Virus record (IMG/VR): IMGVR_UViG_3300026484_000382
Coordinates: 1-64,000 of that record
DNA from: a virus
Length of the DNA: 64,000 nucleotides
Strand: one strand, 5' to 3'
In this document: positions 1 to 64,000 of the stretch, one piece after another
Numbering within the stretch: position 1 is the stretch's first letter
Layout of the letters: every line of letters begins with the position of its first letter
The notes under the pieces: model-generated
Database searches by the model: none
Seen by the model: the letters and a program-made list of their open reading frames with translations, nothing else
What the model was told of the DNA's origin: nothing
Made by a program: the position numbers and the translations under genes

Positions 1-213
1 CCTGATAAAGCATTTGATGATACTACAGAGTTCTTTAAGATAGTTAAAAAAATAACATCTGACACTCATATTCCTATGAAAATAAAATTTAAATTCAAAG
101 TGCCTAAATGGGTAACAAGACAAACAGCAGGAATGATGCAACTTAAATTAACTTCTGTCGAAGATATTATATGGTATCATTATAAAAAATTTAAGACAGG
201 AGAATGGCTCTAA
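1..213 (+). CDS. C-terminal end of an unidentified protein (5' truncated by window)
   Basis: The first reading frame is open from base 1 to a TAA at 211-213 and gives the last 70 residues of a protein. The tail is rich in Lys, Phe and Trp. A hairpin with a T-run follows at once, which supports a genuine gene end. A stretch around residues 25-40 (IPMKIKFKFKVPKWVTRQ) is loosely reminiscent of ThyX core strands, but the ThyX RHR signature is absent, so I do not assign a function. Confidence 0.6.
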   Translation, partial: PDKAFDDTTEFFKIVKKITSDTHIPMKIKFKFKVPKWVTRQTAGMMQLKLTSVEDIIWYHYKKFKTGEWL

Positions 214-238
214 CCTTAAATGAAACTTAAGGCTTTTT
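214..238 (+). terminator. Hairpin with T-tract after the first gene
   Basis: A 6-bp stem (214-219 with 227-232, CCTTAA/TTAAGG) closes a 7-nt loop and is followed by CTTTTT. It starts right after the stop codon at 213. The stem is short and AT-rich, so it is a weak intrinsic terminator. It also contains the first copy of a repeated motif found again at 323-338. Confidence 0.45.
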
Positions 239-338
239 ACTGTTTTTACAGAAATCCTTAAGCAAACTTTAAGAAAAGTGTTGTTTTTCGTATATAGAGA
301 TAAGGGTAAACCCCCCACTTTTCTTAAATGAAACTTAA
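215..338 (+). repeat. Three related CTTAA...TTAA motifs (two identical 16-mers)
   Basis: CTTAAATGAAACTTAA occurs exactly at 215-230 and again at 323-338. A variant, CTTAAGCAAACTTTAAG, lies between them at 257-273. They sit in the gap between two genes and end next to the start of the downstream gene. They could be operator copies, iterons, or chance repeats in AT-rich DNA. There is no direct evidence for any of these. Confidence 0.4.
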
Positions 339-363
339 ATTGTTAAAAAATTGGAGTATATTT

Positions 364-1515
364 ATGAATTTATTAAAAGAAGCAAAAACAAGATTGTGGA
401 AAGAAGTGGATAGGCTGCTAAATTCAGGAACAGAAGAAGATAGAGCAAAAGCAATGTCTATTCTAAGTCAAGTATCAGTTCATACTAATAGAAGAAATTC
501 TTTTTATGGAATGCCAACTAAAAATAGAAAGAAACTGTCTTTAAGAGAAATTAACAGTATTGTTAGTGAGAATGGTTCTAGTGAAAACTATAAGAAAGCA
601 TACAGAAAGAATTTAAAGTCAAAAGAAGATGAGTATTTTAAAGGTGGGAAAAACAGTGTTTTTGCTACTGATGAAAGAACCTTTTTGAAATATAAAAACA
701 GACTTCCTTTGAAGACATACGACTCTATAAAAGATGAAGTATTGTTTTCCCCAAAAGATGCAGAAGATAAAATAATGTTTTTCTCAAAAGACACTTTTAA
801 TAACCATAAGTTCAATGCTTTTAATTATTTAAAAAGCAAAAATTTATATTTTAAAAATAAAGAAGATGAAGTTAAAGCATTAGATAAATTATTCTTAGAT
901 CCAGAAGAGATGCAAAAAGAACTTCAATTGGAAAAGACTTTTGAAAAAGGACGCATTCCTTCATCTCCAGACAAAATAAATTTAATACACAAATATAAAA
1001 ATAAAAACCCAAACAATCCTGTATTCCCTGCTTCTACAGTAGGGGTTAGTAATTTAAAATATCAGTACAAAAGAAATAAATATTTTGTTCCTAAAAATGG
1101 TAAGGTGGTTTATGGTAGAAATGGATATGCTACAGCAATAGAGCCAGGATTGTATGCTACAGACCAGATGCCATTACTGTATCAAAGATATGCAGAAAAA
1201 GGCAAATTAACAGATGATGATATAAACAATATATTATCATCAGAACATATGATGACTCATTATAGAGGTTTTAAAATGGATGATGGTGATATCCCAGCAA
1301 TTATGAGGCTTAAAGGAACAAATTATTCTAAAAAATATAAGGATACTATTAAACCTGATGTAATAGACTCTGAAGATGAAGTAATTGTCCCTTTAAAGGA
1401 TTATAAAAATTATAATGTAGAACCTTTTCACAAAGGTAGAATTTTAGAAGATAAAATTCATTCAAAGATAATATCTGAATTTAACACAAATACAAAAAGG
1501 AATAGAAATGGCTAA
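364..1515 (+). CDS. Putative virion-internal protein with N-terminal LLKEA motif
   Basis: Unidentified 383-residue, Lys/Asn/Tyr-rich soluble protein. I prefer the ATG at 364 over an in-frame ATG at 328, because TTGGAG lies about 8 bases upstream of 364. This start also puts MNLLKEAK at the N-terminus, matching the short motif shared by many virion-like proteins in this window. No transmembrane segment or enzyme motif is evident. The stop overlaps the start of the next gene (ATG at 1508), so the two are probably co-translated. Cargo or inner-capsid protein is an inference from the motif and the neighbour. Confidence 0.7.
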   Translation: MNLLKEAKTRLWKEVDRLLNSGTEEDRAKAMSILSQVSVHTNRRNSFYGMPTKNRKKLSLREINSIVSENGSSENYKKAYRKNLKSKEDEYFKGGKNSVFATDERTFLKYKNRLPLKTYDSIKDEVLFSPKDAEDKIMFFSKDTFNNHKFNAFNYLKSKNLYFKNKEDEVKALDKLFLDPEEMQKELQLEKTFEKGRIPSSPDKINLIHKYKNKNPNNPVFPASTVGVSNLKYQYKRNKYFVPKNGKVVYGRNGYATAIEPGLYATDQMPLLYQRYAEKGKLTDDDINNILSSEHMMTHYRGFKMDDGDIPAIMRLKGTNYSKKYKDTIKPDVIDSEDEVIVPLKDYKNYNVEPFHKGRILEDKIHSKIISEFNTNTKRNRNG

Positions 1516-2602
1516 AAACAAAAAAAACAATAATTATACAGGCTTGGGAATAGGTGTTGCTGGTGGTGGTTTATACGGACTTGGTTCATATTTTAAAAAA
1601 GATGTTGGTAGACAACTAAAAGAGAGTACAAAAACACTGCAAGATATAGAAAAAGGAATAGCACAGGAAGAAAAAGATATTAATATGGGTAAAAAGTATA
1701 TAAAAGAAATAAAAGACAAATACGGAAATAGTGAGACTTTTGATACATTAAGTTTTCAATACAAAAATAAATTAAATAATAATATTATAACACTACCTGG
1801 GTTAATTAGGGAAAATAGAGACAATATTAAAAAGTTAAAGAAAGAAATAACCCTAAAAGAAAAGAATAGTATCAGTATATTAAGAAGAGAATTAGAAACT
1901 CAAGAAAGAGAAAGAAAAATGTTAATGGATGAAATAGAAAAAATAGATAAAACCATAAAGAATATGGATAAATTAAAAAATAATGTAAAACAAACTATGA
2001 AAAGCGTAAGTGAAGAAAAAAAGAGAATGGAAAATAGAATGATGACAGAAGCTGAATTTAATAGCTTTAAAAAGAATATAGACAAAAAAATTAAAGATAA
2101 TGAAAATCTCCATAAAATAATAAAAAAAGATAGGGAGTTAATTAAGCAAAGAGATGAAACAATTAGAAAGATTAAAAAGATAGACAAAAGAATAGAATCA
2201 TTAGAAAGACAAATTAGTAAAATAGGGCACAATAGTGTAAAAGAAACAGAAATAATTAATCTTAGAAGTAAGTATTCTAAATTAGAGAAAGAAAATCTAG
2301 ATTTAGTTGATAAATTAACAGATTCTAAAAGAGCACTAAGAGAGTTAGAAGAGTATTTAAAAAAAATTGAAAGCGAAGTTAATAATACTAGTGTGTTGGA
2401 TGAAGAATTACTTGCTTCGGCTCAAAAGGGATTGGAATATGAAAAAAACAATACTTTACCAACTTGGCAAAAAATAGTTAAAAACAATAACATTAAAATG
2501 AAAGCTGCTGATTATATAGGTAAAGCAGGTATAGGTGTAGGTATAGCAGGCGCTTCTAAGTTTATTTATGACAAGTATCAAAACAGAAAAAAATCCTTAT
2601 AA
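1508..2602 (+). CDS. Long coiled-coil protein with glycine-rich membrane segments at both ends
   Basis: 364 residues. Residues ~12-30 form a glycine-rich hydrophobic segment (GLGIGVAGGGLYGLGSYF). The middle (~35-310) is almost entirely charged Lys/Glu heptad-like sequence, a long coiled coil. Residues ~340-355 form a second Gly/Ala segment (IGKAGIGVGIAGASKF) followed by a basic tail. The gene overlaps its upstream neighbour by 8 bp. The helical rod between two membrane-seeking ends would suit a virion-internal or membrane-tethering protein, but the family is not recognised. Confidence 0.7.
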   Translation: MAKNKKNNNYTGLGIGVAGGGLYGLGSYFKKDVGRQLKESTKTLQDIEKGIAQEEKDINMGKKYIKEIKDKYGNSETFDTLSFQYKNKLNNNIITLPGLIRENRDNIKKLKKEITLKEKNSISILRRELETQERERKMLMDEIEKIDKTIKNMDKLKNNVKQTMKSVSEEKKRMENRMMTEAEFNSFKKNIDKKIKDNENLHKIIKKDRELIKQRDETIRKIKKIDKRIESLERQISKIGHNSVKETEIINLRSKYSKLEKENLDLVDKLTDSKRALRELEEYLKKIESEVNNTSVLDEELLASAQKGLEYEKNNTLPTWQKIVKNNNIKMKAADYIGKAGIGVGIAGASKFIYDKYQNRKKSL

Positions 2603-2648
2603 ATAATGGGTTTTTTCTTGAAATTGTGTTATTTTTGTGATATTATTT

Positions 2649-2671
2649 TACAATAAATAAAACAAGGAGAA
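2649..2671 (+). promoter_or_regulatory. -10-like box plus A-rich leader and RBS
   Basis: TACAAT at 2649-2654 is followed within about 15 bases by the AAGGAG ribosome-binding site of the gene at 2676. The same arrangement recurs before other operons in the window. No convincing -35 box is seen. Confidence 0.45.
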
Positions 2672-2675
2672 AAAA

Positions 2676-3689
2676 ATGTTTAAAAGAATGCTTAGTTTTG
2701 ACCCAAGGACAAGGATCCATATGAAACAAGAACTTACAAGAGAGGCAGCGATACTTGATTTTTTAAATCATATAGATGAAATAATTGAGAGTATAAGACA
2801 AGAAGAAAAAGAGTTTACAAAAAAAACACTTGAGACAGAGCAAGAAGAAAAAAAAGAATTTTGGAATGTTAGTGAAGCTATGACGATGTTTGAAGTGATA
2901 GAGAGAAGTAATGATAGAAAAATATCTTCTGTGTTGTTTCCTAAAGAAAATGGTCTTTTTGTAAAAGTTTCAAGAGCTGATAATGGAGTTGTTATTGTTA
3001 AAGATAACTACAGACCTAACAAAAAAGAGATGAATGCAGCAAGAAAAGTAAACCAAGAAGAAAACAAACCGAAAATAGAGAAAAACGAACCAAAAGAAGA
3101 GAATGCACCTAAAGAATTAAGAAACTTACTTGATAAAATGATTGCACATAAGCTACCAGAACCAGATGAGCCTGTTTTTAAAGGACCGCTTAAAGGTAAG
3201 TTTAGAAGACATGATATGCATAGTAGATTATCTAAAATTAGAAAATGTAAAAGTGGAGAGTGCAAACACAATGGTGAAGTAAAATATAAACAACCAGAAC
3301 CTGCAAAAACAAATTCTTATACTTGTGAATTTTGTGGAGCAGAGAAAGAACTTTTAGATGGTATTTGTGTTTTACCAAACAATGGAGCATTAAAAACAAA
3401 AACAGTATTATGTGACAAATGTTTTAATAAGTTATTTGGAGAACTTAAGCCTGCTATTGAGAGAAGATTAAAAATGGGTGTATCAGATAAAGCGCCAGAA
3501 CACTATAAAGCACTTATTCAACCAGTAGAAGCAATTAAAATGTGGGGATTAGATTTCACAATAGGTAATATTGTTAAATATGCTGCAAGAGTCGGTAAGA
3601 AAAAAGGTGTAGATCCAATAGATGATTTAAACAAAATTATTCATTATGCAGAAATTGCTAAAAAAGAAATCTTAAACAAAAGGGATTAA
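2676..3689 (+). CDS. Zinc-finger protein with C-terminal DUF3310 domain
   Basis: 337 residues. Residues 1-110 are helical and charged, 120-170 are a Lys/Glu/Pro linker, and a four-cysteine zinc site lies at 217-249 (CEFC ... CDKC). The C-terminus (~275-332) matches DUF3310 of phage proteins: HYK at the start, then WGLDFTIGNIVKYAARVGKK and an amphipathic helix. DUF3310 proteins (often labelled SaV-like or nucleotide kinase-like) are common in phage replication regions, with no settled biochemical role. The AAGGAG before the ATG is strong. The gene runs 2 bp ahead of the Rep-like gene, suggesting a shared operon and a DNA-metabolism role. Confidence 0.75.
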   Translation: MFKRMLSFDPRTRIHMKQELTREAAILDFLNHIDEIIESIRQEEKEFTKKTLETEQEEKKEFWNVSEAMTMFEVIERSNDRKISSVLFPKENGLFVKVSRADNGVVIVKDNYRPNKKEMNAARKVNQEENKPKIEKNEPKEENAPKELRNLLDKMIAHKLPEPDEPVFKGPLKGKFRRHDMHSRLSKIRKCKSGECKHNGEVKYKQPEPAKTNSYTCEFCGAEKELLDGICVLPNNGALKTKTVLCDKCFNKLFGELKPAIERRLKMGVSDKAPEHYKALIQPVEAIKMWGLDFTIGNIVKYAARVGKKKGVDPIDDLNKIIHYAEIAKKEILNKRD

Positions 3690-3691
3690 AA

Positions 3692-4588
3692 ATGAATGCT
3701 CCAGGTACAATTACAACAAAAGGTGATGAAGTATATGCGGTTCTTCCGCGTATAGTTGCTAAAGGTGCTCCACAAAAAAGAATAACAGAAACAATCTATA
3801 AATTGGTTATGTATGTGTTTAGTTTAGTTGATATTAGAACTGATGATTTATCTGGTAAAAGAATAAAAATAAATGTTCAAGATCTAAATAAACATATGGG
3901 GAGAAAGACGCTTTTTAGTGCTGATGTTTTGCAGAGAGCTAAAAAAAAAGATGTAATTTTTAGTGATAAAAAAACAAATGTAAAAATATTTTCTGAAATT
4001 GGAGATTTTGAAGGTAATTATTTTGTTGTTTTACATGACTCACTAATAGATTATATTCAAGAAAACAAAGATAAAGAGAATATGTTCTTTAAAGTAGATA
4101 TAAAACCTGTATTACAAATGAATACAAAGAAAAATTATTACACATTAATGATGTATGTTTATCTATCTATATACCTTGAAGAGAAAGATGAAAAACTAAT
4201 TAAAAACTGTTTGTGTGAAGCAGGTGTAATTAAAGCTGCTTTGGGTGTAGAAAATTATAATATTTACTTATTAAAGAAAAATGTATTGTCTAGAATTACA
4301 GAAATATTCAATAAAGAACCTTACTCTAAAATATTTGTTACTTATGAAATAAATGGGCATAAAGTAGAATTGTTTGTTGCTAAAAAGAAATACTTCTCTG
4401 ATTATGATGATTTTTTTAATGAAACATTTAATAGAGCATACGGAGAAGGATTTAAAGAAAAAATTGCTTATATGTCAGAACAAGATAAGACTAATGAAGA
4501 TAAAAAATACAATGGTTTTGTGTTTGGGTTATTCACAGGTATATTTGTTGGTGGGATTGTTGGAGGTATTATTTCTGCTCTTTTATAA
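3692..4588 (+). CDS. RepB/Rep_3-like initiator candidate with C-terminal membrane anchor
   Basis: 298 residues. Residues ~25-235 show a layout like Rep_3/RepB plasmid initiators: two winged-helix-sized halves, a segment resembling the LxxY/MYVYLSIYL helix, then a late basic strand pair (KIFVTYEINGHKVELFVAKK). Unusually, residues ~272-298 form a hydrophobic glycine-rich segment (FGLFTGIFVGGIVGGI) ending the protein, so it may be membrane-bound. It follows the DUF3310 gene by 2 bp. The Rep assignment rests on pattern only and no iteron array is adjacent. It could instead be a membrane-associated regulator. Confidence 0.45.
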   Translation: MNAPGTITTKGDEVYAVLPRIVAKGAPQKRITETIYKLVMYVFSLVDIRTDDLSGKRIKINVQDLNKHMGRKTLFSADVLQRAKKKDVIFSDKKTNVKIFSEIGDFEGNYFVVLHDSLIDYIQENKDKENMFFKVDIKPVLQMNTKKNYYTLMMYVYLSIYLEEKDEKLIKNCLCEAGVIKAALGVENYNIYLLKKNVLSRITEIFNKEPYSKIFVTYEINGHKVELFVAKKKYFSDYDDFFNETFNRAYGEGFKEKIAYMSEQDKTNEDKKYNGFVFGLFTGIFVGGIVGGIISALL

Positions 4589-4655
4589 ACCAACAACTTC
4601 TTCTCCTTCTTTTTTCCTTACAAATAACATCATTTTGAATATTTGTTTTTTTTAA

Positions 4656-4682
4656 TATAATTGTGTTAAAAAAAAGGAATAA
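4656..4682 (+). promoter_or_regulatory. -10-like TATAAT with A-rich leader before pseudopilin gene
   Basis: TATAAT at 4656-4661, then GTGTTAAAAAAAAGGA and the ATG at 4687. This is the same promoter/leader layout seen at other operon starts. It suggests the pseudopilin gene is transcribed on its own from a phage-specific signal. Confidence 0.5.
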
Positions 4683-4686
4683 AAAC

Positions 4687-5115
4687 ATGGAAAAACGATC
4701 ATTTACCTTAATAGAATTAATCTTTGTTATTGTGATTATTGGTTTATTGGCAGCAGTAGCAGTTCCTAAGTTCTTAACAACTAAAAAGAATGCAGAAACG
4801 GCTAATTTACCAAGTGTGGGACATCAAGTTGTAACTAAAGCAACAGAACAATACACTATAGTACAAGAAGAGAATTTGTCTAAAATTATAGATGAAGATA
4901 AAGACTTAAAAAGATATTATAATGAAATTAAAGATAATCCATTGTTTGATACTGATAAAAATTACGAAGAATTTAATATATCATGGCATTCAACAGGAGA
5001 AGTGTGTTTGAAAGTGTATAGAGATACTACTGTATATAAAATTAATAAAAATGATGAAGGTATTACATACGACTTCATTGTTAAAGAATTAAATACATCT
5101 TGTAATGCAGATTAA
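4687..5115 (+). CDS. Type IV pilin / type II secretion pseudopilin-like protein
   Basis: 142 residues. The N-terminus is MEKRS followed by FTLIELIFVIVIIGLLAAVA, the class III signal of type IV pilins and pseudopilins: short basic leader, phenylalanine at mature +1, glutamate at +5, then one hydrophobic helix. The residue before the cleavage site is Ser rather than the usual Gly. Two cysteines near the C-terminus (~115 and ~139) could form the disulfide common in these proteins. The ATG at 4687 has AAGGA 8 bases upstream and is preferred over an in-frame ATG at 4663. Cleavage would need a host prepilin peptidase. The gene has its own promoter and terminator, like a cargo gene. Captured host gene or pilus-interference protein are inferences. 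Confidence 0.85.
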   Translation: MEKRSFTLIELIFVIVIIGLLAAVAVPKFLTTKKNAETANLPSVGHQVVTKATEQYTIVQEENLSKIIDEDKDLKRYYNEIKDNPLFDTDKNYEEFNISWHSTGEVCLKVYRDTTVYKINKNDEGITYDFIVKELNTSCNAD

Positions 5116-5182
5116 TTAAATTTTAAGTTAAAATTAAGAATTAGTTAGATATAATTCTATTGCTATGTATAATTATAGTCTT

Positions 5183-5216
5183 ACAAGTGGTTCACCCCCT
5201 TTCCACTTGTTTTACC
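5183..5216 (+). terminator. Intrinsic terminator after pseudopilin gene
   Basis: A perfect 8-bp stem (5183-5190 ACAAGTGG with 5203-5210 CCACTTGT) encloses a 12-nt C-rich loop and is followed by a short T-run. The rest of the 5116-5351 gap is AT-rich, with a TATAAT at 5286-5291 that may serve the next gene. Confidence 0.6.
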
Positions 5217-5285
5217 TACACTCAAAAAATATCCCCCTTATGTAAAATAAAATAAAAAAACTCTCTATATATAATGTTTTTTTGG

Positions 5286-5348
5286 TATAATTATAACAGT
5301 TATATGCTACAAAAATAAATGTAATAGCGTATAAAAAACAAGGAGAGA
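5286..5348 (+). promoter_or_regulatory. Candidate promoter before the DUF1353 operon
   Basis: TATAAT at 5286-5291 after a T-rich tract, followed by about 45 bases and ACAAGGAGAG at the ribosome-binding site of the gene at 5352. The leader is longer than at other sites in this window. It begins an operon of mostly overlapping genes running to about 8142. Confidence 0.4.
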
Positions 5349-5351
5349 ATA

Positions 5352-5741
5352 ATGAGTAATTTTACTGAGCCATTAGTTGTAGAATATTTAGACAACAACA
5401 AGTGGAAAGTTTGTAGAGAATTCAGTTACTACACATCAATACCGTATGATAATGTGATTGTTAATGAAACAAAAAACCCATATTGGATAACGATAAAAAA
5501 AGGGTTTACTACAGATTTCGCATCTATTCCAAGAGTATTCTGGAATGTTATGAGTCCTTACGACAAACATGCAAAAGCAGCTGTAATTCACGATTTTTTA
5601 TACAAGACCAGAGAATTGCCTAGAGAAATATGCGATAAGATATTCTTGGAAGGTATGGAAGTATTAGGTGTTTCTTGGTGGAGAAGAAATTTGATGTATG
5701 GTGCAGTTAGAATGTTTGGGAGAAGATATTATGGAAACTAG
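5352..5741 (+). CDS. DUF1353 family phage protein
   Basis: 129 residues. Matches the DUF1353 pattern: a central GFTTDFASIPRVFW, then AVIHDFLY and a C-terminal WWRRNLMYGAVRMFG. The family is found in many tailed phages and prophages, often near lysis or tail genes. Its biochemical role is not settled, although the conserved Asp/His residues resemble a small hydrolase site. It has a strong AAGGAGAG ribosome-binding site and overlaps its downstream neighbour. Confidence 0.85.
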   Translation: MSNFTEPLVVEYLDNNKWKVCREFSYYTSIPYDNVIVNETKNPYWITIKKGFTTDFASIPRVFWNVMSPYDKHAKAAVIHDFLYKTRELPREICDKIFLEGMEVLGVSWWRRNLMYGAVRMFGRRYYGN

Positions 5742-6171
5742 AAGTAGAATAAATAGAATATTACCAACAAGTGAAATATTAAAACATAGTGAGTGTGTTA
5801 GTATGGATGCTTTTTTTGATGATTTGATTGAAGAGTTGTTTAGAGAGAATGTTGAAGTTTTGGATGATGTAAAACTAAGCACAGCGTTAATTAAAGATAT
5901 ATATGAAGAATCTGATATGAGGTTTGCAATAGAGATGATATCTGAATTGTTTCCACATGATGGTTTTTTAGTTAAAATAGAAATCCCAGTGCCTACGAAG
6001 ATAAAATACAATGCAGATATAGAAGAATATGAATGGGATGAATCGTTTTGTGTGCATAGTATTGTGTTTATGTATGTTGGCAGTTTAGATGATATAGAAG
6101 GCAAAATTAGCGAAGTAGAAGAAAAAAAGATTAAAGCTTTTATCGAAAAAAGAATAAAAGACTCAGAGTAA
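5731..6171 (+). CDS. Acidic protein of unknown function
   Basis: 146 residues, strongly acidic, no signal or membrane segment. The ATG at 5731 overlaps the end of the DUF1353 gene and has GGGAG about 9 bases upstream. An earlier in-frame ATG at 5698 would overlap more and lacks a ribosome-binding site. The stop overlaps the next start (TAATG). No family recognised. Confidence 0.65.
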   Translation: METRSRINRILPTSEILKHSECVSMDAFFDDLIEELFRENVEVLDDVKLSTALIKDIYEESDMRFAIEMISELFPHDGFLVKIEIPVPTKIKYNADIEEYEWDESFCVHSIVFMYVGSLDDIEGKISEVEEKKIKAFIEKRIKDSE

Positions 6172-6380
6172 TGATAACAGTAGAAATATTCGATTTAAAA
6201 ATAAAAAATGTGGACTATGAAATGGTGAGAAAAAGTTTTGCAGGGATTGTGTATGGTAACAGTTCTCTGCCAGGCGATGTTTGGAGTGATGACAAAACAG
6301 AATACAATGGAACCTGTTCCGATAAAGAACTTAACGACTTTTTAGAAGAAATAGGTTGTGGAAGAGTGTTTGAGGAGTAA
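6171..6380 (+). CDS. Small protein of unknown function
   Basis: 69 residues, translationally coupled to the upstream gene through TAATG. Mixed charged sequence with a C-terminal GCGRVFEE. No recognised domain. It may depend on the upstream gene for translation because no clear AGGA precedes it. Confidence 0.55.
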   Translation: MITVEIFDLKIKNVDYEMVRKSFAGIVYGNSSLPGDVWSDDKTEYNGTCSDKELNDFLEEIGCGRVFEE

Positions 6381-6383
6381 ATA

Positions 6384-6590
6384 ATGCCGTATAGTTATAA
6401 AATAAACACATGTAAAAGAGTATCCATAATGTGTGGTAAATACGGAAAAGCATGTGTTGAAAATAAAACACAGCAGAGGGCCTTTGAGGCCCTTGAAAGA
6501 ATATTATGCCAAATGGCAAGAGATAGTTGTAAAAAGTACAGAAGAAAAAGAAAAGAATACAGAAACAGAAGAATGTTTAAAAGGAAATAA
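6384..6590 (+). CDS. Small basic protein with internal GC-rich hairpin
   Basis: 68 residues, very basic at the C-terminus (KKYRRKRKEYRNRRMFKRK), with four cysteines in the first ~48 residues. A good GAGGAG lies before the ATG. Nucleic-acid binding is plausible from charge alone. The coding sequence holds a strong hairpin at 6477-6493 (AGGGCC/GGCCCT with a 5-nt loop), unusual in this AT-rich genome. Confidence 0.55.
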   Translation: MPYSYKINTCKRVSIMCGKYGKACVENKTQQRAFEALERILCQMARDSCKKYRRKRKEYRNRRMFKRK

Positions 6591-6591
6591 A

Positions 6592-7146
6592 ATGAAAAAA
6601 CACAAATCAAATAAAGGAAACAAAATGGAAAAAAAACATAAATCGAATGTTGAAGAAAAGTCAGGATTAATGTCTCAAGAGGAGATTGAAGCGTTATTAG
6701 AAGTTGTGGAAGAAGATGATTTACAACCTTTAAGTAATAATGGTGATAAATATAAACATAAACATGAAGATAAAATACATTGTCATATTCCAGATAAAAA
6801 ACCAATTTTTTTTGTGAATAATGTAAAACTAAAAAATACTACTGCCAATAGAATGGCGGAGATAGTTGATAGTTTTAATCCAAATACAATTAAAAAGGTA
6901 AAATTGATTTTAACTGGTTCTACTAATCATATGTGTGGAATAGGGTTGTTTTTATTAGTGGGAGATAGAGGTTATTGTGTTTCAAATATTTCAATTAGAT
7001 CATATATAGTTATAAAATCTACCTTATTTGAGAAAAATATTAAAGTAACAGAAACAATGTCTTGTTTAAAAATAGGTGATAATATGGAGATATATGAAAG
7101 CAAAATAACTTTCAAAAACAAATTAGTAGAAAAGAGTACAGAATGA
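6592..7146 (+). CDS. Protein with a FliM-like CheY-binding peptide
   Basis: 184 residues. The ATG at 6592 follows AAAGGAAATAAA and is preferred over an upstream in-frame ATG at 6433 that overlaps the neighbour. A second ATG with AAAGGAAACAAA at 6625 is possible. Residues 1-23 are basic and His/Lys-rich. Residues 26-37 read LMSQEEIEALLE, closely resembling the N-terminal LSQxEIDALL peptide of the flagellar switch proteins FliM/FliY that binds phosphorylated CheY. A His-rich linker and an alpha/beta domain without FliM similarity follow. Interference with host chemotaxis or the flagellar switch is inference. Confidence 0.6.
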   Translation: MKKHKSNKGNKMEKKHKSNVEEKSGLMSQEEIEALLEVVEEDDLQPLSNNGDKYKHKHEDKIHCHIPDKKPIFFVNNVKLKNTTANRMAEIVDSFNPNTIKKVKLILTGSTNHMCGIGLFLLVGDRGYCVSNISIRSYIVIKSTLFEKNIKVTETMSCLKIGDNMEIYESKITFKNKLVEKSTE

Positions 7147-7580
7147 GTAAGTTAGCATTTGATTATGATAATTTTAAGTTCGTAAAAACAGAAGATAAAA
7201 AAGATGAAGAAGTAAAAACACCTGTTTTAGCTTCTTTCCCTATGGCTTTAGGTAGAAGTATAGATGTAATATCTGAAGACGGAGAACTCTATATGAAAGG
7301 CATACAGAAAATTAAAATGTCCAATATGAGAATTACTTCTATCAGATGGAATTGTTTGTTTGGTGATAAAATTAAGCAACAAATGAGTGAATATGATAAA
7401 TTATCTGATGGGCAATTATATGATGTTGTAACAATACCTGACATAAACAATGAAATAGGTTTTACATATGTGTTTGGAAATAGTGAAAGTGCAAAAATAT
7501 TCATTAACTCTATGATGGATTTCGCTTCGTCTTTAGTGATAATGGGAAAAGTAAAAGAACAGGAAAGTGTTCATGAGTGA
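7143..7580 (+). CDS. Protein of unknown function in accessory operon
   Basis: 145 residues, overlapping the preceding stop by 4 bp (ATGA). Mixed alpha/beta character with repeated isoleucine/methionine strands in the middle. No membrane segment and no recognised motif. Confidence 0.6.
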   Translation: MSKLAFDYDNFKFVKTEDKKDEEVKTPVLASFPMALGRSIDVISEDGELYMKGIQKIKMSNMRITSIRWNCLFGDKIKQQMSEYDKLSDGQLYDVVTIPDINNEIGFTYVFGNSESAKIFINSMMDFASSLVIMGKVKEQESVHE

Positions 7581-7764
7581 ATTTGAAAAACTATTTGGGA
7601 AACAGGGTAAAGATTGGGAAACAAAATCAGACTTAATAGCAAAAATCAGAGATGACTTTTTTGAACAGTTAGAACAATTTGTTCCCGGTAGTAGTTTGGT
7701 TAGTTCCGAAGAATGTACTTTATATGCTGTATATAAAACATTGAAAGAATGTAAAAATGGATGA
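7573..7764 (+). CDS. Small protein of unknown function
   Basis: 63 residues from the ATG at 7573, which overlaps the previous gene and has AGGAAAG about 7 bases upstream. An in-frame GTG at 7567 is less likely. Largely helical and acidic. No family recognised. Confidence 0.55.
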   Translation: MSEFEKLFGKQGKDWETKSDLIAKIRDDFFEQLEQFVPGSSLVSSEECTLYAVYKTLKECKNG

Positions 7765-7978
7765 TTTAAAAAAACAAAGATATTTGCAAAACTTTCAAAA
7801 TAGAATAGACGAATTGGAAGAACAGAAAGGTGTTTGTAAGGACAAAGAAAGATTGAATAGGATAGAACAAGAGCTGTATGCATATAAACAAGAAATAAGA
7901 ATGCTTACAGAAACAAAAGAAGAACCTAAAAATAATAAAAAAAGGAAAAGAAGATGTTTAAAGAAGAAGATTATATAA
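7757..7978 (+). CDS. Small coiled-coil protein
   Basis: 73 residues, nearly all charged and helical (~5-50), ending in a basic cluster (KKRKRRCLKKK). Overlaps both neighbours. Probably a short coiled coil. Function unknown. Confidence 0.5.
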   Translation: MDDLKKQRYLQNFQNRIDELEEQKGVCKDKERLNRIEQELYAYKQEIRMLTETKEEPKNNKKRKRRCLKKKII

Positions 7979-8142
7979 CAAAGAAAACAAATAAAATATT
8001 TGGTTTTATAGCAGGAGCTATTGTTACTGTTGTAGCTGCACAGGTTGCTTTTAATTTCCATCAAGATATAATCGGTTTTGCTTGCCTTATTGCCACTGCT
8101 GGATTTGCTGGTGGTCTTTGGATGGAATTAAGTTTTGAGTAG
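7954..8142 (+). CDS. Small two-helix membrane protein (holin-like size)
   Basis: 62 residues with two hydrophobic segments, ~15-32 (FGFIAGAIVTVVAAQVAF) and ~40-56 (GFACLIATAGFAGGLW). AAAAGGAAAAG precedes the ATG. The size and layout fit a holin or another small phage membrane protein, but no endolysin lies nearby, so this is only a possibility. Confidence 0.55.
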   Translation: MFKEEDYITKKTNKIFGFIAGAIVTVVAAQVAFNFHQDIIGFACLIATAGFAGGLWMELSFE

Positions 8143-8181
8143 AATTGAGTAAAGTTGATTGAATGTATTTATTTTTTTTGA

Positions 8182-8207
8182 TACAATAAACAAAAAAAAG
8201 GATAAAC
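8182..8207 (+). promoter_or_regulatory. -10-like TACAAT with A-rich leader
   Basis: TACAATAAACAAAAAAAAGGAT at 8182-8203 sits just before the ATG at 8209. It is one of the best matches to the recurring short-leader promoter motif. Confidence 0.55.
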
Positions 8208-8208
8208 A

Positions 8209-8424
8209 ATGATTTCAAAAGGTTATGTTGAGTATAAAGGTGATATAGGACCAATTAAGGCTGGGTGGCCAGATTTAGGGACTTGTGGTGATGCAGGTTC
8301 AATTAAAGCTGGGTGGCCCGATATGGGAACTTGCAGTAAGATAGGTGATGGTGGAGATGCTTTAATGGCTAACACTGAATGGCCTCCTGCTTTAATGGCT
8401 AATACTGATTGGCCACCACTATAA
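8209..8424 (+). CDS. Tandem-repeat miniprotein with four WP motifs
   Basis: 71 residues with a clear modular structure. A 16-residue unit occurs twice (GPIKAGWPDLGTCGDA and GSIKAGWPDMGTCSKI), followed by two 10-residue units (ALMANTEWPP and ALMANTDWPP). Each unit carries one Trp-Pro. Two cysteines are in equivalent repeat positions. The DNA repeats are diverged at synonymous sites, so the protein repeats seem to be under selection. Strong promoter-like and AAAGGAT signals precede the ATG. I recognise no family. A scaffold peptide, binding decoy or peptide-natural-product-like precursor are possibilities, with no modification enzyme seen nearby. Confidence 0.7.
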   Translation: MISKGYVEYKGDIGPIKAGWPDLGTCGDAGSIKAGWPDMGTCSKIGDGGDALMANTEWPPALMANTDWPPL

Positions 8425-8438
8425 GAGGAGTGATAAAA

Positions 8439-8993
8439 ATGAATAATAGAGAAAAAGAAAGAGATAGATTATCTCGAAATATTGAACTATTAAGCAATTC
8501 TATACCAGTAGGTCTTTCTATGGGTATAGGAGGATTAGCTTCTAAAAACAATAAGATGGTAGCAGCTGGTCTTGGTACTACAGTAGCAGGTGGGTTAATG
8601 ACACACGCTTATTGTGAAAAAAATAAAAAGAAACTAAAAGAAATATATGGTAAAAACTTTAGTTGCTCTGGTTCTAAAGACCCTGTAACAAAAAAACACA
8701 GGGTAATTTCAGCATTAGGTGGCGCTGGATTGTCTGCTGCTGGATTTTTAGCTTCTAAAGATAATAAATTATTAAGAAATATCTCTTTAGCTGGTGGTGG
8801 TATATCTGCTATTAGATTAGGGGCTGCATTACTTGGTAATGATAGGAAACTTAACGAAAACGAAAAAGATATGGATAAAGAACTAAAAAAAATATATAAA
8901 AAACAAGTGGAAACAGATAAAGCCTATAGAGAAAAATATAAAACATTGGAAGCATTAGACATGATAGGTGCGATTCCAACTAGTGCTTATTAA
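8439..8993 (+). CDS. Glycine-rich multi-segment membrane protein
   Basis: 184 residues. The ATG at 8439 has AGAGGAG at good spacing, and I prefer it to an in-frame start at 8409 inside the upstream gene. Hydrophobic Gly/Ala-rich segments lie at ~20-60 and ~90-130, with glycine-zipper-like spacing (GGAGLSAAGF, AGGGISAIRLG). The rest is charged and helical. Similar glycine-zipper proteins recur in this window and may be virion-internal or membrane-pore proteins. Confidence 0.65.
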   Translation: MNNREKERDRLSRNIELLSNSIPVGLSMGIGGLASKNNKMVAAGLGTTVAGGLMTHAYCEKNKKKLKEIYGKNFSCSGSKDPVTKKHRVISALGGAGLSAAGFLASKDNKLLRNISLAGGGISAIRLGAALLGNDRKLNENEKDMDKELKKIYKKQVETDKAYREKYKTLEALDMIGAIPTSAY

Positions 8994-9036
8994 TAAAAGG
9001 GATAATGATAAATGAAATAATTGGGTGGTCCACCAC

Positions 9037-9051
9037 TTAACTTAAAGTTAA
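9037..9051. repeat. Perfect 15-bp palindrome before a small gene
   Basis: TTAACTT-A-AAGTTAA at 9037-9051 lies directly upstream of the AAAGGATATAAG ribosome-binding site of the gene at 9062. It could be an operator or a small hairpin affecting translation. Confidence 0.3.
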
Positions 9052-9061
9052 AGGATATAAG

Positions 9062-9391
9062 ATGAAAACTAAAAAACTATACAAAGTATATAATGTTGAA
9101 GATATTTCAGGAATTTGGAAACTTGCTGAAAAAGAACACGATAGTTCAAATTTAATTGGAGTTAGTCATTGCAGTAGTAAAGGTTTAGTAGATTATACAA
9201 TTTGGTTAGGAGATGTAAATGATTTTATTAAAGATAAGAAATATGTTAAATATCAATTTAATATAAATGATCGTCTTTCTGACAATATTGCATATACATA
9301 TAATGAATTAGAAGAAAAAGGCTTTAAAGTAAATACTATTATTGAAAACTCTCAAAATAAAGAATATCTTGATGTTTTTTATATTATTTAA
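9062..9391 (+). CDS. Small protein of unknown function
   Basis: 109 residues, soluble, mixed alpha/beta, with a conserved-looking LIGVSHCSSKG stretch in the middle. AAAGGAT precedes the ATG. Ends 9 bp before the next small gene. No family recognised. Confidence 0.6.
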   Translation: MKTKKLYKVYNVEDISGIWKLAEKEHDSSNLIGVSHCSSKGLVDYTIWLGDVNDFIKDKKYVKYQFNINDRLSDNIAYTYNELEEKGFKVNTIIENSQNKEYLDVFYII

Positions 9392-9400
9392 GGAAAGAAA

Positions 9401-9547
9401 ATGACAGCACAAGATTATGCAAACAACACTCCACATAAACAACAAGATAATAGTAAATTAGGAGTAGGAATGCAGATAGGGGGGGGCTGGCAACAGCCGG
9501 AGGCAAACTTTATGATACTTTTAGAGATAAGGGAGAACAATGAATAA
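9401..9547 (+). CDS. Small gene carrying an 8-G homopolymer (possible contingency tract)
   Basis: The ATG at 9401 follows AAGGAAAGAAA. As written the frame gives 48 residues ending at 9547 and overlapping the next start. An eight-G run lies at 9479-9486. With six or nine Gs the frame would instead continue as GGLATAGGKLYDTFRDKGEQ and stop at the TGA at 9540-9542 (present coordinates), which overlaps the next ATG in the usual way. That alternative has the glycine-rich helix typical of proteins here and looks like the intended product. Either the gene is off by tract length or there is a homopolymer sequencing error. Confidence 0.55.
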   Translation: MTAQDYANNTPHKQQDNSKLGVGMQIGGGWQQPEANFMILLEIRENNE

Positions 9548-10004
9548 AATAATCTGTTTCGATATAGATGACTGTATATTACCACACTACAATATGTTAC
9601 CTAAAGAGCATAGGTTGCAAATTTTTAAACTTAATCTTGAGCGACTCGTTCACTTGTGTCAACAAACAGAGGCTAAATTGTTTATGACTTCAAGTTGGGG
9701 GATGTTATTTAAAATAAATGACAATGGTTTGATTATTTTTAAAGATGAATTTGATTACGGAGATGAATTTGAGCAAGAAATTGTAGATGTTATGAATTCC
9801 TATTTACAACCTTATATAATAGGAGTAAGCTGTGGTGATAGGAGAGAAGATATTAAAATCCTATTATTACAAGAAGATATACTTGTTGTAGCCATAGATG
9901 ATATGGATTTGTCTGATATAAAAGACAAGAACTTTAAATATATCAATGTGGAAACTATGATTACTGATAGACAATTAAGAGAGATAAAACAATATTTTTC
10001 TTAA
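9540..10004 (+). CDS. HAD-like phosphatase domain protein
   Basis: 154 residues. The N-terminus has the HAD motif I (ICFDIDDCILPHY), with nucleophile Asp8 and Asp10. Motif II-like FMTSSWG follows at ~50, and an acidic DDMD motif lies at ~121-124. This matches small HAD domains found in phage polynucleotide kinase/phosphatase-type and RNA-repair proteins, but no kinase domain is attached. A likely role is phosphate removal from a nucleic acid end or nucleotide. A second HAD protein is encoded on the minus strand at 18622-19050. It overlaps the G-tract gene. Confidence 0.75.
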   Translation: MNKIICFDIDDCILPHYNMLPKEHRLQIFKLNLERLVHLCQQTEAKLFMTSSWGMLFKINDNGLIIFKDEFDYGDEFEQEIVDVMNSYLQPYIIGVSCGDRREDIKILLLQEDILVVAIDDMDLSDIKDKNFKYINVETMITDRQLREIKQYFS

Positions 10005-10060
10005 TTCTACTTATTTTAAAAAAAACTTCTATTTATAATCTCTTTTTAAGTTTTTTTTGT

Positions 10061-10066
10061 TATAAT
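10061..10066 (+). promoter_or_regulatory. TATAAT promoter box before the Rha leader
   Basis: TATAAT after a T-rich tract. Transcription starting about 10073-10075 would give a leader of roughly 150 nt before the ATG at 10226, containing the structured element described at 10089-10185. This leader is much longer than most in the window. Confidence 0.45.
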
Positions 10067-10088
10067 TATTACTGATAAAAACATTTCG

Positions 10089-10185
10089 TTGTAGCATTTT
10101 GTTCTACAAAGAACATTTTGTGGAGGGTGGCACACTTGAGACCTACCCACCACCCTCTACAAAGTGTTTAATGTTGGTAGGTCTC
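10089..10185 (+). ncRNA. Structured leader with predicted H-type pseudoknot
   Basis: Stem 1 pairs 10117-10130 with 10150-10163 (14 bp, one G-T wobble). Its loop contains 10138-10147 (GAGACCTACC), perfectly complementary to 10176-10185 (GGTAGGTCTC), giving an A-B-A'-B' order, which is a pseudoknot if both form. A smaller hairpin (10089-10094 with 10104-10109) precedes it. The element ends about 30 nt before the ribosome-binding site of the Rha gene. It could be a translational control leader, a riboswitch-like element or a free RNA such as a type III antitoxin. Alternatively the repeats could act as DNA operators. Confidence 0.55.
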
Positions 10186-10225
10186 TTCCACACATTCTGC
10201 ACTTAATACATTTAAAGGAAACCTT

Positions 10226-10927
10226 ATGAAGCAAGAAGTTGTTAGTTTGAATGGGAAAAACATTAGGTTTGAAATAGCTACAGACAATGGTAATGATGTT
10301 GTGTTTACAGACAGCATAACTATCGCTGATGTGTTTGGTAAAAAACATAAAGTAGTTATTAGAGCTATAGAAGATGATGTTGCTTGTAACGAATTTTTAA
10401 CTGAGCATAAAATTGTGCCCAGTGAATACACAGATAGATCAGGTAAAAAAAACAAAATGTATTTACTTGATAGAGATGCTTTCTCATATTATGTAATGGG
10501 ATTTACAGGTGAAAAAGCAAAGAAGTGGAAGTTGGAATATATTAAAGCATTTAATAATATGGAAAAAACATTAAAACAAAAACAACAACAAAAACTACCT
10601 TCAAATCCAATGGAAATATTAGAACTTGTTTTTCAAGTGCAAAAAGACCATGAGAAGAAGTTAGTGGAAGTGGAAACAAAAGTTAAAGTTCTTGAAGACA
10701 CAAAAAGACTTGAAGGATGGCAAGAAAAAAAACTTATTGACTTAAAAAATCAAAAAGTATTTGCACTAGCAGGAGACAATAAAGAACTTGCTACAAAATT
10801 ACACAGAAGAGTTTGGAGTTTATTTAAAAAAAATTTTAGTTTACCTAGATATAATGAATTACCTGCGGTTAAATTCAATGAAGGTGTAATGTTTATTAAT
10901 AAAATAAAATTAGAAGATATGTTATAA
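10226..10927 (+). CDS. Rha-family phage regulatory protein with ORF6C-like C-terminus
   Basis: 233 residues. Residues ~18-110 resemble the phage Rha family (pfam09669): VFTDSITIADVFGKKHKVVIRAI, then a strand and DRDAFSYYVMGFTGEKAKKWK and the YIKAFNNME helix. A coiled linker (~115-180) leads to an ORF6C-like C-terminus (~185-233) ending in YNELPAVKFNEGVMFI. Such proteins act as antirepressor-like or developmental regulators. AAAGGAAACC precedes the ATG. The long structured leader suggests post-transcriptional control. Confidence 0.8.
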   Translation: MKQEVVSLNGKNIRFEIATDNGNDVVFTDSITIADVFGKKHKVVIRAIEDDVACNEFLTEHKIVPSEYTDRSGKKNKMYLLDRDAFSYYVMGFTGEKAKKWKLEYIKAFNNMEKTLKQKQQQKLPSNPMEILELVFQVQKDHEKKLVEVETKVKVLEDTKRLEGWQEKKLIDLKNQKVFALAGDNKELATKLHRRVWSLFKKNFSLPRYNELPAVKFNEGVMFINKIKLEDML

Positions 10928-10938
10928 AAAGGATTAAT

Positions 10939-11463
10939 ATGGATGAATTAAAAGAATACAAATCTATTAAAGTAGTTAAAGCAAAACCAATGAAATATCA
11001 CGAAGCAGGTCATTGGGGATATGTTAGAGATTATGATGTGGGGAAAGACGAACAAGAAGGGTATTATGTTGAATATGAAGATGGTTACAAAAGTTGGAGT
11101 CCAAAAGAGGCTTTTGAGAAAGGTTATGTGGAGATAGAGAAAGAATCAAAAACATATGGAAATACTTGTGCTAATGCTGTAAAGAAAAATGTAAAAGATA
11201 TTAAGATTTGGGGTAATGGTGATTTGTTTGAATTAATAAGCAAAGCATCTAGTGAAAGTGAAGGTTGGATGAAATCAACAAAAGCTATGGAAATTCCAAG
11301 AATAGGAGTGGTTATTCAAGTTACTACTCAACAAGGTGATAATGTAGCTGAAGCTGTAACTTTTGTTCCTGGAGCTAAAATCGATAGAGAGTTGGAAACG
11401 GATGAGAATGGTAAAAAAATAGTTATATCAAGAAGAATTATAAAGGATTCAATGTGGAGTTAA
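10939..11463 (+). CDS. Conserved phage protein with SWSPKEAFEKGY motif
   Basis: 174 residues. The N-terminal part contains EGYYVEYEDGYKSWSPKEAF, typical of a small protein widespread in tailed phages. The C-terminal half (~75-160) contains GVVIQVTTQQGDNVAEAVTF, another phage pattern usually seen in separate small proteins, so this may be a two-part fusion. Function unknown. AAAGGATTAAT precedes the start, and the gene overlaps the Tad2-like gene by 10 bp. Confidence 0.65.
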   Translation: MDELKEYKSIKVVKAKPMKYHEAGHWGYVRDYDVGKDEQEGYYVEYEDGYKSWSPKEAFEKGYVEIEKESKTYGNTCANAVKKNVKDIKIWGNGDLFELISKASSESEGWMKSTKAMEIPRIGVVIQVTTQQGDNVAEAVTFVPGAKIDRELETDENGKKIVISRRIIKDSMWS

Positions 11464-12014
11464 AACAATATTTAAGAGATGGAAGAATACACACAGGGTT
11501 AGAAGTAACAAGATTGGATTTAGATAATCTGCTAAAGAAATATGACTTTATTGGTGTAGCAAAAGCAGACAAGCCTGCTATTGTGGAAGCGTTATCAGGA
11601 GATGTTGTTGGTGTAATTATGGGGGATATAAATAATATAGACGAGATACATAATAATGAAGAACCTATTGCAGAAAATCCAGATTGTTGGTTTGTTAGCA
11701 ACAGAGCGATGAAGCCATACAAATCATTAGATGGTGAGTTTAATATTGGTGAAGCAAAAGAATTATTGAAATTAGGTTACAGAGTGAGACATAAGCTCTG
11801 GAAAGATAGTTTTTTAATTTATGTGCCAGGAAGTAAATTTAAGGTAAACAGACCGCCTTTATTAGGTGTATTTGAAGAAGGTACGGAAGTGAATTATGAA
11901 GCCCATATCGATGTTGTTGATATTTGTCCTATAACACAAAAAATCTTTGTTAAACCTTATGTGTTTACACAAGATGACATAATGCGTTATAAATGGGTTA
12001 TAGAGAAAGAATAA
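11454..12014 (+). CDS. Tad2-like (DUF2829) protein with extra N-terminal domain
   Basis: 186 residues. Residues ~95-186 match DUF2829/Tad2: FNIGEAKELLKLGYRVRHKLW, then IYVPGSKFKVNRPPLLG, EGTEVNYEAHID and a final W near the C-terminus. Tad2 proteins bind and sequester the cyclic ADP-ribose signal of the Thoeris defence. Tad2 is usually about 90 residues. Here a further ~90 residues precede it (KYDFIGVAKADKPAIVEALS...), not recognised. The start overlaps the preceding gene. Anti-defence activity is inferred from the family, and the extra domain may alter it. Confidence 0.75.
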   Translation: MELKQYLRDGRIHTGLEVTRLDLDNLLKKYDFIGVAKADKPAIVEALSGDVVGVIMGDINNIDEIHNNEEPIAENPDCWFVSNRAMKPYKSLDGEFNIGEAKELLKLGYRVRHKLWKDSFLIYVPGSKFKVNRPPLLGVFEEGTEVNYEAHIDVVDICPITQKIFVKPYVFTQDDIMRYKWVIEKE

Positions 12015-12044
12015 TTTCTTTCTTTATAACTTAAAGGATTTAAA

Positions 12045-12245
12045 ATGTGCTGTGATAAAATAAAACAAATAGAAGTTGAAATAGGAATGTTGGATAGAAG
12101 GATTGCTACTTTGGAATATCGTGAAACACAAGTAAAGAAAAATGAAAGAGAGATAGAAGAAATTAAAAATGAATTAAAAGAAACTATCGACGAATTGTAT
12201 AGATTGGGTAATGAGTTCGAAAAAATCTACAAAAAAGGAAAATGA
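12045..12245 (+). CDS. Small coiled-coil protein
   Basis: 66 residues with an N-terminal MCCDK and then continuous charged heptads. AAAGGATTTAAA precedes the ATG. The stop overlaps a possible downstream start. Probably a short coiled-coil dimer of unknown function. Confidence 0.55.
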   Translation: MCCDKIKQIEVEIGMLDRRIATLEYRETQVKKNEREIEEIKNELKETIDELYRLGNEFEKIYKKGK

Positions 12246-12301
12246 TGGAAGTTTTAGAAATTGGTGCAATAAATAATGCTTTTAATAAAAAAGGAGAAAA
12301 G

Positions 12302-12877
12302 ATGAATACAGTAAAACAATTAGAAGAATTAAGAAACAATATCTCTGAATGGGGTAGAAAAAATGGTATTACTATTAATGGTAAAGTAGAAGGACAAATG
12401 TTAAAACTTAACAGTGAAGCAAGTGAAATATCTGAAGCTATATTAGAAGGTGATGGTTCTAAATTTATTGATGCAATTGGAGATACTTTTGTTGTAATGG
12501 TTATGGTAGCAGATATCCTAAAAAGAGAACTAAATAGTGATGAGTTAGATTTGAGAATGGTTGGGTATGATAAAACGCTTGAAGAACTACGCGATGATAT
12601 TGATTTTGTAATATTACTTAAAATTCAGGTTGAATTAGGAGAACTTAATGATTTAATTGCAAAAGGAAGATATGAAACTTCTTTTACTACATTAAATAAA
12701 ATGTTAAGTGTTTTAAATGCTCTTGCAGAAGATAGTGATAATAAGTTAGTTGAATGTATTGAAGCGGCTTATAATGAAATTAAAGACAGAGTAGGTTTTT
12801 TAACTCCTGATGGGGTGTTTGTGAAAAGCACAGACCCAGAATATGAGAATGTAGTTAAGCAGTTTAAAGGCAAATAA
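12302..12877 (+). CDS. MazG-like nucleotide pyrophosphohydrolase
   Basis: 191 residues from the ATG at 12302, which has AAAAGGAGAAAAG upstream. An in-frame ATG at 12242 lacks such a site. Residues ~30-80 carry the all-alpha NTP pyrophosphatase signature: EASEISEAIL (ExxE) followed by FIDAIGDTFVVMV (the second acidic helix). A second acidic helical part follows, and the C-terminal YNEIKDRVG resembles the end of phage MazG-like proteins. Expected role: hydrolysis of (d)NTPs or signalling nucleotides in the infected cell. Confidence 0.8.
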   Translation: MNTVKQLEELRNNISEWGRKNGITINGKVEGQMLKLNSEASEISEAILEGDGSKFIDAIGDTFVVMVMVADILKRELNSDELDLRMVGYDKTLEELRDDIDFVILLKIQVELGELNDLIAKGRYETSFTTLNKMLSVLNALAEDSDNKLVECIEAAYNEIKDRVGFLTPDGVFVKSTDPEYENVVKQFKGK

Positions 12878-12878
12878 C

Positions 12879-13067
12879 ATGGAAGACATGAGAATGAAAA
12901 TAATTATGGTCTTTGTAATAGTATATGCAATGGGATATGTTACATCAATTGCTTCTAATTATGTAAAAGGAACAGTATTAAAATTATTAGTTCCTTTTCT
13001 GTCTGGAATAATAAGTGGTGCTATCATTGGATATTTTACTAGAATAATGGTTGCATCATGTATGTGA
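12879..13067 (+). CDS. Small two-segment membrane protein
   Basis: 62 residues with two hydrophobic segments, ~7-24 (IIMVFVIVYAMGYVTSIA) and ~34-54 (LLVPFLSGIISGAIIGYFT). Begins 2 bp after the MazG-like gene and overlaps the next gene. Holin or another small membrane protein by size, with no specific family motif. Confidence 0.55.
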   Translation: MEDMRMKIIMVFVIVYAMGYVTSIASNYVKGTVLKLLVPFLSGIISGAIIGYFTRIMVASCM

Positions 13068-13327
13068 TAAAAGATTTCAAAGGGACTAAATATAAAGCAA
13101 GAACTAAATTTGCTTGGTTGCCGAAACAGTTAGATGATGGCTATAAAGCTTTCTTCAGTTTTTATGTAGCCATTGAAAAACTTTGTTATCCATGTCAGGA
13201 TTTGCCTTTCTGGGTTGAGATATACTCAATGACATTGCCAGACATACCAGTGGATATAAAATCTGTATTAGAAGTAGAGCTTGAAGAATGTATAGAAAAA
13301 TTAAAAATAAAAGATAAGGAAAAATAA
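13058..13327 (+). CDS. Small protein of unknown function
   Basis: 89 residues, start overlapping the preceding membrane-protein gene (ATGTATGTGA). Aromatic-rich middle (KAFFSFYVAIEKLCYPC) and an acidic helical tail. No family recognised. Confidence 0.5.
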   Translation: MYVIKDFKGTKYKARTKFAWLPKQLDDGYKAFFSFYVAIEKLCYPCQDLPFWVEIYSMTLPDIPVDIKSVLEVELEECIEKLKIKDKEK

Positions 13328-13812
13328 TGCTAAAAAATAAAATTGTTAAAAAAGGTATGGATGCTTTAAAAGTGGGAACTGTAGTTGTGTTTAGATTACC
13401 TGCTATTACAAATGAAAATCATTTAGGGTATTGGCCCAAAGAAATTGTATCAGATAAAGATATAAAAGAAATAAAAAAATCTGTTGATAAGACAGAACCA
13501 TTAATTGGTGTTATTAGAAGAAGAATTGAAACTGATGACGGAATGACATTTGATGTTGCGTTTTTCACAAGAAGACATGATGGAACTATTTCCGGTTACA
13601 TAGAACTAAAAGAGGTTATGATTTGGAGATACTTTGTTGACCCTTGTAGTTCTGGAATACCACCTAAATGGTTTAAGGAAATTGTTAGAACATCTCAAAA
13701 AGAAGAAGGTTATTTTGTTGAAATTCCTGCCGATAAGATTCATTATCTAAAAGAATGTAAAAAGAAACCGAAATACGCAAAAGTTAAATATATTGTAAAG
13801 GATGAAAAATGA
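13327..13812 (+). CDS. Protein of unknown function
   Basis: 161 residues, AAGGAAAA before the ATG, start overlapping the previous stop. Predicted mostly beta with basic patches, and a Lys-rich C-terminus. No catalytic motif seen. Confidence 0.55.
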   Translation: MLKNKIVKKGMDALKVGTVVVFRLPAITNENHLGYWPKEIVSDKDIKEIKKSVDKTEPLIGVIRRRIETDDGMTFDVAFFTRRHDGTISGYIELKEVMIWRYFVDPCSSGIPPKWFKEIVRTSQKEEGYFVEIPADKIHYLKECKKKPKYAKVKYIVKDEK

Positions 13813-14015
13813 AAGTAATATTAGAACACGACGAAATTTTAGATGCAATAGCAGAATATGCTGCTAAAAAGTTAAATGTAAAACCAAGTGAAATTACTAT
13901 TAGACTTAATGCAAGAAAAGGTAGAAGTTTTGATGCCGATATAGAAATGGTTGAGTATGTAAAAACTGATGATAAACCTTTAACAGATAATGTGTTAGAA
14001 GAGGAACATCACTAA
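13809..14015 (+). CDS. Small conserved phage-type protein
   Basis: 68 residues overlapping the previous stop by 4 bp. The pattern (an N-terminal ILDAIAEYAAKKLNV helix, a PSEITIRLNARKG strand, then DADIEM) resembles a family of very small phage and plasmid proteins of unknown function. Confidence 0.5.
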   Translation: MKVILEHDEILDAIAEYAAKKLNVKPSEITIRLNARKGRSFDADIEMVEYVKTDDKPLTDNVLEEEHH

Positions 14016-14647
14016 TGTTTGATTTCTTTAATGTAAAAAAACGAGTAAATGAGTTTGATGACTCTTTTATTCGTTTTAGGCTTTATCTGAACTTTATTTA
14101 TGCAATAGGTCTTGCTTTTGCATCACCTGTATCTACAGCTCTTAAAGGGATAGAATTTCAAGGCATTTTGTGGTTAATTCCATTTTTTACATTACTTGGT
14201 GTAATCCTATCTAAATACACTGAATTCCTTGTTAAGAAGTTAACGATACAAATTGCTCATAAATTAATAGGAGTATCTACATTGCTTATAGTTTTTATTC
14301 CATTTATTTATGCTTATAATCACTTTTTAGCAGCCATATATCTATCTGCATTGATTGTTTTTGATGGATTGATATTTGGTGTTTATGGTGTATTTTTAAC
14401 TAACTACATAACAAAAATTAATCCCGAGTTGATAAGCAAATATCAAACAACAAGAATTCATGTTTGGGCAGATGGGGCTTTAATAGGAGGAGTTTTAGCG
14501 TTATTTATCATAGGTAATGATGATATTTGGTATGGAATGTTAGCAGCTGCTGTTGTAGATACAACTATTGTAATAATGTTTATAAATAATTACAAACATA
14601 TAAAAGACATAAAAGAAGAGGAATACAAAATAAAGGATAAAAAATGA
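14015..14647 (+). CDS. Polytopic membrane protein (about six segments)
   Basis: 210 residues with hydrophobic segments at roughly 25-45, 50-68, 80-102, 106-132, 150-166 and 170-190, and a charged C-terminal tail. The length is too short for a full MFS or MATE transporter, but it could be a vitamin/queuosine precursor (YhhQ-like) transporter or another six-helix protein. The sequence gives no diagnostic motif that I can name. It is coupled to the hydrolase gene downstream by a 4-bp overlap. Confidence 0.65.
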   Translation: MFDFFNVKKRVNEFDDSFIRFRLYLNFIYAIGLAFASPVSTALKGIEFQGILWLIPFFTLLGVILSKYTEFLVKKLTIQIAHKLIGVSTLLIVFIPFIYAYNHFLAAIYLSALIVFDGLIFGVYGVFLTNYITKINPELISKYQTTRIHVWADGALIGGVLALFIIGNDDIWYGMLAAAVVDTTIVIMFINNYKHIKDIKEEEYKIKDKK

Positions 14648-15420
14648 TTAGAGAAATAGAATTACTAGGAAACGCAGGAGCATTTGATTTTGATAAGGTG
14701 TCATCAAGTTTCTTAATGAGAAAAGAAAATGATTCCCTTGCACTTATTGATTGTGGACACGGAGTAAATAATGTATTAAAAAAGAGAGGTCTTATAGGGC
14801 AAATCGAGGAAGTTTATATCACTCATACTCATTTTGACCATATAGCTGATTTAGAAGGTTTAATTTATTGTAGATATTTTGTTTACGGTAAAAAAACAAC
14901 TATTAGAACATCAACTACTATTATTGAAGAGTTAAAAAACATATTTGGTAATAGATTTGATACAGAATATTTTAATGGTGAGAATATTCCTGCTCGAATG
15001 GTTGAATATAAAAAAGTAGGAAAGTGTAATGACTATAGACATGGAGATTATGCAGAAGAGTGTTATTTTGATGTAAATCATGGAACTATGAATGCTGTTG
15101 GGTTTAAATTTGTGTCTTATAAACAAGCAGATGGTTATAAAAAAGCAAACAATGTAGTTATAGTATCAGGAGATACAAAAGCTTGTAAAACAATACTTAA
15201 TGAGATTGAAACAATGCCGCAGTGGGTAAATGGTAAATTTATTGTTTTCCACGATTACAGTATGTTTAATAATCCTTGTAAGAATATTCATATGTGCGAG
15301 ATTGATTATGATTTAATGTATGAGAAAGCAGTAGAAGAAGCTAAAGAAAAATGCAAAGATTTTCAACTTTTATTATATCATGATAACTTTAATAATAAAT
15401 TACATAAGGTAGTATTATGA
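14644..15420 (+). CDS. Metallo-beta-lactamase-fold hydrolase
   Basis: 258 residues. The core motif is HTHFDH at residues 61-66 (HxHxDH), preceded by an LALIDCG strand. Later metal-ligand candidates are the Asp in VSGDTKA (~170) and histidines in VFHDY and LYHDN. The SSFLM segment near the N-terminus resembles RNase Z-like phosphodiesterases. Phages encode this fold as the anti-Pycsar enzyme Apyc1, which cleaves cyclic mononucleotides, and the Tad2-like gene lies 2.6 kb upstream, so anti-defence is plausible but unproved. Other options are RNA or nucleotide phosphodiesterases. Confidence 0.8.
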   Translation: MIREIELLGNAGAFDFDKVSSSFLMRKENDSLALIDCGHGVNNVLKKRGLIGQIEEVYITHTHFDHIADLEGLIYCRYFVYGKKTTIRTSTTIIEELKNIFGNRFDTEYFNGENIPARMVEYKKVGKCNDYRHGDYAEECYFDVNHGTMNAVGFKFVSYKQADGYKKANNVVIVSGDTKACKTILNEIETMPQWVNGKFIVFHDYSMFNNPCKNIHMCEIDYDLMYEKAVEEAKEKCKDFQLLLYHDNFNNKLHKVVL

Positions 15421-15872
15421 ATATAGATATAATAAAAATCTTTTTAATAATATTTAGTATTATAATGATACTACTTATTAGTGTATTGATAATGGATGTA
15501 AAAAATTCACCTACTCTTTTAAACTTTTATGTGTTTATGCTGATTTTTTATTCTTATATTCTTGGTAATTTTTTGGGTAAAGATAAAGAGATAGAAACTT
15601 GTTATCGCGAAAAGAAAATGTTACTGGAAAGTGAAATGACTTGTCTTAAGGCCTTTAATAAACGCACAGATAGTTTACTAAAAGACTTGTTGTATGAATA
15701 TAAAGGGAAGAGATATGTTTTACTTGAAAATGTAGAATTTAAACCTACAACAAACGGAAGTAATAGAGATTGGGTTGAAGGTGTAGCTTATGCTCCTATA
15801 GATGACAGTTTTAAAACATATGTAAGAGATAAAGAAGAATTTTTTGATAGATTTAAAAAGGTGGAGCAATAA
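15417..15872 (+). CDS. Membrane-anchored protein with DUF1653-like tail
   Basis: 151 residues. Two N-terminal hydrophobic segments (~3-25 and ~33-50) precede a short coiled region and a small C-terminal domain (~95-151) beginning YKGKRYVLLENVEF and ending TYVRDKEEFFDRFKK. This faintly resembles the DUF1653 pattern. A decayed copy of the last ~16 residues appears at 17281-17340. Overlaps the hydrolase stop by 4 bp. Function unknown. Confidence 0.6.
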   Translation: MNIDIIKIFLIIFSIIMILLISVLIMDVKNSPTLLNFYVFMLIFYSYILGNFLGKDKEIETCYREKKMLLESEMTCLKAFNKRTDSLLKDLLYEYKGKRYVLLENVEFKPTTNGSNRDWVEGVAYAPIDDSFKTYVRDKEEFFDRFKKVEQ

Positions 15873-16047
15873 ATGTTTCCCTTTTTAAGGTTCTATTTTA
15901 CACTTCCAATTAAATTCCCCTAAAAATCTTTTAAACTTCTGAAGTTTTACATTTATTCTTTTACATTGTTTTTTTAGTTTTGGCATGTTTTAGTCCTTTA
16001 TTTTTTTTGAAGTTGGAATTATATCTAAAAAAAATAATATTTTTTTG

Positions 16048-16070
16048 TATAATTTTAAAAAAAAAGGAAT
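16048..16070 (+). promoter_or_regulatory. -10-like TATAAT with A-rich leader
   Basis: TATAATTTTAAAAAAAAAGGAAT precedes the ATG at 16074. The 15873-16047 gap is AT-rich with a small palindrome (AAACTTC-T-GAAGTTT) near 15932-15946. I see no gene in it. Confidence 0.5.
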
Positions 16071-16073
16071 AAA

Positions 16074-16952
16074 ATGGGAGCTAATCGTTTTCTATTGTAT
16101 AAACAAGCTATAACAGAACAAGAACTTATAAAATCTATAAATAGACGAATTTCTGGGATAAAGAAAAAAAATAAAGACTTTTCAGTTTTAACACATTCTC
16201 AGCTATTTAATTTTTTTGATTTGAAAAGAAAGTATTTAGATTGGATAAAAGAAAAGAAAAATTCTTTAGATGGTTTTTTAGAAAATGCAAAAGGTGGGAT
16301 GAATAAAAATTACTTTAATAGTTTATTAAAAGATTATCAAGAAATTGAAGAGAAAAAACCAGATTTAGTAAACAAAGCTGCTTACAAAGCATTAGATGAT
16401 TTACTTGATGATGGTTTTTTTCAAGCGAGAGGTATAGGTGGAAAATATTTTAGAGATAAAGGTATAATAATAGGAAAACAAAAACAAACAAATGGAAGAA
16501 GATCTACTCTATTCCATGAATTAAATGAACACTCTAATAGAAATAAGAAAGTAAATTGGTATGATTTGAACAAATCAAAAGATGATGAAATTACACATTA
16601 CAATGTGTCCAATGTAAAGGGATTAGACCATAATTTGTTAGTAACAGCAAAGGGTAAATTAAGAAAAGATTTAGAGTTAGTTGGTAAATACTCGAAAAAT
16701 AATGGAGGTTATACACTAGAAAAACTTGTTAGGAGAGTTCTTGGAAAGGACAATCCAGAATTTTTAAACTGGGAGTATGGAAAAGGAAGAAAATTAAATA
16801 GACATCACAGAAAAAAACTTTTAGAGTTTGAACATAAGCATGCTAGTAACTTTCAAAGCCCTTTAAATGATTCTTACTTAAGAAACATTAAAAATAAAAA
16901 TAGAAACAAAAAGAAAAAAGCAATTTTTTCAGAATATATAAAATACATTTAA
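16074..16952 (+). CDS. Putative virion-internal protein with LLYKQA motif
   Basis: 292 residues. The N-terminus MGANRFLLYKQAIT resembles the L-x-K-x-A motif of other virion-like proteins here. The body is highly basic and helical. A STLFHELNEH segment at ~144-153 looks like a zinc-peptidase helix but has HExxxH rather than HExxH, so I do not call it a protease. The C-terminus is very Lys/Asn-rich. Single-gene unit with its own promoter-like signal. Confidence 0.65.
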   Translation: MGANRFLLYKQAITEQELIKSINRRISGIKKKNKDFSVLTHSQLFNFFDLKRKYLDWIKEKKNSLDGFLENAKGGMNKNYFNSLLKDYQEIEEKKPDLVNKAAYKALDDLLDDGFFQARGIGGKYFRDKGIIIGKQKQTNGRRSTLFHELNEHSNRNKKVNWYDLNKSKDDEITHYNVSNVKGLDHNLLVTAKGKLRKDLELVGKYSKNNGGYTLEKLVRRVLGKDNPEFLNWEYGKGRKLNRHHRKKLLEFEHKHASNFQSPLNDSYLRNIKNKNRNKKKKAIFSEYIKYI

Positions 16953-16963
16953 AAGGAACAAAT

Positions 16964-17282
16964 ATGAGTAAATAGCACACACAAGAGAATATGGGATGTG
17001 GATAGCAAAAATAATTAGAAGAGATAAAACTTATTTAATTTGTGGTTCTATTAAAAATAGAAGGGCTCATCATATTAATTCTGGTAGTTACCTTCCTGAA
17101 GATAGGTATAGAGAGAAAAATGGTGTGTGTTTATGTGAAAAACATCATAAATTGTTTCATACATCTTACAAGAACTCTTTTAGAGAGAAATGTACAAAAA
17201 AAAAGATTTTAGTAATTTTTTAGAATTTATATTGAAATTTGTTCCTGTTGATGAAGATTGTGGTATTATAACAGCAACTTGA
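16964..17282 (+). pseudogene. Decayed HNH endonuclease gene (paralogue of 17613-17954)
   Basis: Aligned to the intact copy downstream, this copy starts at an ATG (16964) with AAAAGGAACAAAT upstream. It then has a TAG at codon 4 where the intact gene has TGG, and a net two-base gain in a CA repeat near 16976-16983. It next reads openly through REYGMWIAKIIRR, AHHINSGSYL and CEKHHKLFHTSY. A one-base A-run change near 17200 shifts it out of frame, and the residual NFLEFILKF reading ends at 17280-17282. The first zinc cysteine is Tyr (TYLIC versus ECLIC). At least three independent lesions make it non-functional. Confidence 0.7.
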
Positions 17283-17340
17283 CATATATGTAAGAGAGAA
17301 AAAAGAGTTTTTTAGAAAATTTAAACGAATAACCCCTTGA
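17281..17340 (+). pseudogene. Remnant of a second copy of the 15417-15872 gene
   Basis: Reading from 17281 gives IYVREKKEFFRKFKR, which aligns to TYVRDKEEFFDRFKK, the C-terminal end of the protein encoded at 15417-15872. Only this tail is recognisable. It follows the decayed HNH gene directly, as if an HNH insertion disrupted a duplicated gene. The match is short, so it is tentative. Confidence 0.35.
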
Positions 17341-17365
17341 TTTAATTTGAACTATAAGGTATAAT
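17337..17365 (+). promoter_or_regulatory. Sigma70-type promoter TTGATT-17-TATAAT
   Basis: TTGATT at 17337-17342 and TATAAT at 17360-17365 are separated by exactly 17 bases. Unlike other promoter-like sites in the window it has a -35 element. Predicted start is about 17371-17373, the first base of the structured element that follows. Confidence 0.6.
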
Positions 17366-17370
17366 CTCTA

Positions 17371-17530
17371 TCGTCCTGAGAATAGTTAATTTTTACAATT
17401 TTTTTACCTTGTTTGTAATAATTTTTAACTCATATTTCTTGCTATTAAAAGTTTTAATTTTTTTAACAAGGGTATCCCCCTTTGTGTGTTCCTTATAATA
17501 TTTTACATTTTAGTTTCTTCTCAGGACGCA
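17371..17530 (+). ncRNA. Candidate structured RNA with 11-bp closing helix
   Basis: CGTCCTGAGAA (17372-17382) is perfectly complementary to TTCTCAGGACG (17518-17528), bringing together the ends of a ~157-nt non-coding segment that starts just after a good promoter. Inside, CCTTGTT (17407-17413) can pair with AACAAGG (17465-17471). That segment can alternatively form a local hairpin with CCCTTTGT (17478-17485), suggesting a switchable fold. No reading frame of note and no tRNA features. It may be a free small RNA or the leader of the HNH gene at 17613. Confidence 0.5.
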
Positions 17531-17553
17531 CTCTTTATTCTCCTCCATATATT

Positions 17554-17584
17554 TAGTATAATGCACTATTAGTGCATTATACTA
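17554..17584. promoter_or_regulatory. 31-bp perfect palindrome before HNH gene
   Basis: TAGTATAATGCAC (17554-17566) and GTGCATTATACTA (17572-17584) form a 13-bp perfect inverted repeat around a 5-bp centre, with a TATAAT in the left arm. It lies 28 bp upstream of the HNH ATG. It could be a repressor operator over a promoter or an RNA hairpin controlling expression. No T-run follows, so it is not a typical terminator. Confidence 0.55.
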
Positions 17585-17612
17585 TCAAACAAAATCAAGA
17601 AAAAGGAATATT

Positions 17613-17954
17613 ATGGCAACATGGCATTCAAGTAGAGAATATAGAATTTGGAGAGCAAAAATAATTAGAACACAAAAAGAATGTTTAATTTGTTCATCTA
17701 TAAAAAAAAGAGCTGCTCATCACATGGATAGTGGTAGTTATTTCCCAGATGAAAGATATAAAATGGATAATGGTGTATGTTTATGCGGAAAACATCACAG
17801 AATGTTTCATAATTCCTACAAAAATAGTTATAGAGAAAAGTGTACAAAAAAAGACTTTGCTAATTTTTTAGAATTAATGATTAAAATTTCAAATGAAACA
17901 GGTTGCTATAATAAAGAAAAAATGATAGAATTCCGTTCAAAAATTTTAAAATAG
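17613..17954 (+). CDS. HNH homing endonuclease-like protein
   Basis: 113 residues. Zinc/HNH module at ~24-70: ECLICSSIKKRAAHH, then DNGVCLCGKHHRMFH. The pattern CxxC ... HH ... CxxHH with the following aromatic is typical of free-standing HNH endonucleases in large phages. AAAAAGGAATATT precedes the ATG. The full-length frame is intact, in contrast to the decayed copy at 16964-17282. Confidence 0.8.
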   Translation: MATWHSSREYRIWRAKIIRTQKECLICSSIKKRAAHHMDSGSYFPDERYKMDNGVCLCGKHHRMFHNSYKNSYREKCTKKDFANFLELMIKISNETGCYNKEKMIEFRSKILK

Positions 17955-17962
17955 GAAAGTAC

Positions 17963-18058
17963 ATGAAAAAGATGCATAAACTAAAAAGAGTTTGTAAAGT
18001 TAAAGTAGAGAAAACAAAAAGGTTTTTAAAGACCTTTAATTGGAAATGTGAATTTTAA
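17963..18058 (+). CDS. Very small basic protein (tentative)
   Basis: 31 residues, MKKMHKLKRVCKVKVEKTKR at its start and ending in KCEF. AGGAAAGTAC precedes the ATG 8 bp after the HNH gene. Net charge is strongly positive. The reading frame includes a hairpin that may be a terminator, so it may not be expressed. Confidence 0.3.
   Translation: MKKMHKLKRVCKVKVEKTKRFLKTFNWKCEF
18018..18042. terminator. Candidate bidirectional terminator between convergent genes
   Basis: AAAGGT (18018-18023) pairs with ACCTTT (18032-18037) around an 8-nt loop, flanked by A-runs on the left. It lies between the plus-strand HNH gene and the minus-strand gene ending at 18055. The stem is short. Confidence 0.35.
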
Positions 18059-18594
18059 TATCCATTTTCCTCTCTGTTTTGTCTAGCTTTGTAAACACCA
18101 TACCCACCTGCTAATGTTAGAGCACCAGCCCCAATACCAGTCTTTATTTTATTCTCTTTCATCCAGTTTAAAACACTATTACCTGATTTAGTTGTAGTAT
18201 CTATATTTGTATTGTATATCTTTTGCTTAAATCTTTTTCTTTCTTCTGCTTTGTTTTTTAATTTTTTGATAGAAATAGGTGTTTCATTGTTAAGGTTAAT
18301 TTCTTGTTGTATATTTTTAACTTCAGGTGTTTCTTTTTGTGATGCCCTATATTGATCTCTTTCTGCTTTAAACTTTGTTTTAGACCCCTGTCCAGAAATA
18401 TGTTTTAACTCTTTATGTTCTTCTGGGGTAATTAAACCATTTGCTAGCATTTCATCTAGCTTTTTGTGTAATTTGTTTTGTTTCCCGTTAAATTCATTAC
18501 TATTAACAAAATCCATTATAAACTTATTATTACCGAATCTATCTTTTATTTTATTATAATAAGCCGTTTTAATTAAGTATTGTGTTGCATTCAT
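18055..18594 (-). CDS. LIKTA-tagged protein with C-terminal glycine-rich membrane segment
   Basis: 179 residues. The N-terminus MNATQYLIKTAYYNK carries the shared motif. The middle is charged and helical. Residues ~150-170 are a hydrophobic glycine-rich segment (GIGAGALTLAGGYGVY) followed by a basic tail. The same layout (motif, charged body, Gly-rich helix, basic end) occurs at 22567-23004 and 59625-60029. AAAAAAAAAGGAAAAAC precedes the ATG on the minus strand, after a TATAAT (complement of 18616-18621). Confidence 0.7.
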   Translation of the reverse strand: MNATQYLIKTAYYNKIKDRFGNNKFIMDFVNSNEFNGKQNKLHKKLDEMLANGLITPEEHKELKHISGQGSKTKFKAERDQYRASQKETPEVKNIQQEINLNNETPISIKKLKNKAEERKRFKQKIYNTNIDTTTKSGNSVLNWMKENKIKTGIGAGALTLAGGYGVYKARQNREENGY

Positions 18595-18621
18595 GTTTTT
18601 CCTTTTTTTTTATTTATTATA

Positions 18622-19050
18622 CTAAAGATTGTTTATTGTTGCAATTATTTTATCTGCATCTTCTTCTGTTAATCCATTGTCTCCGTTAATATGATAGAAA
18701 TTTGATTTGTTTATATAGTTGTGTTTTTCTGAACATATGTAAGTATCATCATCATCAACAACTAAAAATTTATCTATATTATATTTTTTAATTGTATTTT
18801 TTATTTGCCCACCTTTTATAACATGAGTATCTAATGTTGTCCCTATTATTTTATCTTTATTTTTTAAAGATGAATTTAATAAGATTTTTTGTACTTCATA
18901 TTTTAGAGATGAATGTATAATAACATTACTATTAGTTTTATCTATTATTAAATTTAATAATTCTAATTTTGAATTTACACTATTTAAATCGTTATTCTTA
19001 TGTGGCAATATAACACCATCAAAATCTAAAAACAATATTTTTTTATACAC
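18622..19050 (-). CDS. HAD-like phosphatase
   Basis: 142 residues starting at a GTG (19050-19048) with a strong AAAAAAAGGATTTAGTT just upstream. Residues 6-14 are FLDFDGVIL (HAD motif I with Asp8 and Asp10). A motif II-like Ser lies in IIHSSLK (~46), and the later acidic motif VVDDDDTY (~97) is typical of HAD domains of the RNA-repair/PNKP-phosphatase type. It is distinct in sequence from the HAD protein at 9540-10004. Divergent from the structural gene at 19181. Confidence 0.75.
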   Translation of the reverse strand: MYKKILFLDFDGVILPHKNNDLNSVNSKLELLNLIIDKTNSNVIIHSSLKYEVQKILLNSSLKNKDKIIGTTLDTHVIKGGQIKNTIKKYNIDKFLVVDDDDTYICSEKHNYINKSNFYHINGDNGLTEEDADKIIATINNL

Positions 19051-19052
19051 AA

Positions 19053-19179
19053 CTAAATCCTTTTTTTCTAGATTTTAACATTTTTTTGTTATTTAGTAAA
19101 TTATTTTTGTGTTTATATTAAAAATAATATTTGACTAACAAAAAATAGTAAGTTATAATAAACAAAAAAAGGATTTAGT
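19053..19179. promoter_or_regulatory. Mirror-image divergent promoter region
   Basis: AACTAAATCCTTTTTTT (19053-19069) and AAAAAAAGGATTTAGTT (19163-19179) are a perfect 17-bp inverted repeat, placing identical ribosome-binding leaders before the two divergent genes. A plus-strand TATAAT lies at 19154-19159. On the minus strand TAAAAT lies a few bases upstream of its leader. Confidence 0.55.
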
Positions 19180-19180
19180 T

Positions 19181-19603
19181 ATGCCAACTATTTCAACAAT
19201 GTTTGATAAACCATTAGAAGAAGATATTGCTTTAGAAACAAAATCTACTTCGGCTTCTAGTATAGTTGATACTTTAAAAAATGCTGAAAACACATATAAA
19301 GCATTTTTATATTTAAGAGCTATGTATTCATTGTATCCAAATAAAGAAACAATACTTAAAATGGATACAGTTAAAAGTGATGATTATGTAGAGATAGATA
19401 AACCTGTTAATGCAAACAGAATATTTGTGGTTAATACGGGAGATGGTAGTTGTTACATTAAATTTAATGATGAAGAGTTTGAGATTGTTGCTGGGAAAGA
19501 ATATGAATTTCCTGTTATTCCTAAAACAGATGAAAATGATGGTGATAAAGTTGAAGTTAAAGGAACACTTTCCTATTACATGAAAAACGTACAGGAGTTC
19601 TAA
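19181..19603 (+). CDS. Virion-associated protein, first of a tandem pair
   Basis: 140 residues. It starts MPTISTMFDKPLEED and shares with the next gene the pattern FDxPLEED...L(K)NxExxYKAFLYxxxMxS. The C-terminal half is beta-rich (RIFVVNTGDGSCYIKFNDEE), like a small sandwich or attachment domain. Tandem duplication and position at the head of the fibre/adhesin region suggest a structural role, such as a fibre or baseplate attachment protein. Confidence 0.6.
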   Translation: MPTISTMFDKPLEEDIALETKSTSASSIVDTLKNAENTYKAFLYLRAMYSLYPNKETILKMDTVKSDDYVEIDKPVNANRIFVVNTGDGSCYIKFNDEEFEIVAGKEYEFPVIPKTDENDGDKVEVKGTLSYYMKNVQEF

Positions 19604-19604
19604 C

Positions 19605-20012
19605 ATGGGAAATACTATAAAAACAAGATTTGACTCACCTTTAGAAGAAGATGTTACATTTGAACAAACAGAAAATCAACAAGAAATAAGTGATTTATTA
19701 AAAAACACTGAAAATATATATAAAGCTTTTTTATATATGAAAGAAATGTTTTCTAGTGCACCTGTGTTTAATAAAATCGTTAATATTACTTATGTTGATG
19801 ATGTTACTGACGAAGATATCTCAATTAATGAAGAAGCTAATTTATTAACATTTAAAAACAACAACAAAGACACATCTGAAATTTACTATAATGACAATGA
19901 TAAATTAGTGTTGTACGCATATGAACAAATTGATATACCTGTTTTTAGTGGAGACACTATTAAAATTACAGGGACTATGAATATTATACAAATGAAATAC
20001 GAAATTAGATAA
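19605..20012 (+). CDS. Virion-associated protein, second of a tandem pair
   Basis: 135 residues, paralogue of the preceding gene (FDSPLEEDVTFE... LLKNTENIYKAFLYMKEMFS). The beta-rich C-terminal half has diverged. Starts 2 bp after the preceding stop. Function inferred only from the pair and the context. Confidence 0.6.
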   Translation: MGNTIKTRFDSPLEEDVTFEQTENQQEISDLLKNTENIYKAFLYMKEMFSSAPVFNKIVNITYVDDVTDEDISINEEANLLTFKNNNKDTSEIYYNDNDKLVLYAYEQIDIPVFSGDTIKITGTMNIIQMKYEIR

Positions 20013-20025
20013 TAAAGGATAAAAA

Positions 20026-22089
20026 ATGGCTAATATTTATTATGTTGATCCAGCTAATGGAGATAATGCAAATGATGGTTTAAGTGTAGACAAACCAATA
20101 AAAGATTTATGGAGTGATAATGTAGATTATGGAGATAAGGATAATATATCAATATTTTACATTAAAAGAGGTACAGAATTAATAATTCCAGAGGATACCA
20201 GTAAATCTCTGCCTTTCGGTATTGTAATGTCTTGGCCGCACTCTAATGATGGTGAGTATTGGGATAATAGACCAGATGATGGTAAGGATTGGGATGATGA
20301 TGATAGTTCAAAAGCAAATTTTGCAGCAGAGAACAAATCGTATATTAGTGTAGATGATGAAAAAATAGTTTATTTTAAAAATATAGACATGCATTACCCA
20401 GATAGAGACACAAACCCAAGTTTTATAATAAAAAACTCAATAATAGGTTTTATTGATTGTGATATATCTGCTGGTTCATGGCCTGAAGGTCGTGACTATG
20501 CTTTTGTTAGGGTTAATGGAACAAGTAATGACACAAAATTAAATAAAACAATAGAAATAACTAGAACAAATATTAGTTTTGATTCTGGTGGTACAGTTAT
20601 GTCATATAATGGTGATGATGATGTTAGAAGTTTTACTAAAAGGGTAAATGTTGTAGATTCAGATATAAACGTTTATAGATTTTTTTGTGCTGATAGTGAC
20701 TATGATGCTGAATACGGAACTTCTGTGTTTAATATTGTTAATTCAACAATTAAAACCAGCAACGACACATTTAGATGTTATGGTGATAAGAATGGAAGTG
20801 ATCGAGCAGGAACAATATATTTAAAAATAAAAGAAACTGAATTTATTTCAGATAGTGTTTTTTTTAAGTTTGGTGATAGTTATTACACAATGTATCTTCT
20901 TGATGTTAATATCGAAAATAGTTCTATTAAAACAGATAAATATATTTTTTATACAAATGCAGATAGTAGTGATATTGTTAACTATTTAAGAATAAATACA
21001 ATAAACACAAAATATAAGTCAACTAAATCATGGATTTATCATAACAATTCAACAGACGATATGCATTTCCGTTTAAATGCGATAAGAAATACTTTCAGTA
21101 ACCAGGATTGTGTAATGGATTTAAATAGGTTGTATGTTTCTGAAGGTATTACACTTATAAATAATAAATATGAAAATATAGGAACTATATTAAAAGAGAG
21201 ATCACATGGTAGTGTAGCCTTTGATAAAGTTAAAATGTTTGAATCAAATCTTAAGGTTGAACATATTGTTGATGGTATAACACTAAATTCAACTTACCAT
21301 TTAAATAATTGTGTTGTAAATGGATATGCGTTTAATAATATATCTAATAGTAATGTTGTGTTGAAAAATTGTAAAGTAGGGCAAATAAATTCTGACTCGC
21401 TTACATCAATAAGAGCAATAAATTGTGAGATAAGTCAAGATGATAGATCACCTATTACCAATGGGGATATTTATTTAGAGAATTGCAAAATAAATAATGA
21501 TGATTATTTGTTGTTTGATGGTGCTTTAAAAGTTAACGGGATTATTGTTGATTCTAACATATCAGGTGATGTTGCATCATCATCATCGTTAGCTGTTTTT
21601 AGTAAAATTTATAATACTAAAATATCAGGAGAAACCGTTTCTTATAGATGCGAAAAAGAAAAGGTGCAAATAATGACAGCTTCCCCTTATAGAGATGGTG
21701 GCTCTAAATTTTCATTAATGCTATATAAGAAAAAATCAGGCATTTACCCTGCAGTAATAGATGAATTATTTACACAATATGATTCAGAAAAAACAACATT
21801 AACATTGTATTTTGCAACAGCGGCTGAAATTAATATTAATAATTATGATATACAGGTTAGTATTTCATATAAAGACAAGACAGATGGGTACACATTTAAA
21901 GATTGCAATATAGAAAAAGACCCAGATAGTGAATGGGATGGTCTTTCTGATGAAGTTAAATATTATAAAGCTACTATTGATATTAGTGATGCTGATTTAG
22001 ACAATGGGGACAAAATTGCTTTTATTTTTACTTCTGTATTAGATAGCATATCTAAATATTATATAGATGCAATTATAAAGAAAAGTTAA
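20026..22089 (+). CDS. Parallel beta-helix tail spike-like protein
   Basis: 687 residues. The start IYYVDPANGDNANDG is typical of right-handed beta-helix (pectate-lyase-like) phage proteins. Residues ~100-530 contain repeated short strands with polar turns (for example INCEISQD, LENCKINND, LKNCKVGQ), the coil repeats of such helices. An Asp-rich tract (DWDDDDSS) lies at ~83. No catalytic residues can be assigned. Probably a receptor-binding or polysaccharide-binding spike. AAAGGATAAAAA precedes the ATG. Confidence 0.75.
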   Translation: MANIYYVDPANGDNANDGLSVDKPIKDLWSDNVDYGDKDNISIFYIKRGTELIIPEDTSKSLPFGIVMSWPHSNDGEYWDNRPDDGKDWDDDDSSKANFAAENKSYISVDDEKIVYFKNIDMHYPDRDTNPSFIIKNSIIGFIDCDISAGSWPEGRDYAFVRVNGTSNDTKLNKTIEITRTNISFDSGGTVMSYNGDDDVRSFTKRVNVVDSDINVYRFFCADSDYDAEYGTSVFNIVNSTIKTSNDTFRCYGDKNGSDRAGTIYLKIKETEFISDSVFFKFGDSYYTMYLLDVNIENSSIKTDKYIFYTNADSSDIVNYLRINTINTKYKSTKSWIYHNNSTDDMHFRLNAIRNTFSNQDCVMDLNRLYVSEGITLINNKYENIGTILKERSHGSVAFDKVKMFESNLKVEHIVDGITLNSTYHLNNCVVNGYAFNNISNSNVVLKNCKVGQINSDSLTSIRAINCEISQDDRSPITNGDIYLENCKINNDDYLLFDGALKVNGIIVDSNISGDVASSSSLAVFSKIYNTKISGETVSYRCEKEKVQIMTASPYRDGGSKFSLMLYKKKSGIYPAVIDELFTQYDSEKTTLTLYFATAAEININNYDIQVSISYKDKTDGYTFKDCNIEKDPDSEWDGLSDEVKYYKATIDISDADLDNGDKIAFIFTSVLDSISKYYIDAIIKKS

Positions 22090-22535
22090 TGATTGTCTTA
22101 TCTTGTAAAGATTATTTTAACCCAACTAATGAGGATAATTATGTAGAATTATTCTCGTTGGGTGAGACTAATTCCGATAGTAGATTAAATAGTAGGGGTG
22201 ATACAACAGTAATTGTGTTTTATCTTAATGATTTACTAAATAAAGTTCTCACAGAAAAAGACACAGATAGATTAAAAAACAGAAGTGATAATATGTTTGT
22301 TGCCCCATACCTTAGTGTTGTGTTAAATAAAATTCTTACAAAAAAAGACACAGATAGATTAAAAAGTAGAGGTAACGAGTTTATTATGGAAGAATTTATC
22401 GAATTTAATTTTTTAAATGATGTTTATATGAAGAATATTGGTTCTAGATTTAAAAGGTTGTTTTTAAAAATAAATAGGGTACTTTACCCTAAAACTGTAC
22501 TACAAAACTATGGTAGGTTGCAAAAAAAAATTTAA
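22089..22535 (+). CDS. Protein with duplicated LNKxLTxKDTDRLK unit
   Basis: 148 residues. Two copies of a ~35-residue unit (LNKVLTEKDTDRLKNR and LNKILTKKDTDRLKSR) are also visible in the DNA. Start overlaps the previous stop (TAATG). Basic C-terminus. Possibly a spike-associated or chaperone-like protein. Unrecognised. Confidence 0.55.
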   Translation: MIVLSCKDYFNPTNEDNYVELFSLGETNSDSRLNSRGDTTVIVFYLNDLLNKVLTEKDTDRLKNRSDNMFVAPYLSVVLNKILTKKDTDRLKSRGNEFIMEEFIEFNFLNDVYMKNIGSRFKRLFLKINRVLYPKTVLQNYGRLQKKI

Positions 22536-22540
22536 TATGT

Positions 22541-22563
22541 TAAAATTAACAAAAAAAGGATTA
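22541..22563 (+). promoter_or_regulatory. -10-like TAAAAT with A-rich leader
   Basis: TAAAATTAACAAAAAAAGGATT precedes the ATG at 22567 and overlaps the end of the upstream region. One of the recurring motif copies. Confidence 0.45.
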
Positions 22564-22566
22564 ACA

Positions 22567-23004
22567 ATGAGAAGTTTTAATTTAATTAAGACAGCGGCTA
22601 AGAAAAAAGATAATGGACTTAACACAGCTGAAAAAGCTGCTATAGCAAGTGCAGGAGTTGGGGCAGCTGCTTTATCACCTTATGCAGCGAAAAGTGTTAT
22701 GAAAATGTTAGCAGAAAGAAGTGGTAAAAAAGCAGATAAATTATTAGCAAAAGCTGATACTTATAAAAATGCTAACAAATCAGGATGGTTCGGTGGTCTA
22801 AGAGAAGGTCACAAGAAAGAACATGAAGAGTTAATGGAAGTTTATAGAAAACAAGCAGAAGCAGCAAATAGAGCTCAAGGTAGAGCAGATTCTGTTGCAG
22901 GGTTTGTAGACAAACATGGTAAAAAATTAAAATATGCCGCAGGTGCAGGTGCCGCAGGTGCAGGAACTGGTTTAGTATATGGACAAGGACAAAGAAGAAG
23001 TTAA
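22567..23004 (+). CDS. LIKTA-tagged protein with two Gly/Ala-rich segments
   Basis: 145 residues from the ATG at 22567 (AAAAAAAGGATTAACA upstream). An earlier in-frame ATG at 22510 overlaps the previous gene and is unlikely. The N-terminus MRSFNLIKTAAKKK carries the shared motif. Residues ~22-45 are Ala/Gly-rich (AAIASAGVGAAALSPYAA). Residues ~120-140 are a Gly/Ala helix (AAGAGAAGAGTGLVYGQG) followed by a basic end. Likely packaged in the virion, with membrane activity inferred. Confidence 0.7.
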   Translation: MRSFNLIKTAAKKKDNGLNTAEKAAIASAGVGAAALSPYAAKSVMKMLAERSGKKADKLLAKADTYKNANKSGWFGGLREGHKKEHEELMEVYRKQAEAANRAQGRADSVAGFVDKHGKKLKYAAGAGAAGAGTGLVYGQGQRRS

Positions 23005-23087
23005 TCATTCCTCTTTCTCTTCTTTTTTCTTCACAAAAAAATAATCTTATAATTAATATTTCATTTTTATAAAACACTTTTTTATGT

Positions 23088-23110
23088 TATAATTAACAAA
23101 AAAAAGGATT
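23088..23110 (+). promoter_or_regulatory. -10-like TATAAT with A-rich leader
   Basis: TATAATTAACAAAAAAAAGGATT at 23088-23110 precedes the ATG at 23116. It is among the cleanest copies of the motif. Confidence 0.55.
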
Positions 23111-23115
23111 TATAT

Positions 23116-23955
23116 ATGGAAAGATTTGGATTTAAATTGTTTAAAGACCCTGATTTAAATTATGAATTGGTTGCAGGTGATGTTAAAATTGCACTTAACT
23201 CTGTAAACCAACAAGAACAAACTGTTACAGTTTATTTTGGGGCTTGGGATCAATATGATCCAGCAAAACAAAAATCAATTAGAACGAAACTTACTTTGTC
23301 GCCAAATGACACCTTACTATGGACATTGGTTAGACTGGTGGATGATGGAGATGGAGGATTAAAAGAAATTCCCGCTGTTGAATTTGTTAAATCTGTAAAA
23401 GTAACTGCTCCTGATGAAGAAGATTTAATCTCTTTAAATCCTAATAATCATGTTGCTAACTTTTATTACAACGATGATGATGATAAGAAATTATCAGAAG
23501 ATGGAGATGATGTTATTTGGGGATTTTTTAATGTAGGTGAATATAAATTTGGATGGTCAACTTCTACAAATGTTGAGGCTGGGTATTTTAGAGCTGCAAA
23601 AAGAGATGATGATGATTCTTCTAAAGAAATTATTATGACTAGAAGAGATGTTTATGGTGATGATGATGACCACCCTGATAGATTTATGTTATGGTCTCAT
23701 GGAGACAGATTACCACATGGTTGGTATATTAAGGACTTTTGGGCATATACTTACCCTAATGATGACGATGATGAAACACAAGCTAATGATATTATCCCTA
23801 AATTAAAAACAATATCAACAGGAGTTGGTAATGCTATTAGATTTGATGTTACTTTTTATATTCCAGAAAATTATACTGGAGATAGTCAAGACCTATCGTT
23901 TAAATTTAAGATACTTGGTCTACAAAATGTTCTTGTTGAACAGAATGAAATCTAA
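23116..23955 (+). CDS. Structural protein with repeated Asp tracts
   Basis: 279 residues. Paralogous at the N-terminus to the gene at 24058 (FxLxxDPxLxYEL... VTVYFGAWDQYD). Four DDDD tracts (near residues 118, 170, 187 and 218) interrupt an otherwise ordinary beta-rich sequence and are absent from the paralogue. They are encoded by GAT/GAC repeats. Position in the fibre region suggests a tail-fibre or baseplate component. The tracts could bind metal or be slippage products. Confidence 0.6.
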   Translation: MERFGFKLFKDPDLNYELVAGDVKIALNSVNQQEQTVTVYFGAWDQYDPAKQKSIRTKLTLSPNDTLLWTLVRLVDDGDGGLKEIPAVEFVKSVKVTAPDEEDLISLNPNNHVANFYYNDDDDKKLSEDGDDVIWGFFNVGEYKFGWSTSTNVEAGYFRAAKRDDDDSSKEIIMTRRDVYGDDDDHPDRFMLWSHGDRLPHGWYIKDFWAYTYPNDDDDETQANDIIPKLKTISTGVGNAIRFDVTFYIPENYTGDSQDLSFKFKILGLQNVLVEQNEI

Positions 23956-24003
23956 TAGAGAGTCTTTGTTTTTTTTGCTGGTAAAGTAAAAACAGTATAT
24001 TAA

Positions 24004-24027
24004 TCGGCGGCACAGGATAGCCGCTAT
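24004..24027 (+). other. GC-rich short hairpin in intergenic region
   Basis: GCGG (24007-24010) can pair with CCGC (24021-24024) in a locally GC-rich stretch that contrasts with its surroundings. Too short to assign as a terminator. It lies between the two paralogous structural genes. Confidence 0.25.
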
Positions 24028-24057
24028 AACAAACAATAATTAAAAAAAGGATAAAAA

Positions 24058-24750
24058 ATGGCAATTAGTGGTAATGTTAATTTATTTGAATTAGGGTTTA
24101 GGTTTTATCATGATCCAAATTTGAGATACGAAATAACTCCGGATTCTCAAATAAGAATAGATCCAGCAACGGGTAAAGCAACAATGTTCTTTGGTATGAG
24201 AGACTATTTGGTTGATGGTGTAAGAACAAGAAAACAGCTAAAAGTTGTTCAAGGTGCTCCAACATTTTTTCTTGAAGCTATAGATGAAACTGGTCAAAGA
24301 AATTGGGATGGTGTAAAAGGAATTCGTTGGGATGACAAAGGAACTATGACGTCTTACAATGATGCCCTTACTGCACCAGAAAGAATAAGTGATTATTACA
24401 ATGCCGACACTGCTTGTCCTAATGATAATACACAAGCTAGAGTTGCATTTGTATTTTGTTATGATAATAACGATACAAGATATAAAATTAAAAACTCTGA
24501 CGATGGTTCAACTAGAGAAGTTTATGCAAGAAACACAACAACTATTACATTAAATAAAAATGAGTACATTTATGGTATTAATTCTCATAGGAGTAGGCTT
24601 TTATCCGAATTGAAATCAGGAATAGATAATGCTTTTAAAATAGAAATTACATTTGATTTGGCTTATGATTTTACTGGACAGCAAAGAGGTTTAAATTTTT
24701 TTACAATGCCTGATACAGTTATTCAAGTTATAGAATATGTATTGGATTAA
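24058..24750 (+). CDS. Structural protein, paralogue of the preceding gene
   Basis: 230 residues. The start (LFELGFRFYHDPNLRYEITPDSQIR) matches the pattern of the protein at 23116-23955, but without Asp tracts. Beta-rich. Ends with FFTMPDTVIQVIEYV, similar in position to LKILGLQNVLVEQNEI of its paralogue. AAAAAAAGGATAAAAA precedes the ATG. Confidence 0.6.
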   Translation: MAISGNVNLFELGFRFYHDPNLRYEITPDSQIRIDPATGKATMFFGMRDYLVDGVRTRKQLKVVQGAPTFFLEAIDETGQRNWDGVKGIRWDDKGTMTSYNDALTAPERISDYYNADTACPNDNTQARVAFVFCYDNNDTRYKIKNSDDGSTREVYARNTTTITLNKNEYIYGINSHRSRLLSELKSGIDNAFKIEITFDLAYDFTGQQRGLNFFTMPDTVIQVIEYVLD

Positions 24751-24762
24751 TAAAGGGTTCTT

Positions 24763-26157
24763 ATGTTAATAACACTAGATTCAATAGGAATGAGGCTAAC
24801 TTATGATAGGGAAGGGAGATACCCTATAGATATCTCCGAACCTATTGATTTACCATCTTATCAAAAAGAATTTGATTGTTACATGTCTTTAAAACAACCA
24901 AAACAATTAGAAGATGGAAGTTGGGAGTGGTATTATAACGACACTATGTTTCAAAATAATGTTGATACAAATTGGGGTTATAATTTTAATAGGATTACTA
25001 CTTGTGGAGGGCCATTTGGTGTAAAAGTTGGGCATAAGTTAGTTAAAAACAAGAGAAATATAAGTATAAATAATATCACCATAGAAGAAATGGTTTGGGC
25101 AGAAAAAGCCATAGATGTTTCTATATTTAAGAATTGGTTTAAAGATAAAGCCCCTTTAATATCTAGTTCTGATGGAGTTATGAATTATGATGAAGCAAAA
25201 TCTCATCAAATTTTCTCTTATTTTAAGCCAGATGGTAATACAGCATTAAGATATGAAGATTACTTTGGTGAAGAATTTTTTTTCTTAGAAAAGCCATATT
25301 ATATATCTGGGATTAACTATGAGTCAGTTGCTTTAAAAAATAATGAATTGTTTTTCAAAAAAACACTTAACAATAAAGAATTTTCATTTGGCGCAAGACT
25401 AATGATACCATCAAGTGTTTGGGACAGTGAAAATACTGTAGATATATACGAGGATAATTATATTAAGATATATGTGGATTTAGCAAATAAAAATATTGTG
25501 TTCGTTACTAAAGGTTTACTAAATACTTCTGCCGAAAAATACATATACTTACCAAATACTTCTAATGAGTTTTTTAATGTATGGCTAACTTATAATAACG
25601 GGGTGGTTAAAGCGGGAGTAAACGATAATATTGAAACTTATTTTTCTAAAGCTATCCTTAAACCAAAGTATATTTTAAATAGAGAAGAGCTGTCTAATAT
25701 AAGGGTAGAAGTTGTTGAAAGTGTTGGAAGAGTTGGAAGATCAAAATATTCATTAAAAATTATAAACGATGAAGATGATAAATTCTTAAAGTATTTATAT
25801 TATAATGATTATGATGAATTAAGCTACAAATATGATTTATGCCAAGGATATCGTTCAACTTCAAGATGCGGTCATAAATATCATTATTCTAACGAATATG
25901 AAGTACACAAATATGGATTGTCAAATATGGTATATCGCTCTTATGGATGTTGTTCGGGTGGTAATGCAATAGAAACATTGCGTTCACCAATAATTGGAAA
26001 AGGTTCTAAAATAAAAATAAGTAACATAGATGGACCATTCTATTTATGGCCATGGTTAAATGTAGGTGTAAAACAAAGAATATATAAAAATATACAAAGA
26101 ATACATCCAATATCTGGAAAATTAGAAACAGTTTCTTCGGAGTTAATTATAGTATGA
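24763..26157 (+). CDS. LamG-like tail or adhesin protein
   Basis: 464 residues. Residues ~195-330 have the order expected for a concanavalin/LamG-like sandwich: FSFGARLMIPSSVW, IKIYVDLANKNIVFV, FFNVWLTYNNGVVKAGVN. A cysteine-rich patch follows at ~366-405 (CQGYRSTSRCGHKYH, YRSYGCCSGG). Probably a carbohydrate- or surface-binding virion protein. The next gene overlaps its stop. Confidence 0.55.
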   Translation: MLITLDSIGMRLTYDREGRYPIDISEPIDLPSYQKEFDCYMSLKQPKQLEDGSWEWYYNDTMFQNNVDTNWGYNFNRITTCGGPFGVKVGHKLVKNKRNISINNITIEEMVWAEKAIDVSIFKNWFKDKAPLISSSDGVMNYDEAKSHQIFSYFKPDGNTALRYEDYFGEEFFFLEKPYYISGINYESVALKNNELFFKKTLNNKEFSFGARLMIPSSVWDSENTVDIYEDNYIKIYVDLANKNIVFVTKGLLNTSAEKYIYLPNTSNEFFNVWLTYNNGVVKAGVNDNIETYFSKAILKPKYILNREELSNIRVEVVESVGRVGRSKYSLKIINDEDDKFLKYLYYNDYDELSYKYDLCQGYRSTSRCGHKYHYSNEYEVHKYGLSNMVYRSYGCCSGGNAIETLRSPIIGKGSKIKISNIDGPFYLWPWLNVGVKQRIYKNIQRIHPISGKLETVSSELIIV

Positions 26158-28280
26158 GTAATAATGTAGAAAATATAATGACTCAAGATATTCTCCAATA
26201 TTTTTCTATTTATGGGGATGAACAATTAACTAGGGAAATTGGAGCAAATGATATAATTGATTTGTGTGATATTGACAACACAATAACATTGTATATAACC
26301 CTTAATGATTATTTATCTATCAATGATCAAGGCCAATTGTGTATGGTTATTGATGGGGAATATAGGGTTGTTTTTTTTGATATAGTAAGAGAAATTGAAG
26401 GTAAATTTTTTAGAAATTATGATTTAGTGGAGAGTATAGAAACAGAATTTTTTTTTGACACAAAGCCATTAATAGAAAACCTAATTAAAAAAATAGATGG
26501 AGAACCTTTTATAAATGTAATGGGAGTTCTTAATTTTTTTAGTTTTAAATCTTTGAGTTTTAAAGAAATAAAACCTGATTATATAAAAGGTGAAGGGTAT
26601 TCATATAGTTCGGAGGAGATATTTAATTATACTAATAAAATAATGACAGGAAATTTCTTAGTTCCTTCGTTTGATAAAAAAATAGGAGACCTAGCATCAG
26701 TTTTTCCAAAAGGAAATGTGGAGATGGATAAAGTCTATTTCTCTAAAAATGAGTTGGATAAGTTATTTTATTTAGATGTGTATTTAAAAAAGAAAGTTTA
26801 TTCTTTCCCAATTATTAGGGATGAAGTTACAGTTGGATATATAAAACAAAAGTATTACGAAGAACAAGTTAAAAATAATTTTTTTTTAACAGAGATTCCT
26901 GAAGGGTCAGATGTTAACCCAGATTATTTAACTTTAATAGAAAAAATATACAATACTAATTACATTAAAGATTGTTTACAGATAGAACCTATAAAAGAAT
27001 ATCCAGGTTTATCTATAAGCGATTTATTTACACACTCGGCTTTATATTGGAATGGTTGTCTTGGAAAAGCACATATTAATATATTGGGGGACATAAAACC
27101 TACTTGTTATATAGTGCAAGACAAGTTTAAAAATTATATGGGTGATTTTAGTTCTGATTATAGATTAGGGCTTTCATCTCATGAAGTGTTTCAACGATGG
27201 GCTTGGTATATAGAGAAAGGAATGGAAAGAACTTTAGATGAGAACGAAACAAATGATGAAATATTTATCTACAATACAAAAACAAAAGGTAATCTTAAAC
27301 GAAAATTAATGAACGAGTCAATAGCAACTGGCTTATTGGGGTTAGGTAGAGTATCGACTATTGAAAGATACAACTCACTATATCCTTATTTAGAGAAAGA
27401 CGGTGCCATGAGAGATATGACGATTCGACCTAATTACTTTTTATTTAAAACACCTCCTTATGGGAAAGAACAATATAAAGAAGGAGAAAGGGGGAGTATT
27501 TGGAGTGACTTTTCAATGCAAAAAATAATATATGCTGCAATACATAATAATGGTGATATGTATATGCAAGATAGGGTTAAAAACGTATTAGATTCGCATG
27601 GTGGTGGGACAGAGTATAATTTTTTTGTTTCTTATGATACTTTTTGCAAAAAACACGACATTAATCTTAATTATATAACTAAAACGGATAATGAAGGGAT
27701 AGCTGAAAAATCATATATTTTAATGGAAAGCTTAAGAGCTAATACAGAAATCCCAACTAAAGTATATTGTGAGTTTTATGACAGAAATCACCCTGCTCCA
27801 TTAGATAATATTTATGCTTACGTCCCAATCCCATTAACTCCAGGAAACTATAAATATAAAAATATTCCTTTAAAAGACGAACATGGTATTATTATTTACA
27901 ATAACAAAGGAAAGCCTATTGTAGACATAAATAAAGGTTTATACAGAATAGAAGATAAAATTGCTATGAAAGAAGATATAGGGTCTAATCTAATAATACA
28001 CAAAAGAAAAAGAAGTGAAGATTCCGATGGAAATGTTACAATAGAAGATTTAGGGGAAGTTGAATATCCTGGAAACACATGGAAAATACCTTTTAATGAA
28101 GGGGAGTATTTGTATAAGTGTAAGTGTAATGCTGTGCATACTTTTATTTCTAGAGACATGAAATTTAAGATAAAAATAAAATTTAAAAAAACACCAAATA
28201 GAGAACAAAATATATATTTTAGATTGTTTGCGCATGATTATACTTTTGGTAGAATGTTTTGCATAAAAAGGAAAAGATGA
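26154..28280 (+). CDS. Large virion protein of unknown function
   Basis: 708 residues, acidic to neutral, beta-rich, with no membrane segment. Overlaps the upstream stop by 4 bp. Aromatic and Asn-rich composition like its neighbours. Co-location with LamG-like proteins suggests a tail fibre or baseplate-peripheral role. No recognised domain. Confidence 0.55.
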   Translation: MSNNVENIMTQDILQYFSIYGDEQLTREIGANDIIDLCDIDNTITLYITLNDYLSINDQGQLCMVIDGEYRVVFFDIVREIEGKFFRNYDLVESIETEFFFDTKPLIENLIKKIDGEPFINVMGVLNFFSFKSLSFKEIKPDYIKGEGYSYSSEEIFNYTNKIMTGNFLVPSFDKKIGDLASVFPKGNVEMDKVYFSKNELDKLFYLDVYLKKKVYSFPIIRDEVTVGYIKQKYYEEQVKNNFFLTEIPEGSDVNPDYLTLIEKIYNTNYIKDCLQIEPIKEYPGLSISDLFTHSALYWNGCLGKAHINILGDIKPTCYIVQDKFKNYMGDFSSDYRLGLSSHEVFQRWAWYIEKGMERTLDENETNDEIFIYNTKTKGNLKRKLMNESIATGLLGLGRVSTIERYNSLYPYLEKDGAMRDMTIRPNYFLFKTPPYGKEQYKEGERGSIWSDFSMQKIIYAAIHNNGDMYMQDRVKNVLDSHGGGTEYNFFVSYDTFCKKHDINLNYITKTDNEGIAEKSYILMESLRANTEIPTKVYCEFYDRNHPAPLDNIYAYVPIPLTPGNYKYKNIPLKDEHGIIIYNNKGKPIVDINKGLYRIEDKIAMKEDIGSNLIIHKRKRSEDSDGNVTIEDLGEVEYPGNTWKIPFNEGEYLYKCKCNAVHTFISRDMKFKIKIKFKKTPNREQNIYFRLFAHDYTFGRMFCIKRKR

Positions 28281-29413
28281 TGGGTTGTTGTTCGTCTAGA
28301 GATTTGTATTGCACGAATGATTATAGTGGTTTTATAGTTTTTAAACCTGACAACTTTACAGTTAAAGGAGTCTATTTTTCTGGGTATGAAGCAAATGGAG
28401 TAGAAACAGCAAATGGTTTTATTTTTTCAGCAGGGAAAGATGGTGTATTTGGGGGTGTTGTAAAAAACGATGAATTTAATGCTATTTTTAATGTTTCTAT
28501 AGATGATTGGTTTCCTGATGTTGATGTCAGTGAATGCAATATAGCTATGATAAAGGCTCTTCCTGTAACTATGGATAAGGTTTATGTTTGTGTTATTGCG
28601 TATAGTGGGTATGATTTGTATTTTTATAGTAAAATAGTAAATGTTTTTACAATATTCAATAATTCGACTATAGAACTAAACAAACAAGAAGAAATTGAGC
28701 CAATTGTAGAATATCAAGCAAACAGTGACAACGAGGAAGTGGTTGACGTAACATCTTCTATTAATAATGATTTTAATGTAGATGAAGCTAGAACTGTTAT
28801 AATGGGAAAAATAAAGGATGATTTAGAAGATATTTTTGATACAAAATTACCTTCTTTTATTGAATTAAAAACTATTTTTTCATTAAACTCAAATGGAGGT
28901 TTTGATGGTATATTATATATGTTAGATGTCGACTGTTTAACTATAAAAAAAAGGAGAATATTTACAGATTTAGATATTAACGCGGGAGATAATATTGAAA
29001 CCGTTAAAACATTAGAAAAGCCTATTGTTATACCTGACAAATATGCTTTCACTAATTTTGCTACATATGGGTTAAGGAATGGTACTTGTTCTAAAATGTA
29101 TAGTGTTGTTAAGAATTCGGATGAAAGTAGTTTTTTGTATTTATTTACGACAGACAAAATAACATTTTTTGGTTATTCAGATGAGAACACTCTTATTTAC
29201 TCTAACACACAAAGCAAAGCAATGTTTTTTAAATGTGATACGGATAAGGTGGATGAGTTTAATATATTTAATAATATTATCATTAACCCAAAAGATGGTG
29301 TTTATGCTAAAACTTTAGATGCGCCCATTGCTTTACCGAGTGGAACATTAGAGCAACAAGATGAAGATATTACTTTTATTAGTTGTTTTGATATTTATTT
29401 TAATTATAAATAA
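28277..29413 (+). CDS. Virion protein of unknown function
   Basis: 378 residues. ATG at 28277 (or 28280) follows AAAAGGAAAAG. An in-frame ATG at 28259 lies inside the upstream gene and is less likely. The N-terminus MMGCCSSRDLYC is cysteine-rich. The rest is beta-rich with an acidic stretch at ~145-170. No family recognised. Confidence 0.5.
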   Translation: MMGCCSSRDLYCTNDYSGFIVFKPDNFTVKGVYFSGYEANGVETANGFIFSAGKDGVFGGVVKNDEFNAIFNVSIDDWFPDVDVSECNIAMIKALPVTMDKVYVCVIAYSGYDLYFYSKIVNVFTIFNNSTIELNKQEEIEPIVEYQANSDNEEVVDVTSSINNDFNVDEARTVIMGKIKDDLEDIFDTKLPSFIELKTIFSLNSNGGFDGILYMLDVDCLTIKKRRIFTDLDINAGDNIETVKTLEKPIVIPDKYAFTNFATYGLRNGTCSKMYSVVKNSDESSFLYLFTTDKITFFGYSDENTLIYSNTQSKAMFFKCDTDKVDEFNIFNNIIINPKDGVYAKTLDAPIALPSGTLEQQDEDITFISCFDIYFNYK

Positions 29414-29425
29414 AAAGGAGATTAT

Positions 29426-31075
29426 ATGTTATCAGTACCCATGGAAGTTTACTTAGATTTTTCTTTAAGAAAAAAAGTAAATAATATAAATATAAATGTA
29501 AATCAGTTAAAATCTCAAATGTCAAATATGGATGTTTTTTATTTATCTAATAGATTCAAACCTACTTCTGACGGGAGAGTGGTGAATACTAAAATAGTAA
29601 CAGACTCTACTTTTTTTATAAGATTTACAGATGAAACAAATAATTTAAATTTTACAATGTTACGATATGCTTATTTTGGTAATGTTTTTGAAAGTGATTT
29701 TGAAACAATGTCTTTTACTCCTCCAGATCCAGAGAATTACGCTAACTATTATGGGGATAAAGTTGTAGAGTTTGAAGAAGGGGATTGGCTTTATTTTGCT
29801 TATGTTCCTTTTGGGAGAAATGTTATAGAGTTAAATGATGGAAAAACTATTACAACTTGTGGAACGCAAGGTAAAGTGTGGATAGAGAAAGGGCAGGCAT
29901 TTAAAAGATATGTTAGTATACCAAAAGTTCCTGAATTGTTTGCTATGGGACCATATAAAATAATGAAGTTAGTAATAGGGTCAATGTGGGAAAAATATGG
30001 GCCACAAAGATATTCTGTATCTATTTTTTCTCCAGATATGAAAGAAGTAGAAGAAAGTGCTTATGATCTTATTCCTATGGATGATGTGCTTTCTTATGTT
30101 AATAATACAGTTGCAACTACAGAAAGGGGTTTACATTTGGTGGATTGGAAAAATCCAGAAACTCCAATAAGAGCAAATGCCTCTATACAAACAGGAACAC
30201 CTATAAGAAATCTAAAAAACAAATTAATTTTAAGTAAAAGTGGATATGTGAATATGAACCATATTGGACCAAAAATAAAAGAAGAATTTACTATTCATAT
30301 GAATTTCTCAGCATATAACACTAACCACAGAGGGACAATCCTTTTTGAGGCCGCTTATGGAATAGATGACGATGGAAATCAAACGCATCATATTACAATA
30401 TGGGCAAATAAAGACGGTTTTATTTGTTATAACTGTAAATTTAATGATGAATATGTGAATACAGGAGAGAAATTACCAACAAATATCTACACAACAATGA
30501 CTTTTGTTTTAGCTAATGTGCAGATTAATCCAGAAAAAATGGATGAAAAAAAATATATGGGATTTATATTTATAAATGGGAGGCAGATATGGCCTAAAGA
30601 GACATATTTAAACCCAGACGAAGTACAAGTTTTAAGTAGGGGATATAAAGCGTATAGAACATATACTGATGTATGTATGAATTTAGAAGCAAACACAACA
30701 ACAATGGCATACATAGATGCAAAAAGTTTATGTATTAAAAAACTACTAAAAGAGTCAGGGTTTGTTTCTATTGAGACTTTAAATCAAGTATATCAACTGT
30801 ATTTAAACGCACCATCTCCAACAAAAGTAGATATAGATAAAGAATTTGTGATTGGGGATGATGATAAAACTACAATAAAAAAGTTATATTTTGGACAAGA
30901 CTCTTATGAAGATATTTTAGACCAAGAATATTATTTTGAAGGTGAAATTTATGAAATTGTAGTATTAAATAGGGCATATACAAGAAGAGAGGTGGAAAAT
31001 ATTAACTTAATCTCATCGTTAGGATATAGTGTAGTTGATATTTATTCACAAGAAATAGAGAAAAAAGATGAATAA
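29426..31075 (+). CDS. LamG/concanavalin-like adhesin
   Basis: 549 residues. Residues ~285-530 fit a LamG-like jelly roll: EEFTIHMNFSAYN, GTILFEAAYG, YTTMTFVLANVQI, GFIFINGRQIW, and the typical closing strand FEGEIYEIVVLNRAYTRREV. The N-terminal ~280 residues look like a separate virion-binding part. Likely receptor-binding tail protein. AAAAAGGAG precedes the start. Confidence 0.65.
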   Translation: MLSVPMEVYLDFSLRKKVNNININVNQLKSQMSNMDVFYLSNRFKPTSDGRVVNTKIVTDSTFFIRFTDETNNLNFTMLRYAYFGNVFESDFETMSFTPPDPENYANYYGDKVVEFEEGDWLYFAYVPFGRNVIELNDGKTITTCGTQGKVWIEKGQAFKRYVSIPKVPELFAMGPYKIMKLVIGSMWEKYGPQRYSVSIFSPDMKEVEESAYDLIPMDDVLSYVNNTVATTERGLHLVDWKNPETPIRANASIQTGTPIRNLKNKLILSKSGYVNMNHIGPKIKEEFTIHMNFSAYNTNHRGTILFEAAYGIDDDGNQTHHITIWANKDGFICYNCKFNDEYVNTGEKLPTNIYTTMTFVLANVQINPEKMDEKKYMGFIFINGRQIWPKETYLNPDEVQVLSRGYKAYRTYTDVCMNLEANTTTMAYIDAKSLCIKKLLKESGFVSIETLNQVYQLYLNAPSPTKVDIDKEFVIGDDDKTTIKKLYFGQDSYEDILDQEYYFEGEIYEIVVLNRAYTRREVENINLISSLGYSVVDIYSQEIEKKDE

Positions 31076-31868
31076 TCAATATATATTACCTGTAAAAATA
31101 ATACTTAATCCCCCAGATGTTTTTTATAAAGCAATTTATTTTAAACAATTTGATTATGTTAAAACCACTTACAAAACTTATAAGCATTATTCCGGCATTA
31201 GTGCTATTAGATTTCCCGGTTTTTACAACGAAGAAGATTTTGATGAATTAAGAATAAAAGACACTTACTTAAAATGGAATAGAAGTAATTATGAAAGTGA
31301 AATTATAACATTCACAAATTTAAAAGAGCTGGCTAATCAAAAGGTGTTTTATGTTGAAAGAGCGATTTTTTTAAAGATAATAAAATATTTTAATTCAGCT
31401 TTTAAAGTAATTGATGTAAAATATAAAGGTAAGAATATATTGTTTTTTAAAGATAAACCTTTCACAAAAATAATAGAACCTACTATAAAAACCATAGATA
31501 TATCTTTAAAGAAAAAACAATGTGTTGCGTTGGATATTAATTATATTGGAATTGATTTTTCAAATATGATTCAGGTTAATGAATACAAGAATTACCGAAT
31601 GTTTACCACAAGTAATAATGTGAAGGGCAAAATTTCTCCTGATATAGTAAAAGAGATAAAGCCTTTTCTGTTTGGAATAAGCTTTAAAATAGAGAATATT
31701 TATGATAAAATACAAGAATATTGTTCTAATTATTTTATAAATTTGGTTTACAGAGGGATTGATAATATAGACACAAAAGAAATGATTTTCAATCGTTTTA
31801 TAAAAGTTAAAATCTCTATTAAAACAAAAGAATATATGGGGCCAACCCATTATTTAATCTTAAATTAA
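31068..31868 (+). CDS. Basic virion-region protein of unknown function
   Basis: 266 residues, rich in Lys, Tyr, Phe and Ile, with no signal or membrane segment. Overlaps the upstream stop. Composition resembles the large proteins at 32850-38089, so they may be one family of rapidly changing structural proteins. Confidence 0.5.
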   Translation: MNNQYILPVKIILNPPDVFYKAIYFKQFDYVKTTYKTYKHYSGISAIRFPGFYNEEDFDELRIKDTYLKWNRSNYESEIITFTNLKELANQKVFYVERAIFLKIIKYFNSAFKVIDVKYKGKNILFFKDKPFTKIIEPTIKTIDISLKKKQCVALDINYIGIDFSNMIQVNEYKNYRMFTTSNNVKGKISPDIVKEIKPFLFGISFKIENIYDKIQEYCSNYFINLVYRGIDNIDTKEMIFNRFIKVKISIKTKEYMGPTHYLILN

Positions 31869-31884
31869 AAAAAAGGAATACAAA

Positions 31885-32850
31885 ATGATTACATATGAAG
31901 ATGTGAAATTTTACAAATCAGAGCATGTTGATTTTGGTGATGACAAAAAGAATGGTGGTTTAATAGGACTAGACCCTATCCCTTCAGGAGAGGTTAATAA
32001 CATTTTACCAGAAGTTACAGCATCAGAAAGAGAAGATGGAGCAGTTAAAAGAATTAAAGTCTATATTAAAAATGAATCAGATGATAGAAATATGAAAGAT
32101 TGTTTTATTTCTATTTCTAAAGATTGTGATTTACCGGACAATATTAAACTTTACGAAGCAACAAAGTTAGAACATTTTCAGTTTGTTTTTGATCAAGATG
32201 TAGATGACGGTACTGAAGCAGGAACTCATATAAAATATAAAGACAATGTTCCTGATGATGCAGAAGCTTTTTCTGATATAAGAGACAGAATGATAAAAGT
32301 TAATGAACAGTATTTGACTATAGATGATTTAGATACAGATAATAATGAAATATGGTTTAAGGAAGATACTGATGGTAGTATTGCTAATGGAGATGTAGCT
32401 GATACGGCAGATGATGACAATAAATATGAGTCTGATGAAGATTGGGACAATATGACTTATTATATTAATGCACCAATAATTAGAACATTGAATAATGGTG
32501 AGGACAAAATAACAGTAAAAAAAGAAGATGCTGACAATATGGTTGAAGGAATGAATATTTTAATTGTTAATAATTATAGAAGACCTATGTTTAGAACACA
32601 AATAGATTCTATTGATAGTGATGATGATGATGATAGCATTAAATATATAGTCTTTAAAAAACCTTATTCTAATGCAACAATACCAGCAATGTATGGTTAT
32701 GTTTGCTCATCCCCTAGTGTAGATATAGGTAGCCACGAATATACTCCTATTTGGTTAGAATTAAATGTTGTAGCTTCAAATGCTTTAGAGGCAGAGCTAA
32801 CAAATTCTTTTCAATTGCAACTTACTTTTGATGATGTGGCTGCTGAGTAA
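31885..32850 (+). CDS. Acidic structural protein with Asp tract
   Basis: 321 residues, strongly acidic. The middle contains several DDD/DDDDD runs (DSIDSDDDDDSIK near residue 248). The segment VTASEREDGAVKRIKVYIKN and the C-terminal WLELNVVASNALEAELTNSF read like a virion beta-domain protein. AAAAAAAGGAATACAAA precedes the ATG. Ends overlapping the next start (TAATG). Confidence 0.55.
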   Translation: MITYEDVKFYKSEHVDFGDDKKNGGLIGLDPIPSGEVNNILPEVTASEREDGAVKRIKVYIKNESDDRNMKDCFISISKDCDLPDNIKLYEATKLEHFQFVFDQDVDDGTEAGTHIKYKDNVPDDAEAFSDIRDRMIKVNEQYLTIDDLDTDNNEIWFKEDTDGSIANGDVADTADDDNKYESDEDWDNMTYYINAPIIRTLNNGEDKITVKKEDADNMVEGMNILIVNNYRRPMFRTQIDSIDSDDDDDSIKYIVFKKPYSNATIPAMYGYVCSSPSVDIGSHEYTPIWLELNVVASNALEAELTNSFQLQLTFDDVAAE

Positions 32851-34685
32851 TGAGTTTTAGTGAAATAACTTTTGTTTCTTTGTTTGAGAAAATAGGTTTT
32901 AGAGTTGTAAAAATGGATGCTAGTTATAAGATCCGTTCTTATAACTCAAAACCAGTTATAAATATAGAATATAGAAACGCTATGAGTTCAAGTGTTTTAA
33001 AATTGTTCTTTAACTATGAAAAATCATATATAAATATGGATGGTATATACAAAAATGGAAATATATTTATATATGATTTTTTTTATGAAAATGTAAAAAT
33101 TAATAACATTAAGTTTAATTCTATTTATTCTAAAAGAAAATTAAGTCATTTTAATATTAAATGTGTTTATTCTGAAGTAGTGCACAATGGAATAACATTT
33201 AAAGCCAAATACATTAAACGCTCTTATAAAAATAAAATAAGAAATGTTTTTTGGACTAACAATGGAATTTATTATCACACCATGAAAGTTGTATTCTCTA
33301 TTGAAAAAAAGAAAGAACTTGTTGTAGAAGAATTTGATAAAAAATATTTAAGTTTTAAATTTGAATATAAATTACCATATAAAAAAATGTATAACCTTCA
33401 TAGTTCGTATGCAGATATTAGTTTTAAGATAAAAAATTTAAGAATAAATACTAACGATTATGTTTACAATAAAAATATCCCTCTTTTGTTTAAAAAATCG
33501 ATTAACACAAAAAGTGTCGGCAACATGTTAAAGATGTCTATAAATAATTATATACATTTATTTGGTATTTATTCACCTTACCAGACATATAAATATGCTA
33601 TTCTAATATCATTAACTGGATATGAATTAGGTATGAATTTTTCTTTAGTAAATACACCTTTAAGAGATTTTTATAGTCATCAGGCTGTTTTAAGAGTAAA
33701 CATGCATAGAATGAAGTGGAGAGAACCTATAGGGGATATAATTGATATACCTTTAAATGTTAAGCAATACAAATTTAAATCAAGTTGCATGGTGTCAATA
33801 TTTCCAAATGTCTGGAAAGACTGTAAAACAAAATACCCAGATGGTTTTATCTTCCCTCCTTTAAGAGATTACAAATATGTTACAAACAAGAAGTTACTTT
33901 CTTGTTTTAAAATAGAACAAAAAAAATATTATAAAAAAGTTATTTCTAATGTAAAAAGTGGAACTTTTAATTATTTAAACAAAATAGATAAATACAAAGG
34001 GACTTCTGCTTCATTTTTATCTCTATTCTATTTATTCTATTCAAGAAAATATCATTTATTTAATTTTGGCTACTTATTTGTTTTGTCTCAAACTAGCGGT
34101 GTAAGCATTGGTTATCTTTTAAAAAAAGAAACAGATATTTATAATATATATTATAAAGTAAATAATTATTCCTATAAAAACATATTTAAATTGATACACA
34201 ATATGGTTGTTCCTTACTGTAATGTTGGTAGCAGTAAATGTAATTTTGTTGTTAATTTTTACTTAGATGAATTAAATGATTTGACAACAAATGTTCCAAT
34301 AGGTTATCATCGGTATTTCTTGTCTAACAAGAATATATATAACACTTATGTTGCGAAACAAACAAGAAACAAGGATTTAAAGCAAATAAAAAGCAATCAG
34401 ATGAAAATAAATATTTCAACACAACAAAATTTGAGTAGTATTTATTCTTTTGGTCAATCGTTTACTCTTAATAAAAATACTAATTTATTATCTCTTGTTA
34501 AGAGTTTTGTTAAAGTAATACTACCAATAAGGCTTAAAAAATGGTATAGTGATACATATTATATTCCTTATAATTATAAAATAAATATTAATGGAAAATA
34601 TAATCAATGGGATTTATCTATACATTCATCTAACTTAGAATGTTATTATGGTCCGATTATGGAGGTTAATCACAAATGGTATTAG
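32850..34685 (+). CDS. Large Lys/Tyr/Asn-rich virion-region protein
   Basis: 611 residues, extremely rich in Lys, Tyr, Asn, Ser and Phe, with repeated short beta-like segments (YNKNIPLLFKKSINTK and similar). No known domain. It is in one operon with the next, even larger protein, which overlaps its stop by 10 bp. Possibly a fibre. Confidence 0.5.
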   Translation: MSFSEITFVSLFEKIGFRVVKMDASYKIRSYNSKPVINIEYRNAMSSSVLKLFFNYEKSYINMDGIYKNGNIFIYDFFYENVKINNIKFNSIYSKRKLSHFNIKCVYSEVVHNGITFKAKYIKRSYKNKIRNVFWTNNGIYYHTMKVVFSIEKKKELVVEEFDKKYLSFKFEYKLPYKKMYNLHSSYADISFKIKNLRINTNDYVYNKNIPLLFKKSINTKSVGNMLKMSINNYIHLFGIYSPYQTYKYAILISLTGYELGMNFSLVNTPLRDFYSHQAVLRVNMHRMKWREPIGDIIDIPLNVKQYKFKSSCMVSIFPNVWKDCKTKYPDGFIFPPLRDYKYVTNKKLLSCFKIEQKKYYKKVISNVKSGTFNYLNKIDKYKGTSASFLSLFYLFYSRKYHLFNFGYLFVLSQTSGVSIGYLLKKETDIYNIYYKVNNYSYKNIFKLIHNMVVPYCNVGSSKCNFVVNFYLDELNDLTTNVPIGYHRYFLSNKNIYNTYVAKQTRNKDLKQIKSNQMKINISTQQNLSSIYSFGQSFTLNKNTNLLSLVKSFVKVILPIRLKKWYSDTYYIPYNYKININGKYNQWDLSIHSSNLECYYGPIMEVNHKWY

Positions 34686-37600
34686 GGTATCTTAATTTAA
34701 ATACTTTCGAGGTTCTTTATATAGAAGCTCACTTTAATATACAAACATTAAACACTTTAACTATTGAATGTATATCTTTTCAAATAAAAAAAGAAAAATT
34801 AAAAGGTTTTGTAACTCCAGAATGTTATTTGTCAGCAAATAATGTAGTTCAATTTGTTGGAGAGTATTACAATTTTAATGAATATTATATTGATTATATA
34901 GATTTTTCTATTTCTAATTTCGCTAAAAACAAAAAATTAAAAGAAGTTTATAGTTATAATTGTTTTTATTCAACACTAAGAAACCCATTTAACAGAACTC
35001 ACTTTCATGATGTTGGAGCTTTATTTTCAATAAAATCTGTGCTTATGAGAGCCAACTTTGAGTGTAAAATAAATGATTATAAAGTAGATTTTGTTTTACC
35101 TTCTTCAATGTTTTATTTAAAAAACTTAAATCTAAAAGCTTTTGTATTTACGGATTTATGGGGTGTTATTAAAAATGCCAAATTGTTTTTTATGGGTTGC
35201 GATTTTCCTACGTTAACAAGATTAAATGAGAAAAATGAATATACCGGTATGTGGACAAACAGTAAAAACCATTCTTATTATATTACAAATAAAAATTATT
35301 TTTTTAGAATACCATTAAATCCATACATTGGGATAGGAAATATTCCTGTATTAACAGAAGTTGAAGATAATTACACTATAGAAGAACCTACAACCATTTC
35401 TTTAAATTACATTATTAAACCATTTGTTAGGAATGTTAAATTAGACAATGATTTACTTCCTGTAACTTCAAAAGAGCAACATTTAAATATATCTTTGCTT
35501 TATAATTTAAACTCAGTGTATTCATTGAAATTAAAATACAAAGATACATATAATTTAAAATCATTAACTTCGGCTTGTTTACATATAATTCCTGTTGTTG
35601 CACCAAAAGGAAAATATCGTATTATAGACACAAAGGATTTTTATAAACAAATATTCGAAGTTAGTAAAGTTAAAAGTGGAAATGTTGTAAATTTAAACGG
35701 GGTTAGCTTATATCTGTGTGATATGTGGGGTATTTACCAATTAAATGTAGTATATGGAGAGACATCCGAATTTATTCTTAAAACAAAAATAGATAAAATA
35801 GAGGCACTAGATGAAATAATTGGTGATTTTGCTGATTTAAATATTGTTATCTACAAAAAAATAATTAATCTAAGGCCTATTGGAATAAACAATCTAATAA
35901 GACTAAGAATATATTCCACATCAGAATTTCAAAAAAAAGGAATCTATAGAAGTATAAGATTTAATAAAGTACAAAAAAAACCAAACAAAGCTGTCCCTTT
36001 TTATGAGACTGATTGGGTGAAATTAGTTAACTATTCTATGACTAATATAATATTTGATAATTTAATTTCTGGGGACGCATACAAAAGTATGAGAGGGCCT
36101 TATAAAAAAATATTCCATATGCCAATATATTATTCGTTAAAGAGTTCTTCTTGCATTGGTAAACTTTCTTTAATTAAAAAAGGCATTGGTTTTTATGTTG
36201 TTAACAAAAACAACAACAATACTTACAATAAATTATTTGTGTATTTGTATTCTAATAATGGACAAATATCAGGGTATTTACAAAATATATTATATTCTTC
36301 TGATGGGTTAGAAATAGACAAGAAAACTATTTCATCTGTGGAATTGATTTATTTATTAAATGTGTATTTACATCCTTCATATAGAAGAGCTGCCTACATA
36401 TTTAAAACTAAACAAGATGGCACTTTTGACTGGGATGAAGAAACTATGGAGCATTATAGAAAAATACTTCTTTCTGAAGATGTTATAAAAGCAAATAATG
36501 AGTGTAAACGCATGGGTATATCCCCTTATGGAATAAGAAAGGTGGTTGGTTTTGAATTGTCAAAAAAAGAAATGAATAATGTGTATTATTTTGATAATAA
36601 AGAAACTCATTTTAATTATAAAGGAGTGGAGTATTATATAGACACTTATCCTATAGAGAAACAAAATGTATTTTATTCATTTCTTAAAAATTATGAATTC
36701 ATTAAAAATGTAGGGAGCTCTTATTGTTCGTTTACTATAAAAAACGAAGTAACAACCATCAATTCTTCAAAAATAAGTATCGAAGCCAAGACATCAGTGT
36801 TTTATTTACATAAATCAAATTTTTACATTAAAAGTAGCGACATTAGATATTTAAGAGCAATAGATGGCAACAAGGAATATAAAGTATCTTTTGATTATTT
36901 TAGTCAAAGAATTATGGATTTAAAACCTGTTGTGAAAAATTTTGTTTCCACATCAAAACTTTTAAATCTACATAATTTTAAATATCCTTTTTATTTACAA
37001 ATAATAGAAGTAAACATAAAAGATACTTTATTTGATTATTATAATGTGTATATAAATATGCCTAGATCTTTAAATCCTTATTATTCTAAAGAACAAAAAT
37101 TTAGATTAGATAAACCAATATTTTTAAATGAGATTGTATTTAAAGATATTTTTAGGTATAAGTTTATACATATTCTTAAAAAATACAAGGGAGTGTATTC
37201 TAATGTGTTTCATATTAAAATAGCACAAAGAAAAACATTAAAAGAAGTGTATTCAAAATATGATAGCGTTTGGATGCAAATATATTTCTCAAATTATTCT
37301 GACATGGCAATGGATGAAACAATTTTATTTTTATTTAATAAAAATAATGACGAATTTGGTATAGATATGCCAATAAGACATGGGTTTATTGATGAAGTAG
37401 GTGGAGTGGAGGAAATAAAAAAAGACAAATATTGGCCTAGTTTTCTTCAAGACGGAGAACCAGAATATGGGAAATTTTTAGTGGAAGATGTCCCGAACCG
37501 CAAGGCAGAACCAACGAGAGATTGTATAAATGTGTATAATAAGTTATCTTATAGTGGATTTGACTTTGAAATAGAAAGAGATGATAAGGTGTTAGTAGGG

Positions 37601-38089
37601 AATCTTGTTTATAAGACAACAAAAAGATTATATGGGTCAAATATAGAAGAAAAACAATCTTTAATGGTAGAAGGTCGTTCAATTTCAGATAATGGTATGT
37701 TCCATGAAAACTTACAAGAACATATTGCTGCTATTGTTGATAAAGAAAAAGTTAAAGATTTTAGAGAAGAAGATATGAGATTTACTGAGGAAGATTTAAA
37801 GGGGTATACATATCCTAACGAATATATAAAATCTTTAAATAATCAATTAATTAAAGGTGTTGAAGGGGTTAATACTAGTATATCTGCTGAAGATGTGGTC
37901 TCTACTCAGGATGAACAGGTATTGTCAGAAGAAACAATCGAAGAAATAAGAAGATATATTGATGACCTGGGAGATGTTTCAGACTCTATAGTTTATGATA
38001 TGGTTCCAACTAGGCCTATTATTGATGGTAAACTATTGAAAAAAATAATAGTTCCACAAAACATAAATATAACGGACAGGGAGGAGTAA
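34676..38089 (+). CDS. Very large virion-region protein (1137 residues)
   Basis: Same compositional type as the preceding gene for the first ~900 residues. The last ~200 residues are different: acidic and helical (DFREEDMRFTEEDLKGYTYP, SEETIEEIRRYIDDLGD), as in a linker or a region binding another virion part. No recognised domain. Second-largest protein in the window class by length, comparable to the tape measure. A long tail fibre or baseplate-peripheral protein is the likely role. Confidence 0.5.
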   Translation: MVLGYLNLNTFEVLYIEAHFNIQTLNTLTIECISFQIKKEKLKGFVTPECYLSANNVVQFVGEYYNFNEYYIDYIDFSISNFAKNKKLKEVYSYNCFYSTLRNPFNRTHFHDVGALFSIKSVLMRANFECKINDYKVDFVLPSSMFYLKNLNLKAFVFTDLWGVIKNAKLFFMGCDFPTLTRLNEKNEYTGMWTNSKNHSYYITNKNYFFRIPLNPYIGIGNIPVLTEVEDNYTIEEPTTISLNYIIKPFVRNVKLDNDLLPVTSKEQHLNISLLYNLNSVYSLKLKYKDTYNLKSLTSACLHIIPVVAPKGKYRIIDTKDFYKQIFEVSKVKSGNVVNLNGVSLYLCDMWGIYQLNVVYGETSEFILKTKIDKIEALDEIIGDFADLNIVIYKKIINLRPIGINNLIRLRIYSTSEFQKKGIYRSIRFNKVQKKPNKAVPFYETDWVKLVNYSMTNIIFDNLISGDAYKSMRGPYKKIFHMPIYYSLKSSSCIGKLSLIKKGIGFYVVNKNNNNTYNKLFVYLYSNNGQISGYLQNILYSSDGLEIDKKTISSVELIYLLNVYLHPSYRRAAYIFKTKQDGTFDWDEETMEHYRKILLSEDVIKANNECKRMGISPYGIRKVVGFELSKKEMNNVYYFDNKETHFNYKGVEYYIDTYPIEKQNVFYSFLKNYEFIKNVGSSYCSFTIKNEVTTINSSKISIEAKTSVFYLHKSNFYIKSSDIRYLRAIDGNKEYKVSFDYFSQRIMDLKPVVKNFVSTSKLLNLHNFKYPFYLQIIEVNIKDTLFDYYNVYINMPRSLNPYYSKEQKFRLDKPIFLNEIVFKDIFRYKFIHILKKYKGVYSNVFHIKIAQRKTLKEVYSKYDSVWMQIYFSNYSDMAMDETILFLFNKNNDEFGIDMPIRHGFIDEVGGVEEIKKDKYWPSFLQDGEPEYGKFLVEDVPNRKAEPTRDCINVYNKLSYSGFDFEIERDDKVLVGNLVYKTTKRLYGSNIEEKQSLMVEGRSISDNGMFHENLQEHIAAIVDKEKVKDFREEDMRFTEEDLKGYTYPNEYIKSLNNQLIKGVEGVNTSISAEDVVSTQDEQVLSEETIEEIRRYIDDLGDVSDSIVYDMVPTRPIIDGKLLKKIIVPQNINITDREE

Positions 38090-38090
38090 T

Positions 38091-38864
38091 ATGTTTGAAA
38101 TAAGCTTTGATTCTGTTAAAGTTATGGGTTGTGTAATAGGATTGAAAGATGGAGAAAATAGTGTTTATTTAAACCCATCGAATGGTAACATTGTGTCTTA
38201 CCAAAAAGAAGATTATATTAAAATAGCAACCATAAATTATGATAAAAAAACAAAAACAGTAAAAATAGAGAGTGAGACAGAACTTTTTTCTGATGATATT
38301 AAAGATGATTTTGATTTTAAAAAGTATCATAACTGTAGAAATCTAGGAAATGGAAGGATGATAGCAAATGGTCCATATTACGGCAATAGCGCCCTTATGG
38401 GGTCAACAGAATTTCTAGAAGGGCTACCTATTTCATTTAATTACAACAGTTTTATTATGTCAAGCATATCCATAGCTTCATATAACTGGGCTGGTGGGAG
38501 AATGTGCTTTAATACAACTTTAACAAGAGCTAATGTGCATAATCCTCCATTTACAGGACACAGTCCTGGTTGTAGTATTCCTTCATCATTTTCAGTGCCT
38601 CAAATATCTCTTGCAATACCAATGACTTTATTTTATGGTAATTGGTTGGCCGCAATGAAATGGATTAATGGAATGACTAGTATAGTTGATTTTTTTTACA
38701 CTCACAGACAATATACAAATGTTGAAATAAACAAAAATGATTTATTTAGACTTAAAATAAAAGATAGTGAGATAAAAATTAACCCAATAGCATTAGACAA
38801 GGTATCCGCTTCTACTTCACCTGATTGGGCTGCATCAATGTCTATGTTAAATATATTAAAATAA
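38091..38864 (+). CDS. Virion-region protein of unknown function
   Basis: 257 residues. The middle (~95-200) is rich in Ser, Asn, Pro and aromatics (FNYNSFIMSSISIASYNWAGG, HSPGCSIPSSFSVPQ), a pattern seen in tip or receptor-binding domains. AGGGAGGAG precedes the start. No family recognised. Confidence 0.5.
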   Translation: MFEISFDSVKVMGCVIGLKDGENSVYLNPSNGNIVSYQKEDYIKIATINYDKKTKTVKIESETELFSDDIKDDFDFKKYHNCRNLGNGRMIANGPYYGNSALMGSTEFLEGLPISFNYNSFIMSSISIASYNWAGGRMCFNTTLTRANVHNPPFTGHSPGCSIPSSFSVPQISLAIPMTLFYGNWLAAMKWINGMTSIVDFFYTHRQYTNVEINKNDLFRLKIKDSEIKINPIALDKVSASTSPDWAASMSMLNILK

Positions 38865-38880
38865 AAAAAAAAGGAATAGA

Positions 38881-40257
38881 ATGGCTAGTCTGTTTATATC
38901 AACAGTAAAACCAAAAACATTAGAAGTTATACCAGGCCAAAAACCATGGTTAACAAATATACCTGATGAACAAAAAGACATTATATTGTATAAATTGGTA
39001 GGTCCATGTCCCCCTCCAGAACAAGGTGGGTGCGGTAAATACAAAAATGAAAAAAAAATAGTAATTAAAGTCCCAGCAATGAGAGAAATGTTAACTCCAT
39101 TTTTAATGGACTCAATTGAAAAAGAAATGAAAAACAAATATTACCACAATATTAGATATATAGAAGTAGATAATAAAACATTTTACAAAAGATTAAAAAA
39201 ATACAAAACACATAAATTTAGATATTTCTATAAAGGCGAGTTTAGAACATTGTATTTTAATTTACAATCAAAATCTTTAGTATTGAAGGAAAATTTTGCT
39301 GTTCATTTAACTTTATTTGCTTCTTTTCCTGCAAGAGGTTTAACAGCTGGATTACCAACCCCTTGCAAAACAGCTGGTTCATACAAATCACCTTGTGCAT
39401 GTGATGCATCTGATTGGGCAGTAGCTACATGGCTAAAAGGACTTGACCCATTAAAAGATGAGTGGTGGCAAATACATGGGGAACCAGAATTGGATAAATA
39501 TTGTAGACCAGCCGGAAAACCTTGTTATGGTGCCCCATTGGAATTAGAACATGACACATATTATTATACAAAACCAGGTGACAATGATTATATTGTTGAG
39601 TGTTTTACTGAAGAAATTGTGAATAATAATTTAGAAGGTTGGGCTAAAACTAAATATTTTATATTGGATAGAGAAGGTGAGTATTTTAAAAAAGGAACAA
39701 AAAATAAAGCAAGATATTCCGAATGGATTTTAGATTCATATAATAGTCAAAAATACCAAAGAATAGAATTGTATCATGACAAAAAAAAAGAAGTTAAAGC
39801 TAGATTTGTTGTTGATAACTTTAAAAGTATTGATGAACTGTTTAAAAAAATAGGGTATTCATGGTTTGGTAGACATAATACTTTTTATTTTATGTGGTTA
39901 GGGTGTGTTAATTATTTTAATAATGAAATTATGGAAGGGTTCTACTGCCCTCCAGACCCAGAACTCAAAATAATTGGAGGGGATGGTGCTAAATTAATAG
40001 TTCCTGATGGTGGCGGAATAGAAGCAGATGGTTTTAATGAAATTAGCGATGATAAAGAATTCCTTATTCAACAAACAATAGAATGGTATGAGCAACCAGA
40101 TTTATCTATAAAACATTTAGATGATATAAAAATATTTCAACAAGAACAAATATTGTATTTTAATATAAACACAGATAAATATTTAAACAAAATAAGAATT
40201 AATGGAAATACAAACGATGATTTTATGGATTATGCTGTGGTAAACTATTTTACTTAA
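38881..40257 (+). CDS. Cysteine-patterned virion-region protein
   Basis: 458 residues. Paired cysteines occur in small loops: CPPPEQGGCGKY (~43), CKTAGSYKSPCACDASDW (~160), CRPAGKPC (~210) and FYCPPDPELK (~355). This may mean metal sites or surface disulfides. The C-terminus is beta-rich. Similar looped cysteines occur in adhesive tail proteins, but I recognise no family. AAAAAAAAGGAATAGA precedes the start. Confidence 0.5.
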   Translation: MASLFISTVKPKTLEVIPGQKPWLTNIPDEQKDIILYKLVGPCPPPEQGGCGKYKNEKKIVIKVPAMREMLTPFLMDSIEKEMKNKYYHNIRYIEVDNKTFYKRLKKYKTHKFRYFYKGEFRTLYFNLQSKSLVLKENFAVHLTLFASFPARGLTAGLPTPCKTAGSYKSPCACDASDWAVATWLKGLDPLKDEWWQIHGEPELDKYCRPAGKPCYGAPLELEHDTYYYTKPGDNDYIVECFTEEIVNNNLEGWAKTKYFILDREGEYFKKGTKNKARYSEWILDSYNSQKYQRIELYHDKKKEVKARFVVDNFKSIDELFKKIGYSWFGRHNTFYFMWLGCVNYFNNEIMEGFYCPPDPELKIIGGDGAKLIVPDGGGIEADGFNEISDDKEFLIQQTIEWYEQPDLSIKHLDDIKIFQQEQILYFNINTDKYLNKIRINGNTNDDFMDYAVVNYFT

Positions 40258-40270
40258 TAATTTTTTATGT

Positions 40271-40293
40271 TATAATTAAGAAAAAAAAGGAAA
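40271..40293 (+). promoter_or_regulatory. -10-like TATAAT with A-rich leader
   Basis: TATAATTAAGAAAAAAAAGG precedes the ATG at 40298. It separates the fibre region from the connector/tail operon and is one of the recurring motif copies. Confidence 0.5.
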
Positions 40294-40297
40294 AAAA

Positions 40298-40819
40298 ATG
40301 ACTTTTACGAACATAAGTAAAGCAGTTTTAGTGTTAAATGGTAGATTAATAGATCCTAGTAAATCTATCTTTGTAAGTGATGATAGTTTAAAATCAAATG
40401 CTCACAAAGTTCTTCAATATTGTGTTACTAACAAAGGTATTGTAAAAGATGTTACAGGAAAACAAATGTCTGTTGAAACACTTAAAGAATATATTGAACA
40501 TAGTGTATCAACAAAAAACGAACAAGTAGAAAAAGAAAAGGATGATTATCTTGATATACTTAAAGAAACTATTAAAGAGGAAGAAGCAAAAGAAAAGTCT
40601 GTCGCTGAAACTAAAAAAGAAACTGTTAAAGTGGAAAAAGAAAAAGAAGAACCTGTTACTGAAGTAAAAGAGCCTGTTGTTGAAGAAACAAAAGAACCTG
40701 TTGTTGAAGTAAAAGAACCTGTTGTTGAAGTAAAAGAGCCTGTTGTTGAAGAAACAAAAGAACCTGTTGTTGAAACTAAAAAAACTAATTCAAGAAAAAC
40801 AACATCAAGAAGAAAATAA
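40298..40819 (+). CDS. Protein with tandem EPVVE repeats
   Basis: 173 residues. Residues 1-85 form a small ordered part (VLNGRLIDPSKSIFVSDDS...). Residues ~118-160 are repeats of EPVVEVK or EPVVEETK, and the C-terminus is basic (TNSRKTTSRRK). Such extended Pro/Glu spacers hold domains apart. At the head of the connector/tail operon, it may be a flexible neck or head fibre protein. Unrecognised. Confidence 0.6.
   Translation: MTFTNISKAVLVLNGRLIDPSKSIFVSDDSLKSNAHKVLQYCVTNKGIVKDVTGKQMSVETLKEYIEHSVSTKNEQVEKEKDDYLDILKETIKEEEAKEKSVAETKKETVKVEKEKEEPVTEVKEPVVEETKEPVVEVKEPVVEVKEPVVEETKEPVVETKKTNSRKTTSRRK
40649..40779 (+). repeat. In-frame DNA repeat coding EPVVE units
   Basis: Units of 21-24 bp starting GA[A/G]CCTGTTGTTGAA are repeated about six times in tandem inside the preceding protein gene. 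Near-identical copies suggest recent expansion and potential length variation between isolates. Confidence 0.75.
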
Positions 40820-40822
40820 CAC

Positions 40823-41293
40823 ATGGCTCTATATGTAGATATTGATGACATTAAAGAATTTATTCAAGACAAACCAGAATTAAATTTCCTTAATGACAAT
40901 ATGGAACAGTTTAGAGATGATTTGTACGACGTGATATTACCTATGGTAGAAGATGAGATATTGACTCAATATCCTTCTTTGTCAGGTCGTAAAATAAGAA
41001 AAAGCATTATAATGTTTTTAGTTATAGCTAACTTAATGGGGTCAGAGGCTTTTATTCAAGTTAGAAATCAAGTGAGTGTGGCTGACACAAACAATAATGG
41101 TACTTCATTGTATGGAAAGCAAGGCGAATATTTGCAATTAGAACAAATATATAGACAAAGAGCTAATCTAATGCTCAATGCTATGGCTAAATCTTCTTTC
41201 TATAACGAATGTTGGGGAAGTGTTCGTTCTAATTCATCAGATATGGAAAGTAGTAATGAAATGTACGATGGTTTAATTACTATAGGATATTAG
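40823..41293 (+). CDS. Head-tail connector candidate
   Basis: 156 residues, helical, beginning with a short YVDIDDIKEFIQDKPEL segment typical of small head-tail adaptor proteins. A basic-hydrophobic helix (GRKIRKSIIMFLVIANLMG) lies in the middle. Position just before the tail-terminator and sheath genes supports a connector role. No signature motif is certain. Confidence 0.45.
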   Translation: MALYVDIDDIKEFIQDKPELNFLNDNMEQFRDDLYDVILPMVEDEILTQYPSLSGRKIRKSIIMFLVIANLMGSEAFIQVRNQVSVADTNNNGTSLYGKQGEYLQLEQIYRQRANLMLNAMAKSSFYNECWGSVRSNSSDMESSNEMYDGLITIGY

Positions 41294-42109
41294 ATGATTA
41301 GATTAATAAAAGATACAGTTAATTCTATTATTGTTTATATTTGGGATGAAGATGTAATGGCAGATACTTTACGGGTATGGACAAAGCATTCTTCATCTGA
41401 AAAAAAAATAGTTGGTGAGTTGCCTTACAATAAAGATAAAATAGATTATTTATTTTCAGGGTTTTCTAATTTTATTGACTACAATGTTGATTTTTTTCCT
41501 TTTGAAGTGGAATTTTTAAAAGACAATAAGGTTGTAAAGAATGTTACTGTTAGTACAACTAATTACAAATTAAAACCGTTTCAAAGAGGAGTTTATAGGG
41601 TAAAAAGACAAGAGTTTTACATAAAAGCAAAAAACGTAAATGGAATGAGATTGCTTTTATTTAAAAAACAAAATAAAGAACATTGCCCTGATTGTTGGGA
41701 TGAGGATTATAAATCTTCGAATAATAGCAACTGTAAAACATGTGGTGGGACTGGTTATGTAGATAAATACTCATTACCTGTTTTTAGTTATGGATTTTAT
41801 TTTAATGACCAACCAGTAGATTCTCCAACTATTGAAAGCGGTAAACAACCATTAAATCCTGCGGTAGGAAACAATGCATATATTACTTTACTTCCTGATA
41901 TTGTTTTAACTCAATCGGATTTAATCTATTCTATAGATATTGGTGATTTAAGTATTATACACAAAACAACATTAACGCTTTTCAACAATAACCCTATAAG
42001 TCAAAAAGTATTTACTTCATCACTGCCAACGAATTCCAATGCTTATAAAGCTATAAAAGAAAATTTACATAACAAGATGAAGGAGGTGATGGGTGGCATT
42101 GGACAATAA
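41294..42109 (+). CDS. Neck/connector-like protein with zinc-ribbon motif
   Basis: 271 residues. A four-cysteine motif CPDCWDEDYKSSNNSNC followed by KTCGGTGY lies at ~131-154 and resembles a zinc ribbon seen in some myovirus structural proteins near the neck. The rest is beta-rich. Start abuts the previous stop. The 3' end overlaps the next gene, whose ribosome-binding site (AAGGAGGTGAT) lies inside it. Confidence 0.5.
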   Translation: MIRLIKDTVNSIIVYIWDEDVMADTLRVWTKHSSSEKKIVGELPYNKDKIDYLFSGFSNFIDYNVDFFPFEVEFLKDNKVVKNVTVSTTNYKLKPFQRGVYRVKRQEFYIKAKNVNGMRLLLFKKQNKEHCPDCWDEDYKSSNNSNCKTCGGTGYVDKYSLPVFSYGFYFNDQPVDSPTIESGKQPLNPAVGNNAYITLLPDIVLTQSDLIYSIDIGDLSIIHKTTLTLFNNNPISQKVFTSSLPTNSNAYKAIKENLHNKMKEVMGGIGQ

Positions 42110-42806
42110 CTCTGTAAAAGTAATAGATGTTGTAGAGAAACAAAAAAATATAGATATTTCTTTTTCCACATCTACAATAAATTCATTTAACAGAAAGGTA
42201 ACCAACCCTAAGGAAATGATTGGTTATTATATGGCATTAACAAACCTGTATCTTTCTGATATAGGTAGAGAAGACATTGAAACTGATGTTTTCTTTAATG
42301 AAAATAAAGCTAGAGAAAATCCAGTTTACATATTATTTAACAGGGGAACATTATCTCCTGCTAATTTAGCTGTGCCTGGCTCAAGCTTTAATCCTGTTGG
42401 TACAGAAAACATATCCGTACATATAAATTCTGGCGAAAACATAAACCCTAATGAAAGTTTGTTGGGAGTTCATATGTTAAATGCTCAAATGCAGATTAAA
42501 TTATATGCACATAACAGGGTTGAGTTAGAAGAATTAGGTTATAAAATCTATAATTTAGTTCTTTCTGTTTCGGACAATATTTTATCTCAAATGTTTTCTG
42601 ATATATCAAGAGTTATGGAACCTTCAATGTCTTCTATTATACCTACTAAAGATTATGATGATATGTACGAATGTGAAATAGATTGGAGTATTTACTATAT
42701 AGAAAGCAATATTTTACTTTTTAAAGAAAAAATGTTAAAATACAATAACTTCATAGTGTTTGACCAACAGGCACAAGATGAAATAAAAATAAATAAAAAA
42801 GGATAA
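42093..42806 (+). CDS. Tail terminator/completion-like protein
   Basis: 237 residues. Starts at a GTG (42093) with the strongest Shine-Dalgarno in the region, AAGGAGGTGAT. Contains the pattern of a small alpha/beta tail completion protein (QMQIKLYAHNRVELEELGYKI, then IDWSIYYIESN). Directly before the sheath gene, where tail terminator genes often lie. Assignment rests on context. Confidence 0.45.
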   Translation: MALDNNSVKVIDVVEKQKNIDISFSTSTINSFNRKVTNPKEMIGYYMALTNLYLSDIGREDIETDVFFNENKARENPVYILFNRGTLSPANLAVPGSSFNPVGTENISVHINSGENINPNESLLGVHMLNAQMQIKLYAHNRVELEELGYKIYNLVLSVSDNILSQMFSDISRVMEPSMSSIIPTKDYDDMYECEIDWSIYYIESNILLFKEKMLKYNNFIVFDQQAQDEIKINKKG

Positions 42807-42809
42807 ATA

Positions 42810-44948
42810 ATGATTTCTATTAGACCTTATGTATCCATACAAGAGGGTATAATTGCTTCTGCACCGGTTATGTTAGACTCTTTACTTAAAGGGTTAATTG
42901 TAGGTCCAGCAATGGATGAATTTCATTCTATTTCTGAAAGTTTTAATTTTTCTGCTTTAAATAGTGTAACTATTGCAGAATTAAATGATCAAATAGGTGA
43001 TAAAGGTAAATATTTTAAAATGGCTGGAGCCAGAGAAGGTAGTACAGTAGATGTTAATTCTATTGAATGGGGTGCTTCTATCGCAAAGTTCTTGTTTGAT
43101 TTTGGTGACAATGACTTAAAAGGACATGTTAAAGATAAAGACCATAAATATATCTTTATTCAAGAAACAGGTGAAGATGGTCAAGCATCAGAAAGTGATT
43201 TAATTGATCAAGGATTGCAAAAAGGAGATACTCTTAGAGTACACGATCCAGATGATGATAGCAAGTTTACTGATATAGTTATTAGGGATTTTGATAGAGA
43301 TGGAGATGACTTATCTATTCTTTTATGGGACGAGATTCCTTATGATGTTGATGAAACTAAATCTTTAAAAGCTGATGTTGTTAAAGAATTTAAAGATGTT
43401 GAATTAGCACAAAAAGATTATAGTTATTCGTCTGCAGCGTACAGTGGAACGGATGTTCTAATTAAAGGTGATGGTAAGCTTTATTTAACTTATTTTGTTT
43501 ATAAGCCTACAGATAAAGATGCTGATTTAAACAACATTGTTGTATCTACAACAAATATGGTAATTCCTAATTACAGTGAGAATGCTTTAACAGTAAAAGT
43601 TTTTGATGGATTTTTAAATAACTTTTTTGATGCATACAGAACGGATTTAGAAAACCAAATTCTTACAGTAAATTATTCTAATTACAGAGAATTATTAGGA
43701 AAGCCTTCTAAGAAAAATAAACTAGGCACAGCATTGCATTTAATTGCCCAAGAAGTGCCAGGTTTTGAAATTAAAGTTATGCCAACAATGAGAGATGATT
43801 TGGAGAGCTATTCTAAAGTTTTTGATTCACTTGTGAATGTAGAGGATTTTTATAGTTTAACTCCACTTACATCGGATAAAAAAGTTATTGGATTATTAAA
43901 TAAATTCACAGAACAAGTATCGAGCGGTGAAATATCTAACTTTAAAATGGGTGTAGCTTCGATTAAGATGCCAATTATTACTAAAAAATTAGAAACATCT
44001 TCTTATAATGTGGAAGATAACGATGACGGTACATATACTATAACATTAGATAACGGTGGTTTTAGTAATAGTGATACTCGTGTGGGTGATTATATTTTTG
44101 GGAACAAAGATATTGAACTTGCGGATGAAGAATATTATGATGACATAGGAGAAACATACTCAGGAAAAGCTGTAGCGAAAATTCAAGATGTTGTAACTGA
44201 TAAAAAAATTATAGTAACTCCTATTATAGAAGGATTAAAAGTAGATGAAGTTTTAGATGGTCAAGATTTAGTTGTTGCTAAATTAAATACAAAAAACGAA
44301 ATCAAAAAAATTATAAAAGAATATCCTGAATCTTTCAATAACATGCATATGGTATTAGTTTTCCCAGATAAATTTGTAAAAGATAACAAAGTGTATGCTG
44401 GTTACTATGGTGCTGCTGTTATTCAAGCTGTTATGGCTCATTTACCGCCTCAACAAGGTTTATCAAATATGGCTATTACTGTTTTTGATAGAGTAATTAA
44501 TTCTTCTTACTATTTTCAAGAATCAGAATTAGATGAAATAGCTAGTGCCGGAATCATGGTAATTTCTCAAAAATCATTTAATTCTTACCCATACATTATA
44601 AGACAATTAACTACAAACATGAATTCTATAGAAGAAATGGAAGTTTCTAAAGTTAGATGTTTGGATTATGTTGCTATTCAAATTAAGCAATCAGTTGATG
44701 GTTATGTAGGAAAAAGAAATGTAACACATGATAATAAAGATGAAATACTTCAAAAAATTGAAGTATTATTAAAAGGTATCATTAAAGATACTTCAAATAT
44801 ATTATTAGGACCAATTATTTTATCTTACTCTAATTTAGTTGTTGAAATAGACACTAATGAAGTTGGAGCAATAGAAGGTTCAGTAGAAGTTGTAACACCT
44901 ACTTCATTAAATGCAATTAAATTAGGTGTAAAATCTAAAAGTAAATAA
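42810..44948 (+). CDS. Contractile tail sheath protein
   Basis: 712 residues. The N-terminus (MISIRPYVSIQEGII) and the C-terminus (VRCLDYVAIQIKQSVDGYVG, then ILLGPIILSYSNLVVEIDTNE and a final beta-strand pair) follow the pattern of myovirus sheath subunits, with the conserved C-terminal domain that interlocks neighbours. Larger than the usual ~400-650 residues because of inserted surface domains, including an Asp-rich loop (DPDDDSKF). Followed 16 bp later by a small tube-like gene. Defines this phage as a myovirus. Confidence 0.85.
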   Translation: MISIRPYVSIQEGIIASAPVMLDSLLKGLIVGPAMDEFHSISESFNFSALNSVTIAELNDQIGDKGKYFKMAGAREGSTVDVNSIEWGASIAKFLFDFGDNDLKGHVKDKDHKYIFIQETGEDGQASESDLIDQGLQKGDTLRVHDPDDDSKFTDIVIRDFDRDGDDLSILLWDEIPYDVDETKSLKADVVKEFKDVELAQKDYSYSSAAYSGTDVLIKGDGKLYLTYFVYKPTDKDADLNNIVVSTTNMVIPNYSENALTVKVFDGFLNNFFDAYRTDLENQILTVNYSNYRELLGKPSKKNKLGTALHLIAQEVPGFEIKVMPTMRDDLESYSKVFDSLVNVEDFYSLTPLTSDKKVIGLLNKFTEQVSSGEISNFKMGVASIKMPIITKKLETSSYNVEDNDDGTYTITLDNGGFSNSDTRVGDYIFGNKDIELADEEYYDDIGETYSGKAVAKIQDVVTDKKIIVTPIIEGLKVDEVLDGQDLVVAKLNTKNEIKKIIKEYPESFNNMHMVLVFPDKFVKDNKVYAGYYGAAVIQAVMAHLPPQQGLSNMAITVFDRVINSSYYFQESELDEIASAGIMVISQKSFNSYPYIIRQLTTNMNSIEEMEVSKVRCLDYVAIQIKQSVDGYVGKRNVTHDNKDEILQKIEVLLKGIIKDTSNILLGPIILSYSNLVVEIDTNEVGAIEGSVEVVTPTSLNAIKLGVKSKSK

Positions 44949-44964
44949 AAAAAAAGGATAAAAG

Positions 44965-45300
44965 ATGGCTTTAACAAAAGGAACTATGAGTTCAACTAAT
45001 GCTCCTGCAACTGGTATTATTATAAACTACAGTTTAACATATGGAGAAGACCCGCAACCATTATATGAGGCGGGTAGTTCAGAAATACATGCTGTATTAA
45101 GAATGGAATCAATGTTACAGTTACAAGTAAGTAAGGCAATGTTTAATAATGGTGATGCTATTCAAAGTGTAAATGGGATACAATTAATAGGGGCTCCTAG
45201 TAAAACAATTCAAAACCCTGCTATAAAATACACTTATTCTGCATCTTCTGGACAAGTTTATGTTGTTGAAAATTTTATGGCAATTGGAAAAGAAGCATAG
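44965..45300 (+). CDS. Tail tube protein candidate
   Basis: 111 residues, beta-rich, directly after the sheath gene, the usual place for the tube subunit. Residues such as GIIINYSLTYGEDPQPLYE and IKYTYSASSGQVYVVENFM fit a small beta-barrel. It is shorter than typical tubes (~140-170 residues), so it could also be a small tube-associated protein. AAAAAAAAGGATAAAAG precedes the start. Confidence 0.5.
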   Translation: MALTKGTMSSTNAPATGIIINYSLTYGEDPQPLYEAGSSEIHAVLRMESMLQLQVSKAMFNNGDAIQSVNGIQLIGAPSKTIQNPAIKYTYSASSGQVYVVENFMAIGKEA

Positions 45301-45303
45301 TTT

Positions 45304-47064
45304 ATGTCAAAAGGGCTCGAAAATACAAAAACCCATCTCTTTTTGGGTTTCGTAACAAAAATAGATCCATTGTATAATACTGTAGAAATAGATTCTGCTT
45401 TATACGGAAAAATATATACTCAATACAACCCTGTTTTAGGATTAGAGAAAAATGATTTAGTGTTAGTTTCTAAGATAGAGGGGTTTTTTAGTGTAATAGA
45501 AAAAACTATAGTGGATTATGATGAGAAACAATTATATATAATTGATACTGAAAAGAAAAATATTGATGAAAGAATAAAAGAAATAAACTCAGAAGATTTG
45601 CCCGAGGAAGTTAAATATCCAGCTGATTTTTATATAAAAAAAGAAGAAGGTGATAAATCTGACAATGTTGGCACAAATGGATATAGAATAACTAAAAAGT
45701 TTATAGAATTTTTTTCAGGTTTAGCAACTATGAGAGTTGATTTTAACAGTGTCAGAATTTTAAGTAAAGCATTTCTATTTTTTGGAATAAAAACAAAGGC
45801 TTTATTTAAAGTTACTGAAAACAAAACAGAAGATAACTCTTACACTTTATTTATACCTAAAAACAATAATAAACCATATTTGATAAATATCAAAGGAGAT
45901 GTTAAGTCTGCGCTACTTGAGCACAAAATAAAAGTTGAATTACCCATACCAACAGAAGATATTGTTTTGTTAAATGCTGTAATATCAGATGTAAAAAACA
46001 TTATTTATGATTTAACTGAAACATCTTATGTTTATGATGATAATAAAAATACATTAACGGTAACAGATAAAGACAAAATGCACAAAATATCAAGAGAAGC
46101 AATAAACCTGTTTACAGAAAATATAAATAAAAAATTATACAAATACTTTTCTTATGGATGTGTAATAGATGATAACAGGTATCAGATAGTGAGTTATGAA
46201 GCGATAGACAAAAAAGGGAATAAGTATAATTTTAACAACAATGTTTTCAATGTGTTAAAAAACAAAGAAGAGATTATTGTTGAAAAAGAAAAAATATACT
46301 CGTCTGATATGATTAGAATATGGGGAAATTCTATGTATATTAAAAATACACCCATATCTGAAAGCCCATGGTATATGGAAATTTTATATAAGAAAGCTAT
46401 AATTAACTTTTATTGTAATTTACAGGTAAATGTATCTGAAGCTGTTTATCTAAATTCAAAAAATACTACATTGAACACATATAAACAATATAAATCGTAT
46501 TTTAATATAAATACAAATATTGTAAATGCTAAATCTAACATTATAAATATATCATTAGATGATTCGCTTGAAGATAAAGCATCATATATATTGAACATTA
46601 AAGATAGTGTAAATATTGTTTCAAATAAAAACAATATATTTGTTGTGCAATCTTTAAAAAGTGGAGATGCAATAAGTTTTTCTATTACAAAAAACAATAA
46701 TGTATATTTTACAAAAACAAATCAAATATATTCTGATTGTAAAACATTTGTTGTTCCTTCTGGGCAAATTATCGCGAAATCACTATATATAAAAAAATTT
46801 TTAATTGTAAAAGATGTTTTTACTGCGTTCGAAAAAGGAGTTTATTTAACTGCTCCAACAACTTACATAAAAGCAGACGATATGTTTTATGTTGACACAG
46901 GGAAAAGTTATGTAAAAGCAAAAACTAATATTGTTTTATATATTGAAAAAGAAAAAATAAATGATGAAGATAAGAATACGACAATGTCATATATTTCTAT
47001 GTCTAAATCAAGTATAATAGGGAATGCGAGTAGTGTTGTTATTCCTAATTTGAATAAAGGTTAA
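45304..47064 (+). CDS. Baseplate spike-like protein (OB-fold start, beta-helical end)
   Basis: 586 residues. Residues ~8-70 (HLFLGFVTKIDPLYNTVEID... NDLVLVSKIEGFFSVIE) have the strand order of an OB-fold, as in gp5/gpV spike proteins. Later residues alternate short strands and Asn/Ser turns, and the end (YISMSKSSIIGNASSVVIPN) reads like beta-helix coils. This order and its position between tube and chaperone genes suggest the central spike. No lysozyme domain is seen. Confidence 0.5.
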   Translation: MSKGLENTKTHLFLGFVTKIDPLYNTVEIDSALYGKIYTQYNPVLGLEKNDLVLVSKIEGFFSVIEKTIVDYDEKQLYIIDTEKKNIDERIKEINSEDLPEEVKYPADFYIKKEEGDKSDNVGTNGYRITKKFIEFFSGLATMRVDFNSVRILSKAFLFFGIKTKALFKVTENKTEDNSYTLFIPKNNNKPYLINIKGDVKSALLEHKIKVELPIPTEDIVLLNAVISDVKNIIYDLTETSYVYDDNKNTLTVTDKDKMHKISREAINLFTENINKKLYKYFSYGCVIDDNRYQIVSYEAIDKKGNKYNFNNNVFNVLKNKEEIIVEKEKIYSSDMIRIWGNSMYIKNTPISESPWYMEILYKKAIINFYCNLQVNVSEAVYLNSKNTTLNTYKQYKSYFNINTNIVNAKSNIINISLDDSLEDKASYILNIKDSVNIVSNKNNIFVVQSLKSGDAISFSITKNNNVYFTKTNQIYSDCKTFVVPSGQIIAKSLYIKKFLIVKDVFTAFEKGVYLTAPTTYIKADDMFYVDTGKSYVKAKTNIVLYIEKEKINDEDKNTTMSYISMSKSSIIGNASSVVIPNLNKG

Positions 47065-47069
47065 TTATT

Positions 47070-47504
47070 GTGGTTATAGATGTGAATAATGTTGAAGTTA
47101 AATCAATTTTAAATCAATTCCAATCTTTCGTTAAAATAGAAACGGTTTCTTTTGTAGAAGCGGAACTAAATAAAAAAACTATAATAGAAGCACTAAATGA
47201 TGATAGAGTAAAAATAAAAGTTTTTTCTGATTGTATTAGCGATGTTGAATTTGTTGGGGAGAAAATTGTATTGCCTAGTTTTTATACGCTAAATAACGAA
47301 TCTCAGAAAAATTTAATATCCGTATTTGAATTTGTTATCAATAAAATAAAGTCCATTCCTCCTTACAATAAAGAGAATGGAATATTGGTTGATATAAATA
47401 AAGATAATATAAAAATAATAGATAATGGATCTTTTTTTGAAAAAGAAACGATATTATTGTATAATTTACTAACAATACAATTATGCGAAAAACTAAAAAA
47501 ATAA
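47070..47504 (+). CDS. Small tail-module protein of unknown function
   Basis: 144 residues starting at GTG (47070), with AAAGG about 9 bases upstream. Acidic N-terminal half, mixed alpha/beta, no membrane segment. Between the spike-like and chaperone genes, so a baseplate or assembly protein is likely. Confidence 0.5.
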   Translation: MVIDVNNVEVKSILNQFQSFVKIETVSFVEAELNKKTIIEALNDDRVKIKVFSDCISDVEFVGEKIVLPSFYTLNNESQKNLISVFEFVINKIKSIPPYNKENGILVDINKDNIKIIDNGSFFEKETILLYNLLTIQLCEKLKK

Positions 47505-47519
47505 AAAGGAGCAAAAAAA

Positions 47520-48074
47520 ATGAACGATACAATTAATACGGAGTTATTTAAAAACAACAATGCAAACCAAAATAAGGAAGTAAAGAGTGGTACAGACAAT
47601 AAAGATAAGTCTAAAAAAGAGGAATACGATGTTTTTTTTGACAAAACAATGGAAGAGTTAAAATTAAGTGAAGAAGATATTGTTTACAGAATTGTAGAAT
47701 TAGTAGACAAAGGCTATATTGAAGATAAAGTAGCTATTTTAAACAAAATACATGTTACCTTAAGAACTGGTTTTATATCAGAAACAGAAATACTTTATGA
47801 GTATATGGAACAAGAAGCTGATAATTCTGTGGGAGTTTTTGAATTTAAAGTGGCATTAGCTGGTGTTGCTATGTGTTTATTTGAATATAAAGACAAAAAG
47901 TTCGAACCAGTAAAAACACTTCATGATCTAAATAAAAAAGTTGCTTGGATTGAAGAAAATATTCCATTAGCAATACATACCCAAATTCAAATAAAGTTAA
48001 ACCGTTTAAAAAAAATAAGCACATTACTTGGCCACGAAAAGATAAATGATATGCTGGGAAAGTTGGGTGGTTAA
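47520..48074 (+). CDS. Tail assembly chaperone, short form
   Basis: 184 residues, acidic and helical, with AAAAAGGAGC before the ATG. It lies directly before the tape measure gene, the standard position of the gpG-like chaperone. Its last codons contain the slippery heptamer GGGAAAG (48056-48062) in the correct phase (G GGA AAG), the same sequence used by lambda G/GT. A -1 shift there gives the extended form described separately. Confidence 0.7.
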   Translation: MNDTINTELFKNNNANQNKEVKSGTDNKDKSKKEEYDVFFDKTMEELKLSEEDIVYRIVELVDKGYIEDKVAILNKIHVTLRTGFISETEILYEYMEQEADNSVGVFEFKVALAGVAMCLFEYKDKKFEPVKTLHDLNKKVAWIEENIPLAIHTQIQIKLNRLKKISTLLGHEKINDMLGKLGG

Positions 48075-48355
48075 TAGACTATATTAAAGCTTATGTTGAC
48101 AACAAGACAACCAATGGTACTCTAAAAAAATTATTATTGGCTTGTTTTGTTATTGAAAACTTAAATAAAAAAAGATATTTAAAAATGAAAGCTTTAAATG
48201 AAGTTATGATTGCATCTTTGAAAAAAAGTGATGACTATAAAGCGACTTATTCTTCTATTTTAGAAAATATAGACAAATATTTTAATGTAAAAAAAGAAGA
48301 AAAGAAAGTGACAGAAAAAGATATGTTATTAGGTATAGAATTTTTAAAGGAATAA
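47520..48355 (+). CDS. Tail assembly chaperone, -1 frameshift fusion (gpGT-like)
   Basis: Join of 47520-48062 with 48062-48355: 181 residues in frame 0, a -1 slip at GGGAAAG, then 97 residues in the second frame (VGWLIDYIKAYVDNK... GIEFLKE), 278 in total. The downstream open frame begins after a TGA about 15 bases before the slip site. An independent start at 48137 lacks a clear ribosome-binding site. Length, placement and slippery sequence agree with the known G/GT programmed frameshift, where a minor fusion product helps load the tape measure. Confidence 0.7.
48056..48062 (+). promoter_or_regulatory. Programmed -1 ribosomal frameshift site GGGAAAG
   Basis: Heptamer in X XXY YYZ phase relative to the ATG at 47520. 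The frame-0 stop (TAA) is 9 bases downstream, and the -1 frame remains open for 97 codons. Identical to the heptamer of the lambda G/GT site. Confidence 0.7.
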
Positions 48356-48356
48356 A

Positions 48357-51300
48357 ATGAATGATAATTTTATGAATGACCCATATATGATGATGATGAT
48401 GATGCAACATCCTCAAACAAATACATCCCATATGTTTAATAGTATGATGGGTTACAATCAATTCTTTATGCCAAATGCTAATACAGGTTATAACATAACA
48501 GGGAATATGTCGTTTTTAGACAAACAATATAATAATTATGATTTCGGATTATTAGATTATGTTACTCATAATTTATTAGGACTACATAGACATATAGGTA
48601 TGAATGGGGTTGATACTCAACTTGCTGCATCAGCACAACATGATTTATCTATGGCTCATGCCGGTACTTATGGTTTAGAAATGGGGTTAGGTGCCTTAGC
48701 CATGGGATTACCTATGTTTCCAGGTTTAATTATAGGAGCTGGAGTTAGTGTTGCAGCAGATCAAGTAAGAGAAAATATAGATGATAGATACAAAAACTTT
48801 CAAAAAACTGCCCTTATTACGTCTAATTTTATAGGGAAAGATGGGAGCGAAGGGTTTGATAGTGATACAATTAAAGAAATAAATAAACAAATTAGAGATG
48901 AAGCTGCTGATGATACAATGTTTTCTGTAGATGACATTCAAGAAATGATGAAAAAATTTAACTCACATGGATTTCTTAATGATGTTAATTCTAGTAGACA
49001 ATACAAGGATATTATTGGAACATTAAAAGACAGAGTTAGAGATTTGGCGGAATTCTTAGGCGAAACTAATCCTAGTAAATTATTAGATGGTTTAACTAAA
49101 TATAAATCAATAGGGTTTACTAGAGCCGAAACATTTGAAATTATGAAGCAGATAAAAGGAGTATCAAATATATCAGGTATTTCTAAAGAAATTATAGAAC
49201 AACAAATAGGAATGGAAGTAGCGCAGAAAGATAATGTAGGAACGGATGAAAGGATTATAACAAAGAGAGTTTTATCTGAAGCGGCTCAAATAAATGCCTT
49301 AAGTAGAAGTGGGTTTATGCCAGGTGCTTTTTCTGATAAAAAAAAGGCCTTATCTGTGTATTCTTCCTTAAATCAAGCTGCAAACGAAATTATGCAAAGT
49401 GAGCAAGGAATGGGGCAAAATCAATTAATGTTTCTTGCTATGAATTTGCAAAAAGAAAAAGGAGGATCATTAAATAAAAATTACCAAAAAATACTTGATA
49501 TGGACTATTCTGAAAGAAATAAACTTATAGCACATTTTCAGCAAACAAACAAAGAATTCGCTTCTTTCTTCTACGATAATGACTTACTTAGTACAGCAAT
49601 TCAAAACAATAAAGAAGTGGGAAGTGTTGAACAATATAAAAATCCAATTATTCAACTAATAAAACATATAAAAAAAGAAATGCCGCATGCAGATAAAAAT
49701 GAAATCCTTAAGGCTCTTAAATATAGGGGGATAAGAGGTGAACAATTAAGTATGGCGGGTGTTTTAGTGCAAGGCTATGAAACTTATGGAAATTTTAATT
49801 GGCTTACAAGTCAAAATGATTCAGTTAAGTCAAATACTGATATTAGAAATGCATTTAACAAGTATTCTCTTGCAAGAGAAAAAACTAGTACGGTTGCATA
49901 TATTGGAAGAAAATGGAGACATACTACAGAGTGGTTAGGTGATATGTTTGGTGGGGATTATGGAGAAGAGATTGCCGCTGAAATTCAAGATATGAATAGG
50001 AAAATAACAGCTTACCCTAAAGAAAATAAAAGTTTTATTTTACGACATAAAATTGCTGATTTTAAAACAAAACTTGGGGTTAAAAATATTTATAAGTTTT
50101 TAGCAAAAAATTATAGTGATATTATGGATATTTCAAAAGAAGACCCATTAAAAGAAAAAGAAGATCTATTTAAAGATATTCAAAATAATGTATTAGTTAG
50201 GTCTGGTTCAATAGATGCAACAGCAGCATACAAGATGGCTTTCAAGAAAAAATATAAAAATGATAGTAGTATGTCTGCCATTGATTATTTTAAACAAGTA
50301 TACGGAGAAAAAGCGAAAACTTACCATATGTCTCCTTTTACAGGAATGTTTCATGTTTTTGATAGTGATTATATAAAAGCTATGACTGCAGACAATGTTT
50401 TAACAGGGGATTATATATCTGTATTTAAAAAATCTAATGAATTTAAACATGTAAAGAAATCATGGGGAGACATTATAAAAGACAAAGGTAACACAGGATT
50501 AGAGGAAATGTACCTATTAGAAAGAAATACTCCAAAAACAAAGAAAAAAGCAAAAAGACTAATACAGGGGTATGAGTATTATAATGAATTTTTAGAAGAA
50601 AAAAAAGAAAACAAAGATATTACTTTTAAAGATTTTTTAGTTAAACAAAGAAAGATAAAAAATAATAAACTTGTTCGTAGTTTTGTGTCTAATGAGAACG
50701 AATTTAAAGAAATAAAAAATTTAGGTAAAAATCAAGTTAATAAATTATATTTAGCCGCTTCAAAAGGTAATGTGTCTGATTTTAAAGAATTAATTAAATC
50801 TCCTAAAATGGATTTAGTTACAAACCAAAAAGTTTTAGACAGGTTAAGAGCTAATATAAAAAATAGTAAAACCATAGATGGTGAAGATAAAATAGAAATG
50901 ATTGCCGAAATAGATAAAACTGTAGCAATGAGAAATGTAAAATTCTTTACTCCAAAAAAAATAAAAGAGTTGGAAGATGGTGGGGCAATCAAATTTGCTG
51001 TAGGATTACGAACATTAAATAAAGAACAAAGAAATAAGATGCTTGAAGCTGTAAAAAATAACGATACAAAAACTATGTTATCTATAGCAACAGATTCTGG
51101 TGATGGCAACTTATTGCAAAACACTAGACAATTTGTTGCTTCTTACGGTGGCGGTGATATGGCCAAAGTATTAAAAAGTGGTATTGGTGCAGCTAGACAA
51201 AAAGAGTTAGGAATTGTTAACGATATGAAAGATCTTCTTAATGTTAAAGACGATGATGTAATGCAAAAAGTGTTATCCAAAATGGGTGATGGAGATATGT

Positions 51301-51554
51301 ATGGGGCATATTCTATAGTTAAAAAACAGCAAGGTAACCAAAATATGAGTTACGAAGACTTTACTAGAATTCAAAGTTTAGCTAATGTAAGTTCTGAATT
51401 TGGATTTGAAAATAAGGAAGATAAAAAAACACTGGCATCAACAGCTCATCTTACAGATAAACAAACAAAACAAGTAACTTTAGCATTAACAAAAAAGCAA
51501 ACAAGTTTATTAACTGAAATCAAAGATATTTTAGATAAAATAGAAAAAAAATAG
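48357..51554 (+). CDS. Tail tape measure protein
   Basis: 1065 residues, mostly helical, with a hydrophobic glycine-rich segment at ~105-135 (MGLGALAMGLPMFPGLIIGAG) and long Lys/Glu-rich helices. Follows the chaperone pair by 1 bp. By the usual ~1.5 angstrom per residue, this corresponds to a tail of about 160 nm. The N-terminus contains six consecutive methionines encoded by an ATG run at 48387-48404. No lysozyme or peptidase domain is obvious. Confidence 0.8.
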   Translation: MNDNFMNDPYMMMMMMQHPQTNTSHMFNSMMGYNQFFMPNANTGYNITGNMSFLDKQYNNYDFGLLDYVTHNLLGLHRHIGMNGVDTQLAASAQHDLSMAHAGTYGLEMGLGALAMGLPMFPGLIIGAGVSVAADQVRENIDDRYKNFQKTALITSNFIGKDGSEGFDSDTIKEINKQIRDEAADDTMFSVDDIQEMMKKFNSHGFLNDVNSSRQYKDIIGTLKDRVRDLAEFLGETNPSKLLDGLTKYKSIGFTRAETFEIMKQIKGVSNISGISKEIIEQQIGMEVAQKDNVGTDERIITKRVLSEAAQINALSRSGFMPGAFSDKKKALSVYSSLNQAANEIMQSEQGMGQNQLMFLAMNLQKEKGGSLNKNYQKILDMDYSERNKLIAHFQQTNKEFASFFYDNDLLSTAIQNNKEVGSVEQYKNPIIQLIKHIKKEMPHADKNEILKALKYRGIRGEQLSMAGVLVQGYETYGNFNWLTSQNDSVKSNTDIRNAFNKYSLAREKTSTVAYIGRKWRHTTEWLGDMFGGDYGEEIAAEIQDMNRKITAYPKENKSFILRHKIADFKTKLGVKNIYKFLAKNYSDIMDISKEDPLKEKEDLFKDIQNNVLVRSGSIDATAAYKMAFKKKYKNDSSMSAIDYFKQVYGEKAKTYHMSPFTGMFHVFDSDYIKAMTADNVLTGDYISVFKKSNEFKHVKKSWGDIIKDKGNTGLEEMYLLERNTPKTKKKAKRLIQGYEYYNEFLEEKKENKDITFKDFLVKQRKIKNNKLVRSFVSNENEFKEIKNLGKNQVNKLYLAASKGNVSDFKELIKSPKMDLVTNQKVLDRLRANIKNSKTIDGEDKIEMIAEIDKTVAMRNVKFFTPKKIKELEDGGAIKFAVGLRTLNKEQRNKMLEAVKNNDTKTMLSIATDSGDGNLLQNTRQFVASYGGGDMAKVLKSGIGAARQKELGIVNDMKDLLNVKDDDVMQKVLSKMGDGDMYGAYSIVKKQQGNQNMSYEDFTRIQSLANVSSEFGFENKEDKKTLASTAHLTDKQTKQVTLALTKKQTSLLTEIKDILDKIEKK

Positions 51555-51565
51555 GACGGTAGAAG

Positions 51566-51919
51566 ATGGGAGATTTAAAAAGAGGAATTATTAACGAAAA
51601 AAAAGAAGATAAAGTAGAAGATTTAATTGTAAGCAAAAATGTTGGTTTACGATATGATTTAGCCATAGATAGAACAATTAGTGGAGATGTGGGCATAAGA
51701 AAAGACATTGATTCTAAAAAAGGTCTTATAAGAGGAACTATTTTAACAATAAATAAAAAAACGCCAAATGAAACAATAAATATTAATGGCATGTTGTTTT
51801 CAGATAAATTCTCAGGAGAGTATATTGCGAACAATATAACAAAAGAAGTTAGTGGGGGTGAAATATCTGCTCCATATAAAAACACATCAGTTGGATTTGT
51901 AGGTGTTTCTAATGGGTAA
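51566..51919 (+). CDS. Small baseplate-module protein
   Basis: 117 residues, beta-rich. Several phrases (FSGEYI, NEISINGM-like) recur in the next protein (FSGEIKLDSINVNE), so the two may share a strand module. Overlaps the downstream start. Probably a baseplate hub-associated protein. Confidence 0.5.
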   Translation: MGDLKRGIINEKKEDKVEDLIVSKNVGLRYDLAIDRTISGDVGIRKDIDSKKGLIRGTILTINKKTPNETININGMLFSDKFSGEYIANNITKEVSGGEISAPYKNTSVGFVGVSNG

Positions 51920-53630
51920 TATAACGCTTCAAGACAAAATGCCAAAAAAAACAAATGTTATCACAAGAAGTAGTATATCTCACGTTGCTACAACACAAGA
52001 ATTTTCACCAATAGGTGATAACAAAAAAATATTTTATTACGGAAAGGACATATCTTCTATTAATCTTACTGTGCAATCTTTAGACAAGAAAGGTTTTTCT
52101 CCTGACAAACAATTTAAATTATTTTCAGATGAATTCTCAGGAGAAATAAAATTAGATTCTATAAATGTTAATGAATATTCTGAATTACCATATACTATTA
52201 CACAAATATCAGGGATAGGAAAAAGTAATGAACAGATAAAGGTAGTTAACTCTAACAATATAAAAATAATTAAAGGGTTAGAAGATATTTATAGTTTAAA
52301 TTGGCAAACAACATATACACCACATTTGGGAACAGGTTATAGTTTTAGTGTATCAGCTAAAACAAAAGAACTAGCAAATAAAGAAACATTTAGTTTTAGT
52401 GTAGGGGAAAAAACGTTTAATATAGGTAAAAAAAGTGCTAAATTATTAAATATAACAAAACAATTGAATAGAGTGTATTCAGGAGTAGCTATTTCTAAAT
52501 CAGACCCTTTACCGCTAGTTTTATCAAAAACAGTAGTAATTTCTACAACTGAAAACCCTTTGTTATCTAATATAGTTGATGGGGATAAAGTATTATTTTA
52601 TTCAGCAACAAAAATAAATAATTTATTTCATACTTATATAAAAAAAGGAGATGTTGTAGGTTTTTTATCAGAACTTATAGGGAATGAGATAAAGATAACA
52701 GAAGGGAAAAACATTTCTCCTGTTTTACAAGCTTTAAAAAATACTTCTACAGCAGGTGGAAGTCTTGTAAATAACAGAATCAATGAGGCTATTACAAAAT
52801 TTCTACAACCTAAAATTTGTACAGTTGGGGATATAATTTCCCAAATACTAAATTTTATAGGAATGGAATTTTATTATTCTTATCAAACTGATAGTTATAC
52901 AATAGACTCTCCTAGAATTTTATATTTTGAAGGCAACAAATCTGATATTACTTTATCAAAAGATGATGTTATTTCAATTAATTCTCACAATAACCTAGCT
53001 TCAACTCCATCATTAATGATACCTAATATAGATTTTAAAAATATGACACTTTCGAGTATAGCGCAAAATTGTTCACAAATGTTAGCAGGGTATATTTTAA
53101 AGAAGATGAGTAAGATTAAAGATTTGCCTGTTTTTAAAATAGAAACATTTAGTGTCCCTGAAATATTGTTCCCTGTTGAAAAAGAATTAAATAAGAAAAG
53201 TCTATTTGAAAAAATGAATGGATATTTTTCTGATGTCTGGTTATATTATGCTGGATTATCAATGAGAAGTGTTTTTTCTAATATAAACAATGGAAGCATT
53301 CAAATAGTGCCTAATTTTGATATAATAGAACCCCATAAATGGTATAAAATAGAAGATACTTGGTATTATGTGACAAGTATATCTATTTCTTTTAGTAGGG
53401 GTAGCATAATTATGAACTTGCAGTATTCTGGAATTTATGACCAGGATTTATACAAGATTCTTGATGAATTAAAACAAATAATGGGTAATAGTACTCAATG
53501 TGAAAAAACATTTAATGATTTTTTCAAAGACAAACATACGCCCTTTAACCAAAAAGTAAGTAATAAATCAAAACCATCAGAGGTGATTAAGGATATTAAA
53601 AATCAGAATATTAAGCAATTAGATTTTTAA
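51912..53630 (+). CDS. Baseplate hub-like protein
   Basis: 572 residues. The ATG at 51912 overlaps the previous stop and is preferred over the in-frame GTG at 51903. Beta-rich throughout. The residue ~470-515 segment (NNGSIQIVPNFDIIEPHKWYKI then SISISFSRGSIIMNLQYSG) resembles the hub-type domain of phage gpD/gp27 proteins in arrangement only. Position after the tape measure supports a hub or tail-tip role. Confidence 0.45.
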   Translation: MGNITLQDKMPKKTNVITRSSISHVATTQEFSPIGDNKKIFYYGKDISSINLTVQSLDKKGFSPDKQFKLFSDEFSGEIKLDSINVNEYSELPYTITQISGIGKSNEQIKVVNSNNIKIIKGLEDIYSLNWQTTYTPHLGTGYSFSVSAKTKELANKETFSFSVGEKTFNIGKKSAKLLNITKQLNRVYSGVAISKSDPLPLVLSKTVVISTTENPLLSNIVDGDKVLFYSATKINNLFHTYIKKGDVVGFLSELIGNEIKITEGKNISPVLQALKNTSTAGGSLVNNRINEAITKFLQPKICTVGDIISQILNFIGMEFYYSYQTDSYTIDSPRILYFEGNKSDITLSKDDVISINSHNNLASTPSLMIPNIDFKNMTLSSIAQNCSQMLAGYILKKMSKIKDLPVFKIETFSVPEILFPVEKELNKKSLFEKMNGYFSDVWLYYAGLSMRSVFSNINNGSIQIVPNFDIIEPHKWYKIEDTWYYVTSISISFSRGSIIMNLQYSGIYDQDLYKILDELKQIMGNSTQCEKTFNDFFKDKHTPFNQKVSNKSKPSEVIKDIKNQNIKQLDF

Positions 53631-53657
53631 TTCCTTGACCATTTTGAATTATTATGA

Positions 53658-53679
53658 TAAAATAAACAAAAAAAGGATA
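53658..53679 (+). promoter_or_regulatory. -10-like TAAAAT with A-rich leader
   Basis: TAAAATAAACAAAAAAAGGATA precedes the ATG at 53684. Closely matches the copies at 8182 and 59596. Confidence 0.5.
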
Positions 53680-53683
53680 GAAA

Positions 53684-54055
53684 ATGGATTTACTAAAAGT
53701 AGCAAACGACCCATATGCGAGTTATTTAACAAAAACAGCCGCGGTGATCAGTGATTTTGAACAAGGAAGAATTACTGCTGATGAAGCGTTTGGAGCAGCT
53801 CAAGAAATGGGAATTGCACCACAAGATTTAGTTGCAGCTCAAGAAGTTTTATTTAAAGAAGCTTCAGAAAGTGCTAGCCTTGAAAAAGTAGCATCAATTG
53901 TAGATGACCCTTATTGCACACCACTTGAAAAAGTAGCAGCGATTGTAGACGGTATTGCTGCAGGAACTGTTGATTATGATGCAGGAACTCAAGTTGCAGC
54001 TCAATTAGGATTTGATGCTCAAGACATGGAATATATCTACGCACAAACTCACTAA
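53684..54055 (+). CDS. Small virion-type protein made of two ~50-residue repeats with L-x-K-x-A motifs
   Basis: 123 residues. The halves NDPYASYLTKTAAVISDFEQ and DDPYCTPLEKVAAIVDGIAA begin two similar helical units with the same internal spacing. Motif-like segments are LLKVA (3-7), LTKTA (15-19), FKEA (~57), LEKVA (~66) and LEKVA (~81). Many potential sites in a small helical protein resemble a core or scaffold protein cleaved at several points. Its own promoter-like signal and a strong terminator flank it. Confidence 0.6.
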   Translation: MDLLKVANDPYASYLTKTAAVISDFEQGRITADEAFGAAQEMGIAPQDLVAAQEVLFKEASESASLEKVASIVDDPYCTPLEKVAAIVDGIAAGTVDYDAGTQVAAQLGFDAQDMEYIYAQTH

Positions 54056-54067
54056 GCTAACCTAAAA

Positions 54068-54095
54068 AAAAGGAGGGTGCTTATACCCCCCTTTT
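54068..54095. terminator. Bidirectional terminator between convergent genes
   Basis: AAAAGGAGGG (54068-54077) pairs with CCCCCCTTTT (54086-54095) with one A-C mismatch around an 8-nt loop. On the plus strand it ends in TTTT. On the minus strand the same stem is followed by a T-run of eight, a good terminator for the leftward operon. Confidence 0.7.
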
Positions 54096-54203
54096 AAGAA
54101 CCATCAAAATAAATAAAACCAACTTAACTACTAATTTAACTGAATCAAGTATAGTTTTTTTTAATATCATGATGGATGCACTAGGCTTACTTACATCAAA
54201 CAT
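54081..54203 (-). CDS. Small membrane protein at end of leftward islet
   Basis: 40 residues, start ATG at 54203 with AAGGAATAAA just upstream on the minus strand. N-terminus MFDVSKPSASIM, then a hydrophobic helix (VKLVVKLVLFILMVL) and a basic end. The stop lies in the terminator hairpin. A 10-bp inverted repeat (54177-54186 with 54257-54266) encloses the start region. Short, so tentative, but the ribosome-binding site and the membrane helix support it. Confidence 0.45.
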   Translation of the reverse strand: MFDVSKPSASIMILKKTILDSVKLVVKLVLFILMVLKRGV

Positions 54204-54266
54204 TTTATTCCTTTATCTTAAATTTCTCTTTTAATATAGAGATTCCTTTGATAAGGGCCTAGTGCA
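54177..54266. repeat. 10-bp inverted repeat around the small leftward gene start
   Basis: TGCACTAGGC (54177-54186) and GCCTAGTGCA (54257-54266) are perfect inverted copies about 70 bp apart, with ATCAAA/TTTGAT further inside (54195-54200 and near 54246). In the leftward transcript this would pair the gene's upstream and early coding regions. It could limit translation of the small membrane protein. Confidence 0.45.
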
Positions 54267-54278
54267 CAAATATATAAC

Positions 54279-55001
54279 TTATTTTGTTTTAATATTTTGA
54301 GTTGAAGAATTGCTTTTAACTAATATTTTAGTGTTTGGCGTAATGTGTTTTGTAGAGTTTGTTTGGTTTATTCTATACATTTCTGAAGTCGATAAAGTTG
54401 TGGGGTTACTAGCTGGTTTCATTCCTGGGGTTATGTTGATAGTTTGTTCAACAATATTATTAGGCTTATTATTACAATCAAATAAATCTTTTTTTGTTTT
54501 TGTTAATTCATTTTGACATTTAGTTAATTGGTCTAGCTCTTTATAACACAAATTACAAACTGTATTTACCCCAAAACTCTGATTTATTTTAATTATTTCA
54601 TTGTCTTCAATCTCATTATAAGAAGCAAAATAAAATCCATATTTTAATTCTGTTAATTGACCTCTTATGTTTTTTGTTATTGACTCCCAGGACAATGAAA
54701 GACCCTCTTCGCTGTTGAAAGCAGAATAAATTATCCTTTTTTTCCCATCTCCATATTTTAAAACAACGGCATCAGTTTTTTCGTCGGAGAATACTATTTG
54801 AATTAAAATATACCCGTTTTTATATGGTGGTTGTATTGTTAGAATAATATAATTATCTCTTTGCAGTGATGGTATAATTTCTGTTCTGTATGTGTTATCA
54901 TCAAAAAAATAAATAGCATTATTTGTTTTGTAAAACTTACTATCTACAATTATTGATTTTTTTTTGTCTATAGGTAAACAAGGAGCAAAAGAAAAACTCA
55001 T
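54279..55001 (-). CDS. Leftward-islet protein of unknown function
   Basis: 240 residues from the ATG at 55001, which overlaps the upstream stop (ATGA). A longer in-frame start at 55034 lacks a ribosome-binding site. Mainly beta-rich for ~170 residues, a CNLCYKEL cysteine pair and coiled segment follow, then a Thr/Asn-rich tail. No recognised domain. Part of the minus-strand islet. Confidence 0.5.
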   Translation of the reverse strand: MSFSFAPCLPIDKKKSIIVDSKFYKTNNAIYFFDDNTYRTEIIPSLQRDNYIILTIQPPYKNGYILIQIVFSDEKTDAVVLKYGDGKKRIIYSAFNSEEGLSLSWESITKNIRGQLTELKYGFYFASYNEIEDNEIIKINQSFGVNTVCNLCYKELDQLTKCQNELTKTKKDLFDCNNKPNNIVEQTINITPGMKPASNPTTLSTSEMYRINQTNSTKHITPNTKILVKSNSSTQNIKTK

Positions 55002-56053
55002 TGTTCTTGTTTCTCTTTTTTGTGTTTTACCCATAATTCAGGTAATTTAACTAATCCATAACCTAACATACCTCCCCATAAAGCTTTACCAGCTGTATGC
55101 CCAAGTAATGACTTATCTAACACAGGACTACCTTTCATTCCTTTATATAAATCAATATCATCACTATTGTAGCCATGTTTTATTTTTGACATCATATTAG
55201 GCAGAAGATATTTTGATAAAGAATGTAATAGTTTTTTTGAACCTTTGGCTCTTTCCCCCGCTTTAGACCATACTTCACCTTTTTTTACATCTTTTAATTC
55301 ATTTTTATCAAAGTAAGTGTCTGGGGTTGAACCAACAGATTTGTAGGCTCTTCCTAATAGTCTTAAAGTTAAAGGTTCTACTCCAGCACCTATTGCCATA
55401 CCTGCTCCACTTAATACTGCAGGAGAAAGAACATTTTCTTCTTTATTGTCTAATTCGGCTGTTGCTGCTGAATTAGCTCCTCCCATAACAGCCATTGGAA
55501 CAAAACCTTTAAGAAATCCTTTTCCCCTAAAGGAACTTATAACACCGCCCATTACACCTCCAACGCCTCCACCGAATAAAGCGGCTTTACCTACATCTTC
55601 CTGGCCTTCTTTTCTTTTTCTTTTTTGTTCATCAAGTTCATCTGTTGCTAATTCAGCAGACCTAGATAAACCAGCTGTTTTCACAATTAAATAATTACCA
55701 GCAGAACTTTGTTTTACCAAATCTATCTTTTTTTTTAAGTATTGGTTTGAAACTCTTTTACCTGCTAATAATTTCCTTGCTTCAATAGCTTTATCTACCT
55801 TTTTATTATTGGATACTTTACCATATGCTCCACCTGCTGCTGCACCAGTTCCAATGTGAGCAAGTGTGCCTATTAATCCAGTTTTCTTACTTCTTGCTGA
55901 ATCAAAAATCCTCAACCCAAGCCCACCAACAAGGGCACCTTTATATGCTCCTTCTAGCACAGGTTCAACGTCTTTCCTTGTGTGTGGGTAGAGAGCATCG
56001 GCTTTAGCTTGTTCTTCAAGAATGTATCCATCAATACTTCTATTTTTATCCAT
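54998..56053 (-). CDS. Large glycine-rich membrane-type protein with internal LIVKTA motif
   Basis: 351 residues. Several Gly/Ala-rich hydrophobic segments (~36-50, ~60-78, ~150-165, ~175-195, ~205-225, ~320-335), for example GAYKGALVGGLGL and ALFGGGVGGVMGG. Residues 121-130 read YLIVKTAGLS, placing the recurring motif in mid-protein. Shares a style with the other motif proteins and may be an injected pore component. Starts 18 bp after the previous leftward gene. Confidence 0.6.
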   Translation of the reverse strand: MDKNRSIDGYILEEQAKADALYPHTRKDVEPVLEGAYKGALVGGLGLRIFDSARSKKTGLIGTLAHIGTGAAAGGAYGKVSNNKKVDKAIEARKLLAGKRVSNQYLKKKIDLVKQSSAGNYLIVKTAGLSRSAELATDELDEQKRKRKEGQEDVGKAALFGGGVGGVMGGVISSFRGKGFLKGFVPMAVMGGANSAATAELDNKEENVLSPAVLSGAGMAIGAGVEPLTLRLLGRAYKSVGSTPDTYFDKNELKDVKKGEVWSKAGERAKGSKKLLHSLSKYLLPNMMSKIKHGYNSDDIDLYKGMKGSPVLDKSLLGHTAGKALWGGMLGYGLVKLPELWVKHKKEKQEQ

Positions 56054-56070
56054 TTTTATATCCTTAGAAT

Positions 56071-56478
56071 TTATCTAGACAAACTTCCTGCTGTTTGAAT
56101 GTATTTTAATGCTTTTTCTGTTTTAGAACCTCTATTAATATCAGCAATAATTTTAGCTGTTGCTAAATCAACATTACCACCATATTGATGAATTTGATAT
56201 ATAGCATCTGCCATCAATTCTTTATTATCAGCCATTCTAGGAGATAAAGTATAAACTGCTCCAGCCCATGCTTTTAATTTACTGTCAGACACTTCTCCTA
56301 ACTCTGGATGTTTTCTTTTAGCATATTTAACAATACTATTTAATCTAATCTTAAACATTAAATCATCTGTTTGCTGAATTACCTTTTCAGCTCCTACTAA
56401 TGTTGCCGTTGTTCCACCTACTGTCATAGCAATATCTTCTAATTTACTTTTCTCAGCTATTTTTTCTAAATAAGACAT
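56071..56478 (-). CDS. Leftward-islet helical protein with terminal motif-like ends
   Basis: 135 residues. N-terminus MSYLEKIAEKSK (an LxKxA-like start), body helical (KIRLNSIVKYAKRKHPELGE), C-terminus YIQTAGSLSR, which parallels VKTAGLSRS of the neighbouring protein. AAAAAAAGGATTTCAA precedes the ATG on the minus strand, after a TATAAT (complement of 56501-56506). First gene of the leftward islet. Confidence 0.6.
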   Translation of the reverse strand: MSYLEKIAEKSKLEDIAMTVGGTTATLVGAEKVIQQTDDLMFKIRLNSIVKYAKRKHPELGEVSDSKLKAWAGAVYTLSPRMADNKELMADAIYQIHQYGGNVDLATAKIIADINRGSKTEKALKYIQTAGSLSR

Positions 56479-56500
56479 TTGAAATCCTTTTTTTGTATTA

Positions 56501-56541
56501 ATTATAACATATTTTGATATAATATTTAAAAAAAGGATTTT
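56501..56541. promoter_or_regulatory. Divergent -10-like pair between islet and baseplate genes
   Basis: Leftward TATAAT (complement of 56501-56506) and rightward TATAAT (56518-56523) sit back to back, each followed by AAAAAAAGGATTT. This arrangement parallels 19053-19179. Confidence 0.55.
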
Positions 56542-56544
56542 GTA

Positions 56545-57810
56545 ATGTTGAATACGAACGACATATTAGATTCATTTAAAATGATAAATCCAAAAATAAT
56601 ACAAAAAACAATAGACAAATACACAACTATATATAAAAATAAGTATCCCCAAATTGATTTTTCAAAACAAGAAAATATAGATTTTATTGTAATGCCTGTA
56701 GTTGCAGCTGAGCTTACAATAGAACTAAACAAAAATAAATTATTATCAACTAATACAATAAATGGTGTTATAGACTCAAACATGACAGAAGATGAAAAAC
56801 TTTCAGCATTAAAAGCATATGCTAAATTAATAGGATTTAAACCTATTTCTAATTCGTGGGAGAATTTGTATAATGAAATTATTCAATTTACACAAAACAA
56901 TTGGTACAATCTAAAAACACCTATCTCTAATTTTATTTTAAACAAGTTTAATTATATTGAAAACATATACATATCTGATAGCAATTCTTCAGAAATGGTA
57001 AGAAATAGAGTTTACTATATCCAAATACCTGGTATGAAAATAAACACATTTGAACTATCAGACAACAATCAAACTAATTTATTTAATTACGCTTTCTCTA
57101 TAGATGATTATGAAAAATACAAAGCAGCAAAAGAAGGCGGTTTTTTCAGTTTACCTAGCTGTATAGATTTATATTTATTTACAGAAATAAAAGAAAGTAC
57201 TTTAAAAGTAACTCCTATTGATAATTATTTTTCTTTGAAAGAAGGCTATTATGTTAGTGTAGAATGTGATGAACATCAAATAATCCATTCAAATTTTAAT
57301 GATAAAAATGTTGATGGAATTATTTTTTGTAAACCAAGATTTTATGTTGATACAGAAGAAGAAATAGAGATTAAAATAAGAGAATACATTCTGCCCAATA
57401 AAGACGAAATAAAAGTAGACGAGCTAGTTACTACATCCGATATTTTAATAAAAGCACCTTATCCAATCTTTATTTCACTACTTTGTTACAGTTCTGAAAA
57501 ATATTCTTCTTCCGATAAAGAAAATATGAAAAACATTTTAAATGAGTATCTTAAGTCGAAACATAGAAATCCTAAAGAGATATCTTTGAAAGATATGTCT
57601 AATGTTTTGTTAAGTAATAATTATAATGTAGATTTGCAGCCAAAAGTAAATATAGAATTATATCCTTATATAAATTATCAAGTTAAAAAAGAAGCAATTT
57701 TTCCATTAACAAAAAAAGACTACAGATTAAACAATGCTGATTTATATAACCAAATTTCAAACAATACATCTGTATTCTACATAAAGGATATAAATGTTAT
57801 ACCAGAATAA
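56545..57810 (+). CDS. Baseplate wedge-like protein (J/gp6 type candidate)
   Basis: 421 residues. Layout resembles baseplate J-like proteins: a helical start, a central beta domain (~145-270), and a final part with LIKAPYPIFISLLCYSSEKYS and KENMKNILNEYLKSKHRNPKEI, the alpha/beta closing domain. AAAAAAAGGATTTTGTA precedes the ATG. The downstream gene overlaps its stop. Assignment is pattern-based. Confidence 0.45.
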   Translation: MLNTNDILDSFKMINPKIIQKTIDKYTTIYKNKYPQIDFSKQENIDFIVMPVVAAELTIELNKNKLLSTNTINGVIDSNMTEDEKLSALKAYAKLIGFKPISNSWENLYNEIIQFTQNNWYNLKTPISNFILNKFNYIENIYISDSNSSEMVRNRVYYIQIPGMKINTFELSDNNQTNLFNYAFSIDDYEKYKAAKEGGFFSLPSCIDLYLFTEIKESTLKVTPIDNYFSLKEGYYVSVECDEHQIIHSNFNDKNVDGIIFCKPRFYVDTEEEIEIKIREYILPNKDEIKVDELVTTSDILIKAPYPIFISLLCYSSEKYSSSDKENMKNILNEYLKSKHRNPKEISLKDMSNVLLSNNYNVDLQPKVNIELYPYINYQVKKEAIFPLTKKDYRLNNADLYNQISNNTSVFYIKDINVIPE

Positions 57811-59566
57811 TCAAAATAGTATATTGTTTTATTCCTTATTGGGAGACTATTATATATATATGTATAAAAAAAATGAAAAAAGCGACTGTATAAACACAGG
57901 GACATCTATTTTGCTTGAAGAAATATTTGAAGACACTTCACATATAATAAATAGTAGTTTTTTATATAAAAATACAACATCTTTGTTTTTTATAGGAACA
58001 ATAGAGTATATTGATAGTAATACAATTAGATACTTTGATATTAATGGAAAAGAAATAAACCCAACATCCGTATATATATTAAATAAAGAAAATGATATTA
58101 TTTTTAACACTTTAGAGCAAGATGAAATAATAAAATATTTACAAAAAAATAAACTTTCGTTATCTCTTATTTATTATACAAAAGAACAAAAACTAAATGC
58201 AGATGAAATAGCTGCTATGTTTAATGTAACAGATATAGATGTAAGTAAGTTTATTGCGTATTTAATGTATAAGATGATTCAACATAATGTTTACAATAAG
58301 AAACTAGTTAACAATTTAATAGCAATATATTTCAATACCCCATTCTGTTTAACAGAAAAAGAAAAGATATTAAAATATCAAGACGGAAAAGTTATTACAG
58401 ATGTGAATGAATATGAAATAATTCATGATGTATACATAAAGAAAAAAGGTGATATTAAATTTGGAGAACCTTTATATTATATATCCAAGATTAACAATTC
58501 AAATTCTAGTGTAATCAATAATATTATTGATAAAATGTTTTATATCGATAACTATTCAAATGCTTTTTATTTGAATAAGCTAAAAACATATGTAACATCT
58601 ACCTTTCTTAACGCCAGTATATCTGTTGATGTGCTTATTCAGAATCCAAAAAAAGGAACCGTATTAGCAAATATTTTTAGAAATATTTCTTACATAGATG
58701 CTTCTTTAAATACCTACAAAGAGAAAGAGGAAGAAATTAAGGTTTCGCTTGAAAGTAATTTGAAGTTAATAGAAAAAGGATTATTTGAAGCAAAAGAGAC
58801 CACAGTAATAACAACACATTATTATGATGAAAATGTTAATGCTGTTACATTATTAGATGAAAAACTTAAAATTATAGAGAAAGGGAAAGTAGATACACTT
58901 GAAACTGAATTCAAGAAAGGTATGTCCCTAGAAAAAAATATAATAGATGCAATAGGAGAAGATAAAAACAAAGAATATGTAAAAGAAAATTTATCAAGTG
59001 TTGAAAATTCAAGATTAACAGCATTATGGGAAAAATTTAATTTAAAAAATTTAATAGAAAAAGGTGTTAAAAAAATTATCTATAGTGATACTTTAAAATA
59101 TCCAAAAAACGATAATTTAAAATACAAGTATGTTATTACTCCTACATACAATGTTATTGAAAAATACATAGAAAATATTAGTTATTTTGCTTTTGATTTT
59201 ACCACATTGCCTACTGACGATATTTTAACAAAAATATATGATATTAATACCCCACATACTTATGAAACCTTAAAAAAACAAGGGCTTGTTGAAAGAAGTG
59301 AAAGTAATAAAATGAAAGGGAAAGAAACATTAAAATATTTGTCATTATCTCTTTTTAGTGGAACAGAATTGACTAAAAACAAGACTACTATTGATAGGTC
59401 TCTTTTAAGAACCAGGGATACATTAGGTGGAAACGTTTATTTAAACAAAGAAGAAGTTAACAATCTATTGTCATCAAACAAATTAAGCAAAAAGATTTCT
59501 AATGTGTTTATACAAAAAGACGAATTAACAATGGACAGTAATACACTAATAGACGAGAAAAAATAA
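57794..59566 (+). CDS. Baseplate-module protein of unknown function
   Basis: 590 residues, overlapping the preceding gene by 17 bp. N-terminal half mixed alpha/beta with YLMYKMIQHNVYNKK helix. The ~300-380 region has repeating DEKLKIIEKGKVDTLE and SNLKLIEKGLFEAK phrases. The C-terminal third is charged. Coupled to the wedge-like gene, so probably a baseplate component. Confidence 0.5.
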   Translation: MLYQNNQNSILFYSLLGDYYIYMYKKNEKSDCINTGTSILLEEIFEDTSHIINSSFLYKNTTSLFFIGTIEYIDSNTIRYFDINGKEINPTSVYILNKENDIIFNTLEQDEIIKYLQKNKLSLSLIYYTKEQKLNADEIAAMFNVTDIDVSKFIAYLMYKMIQHNVYNKKLVNNLIAIYFNTPFCLTEKEKILKYQDGKVITDVNEYEIIHDVYIKKKGDIKFGEPLYYISKINNSNSSVINNIIDKMFYIDNYSNAFYLNKLKTYVTSTFLNASISVDVLIQNPKKGTVLANIFRNISYIDASLNTYKEKEEEIKVSLESNLKLIEKGLFEAKETTVITTHYYDENVNAVTLLDEKLKIIEKGKVDTLETEFKKGMSLEKNIIDAIGEDKNKEYVKENLSSVENSRLTALWEKFNLKNLIEKGVKKIIYSDTLKYPKNDNLKYKYVITPTYNVIEKYIENISYFAFDFTTLPTDDILTKIYDINTPHTYETLKKQGLVERSESNKMKGKETLKYLSLSLFSGTELTKNKTTIDRSLLRTRDTLGGNVYLNKEEVNNLLSSNKLSKKISNVFIQKDELTMDSNTLIDEKK

Positions 59567-59595
59567 AATAAATTGCAAAATAAAATATTTTATGC

Positions 59596-59620
59596 TACAA
59601 TAAACAAAAAAAAAGGATTA
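59596..59620 (+). promoter_or_regulatory. -10-like TACAAT with A-rich leader
   Basis: TACAATAAACAAAAAAAAAGGATT precedes the ATG at 59625. Nearly identical to the copies at 60092 and 8182. Confidence 0.55.
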
Positions 59621-59624
59621 ACAG

Positions 59625-60029
59625 ATGAGAGCATTTGACCTTATCAAAACTGCAGGTGCAGAATATGGATACGACGAACAAGACAATGAAGGACTATCTC
59701 CAGTAGCTAAAGCAGCAATCGCAGCAGGGCTTCTTACAGCAGGTGGAGCAGGATTAAAATATGGTGGTCCTAAATTAGCAGACCACATGATGGATAAAGT
59801 TAATAAATTAGGCGATGAAAGTGAAAAAATTAAAGCAATGTTAAAAAAGAAAAAAGATGATAAACCTCTTTATGAAAATGCTAGTAAGGCTAAAGAAGCT
59901 TTAAATAAAAAATGGCAAAAATTAAAAGAGATCGGTGAGCACAAACATGGTGGGAAAGCACTTATTGGTGGAGGTGTTACAACTGCAGCTCTTGCTGGAA
60001 CAGATTACTACCAAAGAAATAGAGGGTAA
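59625..60029 (+). CDS. LIKTA-tagged protein with Gly-rich segments
   Basis: 134 residues. The N-terminus MRAFDLIKTAGAEYGYD closely parallels MRSFNLIKTAAKKK of the protein at 22567-23004. Residues ~26-48 are Ala/Gly-rich (AKAAIAAGLLTAGGAGLKYG). A charged helix follows, and the end (GGKALIGGGVTTAALAG) is another Gly/Ala helix with a basic tail. Likely a packaged virion protein near the capsid genes. Confidence 0.7.
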   Translation: MRAFDLIKTAGAEYGYDEQDNEGLSPVAKAAIAAGLLTAGGAGLKYGGPKLADHMMDKVNKLGDESEKIKAMLKKKKDDKPLYENASKAKEALNKKWQKLKEIGEHKHGGKALIGGGVTTAALAGTDYYQRNRG

Positions 60030-60091
60030 TCTCTCTTTTCTTCTCCTATTATTTTCTTTACTTACTTCTTTTAATAAAATCAAAATTATGC

Positions 60092-60114
60092 TACAATAAA
60101 TAAAAAAAGGATTA
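60092..60114 (+). promoter_or_regulatory. -10-like TACAAT with A-rich leader
   Basis: TACAATAAATAAAAAAAGGATT precedes the ATG at 60117. Recurring motif copy. Confidence 0.55.
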
Positions 60115-60116
60115 CA

Positions 60117-60578
60117 ATGAATTCAAAAAGTTACTTTTTATTTAAAACAGCTGATGACAATAATAATGGTGTTGGGACAGGAACTATTGCAGGAGGTGCT
60201 TTAGCATTAGGTGGGCTTGGAAGTATGGGATACGGACATAATTTAATTAATAAAGCTACACCTGATACTCCACTATTTTCAAAAGGAAACCAACTTGGTA
60301 CATTAGGATATGGTGCTGCAAATATCCAACAAACTAAAACAATTGGAGAAGCAAATACAAAAAAAATTAATGATTTTGTTGAGTTTAATGGTGGAAAAGA
60401 AAAATTTGATGTTAACAATCTAGATGAAACAGGAAAGAAGACATATAATAAAATGTTAACAGAAGGTGAAAATATAGCTAATTTAGGAAAAGGTTCTAAA
60501 TTTATGCATTATGGGAAAATTGGTGGACTACTTGGTGGTGGAATGATGTTAGGATCAATGCTAACCAATAATAATTAA
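60117..60578 (+). CDS. LFKTA-tagged protein with two glycine-zipper helices
   Basis: 153 residues. N-terminus MNSKSYFLFKTADDN. Glycine-rich segments ~20-40 (GTIAGGALALGGLGSMGYG) and ~135-148 (IGGLLGGGMMLGSM). Middle is soluble and charged. The pattern is the same as other motif proteins. Membrane pore or injected protein is an inference. Confidence 0.7.
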   Translation: MNSKSYFLFKTADDNNNGVGTGTIAGGALALGGLGSMGYGHNLINKATPDTPLFSKGNQLGTLGYGAANIQQTKTIGEANTKKINDFVEFNGGKEKFDVNNLDETGKKTYNKMLTEGENIANLGKGSKFMHYGKIGGLLGGGMMLGSMLTNNN

Positions 60579-60590
60579 AAAGGATATAAA

Positions 60591-60845
60591 ATGAAGATAG
60601 AACAAATTTCTGAACTATTAGAAAAAACAGCTGCTCATATAGAGATGCTTGAAAATGAAAACAATATGTTAAGAAAAAAATTAGAAGAAAGTGTTTCTGC
60701 AGTTAATTTAAACAAAGAAGCTTCTTTTGATTTTTCAGATGTAGTAAATAACGACTATGATTCTTTAGGGCAACCTTCTAATTATTCCCCGAGTAATCAA
60801 CTTTCTTCTGGGCAAAAATTAGAAGAGTTCTTAAATAATTTATAA
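60591..60845 (+). CDS. Small coiled-coil protein with LLEKTA motif
   Basis: 84 residues. Residues 8-14 ELLEKTA resemble the motif in a coiled-coil context (IEMLENENNMLRKKLEE), and LNKEAS follows at ~43. The C-terminus is Ser/Asn/Gln-rich. AAAAGGATATAAA precedes the ATG. May be a scaffold-like or capsid-associated protein. Confidence 0.55.
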   Translation: MKIEQISELLEKTAAHIEMLENENNMLRKKLEESVSAVNLNKEASFDFSDVVNNDYDSLGQPSNYSPSNQLSSGQKLEEFLNNL

Positions 60846-60891
60846 AAAAACTCTCTATAAATAAGAGCATTTCTTATTTTTGTTTTTTTTG

Positions 60892-60926
60892 TATAAAATA
60901 ATGGTAATAAAACCAAAAAAAGGATA
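60892..60926 (+). promoter_or_regulatory. -10-like TATAAA with A-rich leader before capsid genes
   Basis: TATAAAATAA at 60892-60901 after a T-rich tract, then AAAAAAAGGATAAGCAA and the ATG at 60932. The wording TATAAA is close to the T4 late-promoter box but this could be coincidence. Confidence 0.4.
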
Positions 60927-60931
60927 AGCAA

Positions 60932-61318
60932 ATGAAGAATATTGATATTGTAAGAGGTTATAGAACCTTTAGTCATGAAGACTTATATGATGCTGATGCA
61001 ACTGTAACAATTGTGCCGGGAGATGTTATAGGTCTTGACGGAAACAAAATAACATTAGAAAAAACGCATAAAGAAGCTGGAATCGCTCTTGAGTCAAACA
61101 AAGATATTGCTGGTAATAAACCAAGTGGAAAAATCCCAGTATGTGTTAGTAATTTTGTTGTAAGATTTTATAGACCGGTTCCGGATGAGGTTAATTTAGG
61201 TGATCCTGTTACAGTTATTGATGGAAAACCATCTAAAACAGACGATGACCATACGGTAATTTGGGGATATGTTACAAGAATAGACGAAACATCTTTTGAT
61301 GTTAGAGTAAATTATTAA
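60932..61318 (+). CDS. Capsid decoration-like protein
   Basis: 128 residues, beta-rich, one domain. Directly before the capsid gene. Pattern (GDVIGLDGNKITL, IPVCVSNFVVRFY, GDPVTVIDGKPSK) resembles small head decoration proteins. AAAAAAAGGATAAGCAA precedes the start. Confidence 0.6.
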   Translation: MKNIDIVRGYRTFSHEDLYDADATVTIVPGDVIGLDGNKITLEKTHKEAGIALESNKDIAGNKPSGKIPVCVSNFVVRFYRPVPDEVNLGDPVTVIDGKPSKTDDDHTVIWGYVTRIDETSFDVRVNY

Positions 61319-61335
61319 AAAAAAAAGGATAAGAC

Positions 61336-62271
61336 ATGAGTATTAATGTAGAAACTCCAGTAATTCAACAAAACACAGGGTTAATTAAAGCAGCTTATGC
61401 TGGTGGTGACCTTTTAAAACAAGCTATGGATAACAGCACATACTTTATTAGGGATAAAGTAAGAGAACTTGGTTTTGCTAGAAAAGTGATTGAACCCATT
61501 TTTGTTACAAGTGCAGATTTAGATAGAGTTCCAAACAATGAACAACCTGCTATCATCTTAGAAAAAGATATCGAAAGTAAAGGGATGACAGTGCCATTCA
61601 GAGGGCAAGGAGAACAAAGATATTGGGAAAGAGAAGACATGGTTGTTAATTTCCAAAAAATTGAATCAGAAAGAATTAACAAATCTAAATTCGAAATGAT
61701 GACTTCTAAAACTCCATATACTGAAGTTCTTAAAAAAAGAATTGTTGAAGAAGTGCAAAAAGTTGAAGATGAAACTTTAATGAACGGATTTAATGCTATC
61801 ATAGAAAAAGCAGAAGAAGAAGCTCCTGGTACACAATATCAAGAATTAGAAGGTGGATTAAATAAAACAAACATTAAGATATTAATCCAAATGCTTTCAA
61901 GATTAAAAATGATTCCACCAACAGGTCCAAAACCAAAAATCTTAATGACACAAAACCTTAAATTAGAACTAATTGAATTAGGTATGATTGAGATTGGTGA
62001 TTCTAATGTTGGAAAATATTGGAATGAAGGTGTAGTTGGGGTAGATAAATTATTCAATATCCCTGTAGTATCTACAATTAAAAATGATTTAGTAAAAGAT
62101 GATGAAGTGTTTATTATTGCTCCTCAAGATTACTTCGGAAGATTCTTTATTTTACAAGACCACACAATGGTTATTGAGACTAAAGCAGATATGATGAATA
62201 TGTATACTTATGCTGCTATGGGAATGGGATTCGTTAATACAAAAGGTGTATGTAAGATTAAATTATCTTAA
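61336..62271 (+). CDS. Major capsid protein (HK97 fold)
   Basis: 311 residues. The order of segments (N-arm; ~75-100 E-loop-like VPFRGQGEQRYWERED; ~105-150 spine helix; FDVI-like P-domain; C-terminal TADMMNMYTYAAMGMGFVN) fits a compact HK97-fold capsid protein. The N-arm contains GLIKAA (15-20) and LLKQA (26-30), both like the recurring motif, perhaps marking a cleaved prodomain. Abundance is suggested by a strong AAAAAAAAGGATAAGAC leader. Confidence 0.8.
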   Translation: MSINVETPVIQQNTGLIKAAYAGGDLLKQAMDNSTYFIRDKVRELGFARKVIEPIFVTSADLDRVPNNEQPAIILEKDIESKGMTVPFRGQGEQRYWEREDMVVNFQKIESERINKSKFEMMTSKTPYTEVLKKRIVEEVQKVEDETLMNGFNAIIEKAEEEAPGTQYQELEGGLNKTNIKILIQMLSRLKMIPPTGPKPKILMTQNLKLELIELGMIEIGDSNVGKYWNEGVVGVDKLFNIPVVSTIKNDLVKDDEVFIIAPQDYFGRFFILQDHTMVIETKADMMNMYTYAAMGMGFVNTKGVCKIKLS

Positions 62272-62347
62272 TCTTACTCCTCTTTTGGAATTATTAAGAG
62301 ATATTTATTTATATGTTTTAATAATTCACAAAAAAAAAAGGATAAAT

Positions 62348-63301
62348 ATGATTTTTGGTAATGCTCAAAAGTATGTATCGATAGCAAAACAAATTATTAA
62401 TGAAATAAGTCATGGGGGAGACAACCCAGAGGAATTATTGAATAAGTATGCTAAAGAATACAATCTAAATGACAACATGAAACAAAGAGTTGTAGAAGAA
62501 TATAATGTAAATATGTTTTTAAGTAAATTGAAAGATGGTAGTCACCAAGAGCATTACGTATTATTGAATCCTGTTATTGATGAAACACAAAAATGGAATT
62601 CTATCATTGAAAAAAATAATAAAGAAAATGAACATAAAAAGAATATGACTAAAACAGCTTTTTACAATGAAGAAGCTAATATTGTGTTTAAAAATAATTC
62701 AATGGAATATGACCATGACCCACTTTTAAATGGTTCTTTTTCCGATAAAACATTGGTAAGTTCTTTTGAGTACGGAGATACTTCTGATTTACTTAAAGAT
62801 GCTTCTTACAGAGAAAAACGTAGAGAAGAAGAGAAGTTTAAAGAGTTAGTAAAAACTGCTCACTATAAAGGTCATGAAGTTATAAATCAATTAGCAAATG
62901 ATTTAATAAAAGTAGCAAACATTTCAACAGGAGCTACAAAAACTATAATTTATGATTTAATTAAAGAAGGGCATGAAGATATTGCTAATACTGTTATGGA
63001 AAACTGCAAATACAAACCAAACGAAATACTTGCAGCAAAAATGACAGATGGTATATTTGAGCAAGATTTGCCTTTATTAAAAACATCTCAAGAACTTATA
63101 AAAGAAGCAACTATAAGTAAATTAATTATGAGAGTAATATCAGAAAAAGGTATGGAACATATTGGAAGTGCTTTAAACAAAATAAAAACTATGGTAGGGC
63201 CTAAAAATAGAGCAAAAATATATATGGCTTATGTAATGAGCAAATTCCTTACAGATAAAAAGCCTGGCGCATTACACAATAGTTTTATTCAGAACGCTTA
63301 A
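62348..63301 (+). CDS. Capsid-region protein with five L-x-K-x-A motifs
   Basis: 317 residues. The ATG at 62348 follows AAAAAAAAAGGATAAAT. An earlier in-frame start at 62210 overlaps the capsid gene and is rejected. Motif-like segments: MTKTA (100-104), LLKDA (148-152), LVKTA (167-171), LIKVA (186-190) and LIKEA (250-254). They lie between helical or charged parts, as in phage core or scaffold proteins cut at several sites. Directly after the capsid gene. Function inferred. Confidence 0.6.
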   Translation: MIFGNAQKYVSIAKQIINEISHGGDNPEELLNKYAKEYNLNDNMKQRVVEEYNVNMFLSKLKDGSHQEHYVLLNPVIDETQKWNSIIEKNNKENEHKKNMTKTAFYNEEANIVFKNNSMEYDHDPLLNGSFSDKTLVSSFEYGDTSDLLKDASYREKRREEEKFKELVKTAHYKGHEVINQLANDLIKVANISTGATKTIIYDLIKEGHEDIANTVMENCKYKPNEILAAKMTDGIFEQDLPLLKTSQELIKEATISKLIMRVISEKGMEHIGSALNKIKTMVGPKNRAKIYMAYVMSKFLTDKKPGALHNSFIQNA

Positions 63302-63312
63302 AAGGATATAAT

Positions 63313-63447
63313 ATGGAAAACAATCAAAATTTAATTAAAATAGCTCAGGTAGTTAAAGAGCACGCAAAAAAATGGTATTTAAAAAAAATGGCAGCGTTAA
63401 AAATAATAGACACTATAGATGCATATAAAGAGGCAATGAAGAACTGA
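63313..63447 (+). CDS. Small NLIKIA-tagged protein
   Basis: 44 residues, MENNQNLIKIAQVVKEHA then a basic helix (KKWYLKKMAALKIID). AAAGGATATA precedes the ATG, 11 bp after the previous stop. Carries the motif at 7-11. Too short for family assignment. Confidence 0.5.
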   Translation: MENNQNLIKIAQVVKEHAKKWYLKKMAALKIIDTIDAYKEAMKN

Positions 63448-63476
63448 TTTACTAATTCAGCTTTCTCAAGCCATAG

Positions 63477-63512
63477 GCCCCAACTTTAATTTATGGGGCT
63501 TACTGCTCTTTT
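63477..63512. terminator. Bidirectional terminator at convergent gene ends
   Basis: GCCCCA (63477-63482) pairs with TGGGGC (63494-63499) with an 11-nt loop. A T-rich tract follows on the plus strand (CTCTTTTTT from 63507). It separates the rightward capsid operon from a leftward gene. Confidence 0.6.
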
Positions 63513-64000
63513 TTGCTGTTATTGACTGCTTTGTGTGCAAAATAAGCTTGAGCGGCTCCTACAGTACCTATTCCACCCATAGTTTGTCCTTGTAATTTAG
63601 CTTCTTGTTTTATTAATTTTTTAAACAGATCTTTACTTTCAGCTAACAACTCATTTTTTTCACTTTTCGGTATCTCGTCAAGTACTTTTGTTGCCTGTTT
63701 AAGATTATAAATACGGTGTAACCCTTTTCCTAGTGCACCTGCTATTACACCTATCCCCGCACTTCTATTTATCTCAGCATCACTAGAACCCATTTGTTTT
63801 GCTAATAATGGAGCAGCTACAGACCCTCCTAATAAACCTAACTCAACTGGTAAAGAAAAACTTTTATATCCTTTTTTGCCTTGCAAAACTTGAACAAGAT
63901 AAGGAATATCTTCTTGTAGTAGAACCCCTGATGCAGCACCTCCAGCTGCAGAAATCCCATCACTTATCATTTTTTTACTTTTATCAGAATCTTTTTTGTT
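63500..64000 (-). CDS. Glycine-rich membrane-type protein (likely 5' truncated by window)
   Basis: Leftward frame ending at 63500. An internal ATG at 63970 would give 156 residues, but no ribosome-binding site precedes it, and the frame stays open to the window edge with ten further codons (NKKDSDKSKK), so the true start is probably outside. Gly/Ala-rich segments at ~8-18, ~45-65 and ~70-85 of the visible part (LGLLGGSVAAPLLA, GIGVIAGALGKG) and a final MGGIGTVGAAQAYFAH. Same style as the other glycine-zipper proteins. Confidence 0.6.
   Translation of the reverse strand, partial: NKKDSDKSKKMISDGISAAGGAASGVLLQEDIPYLVQVLQGKKGYKSFSLPVELGLLGGSVAAPLLAKQMGSSDAEINRSAGIGVIAGALGKGLHRIYNLKQATKVLDEIPKSEKNELLAESKDLFKKLIKQEAKLQGQTMGGIGTVGAAQAYFAHKAVNNSKKEQ

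What the first reader, a model, noticed from the sequence alone, without database searches (positions are those of the whole stretch)
17337..17530. Candidate small RNA with a sigma70 promoter and an 11-bp closing helix
TTGATT-17-TATAAT is followed about 7 bases later by the first strand of a perfect 11-bp helix whose partner lies 135 nt downstream. An internal segment can pair with either of two partners, suggesting alternative folds. There is no open reading frame and the location beside HNH genes is unusual.
Basis: partly seen in the sequence, partly recalled or inferred. Interest (0 to 1): 0.6.

Follow-up and report, generated by a model that had tools for sequence, protein, structure and literature searches.

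The report
Structured leader before phage HNH gene
In an uncultured bacterial virus, a likely promoter starts an RNA whose ends can zip together by an 11-pair helix just before a DNA-cutting (HNH) gene; this is probably an ordinary regulatory leader of that gene, or possibly a small RNA, but no relative was found that could test it.

Summary
The anatomy is as described: TTGATT-17-TATAAT at 17337-17365, then a perfect 11-bp inverted repeat (17372-17382 / 17518-17528, loop 135 nt), no ORF. The helix beats chance: 0.07 such GC-bearing repeats expected per 64 kb. The promoter is of a kind concentrated in this phage's intergenic + strand, and its start site falls on the helix edge. But only the closing helix is non-random: the interior folds no better than shuffles (z -0.5), the minus strand folds equally well, and the alternative pairing costs about 4 kcal/mol. 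No Rfam match and no homologue in IMG/VR, INPHARED, PLSDB or GTDB; the one close relative (92% DNA identity) begins 700 bp downstream, so covariation could not be tested.

No convincing terminator lies between the helix and the intact HNH gene at 17613, and a 14-bp perfect hairpin (17554-17584, with a TATAAT in its arm) stands between them. I therefore read the element as a ~240-nt structured 5' leader of a free-standing HNH endonuclease gene, comparable to the hairpin leaders of T4-type homing endonuclease genes, rather than a ~160-nt small RNA (confidence 0.42 against 0.25). The upstream HNH copy is a pseudogene fused to a gene scar. More striking structured RNAs lie elsewhere in the window (10111-10185; 5178-5262).

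The parts
17337..17365 (+). sigma70-type promoter TTGATT-17-TATAAT
   Evidence: 10/12 match; class concentrated in noncoding + strand
17372..17382 (+). 5' arm of the 11-bp closing helix (P1), CGTCCTGAGAA
17518..17528 (+). 3' arm of P1, TTCTCAGGACG
17383..17517 (+). U-rich P1-enclosed interior, not structured beyond chance
   Evidence: z -0.53, 62 of 200 shuffles fold as well
17407..17413 (+). CCTTGTT, minor alternative partner of AACAAGG
17465..17485 (+). internal hairpin region AACAAGGGTATCCCCCTTTGT; holds the 10-mer TATCCCCCTT (17473) shared only with 5230
17554..17584 (+). perfect 14-bp hairpin TAGTATAATGCACT-ATT-AGTGCATTATACTA with TATAAT (17557-17562) in its 5' arm
   Evidence: longest hairpin with loop <=10 in the 74.7-kb record; none >=12 bp in 12 shuffles
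17603..17607 (+). Shine-Dalgarno AAGGA of the HNH gene
17613..17954 (+). intact HNH endonuclease gene, 113 aa
   Evidence: PHROG 1271 E 3e-7, PHROG 144 E 1e-6; relatives at 42-61% identity
16963..17281 (+). decayed upstream HNH copy: early TAG and frameshifts
   Evidence: 76% identical to copy 2 over 219 nt; Pfam HNH_2 borderline; sequence
17279..17325 (+). scar: degenerate copy of the 3' end of gene 15417-15872
   Evidence: 79% over 47 nt to 15811-15857

Best explanation
The element is the 5' part of a structured untranslated leader of the intact HNH endonuclease gene at 17613. RNA polymerase starts at the 17337-17365 promoter, the first bases made (from about 17370-17373) zip with bases 17518-17528 into an 11-bp helix that encloses a U-rich loop, and transcription runs on through a 14-bp hairpin (17554-17584) and the AAGGA ribosome site into the HNH gene. 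The likely job is to set the level or timing of endonuclease expression (message stability, translation, or a choice between the long transcript and a short one from the TATAAT inside the hairpin), as hairpin leaders do for T4-type homing endonuclease genes. Shown: the sequence features and their rarity. Inferred: transcription, read-through and regulation.
For: Promoter and helix edge coincide. No terminator-like site was found between 17528 and 17613; the only nearby one (17466-17485) is weak and lies inside P1. P1 (0.07 expected per 64 kb) and the 14-bp hairpin (none in 12 shuffles) are both rare and both fall in the 240 nt before this gene. P1 is predicted almost fully paired in the long leader, with the Shine-Dalgarno mostly open. 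The gene is an intact HNH endonuclease by PHROGs. The T4 review PMC2988022 reports RNA hairpins with promoters placed beside them for I-TevI, I-TevII, I-TevIII, segB and mobE, and one non-sequestering hairpin directly upstream of the RBS of seg43(25).
Against: The Shine-Dalgarno is not sequestered in the predicted fold. The five relatives of the HNH gene were not found with such a leader: searching their whole records with the region gave only short AT-rich matches, and no comparable repeat stands before their HNH genes. No transcript data exist. The promoter inside the hairpin has only a 3/6 -35 box. The interior shows no conserved or unusual structure.
Confidence: 0.42

Rival explanations
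1. A separate phage small RNA of about 160-215 nt, closed at its ends by P1, that base-pairs with mRNAs or binds a protein; a second small RNA of the same phage (5178-5262) would share its C-rich word UAUCCCCCUU.
For: Start site at the helix edge; 5' and 3' ends pairing as in stable RNAs; the 10-mer TATCCCCCTT occurs only at 17473 and 5230, both noncoding + strand, and all four + strand CCCCCTT words are noncoding; weak similarity of the two regions, 3 of 300 shuffles as good.
Against: No terminator after P1; no excess complementarity to phage ribosome sites (mean -14.3 against -15.2 kcal/mol for shuffles) and no long antisense match for this RNA; interior not structured; no Rfam match; no homologue.
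Confidence: 0.25
2. The inverted repeat works or arose in DNA: terminal repeats of a small insertion, paired protein-binding sites, or an invertible segment.
For: Both strands fold equally well because only the 11-bp arms are non-random; the locus is a recombination hot spot with a duplicated HNH gene and a gene scar.
Against: No clear target-site duplication (sequence); no second copy of the repeat; no tyrosine or serine recombinase in the phage records held; the promoter-to-helix spacing would be a coincidence.
Confidence: 0.12
3. Neutral intergenic DNA: a chance 11-bp repeat beside a chance or unrelated promoter in decaying sequence left by homing-endonuclease invasion.
For: Genome-wide expectation for such a repeat is 0.07, not vanishingly small; interior z -0.5; region not GC-rich; a pseudogene and a gene scar lie next to it.
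Against: Promoter, helix edge and second rare hairpin all coincide in 240 nt before an intact gene; the 165-nt window from 17367 ranks 8th of 407 windows for fold stability, with two overlapping ones in the top four.
Confidence: 0.21

Closest known systems
Hairpin leaders of T4-type homing endonuclease genes (I-TevI, I-TevII, I-TevIII, segB, Aeh1 mobE; seg43(25) as the non-sequestering case), review PMC2988022
   Same: Phage endonuclease gene with stable RNA structure in its 5' region and a promoter-like sequence inside the hairpin, so that long and short transcripts would differ in structure; as in seg43(25) the hairpin stands before the RBS without covering it.
   Different: RBS is not sequestered; the hairpin base is 18 nt from the Shine-Dalgarno; the extra 157-nt P1 domain has no counterpart described there; no T4 late promoter sequence; nothing mapped.
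6S RNA
   Same: sigma70-type promoter, length near 160-180 nt, ends joined by a closing helix.
   Different: No Rfam 6S match even at E <= 10; interior unstructured, so no central bubble with flanking stems; next to a phage HNH gene.
Group I intron remnant
   Same: HNH genes are often intron-borne in phages.
   Different: No Rfam group I match; lies between genes, not inside a split gene.

Membership tests
T4-type hairpin-regulated homing endonuclease gene | homing-type (HNH or GIY-YIG) endonuclease gene in a phage | tested here: met
   HNH by PHROGs 1271/144; homing activity itself not testable
T4-type hairpin-regulated homing endonuclease gene | stable RNA structure that sequesters the RBS | tested here: not met
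   Shine-Dalgarno unpaired probability 0.73-0.81 in the folded leader
T4-type hairpin-regulated homing endonuclease gene | promoter placed so that its transcript cannot form the structure | tested here: inconclusive
   TATAAT 17557-17562 in the 5' hairpin arm, but its -35 box is only 3/6 (sequence)
phage trans-acting small RNA | own promoter | tested here: met
   (prediction only)
phage trans-acting small RNA | discrete 3' end (intrinsic terminator) | tested here: not met
   only a weak internal terminator-like site 17466-17485; none after P1
phage trans-acting small RNA | seed complementary to target mRNAs beyond chance | tested here: not met
   phage genes only; host unknown
6S RNA (Rfam) | match to the covariance model | tested here: not met
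   no hit at E <= 10
Group I intron (Rfam) | match to the covariance model | tested here: not met
any structured ncRNA family | covarying base pairs in homologues | not testable with these tools
   no homologue found; close relative G001 starts at window 18204 and the identical contig G007 ends at 13564

The most novel reading that the evidence does not exclude
The 17372-17528 RNA and the 5178-5262 RNA are two members of an undescribed class of small RNAs of this phage: each starts at a TATAAT promoter, has a GC-bearing helix at its 5' end and carries the word UAUCCCCCUU; in the 17.4-kb RNA that word can be hidden in a hairpin or freed when AACAAGG pairs upstream, and the 5.2-kb RNA base-pairs with several phage messages.
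Probability: 0.1. Interest if true: 0.55.

Novelty: new member of a known kind. Interest (0 to 1): 0.27.

Why it matters
If it is a leader, it would suggest that structured leaders of endonuclease genes also occur in a phage far from T4; if it is a small RNA, it would be a phage-encoded regulator in an uncultured lineage. Either way it is a modest addition unless transcripts and covariation are shown. The scan around it shows that this phage has several intergenic structured RNAs that deserve more attention than this one.

Tried and rejected
6S RNA, group I intron and every other Rfam family: no match at gathering score, and only chance-level hits to unrelated families at E <= 10. tRNA/tmRNA: none. 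Homology by DNA: phages, distant blastn (only E 0.4 hits) and plasmids (one 30-nt hit in a coding gene). Helix pattern in IMG/VR (none) and in GTDB genomes (one hit, a long GC-rich palindrome at a contig end, chance or assembly artefact). Internal-hairpin pattern in IMG/VR (one hit in GC-rich coding DNA, chance). Neighbouring genes 16074, 14644 and 15417 have no IMG/VR relatives by this search. Invertible promoter: no recombinase found. Decayed copy of the small minus-strand ORF that follows gene 15417-15872: rejected, z 0.15 to 1.3 while the two known copies give 5.4. Hidden minus-strand gene: the 38-codon open stretch on the minus strand has its highest GC at third positions, unlike a gene in a 28% GC genome (counted by hand). 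Antisense to phage ribosome sites: no excess. A first genome-wide fold scan timed out and was repeated with fewer windows.

Full report
What was checked. The window is part of a 74,701-bp IMG/VR virus record, G000, of a 28% GC phage with a sheath-type tail (PHROG 279). Its close relative G001 (IMGVR_UViG_3300026484_000465, 92% DNA identity) begins at window position 18204. A second contig, G007, is 100% identical but ends at window 13564. The finding therefore lies in the one stretch that neither contig covers.

The observation. Promoter, spacing, helix and loop are exactly as reported. Perfect repeats of this length with at least six G/C within 200 nt average 0.07 per shuffled window; two occur. 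The whole domain folds at z -3.9, but the interior alone is at z -0.5 and the reverse strand does the same. The closing helix is thus the whole signal. The alternative pairing exists but loses by about 3.6 kcal/mol in ensemble energy.

Is it transcribed? Promoter-like sites as such are not rare here (44 against 35.5 expected in 5.2 kb). TATAAT with a 17-nt spacer is more telling: four + strand sites in 6.2 kb of noncoding sequence against two in 68.5 kb of coding sequence. Of 36 + strand promoters, three have a start site on the arm of a GC-bearing inverted repeat (17360, 5168 and one inside a gene, 62347). From 36 promoters, six offsets and 17 repeats in 74.7 kb I expect about 0.05; the minus strand has none. 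So a start at 17370-17373 is likely, though unproven.

Where does it end? Between the 3' arm (17528) and the HNH start codon (17613) the scan found no terminator-like site. The region instead holds a perfect 14-bp hairpin, 17554-17584, the longest with a short loop in the record; none of even 12 bp appears in 12 shuffles. It is not followed by a T run. Its 5' arm contains TATAAT. Without a terminator the simplest transcript is the HNH message with a leader of about 240 nt. In the predicted fold P1 is almost fully paired and the Shine-Dalgarno AAGGA mostly free, so simple sequestration is not the mechanism.

The neighbourhood. The downstream HNH gene (17613-17954) is intact and matches HNH PHROGs; relatives at 42-61% identity occur in five other IMG/VR contigs, without a comparable leader repeat. 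The upstream copy is 76% identical over 219 nt but carries a TAG and frameshifts. It runs into a 47-nt degenerate copy of the end of gene 15417-15872. This looks like repeated invasion by a free-standing endonuclease (inference).

Comparison. The T4 review PMC2988022 describes hairpin leaders with nearby promoters for I-TevI, I-TevII, I-TevIII, segB and mobE, and for seg43(25) a stable hairpin that stands before the RBS without covering it. The present layout works most like the last. It is not a member of the RBS-sequestering group, because that feature was tested and not met.

A possible small-RNA class. The word TATCCCCCTT occurs only at 17473 and 5230 on either strand of the record, both noncoding, and all four + strand CCCCCTT words are noncoding. 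The 5178-5262 region has its own promoter and an 8-bp hairpin with a C-rich loop. It has three perfect antisense matches of 13-14 nt in the phage sequence held; no shuffle of 300 has three. The 17.4-kb RNA has none and no excess pairing to phage ribosome sites. I keep this as the novel reading at 0.1. The shared word was noticed after the fact.

Verdict. A real, probably transcribed, modestly structured element whose best reading is a leader of an HNH gene. Covariation could not be tested. Interest is low to moderate.

Noticed in passing
window 10111-10185: Upstream of the Rha-like gene (10226): a 20-bp stem 10111-10130 / 10150-10169 whose loop word GAGACCTACC (10138-10147) is perfectly complementary to GGTAGGTCTC (10176-10185), so a pseudoknot or switch of order A-B-A'-B'. 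Windows here include the most stable against shuffles in the scan.
   Followed up: partly
window 5178-5262: Candidate small RNA: TATAAT promoter, hairpin ACAAGTGG (5183-5190) / CCACTTGT (5203-5210) with a C-rich loop, second word TATCCCCCTT at 5230. Three 13-14-nt perfect antisense matches in phage sequence (5397, 8900 and G007:1155-1168); 0 of 300 shuffles have three.
   Followed up: partly
window 54056-54290: 261 of 261 bases around this intergenic region identical in G001 against 92% overall. The minus strand reads as a 40-codon ORF (MFDVSKPSASIMILKK..., my reading of the sequence) with a Shine-Dalgarno, and a 10-bp helix 54177-54186 / 54257-54266 pairs its leader with early codons.
   Followed up: partly
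window 15888-15986 (-) and 17963-18055 (+): Two related tiny ORFs, MPKLKKQCKRINVKLQKFKRFLGEFNWKCKIEP and MKKMHKLKRVCKVKVEKTKRFLKTFNWKCEF, on opposite strands either side of the HNH copies.
   Followed up: partly
window 64040-64067: Second perfect TATAAT-bearing palindrome directly before a gene (64077); one mismatch in G001.
   Followed up: partly
window 22547-22611 and 63991-64045: A repeat of about 44-66 bp in opposite orientations; at 22547 it spans the gene start encoding MRSFNLIKTA.
   Followed up: no
L006 1240-1330, 2400-2480, 3200-3290, 3838-3890: Repeated intergenic element GAGAAGTTGGCAAACTCCTCTTTCATATATATATACC followed, in several copies, by TTCCG(C)GATATTCGTCCTAAT in another phage contig.
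   Followed up: no
L005 and L007, whole loci: Many copies of the word GTTGGTTCT or its complement, often as inverted pairs.
   Followed up: no

What the first reader, a model, noticed from the sequence alone, without database searches (positions are those of the whole stretch)
62348..63301. Multi-site motif protein beside the capsid gene: candidate core/scaffold protein
Five L-x-K-x-A-like segments in 317 residues, directly after the major capsid gene. This is the pattern expected for a prohead core protein cut into peptides by the maturation protease, with the recognition sequence differing from the T4 [LI]-x-E rule.
Basis: inference. Interest (0 to 1): 0.6.

Follow-up and report, generated by a model that had tools for sequence, protein, structure and literature searches.

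The report
Phage head core protein, Lys-x-Ala sites
This gene encodes an inner-head building protein of a large bacterial virus that carries repeated copies of a short cutting signal, and the same signal is shared by the virus's shell protein, its maturation protease and many small head proteins, which suggests that an uncharacterised group of phages trims its heads with a cutting code different from the textbook one.

Summary
ORF 62348-63301 has five LxKxA and one MxKxA (0.27 [LM]xKxA expected; none of 20,000 shuffles reached six). LxKxA is the most over-represented of 128,000 gapped residue triples in this virus record and three relatives and is confined to its head module (29 seen, 4.3 expected; tail 2 versus 4.1). 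In dereplicated relatives, 73 of 73 proteases and 63 of 63 major capsid proteins carry K-x-A just before the folded domain; 57 of 61 extended proteases carry it just after. The ORF is homologous to gp220 of Salmonella phage Arash. Best reading: an inner-core protein cut at (L)xKxA by a herpes/T4-type protease, probably after Ala; T4 and giant-phage proteases are reported to cut after Glu, so this is a new specificity within a known kind of system. Small proteins carry the site near the N terminus, like T4 capsid-targeting sequences. Cleavage is not shown, and Arash gp220 is in virions at 96% coverage, so its peptides are not fully cleared.

The parts
62348..63301 (+). Inner-head core protein (317 aa), homologue of Arash gp220; six [LM]xKxA sites at residues 31, 100, 148, 167, 186, 250
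61336..62271 (+). Major capsid protein; LIKAA at residue 16 and LLKQA at 26, the latter conserved in all 8 aligned MCPs
60932..61318 (+). Gene directly before the MCP, probably an outer decoration protein (inference from position); no site here, and gene offset -1 has 2 sites seen / 3.0 expected across 53 genes in 59 relatives' loci
60591..60845 (+). Small head-module protein (84 aa) with LEKTA at 10 and LNKEA at 40
63313..63447 (+). Small ORF (44 aa) after the core gene, LIKIA at 7 and LKKMA at 23; homologues next to the core gene in relatives
53684..54055 (+). Second multi-site protein (123 aa, five LxKxA)
59625..60029 (+). N-terminally tagged protein (site LIKTA at residue 6)
60117..60578 (+). 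N-terminally tagged protein (site LFKTA at residue 8) with a Gly-rich hydrophobic segment
63500..64000 (-). N-terminally tagged protein (site LIKTA at residue 6); the gene continues to record position 64030
22567..23004 (+). N-terminally tagged protein (site LIKTA at residue 6)
18055..18594 (-). N-terminally tagged protein (site LIKTA at residue 7) with a Gly-rich hydrophobic segment
16074..16952 (+). N-terminally tagged protein (site LYKQA at residue 8)
364..1515 (+). N-terminally tagged protein (site LLKEA at residue 3)
56071..56478 (-). N-terminally tagged protein (site LEKIA at residue 4), homologues 48-52% identical in relatives

Best explanation
The protein is an inner-core (scaffold/core) component of the prohead and a multi-site substrate of the phage's own herpes/T4-type serine maturation protease. 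Steps. (1) Core protein, protease and small tagged proteins assemble under the MCP shell (inferred). (2) The protease frees itself at a KxA site before its domain; in most relatives a second site after the domain releases a C-terminal extension, which this lineage has lost (sites shown, cutting inferred). (3) It cuts the MCP N-arm after LLKQA, trims N-terminal tags from small head proteins and cuts the core protein at up to six places, 19 residues apart in the middle (sites shown, cutting inferred). (4) The recognition rule is K-x-A with a large aliphatic residue (mostly L) two before K and a preference for Ser/Ala after the A, so the bond cut is most likely A|S/A, with K at P3 and A at P1 (inferred, about 65%). 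(5) Fragments partly leave and partly stay in the head (inferred; Arash gp220 peptides are found in virions).
For: LxKxA rank 1 of all triples in 9 of 10 sequence sets, rank 3 in the tenth, and rank 1 of 128,000 gapped triples in G000, G004, G005, G006; permutation and substitution controls near 1. Restricted to the head module in this record: 29 seen/4.3 expected, tail 2/4.1, early 2/2.9. In 59 dereplicated MCP loci, genes -2 to -9 upstream of the MCP are enriched 6- to 13-fold, gene -1 is not (0.7). KxA before the domain in 73 of 73 proteases (shuffle mean 16.6) and 63 of 63 MCPs (13.9), while RxA, ExA, KxG, KxS are at or below shuffle; the scan patterns that found these loci lie inside the domains. 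After the protease domain 57 of 61, 52 at the same offset. L/K/A positions conserved and x positions not: core 23/24 (L-like), 20/24, 19/24 versus 8/24 and 10/24; protease 5/5, 5/5, 5/5 versus 0/5 and 1/5. S or A follows the A in 116 of 254 sites and in 52 of 73 protease sites. Catalytic-type His95 78/78 and Ser146 80/80; phrog_18299 head maturation protease E 1.2e-11. Homology of the core to the Arash gp220 family: hhalign probability 95%, E 2e-8; 76%, 2.2e-5 with motifs masked. In Arash 14 of 16 tagged or multi-site proteins are in the virion list, background 116 of 252, p 5e-4.
Against: No cleavage has been measured in any member. Arash gp220, gp221, gp223 and gp224 are detected in virions with 96-100% coverage, so fragments or uncut protein remain. 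That table reports 100% coverage for many proteins with two unique peptides, so it is hard to weigh. The protease structure model is poor (pLDDT 55.5) and finds no solved relative. The core model is only partly confident (pLDDT 66.4, pTM 0.44). Not every site is conserved: the site at residue 250 is kept in 2 of 4 aligned homologues and that at 16 of the MCP in 2 of 7. The method did not bring the known T4 and SPN3US motifs to the top of their own genomes.
Confidence: 0.82

Rival explanations
1. LxKxA is a docking motif, not a cutting site: an internal-core hub binds it, and this brings MCP, protease and tagged proteins into the prohead.
For: A short linear motif near N termini and repeated in scaffolds would also recruit proteins; the tagged N termini look like targeting sequences. 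Arash peptides are retained in virions.
Against: Docking does not explain why the motif sits at fixed short distances on both sides of the protease domain and just before the MCP fold, nor the Ser/Ala preference directly after it, nor that the unextended proteases of this lineage end where relatives carry the second site.
Confidence: 0.1
2. The motif is a cutting site but the bond cut lies after Lys (LxK|xA), which would be T4's LxE| rule with the charge reversed.
For: L at P3 and the charged residue at P1 match T4's L/I-x-E| (PMC9026906 passages).
Against: Across relatives the L is replaced by I, F, H, R or others while K-x-A is kept in 73 of 73 and 63 of 63; the strong small-residue preference is after the A, and SPN3US shows Ser at P1'.
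Confidence: 0.3
3. The ORF is not a scaffold but an internal or ejected virion protein that is trimmed once or a few times and stays in the head.
For: Arash gp220 has 289 spectra and 95.77% coverage in virions.
Against: Six sites, three of them 19 residues apart in one predicted helix, fit cutting into pieces better than a single trim; the position next to protease or MCP is typical of core genes (inference).
Confidence: 0.3
4. Chance or composition effect of Lys/Leu/Ala-rich helical proteins.
For: The core protein is predicted mostly helical and single chance sites exist, for example in the terminase ATPase motif.
Against: Composition-matched expectations, shuffles and permuted motifs.
Confidence: 0.01

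Closest known systems
gp220 of Salmonella phage Arash (OQ632216) and its family
   Same: Homologous N-terminal domain, multi-site, detected in virions
   Different: In the window's lineage the gene sits after the MCP, and the protease is elsewhere and lacks the C-terminal extension
T4 head maturation: gp21 protease, core proteins gp22/gp67/gp68, internal proteins with capsid-targeting sequences (passages of PMC9026906)
   Same: Protease cuts MCP arm, core proteins into several pieces and short N-terminal tags of internal proteins
   Different: Rule is L/I-x-E| in T4, (L)xKxA here; no detectable homology of the core protein to the T4 proteins tested
SPN3US gp245 and phiKZ gp175 systems (PMC10052503 section 3.3 part 1; passages of PMC5694885)
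   Same: Multi-site propeptides, P3-x-P1 code, Ser preferred at P1' in SPN3US
   Different: A-x-E| and S-x-E|, with Glu at P1; here no acidic residue is required
Herpesvirus assemblin (protease-scaffold fusion with a release site, cut at Ala|Ser; specificity recalled, not from a call)
   Same: Protease domain followed by a site and a C-terminal extension in most relatives; Ala often followed by Ser
   Different: No extension in the window's lineage; no structural match obtained
Bacillus phage G gp19 and gp27
   Same: Protease homologue (tblastn E 2e-15) with LVKTAA before and LEKVAS after the domain; the MCP profile matches the 6wkk chain of phage G gp27 at E 0.0011
   Different: LxKxA only moderately enriched in the first 50 kb (12 versus 5.2); its MCP shows no clear site

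Membership tests
Arash gp220 family | sequence homology | tested here: met
   hhalign 95.4%, E 2e-8; with motifs masked 76.4%, 2.2e-5; shared members in both profile searches
Arash gp220 family | gene just upstream of the maturation protease (usual place, not a requirement for homology) | tested here: not met
   in the window's record the gene follows the MCP and the protease starts about 7.5 kb further on; in the Arash-like loci the core-profile hits lie upstream of the protease, with one exception row (L071 8876). Membership rests on homology
Protease-cut prohead core (T4 gp22 type, by function) | several copies of the phage protease's own recognition motif | tested here: met
   six sites; the same motif bounds the protease
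Protease-cut prohead core (T4 gp22 type, by function) | cut during maturation | not testable with these tools
   needs proheads and mature heads
Protease-cut prohead core (T4 gp22 type, by function) | fragments mostly absent from mature head | tested here: inconclusive
   homologue gp220 in Arash virions, 95.77% coverage, 289 spectra
Protease-cut prohead core (T4 gp22 type, by function) | sequence homology to T4 gp22/gp67/gp68 | tested here: inconclusive
   core profile gave no T4 row among its 37 hits at E 0.01 in a set that held T4 70-120 kb; absence does not exclude distant homology
Herpes/T4-type head maturation protease (record 70767-71432) | conserved catalytic-type His and Ser | tested here: met
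   His95 78/78, Ser146 80/80, also in phage G, Colt, Stormageddon
Herpes/T4-type head maturation protease (record 70767-71432) | profile match to annotated maturation proteases | tested here: met
   phrog_18299 E 1.2e-11; homologous Stormageddon gp13 annotated capsid maturation protease
Herpes/T4-type head maturation protease (record 70767-71432) | protease fold | tested here: inconclusive
   model pLDDT 55.5; no match; no Pfam family
T4-like capsid-targeting sequences (tagged small proteins) | short N-terminal stretch ending in the protease site | tested here: met
   15 of 101 called G000 proteins have [LIFMVY]xKxA starting at residues 2-16; LxKxA in first 30 residues 16 seen/1.03 expected
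T4-like capsid-targeting sequences (tagged small proteins) | sufficient to bring a protein into the head | not testable with these tools
   needs fusion experiments

The most novel reading that the evidence does not exclude
A large, so far uncharacterised group of phages (Arash, Vibrio phages D69/D148/D181, many IMG/VR contigs up to about 210 kb, and perhaps phage G) uses a Lys-x-Ala| maturation code, cut after Ala in the manner of herpesvirus proteases. In the window's lineage the same code serves as a short N-terminal import-and-trim tag, so that the packaged and injected protein set of an uncultured phage can be read from its genome.
Probability: 0.45. Interest if true: 0.75.

Novelty: new variant of a known kind. 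Interest (0 to 1): 0.6.

Why it matters
The head maturation proteases of T4, phiKZ and SPN3US are described as cutting after Glu. A family in which K-x-A is kept in every dereplicated protease and MCP examined would be a second specificity class and would tie phage proteases closer to herpesvirus assemblins. It gives a testable rule for annotating scaffolds, propeptides and packaged proteins in genomes where almost nothing else matches databases, and the cultured relative Arash already has virion mass spectra that could be re-searched.

Tried and rejected
Gene calls: the first two versions of my caller missed the MCP because of a long start of the neighbouring ORF; results used come from the version. 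The motif lists rest on the first version and were used only for genes that did not change. Positive controls: in SPN3US and a 50-kb part of T4 the known rules did not come out on top (AxES rank 851, LxEA rank 1121), so lack of enrichment in another phage does not show lack of a protease. Annotation libraries: Pfam gave nothing above cutoff for MCP, core or protease; PHROGs gave nothing useful for the other multi-site families. Structure: the protease model was too weak for a fold match; no head protease appears in the lists. Tag and Gly-zipper link: 17 of 65 tagged versus 40 of 605 untagged proteins, odds ratio 5.0; thresholds were mine, genomes are related, and single-genome tests reach p below 0.05 only in G000 and Arash, so I do not build on it. 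Actinophage relatives of the protease (Colt, Stormageddon, Finch) do not show LxKxA enrichment. Arash-wide N-terminal tags are not enriched at the top (rank 28, 8 seen/2.66 expected), and G005 shows no significant excess in the first 40 residues (p 0.19). Phage G is suggestive only. A direct tblastn of the core protein against 50,697 phage records found nothing even at E 10; its Arash homology needs profiles. Print status: the searches showed, in the listings I saw (20 of 219, 20 of 46, 20 of 62), no paper on this motif; most subscription papers are not held.

Full report
What was checked. The ORF 62348-63301 exists as described, directly after an MCP-like ORF. It has five LxKxA and one MxKxA; shuffling the protein gives 0.18 and 0.27 on average and never reached the observed number in 20,000 trials.

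A genome-wide signal. The window is bases 1-64000 of a 74,701-base virus record. I called genes in the record and in nine related sequences and counted every residue triple a-x-b-x-c against the composition of each protein. LxKxA is the most enriched triple in 9 of 10 sets and third in the tenth (Vibrio phage D69, behind the EEE and AVA triples). The sets are not independent: G001 has an MCP 96% identical to the window's, and G003 and G004 gave the same identities to the window's proteins in nearly all rows, so I take them as near-copies. With all 16 spacings it remains first of 128,000 in G000, G004, G005 and G006 and third in the full Arash genome; in SPN3US it is at expectation (28 versus 27.7) and in 50 kb of T4 close to it (7 versus 5.2). 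Pooled over five sets LxKxA is 3.14 times expected, while 17 permuted or substituted versions lie between 0.91 and 1.59.

Where the motif is. In the window's record it is confined to 53.6-74.7 kb (29 [LM]xKxA seen, 4.3 expected, 34 genes); the tail, baseplate and fibre region has 2 against 4.1 and the first 18 kb 2 against 2.9. The head module includes two more multi-site proteins (53684-54055, five sites; record 66698-67195, five with one ITKLA) and the MCP (residues 16 and 26). Fifteen of 101 called proteins have [LIFMVY]xKxA starting at residues 2-16; LxKxA in the first 30 residues is seen 16 times against 1.03.

The protease. Record 70767-71432 encodes a 221-aa protein matching phrog_18299, head maturation protease, E 1.2e-11. 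Its relatives include Arash gp222, phage G gp19 and Stormageddon gp13, the last annotated capsid maturation protease. Among 82 aligned rows (the window's protease and its dereplicated relatives of at least 200 aa) His95 is kept in 78 of 78 and Ser146 in 80 of 80 rows with a residue there. The model from four sequences is too poor for a fold comparison.

Test in relatives. Two scans of IMG/VR, with patterns inside the protease and MCP domains, gave 280 and 141 relatives, of which 80 and 79 loci were kept. In these loci 130 protease and 131 MCP proteins were found, 82 and 64 after dereplication. Nine and one were dropped for lack of enough N terminus. K-x-A occurs in the 32 residues before the domain in 73 of 73 proteases (shuffled mean 16.6, maximum 27) and 63 of 63 MCPs (13.9, 27); RxA, ExA, QxA, KxG, KxS, KxV and AxK are at or below shuffled values. 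With a slightly looser cut, the stricter [LM]xKxA is in 57 of 76 and 37 of 63 (shuffled 2.3 and 1.7). Of 61 proteases with a C-terminal extension, 57 have [LIVMF]xKxA within 40 residues after the domain, 52 at the same offset. The proteases of the window's lineage (218-224 aa) end at that point; G005 keeps an MTKTA and six more residues. In 59 dereplicated MCP loci the genes two to nine places upstream of the MCP are enriched 6- to 13-fold, while the gene directly before the MCP is not (2 against 3.0).

Conservation inside the core protein. Over six sites and four homologues the L-like position is kept in 23 of 24, K in 20 and A in 19, whereas the two x positions are kept in 8 and 10; the rest of the protein is 44% identical. 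In the protease site L, K and A are kept in 5 of 5 and the x positions in 0 and 1 of 5.

What the ORF is. A profile of five homologues finds weaker relatives that lie upstream of the protease in the Arash-like loci, with one exception row (L071 8876). They overlap the family of Arash gp220. A profile comparison with 46 members of that family gives probability 95.4%, E 2e-8, over the N-terminal domain; with all motifs masked 76.4%, 2.2e-5. The gp220 family has 4.5 [LM]xKxA per protein against 0.36 expected. The predicted structure is mostly helical with a disordered middle, at modest confidence.

Mechanism. The rule is best written (L)-x-K-x-A. Because the L varies and K-x-A does not, and because Ser or Ala follows the A in 116 of 254 sites, I place the cut after Ala (about 65%). 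SPN3US also shows Ser at P1' (PMC10052503, section 3.3 part 1 read). T4 gp21 is described as cutting after L/I-X-E, cutting its core proteins into several fragments and trimming short targeting sequences (PMC9026906, passages). The system here works like that, with another code. The three middle sites of the core protein start at 148, 167 and 186, exactly 19 residues apart.

Evidence on the other side. In the Arash paper (PMC10585845: outline, passages and section 16 read) gp220-gp224 are in the virion list with 85-100% coverage, gp220 with 95.77% and 289 spectra. So fragments or uncut protein stay in the head. MCP coverage is 86.64%, which would fit loss of about 29 N-terminal residues but proves nothing. 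Of 16 Arash proteins that I picked for [LM]xKxA in the first 35 residues or two or more sites (one further start-codon match counted in the list), 14 are in the virion table (7 of 7 with three or more sites), against 116 of 252 overall (p 5e-4 and 4e-3; gene numbers matched by hand; gp225 may be gp225.1).

Verdict. Protein cutting is inferred throughout.

Noticed in passing
record 73960-74701 (L013:11961-12701), outside the window: Start of a large protein whose homologue in G004 has 1440 aa and matches D69 VPHD69_0261; from my recall of RpoB it looks like an RNA polymerase beta subunit (no Pfam hit for the fragment). Arash gp206, annotated RNAP beta, is its most detected virion protein.
   Followed up: partly
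window 4687-5112 +: Phage-encoded protein with a type IV pilin-like N-terminal methylation signal (PF07963, E 2.1e-5).
   Followed up: no
window 14644-15420 +: Metallo-beta-lactamase-fold protein with a sub-cutoff match to Anti-Pycsar Apyc1 (PF23023, E 4.9e-6): possible counter-defence enzyme.
   Followed up: no
L215: An MCP 54% identical to the window's lies on a contig of a Sulfurimonas single-cell genome, so the host may be a Campylobacterota bacterium.
   Followed up: no
record 70767-71432, protein residues 156-173: The protease family carries a conserved CxxC...CxH pattern (C156, C159, C171 in 79 or more of 81; H173 invariant in the six aligned), like a zinc site inside the protease domain.
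   Followed up: partly
L218 6339-15174: In Gordonia phage Stormageddon RxAS is over-represented in portal, gp12 and protease (8 versus 1.4): perhaps an Arg-x-Ala version of the code.
   Followed up: no
window 18055-18594, 60117-60578, 63500-64000 and record 70016-70777, 71831-72262: Several N-terminally tagged small proteins carry a Gly/Ala-rich hydrophobic segment; they may be ejected proteins that enter a membrane.
   Followed up: partly
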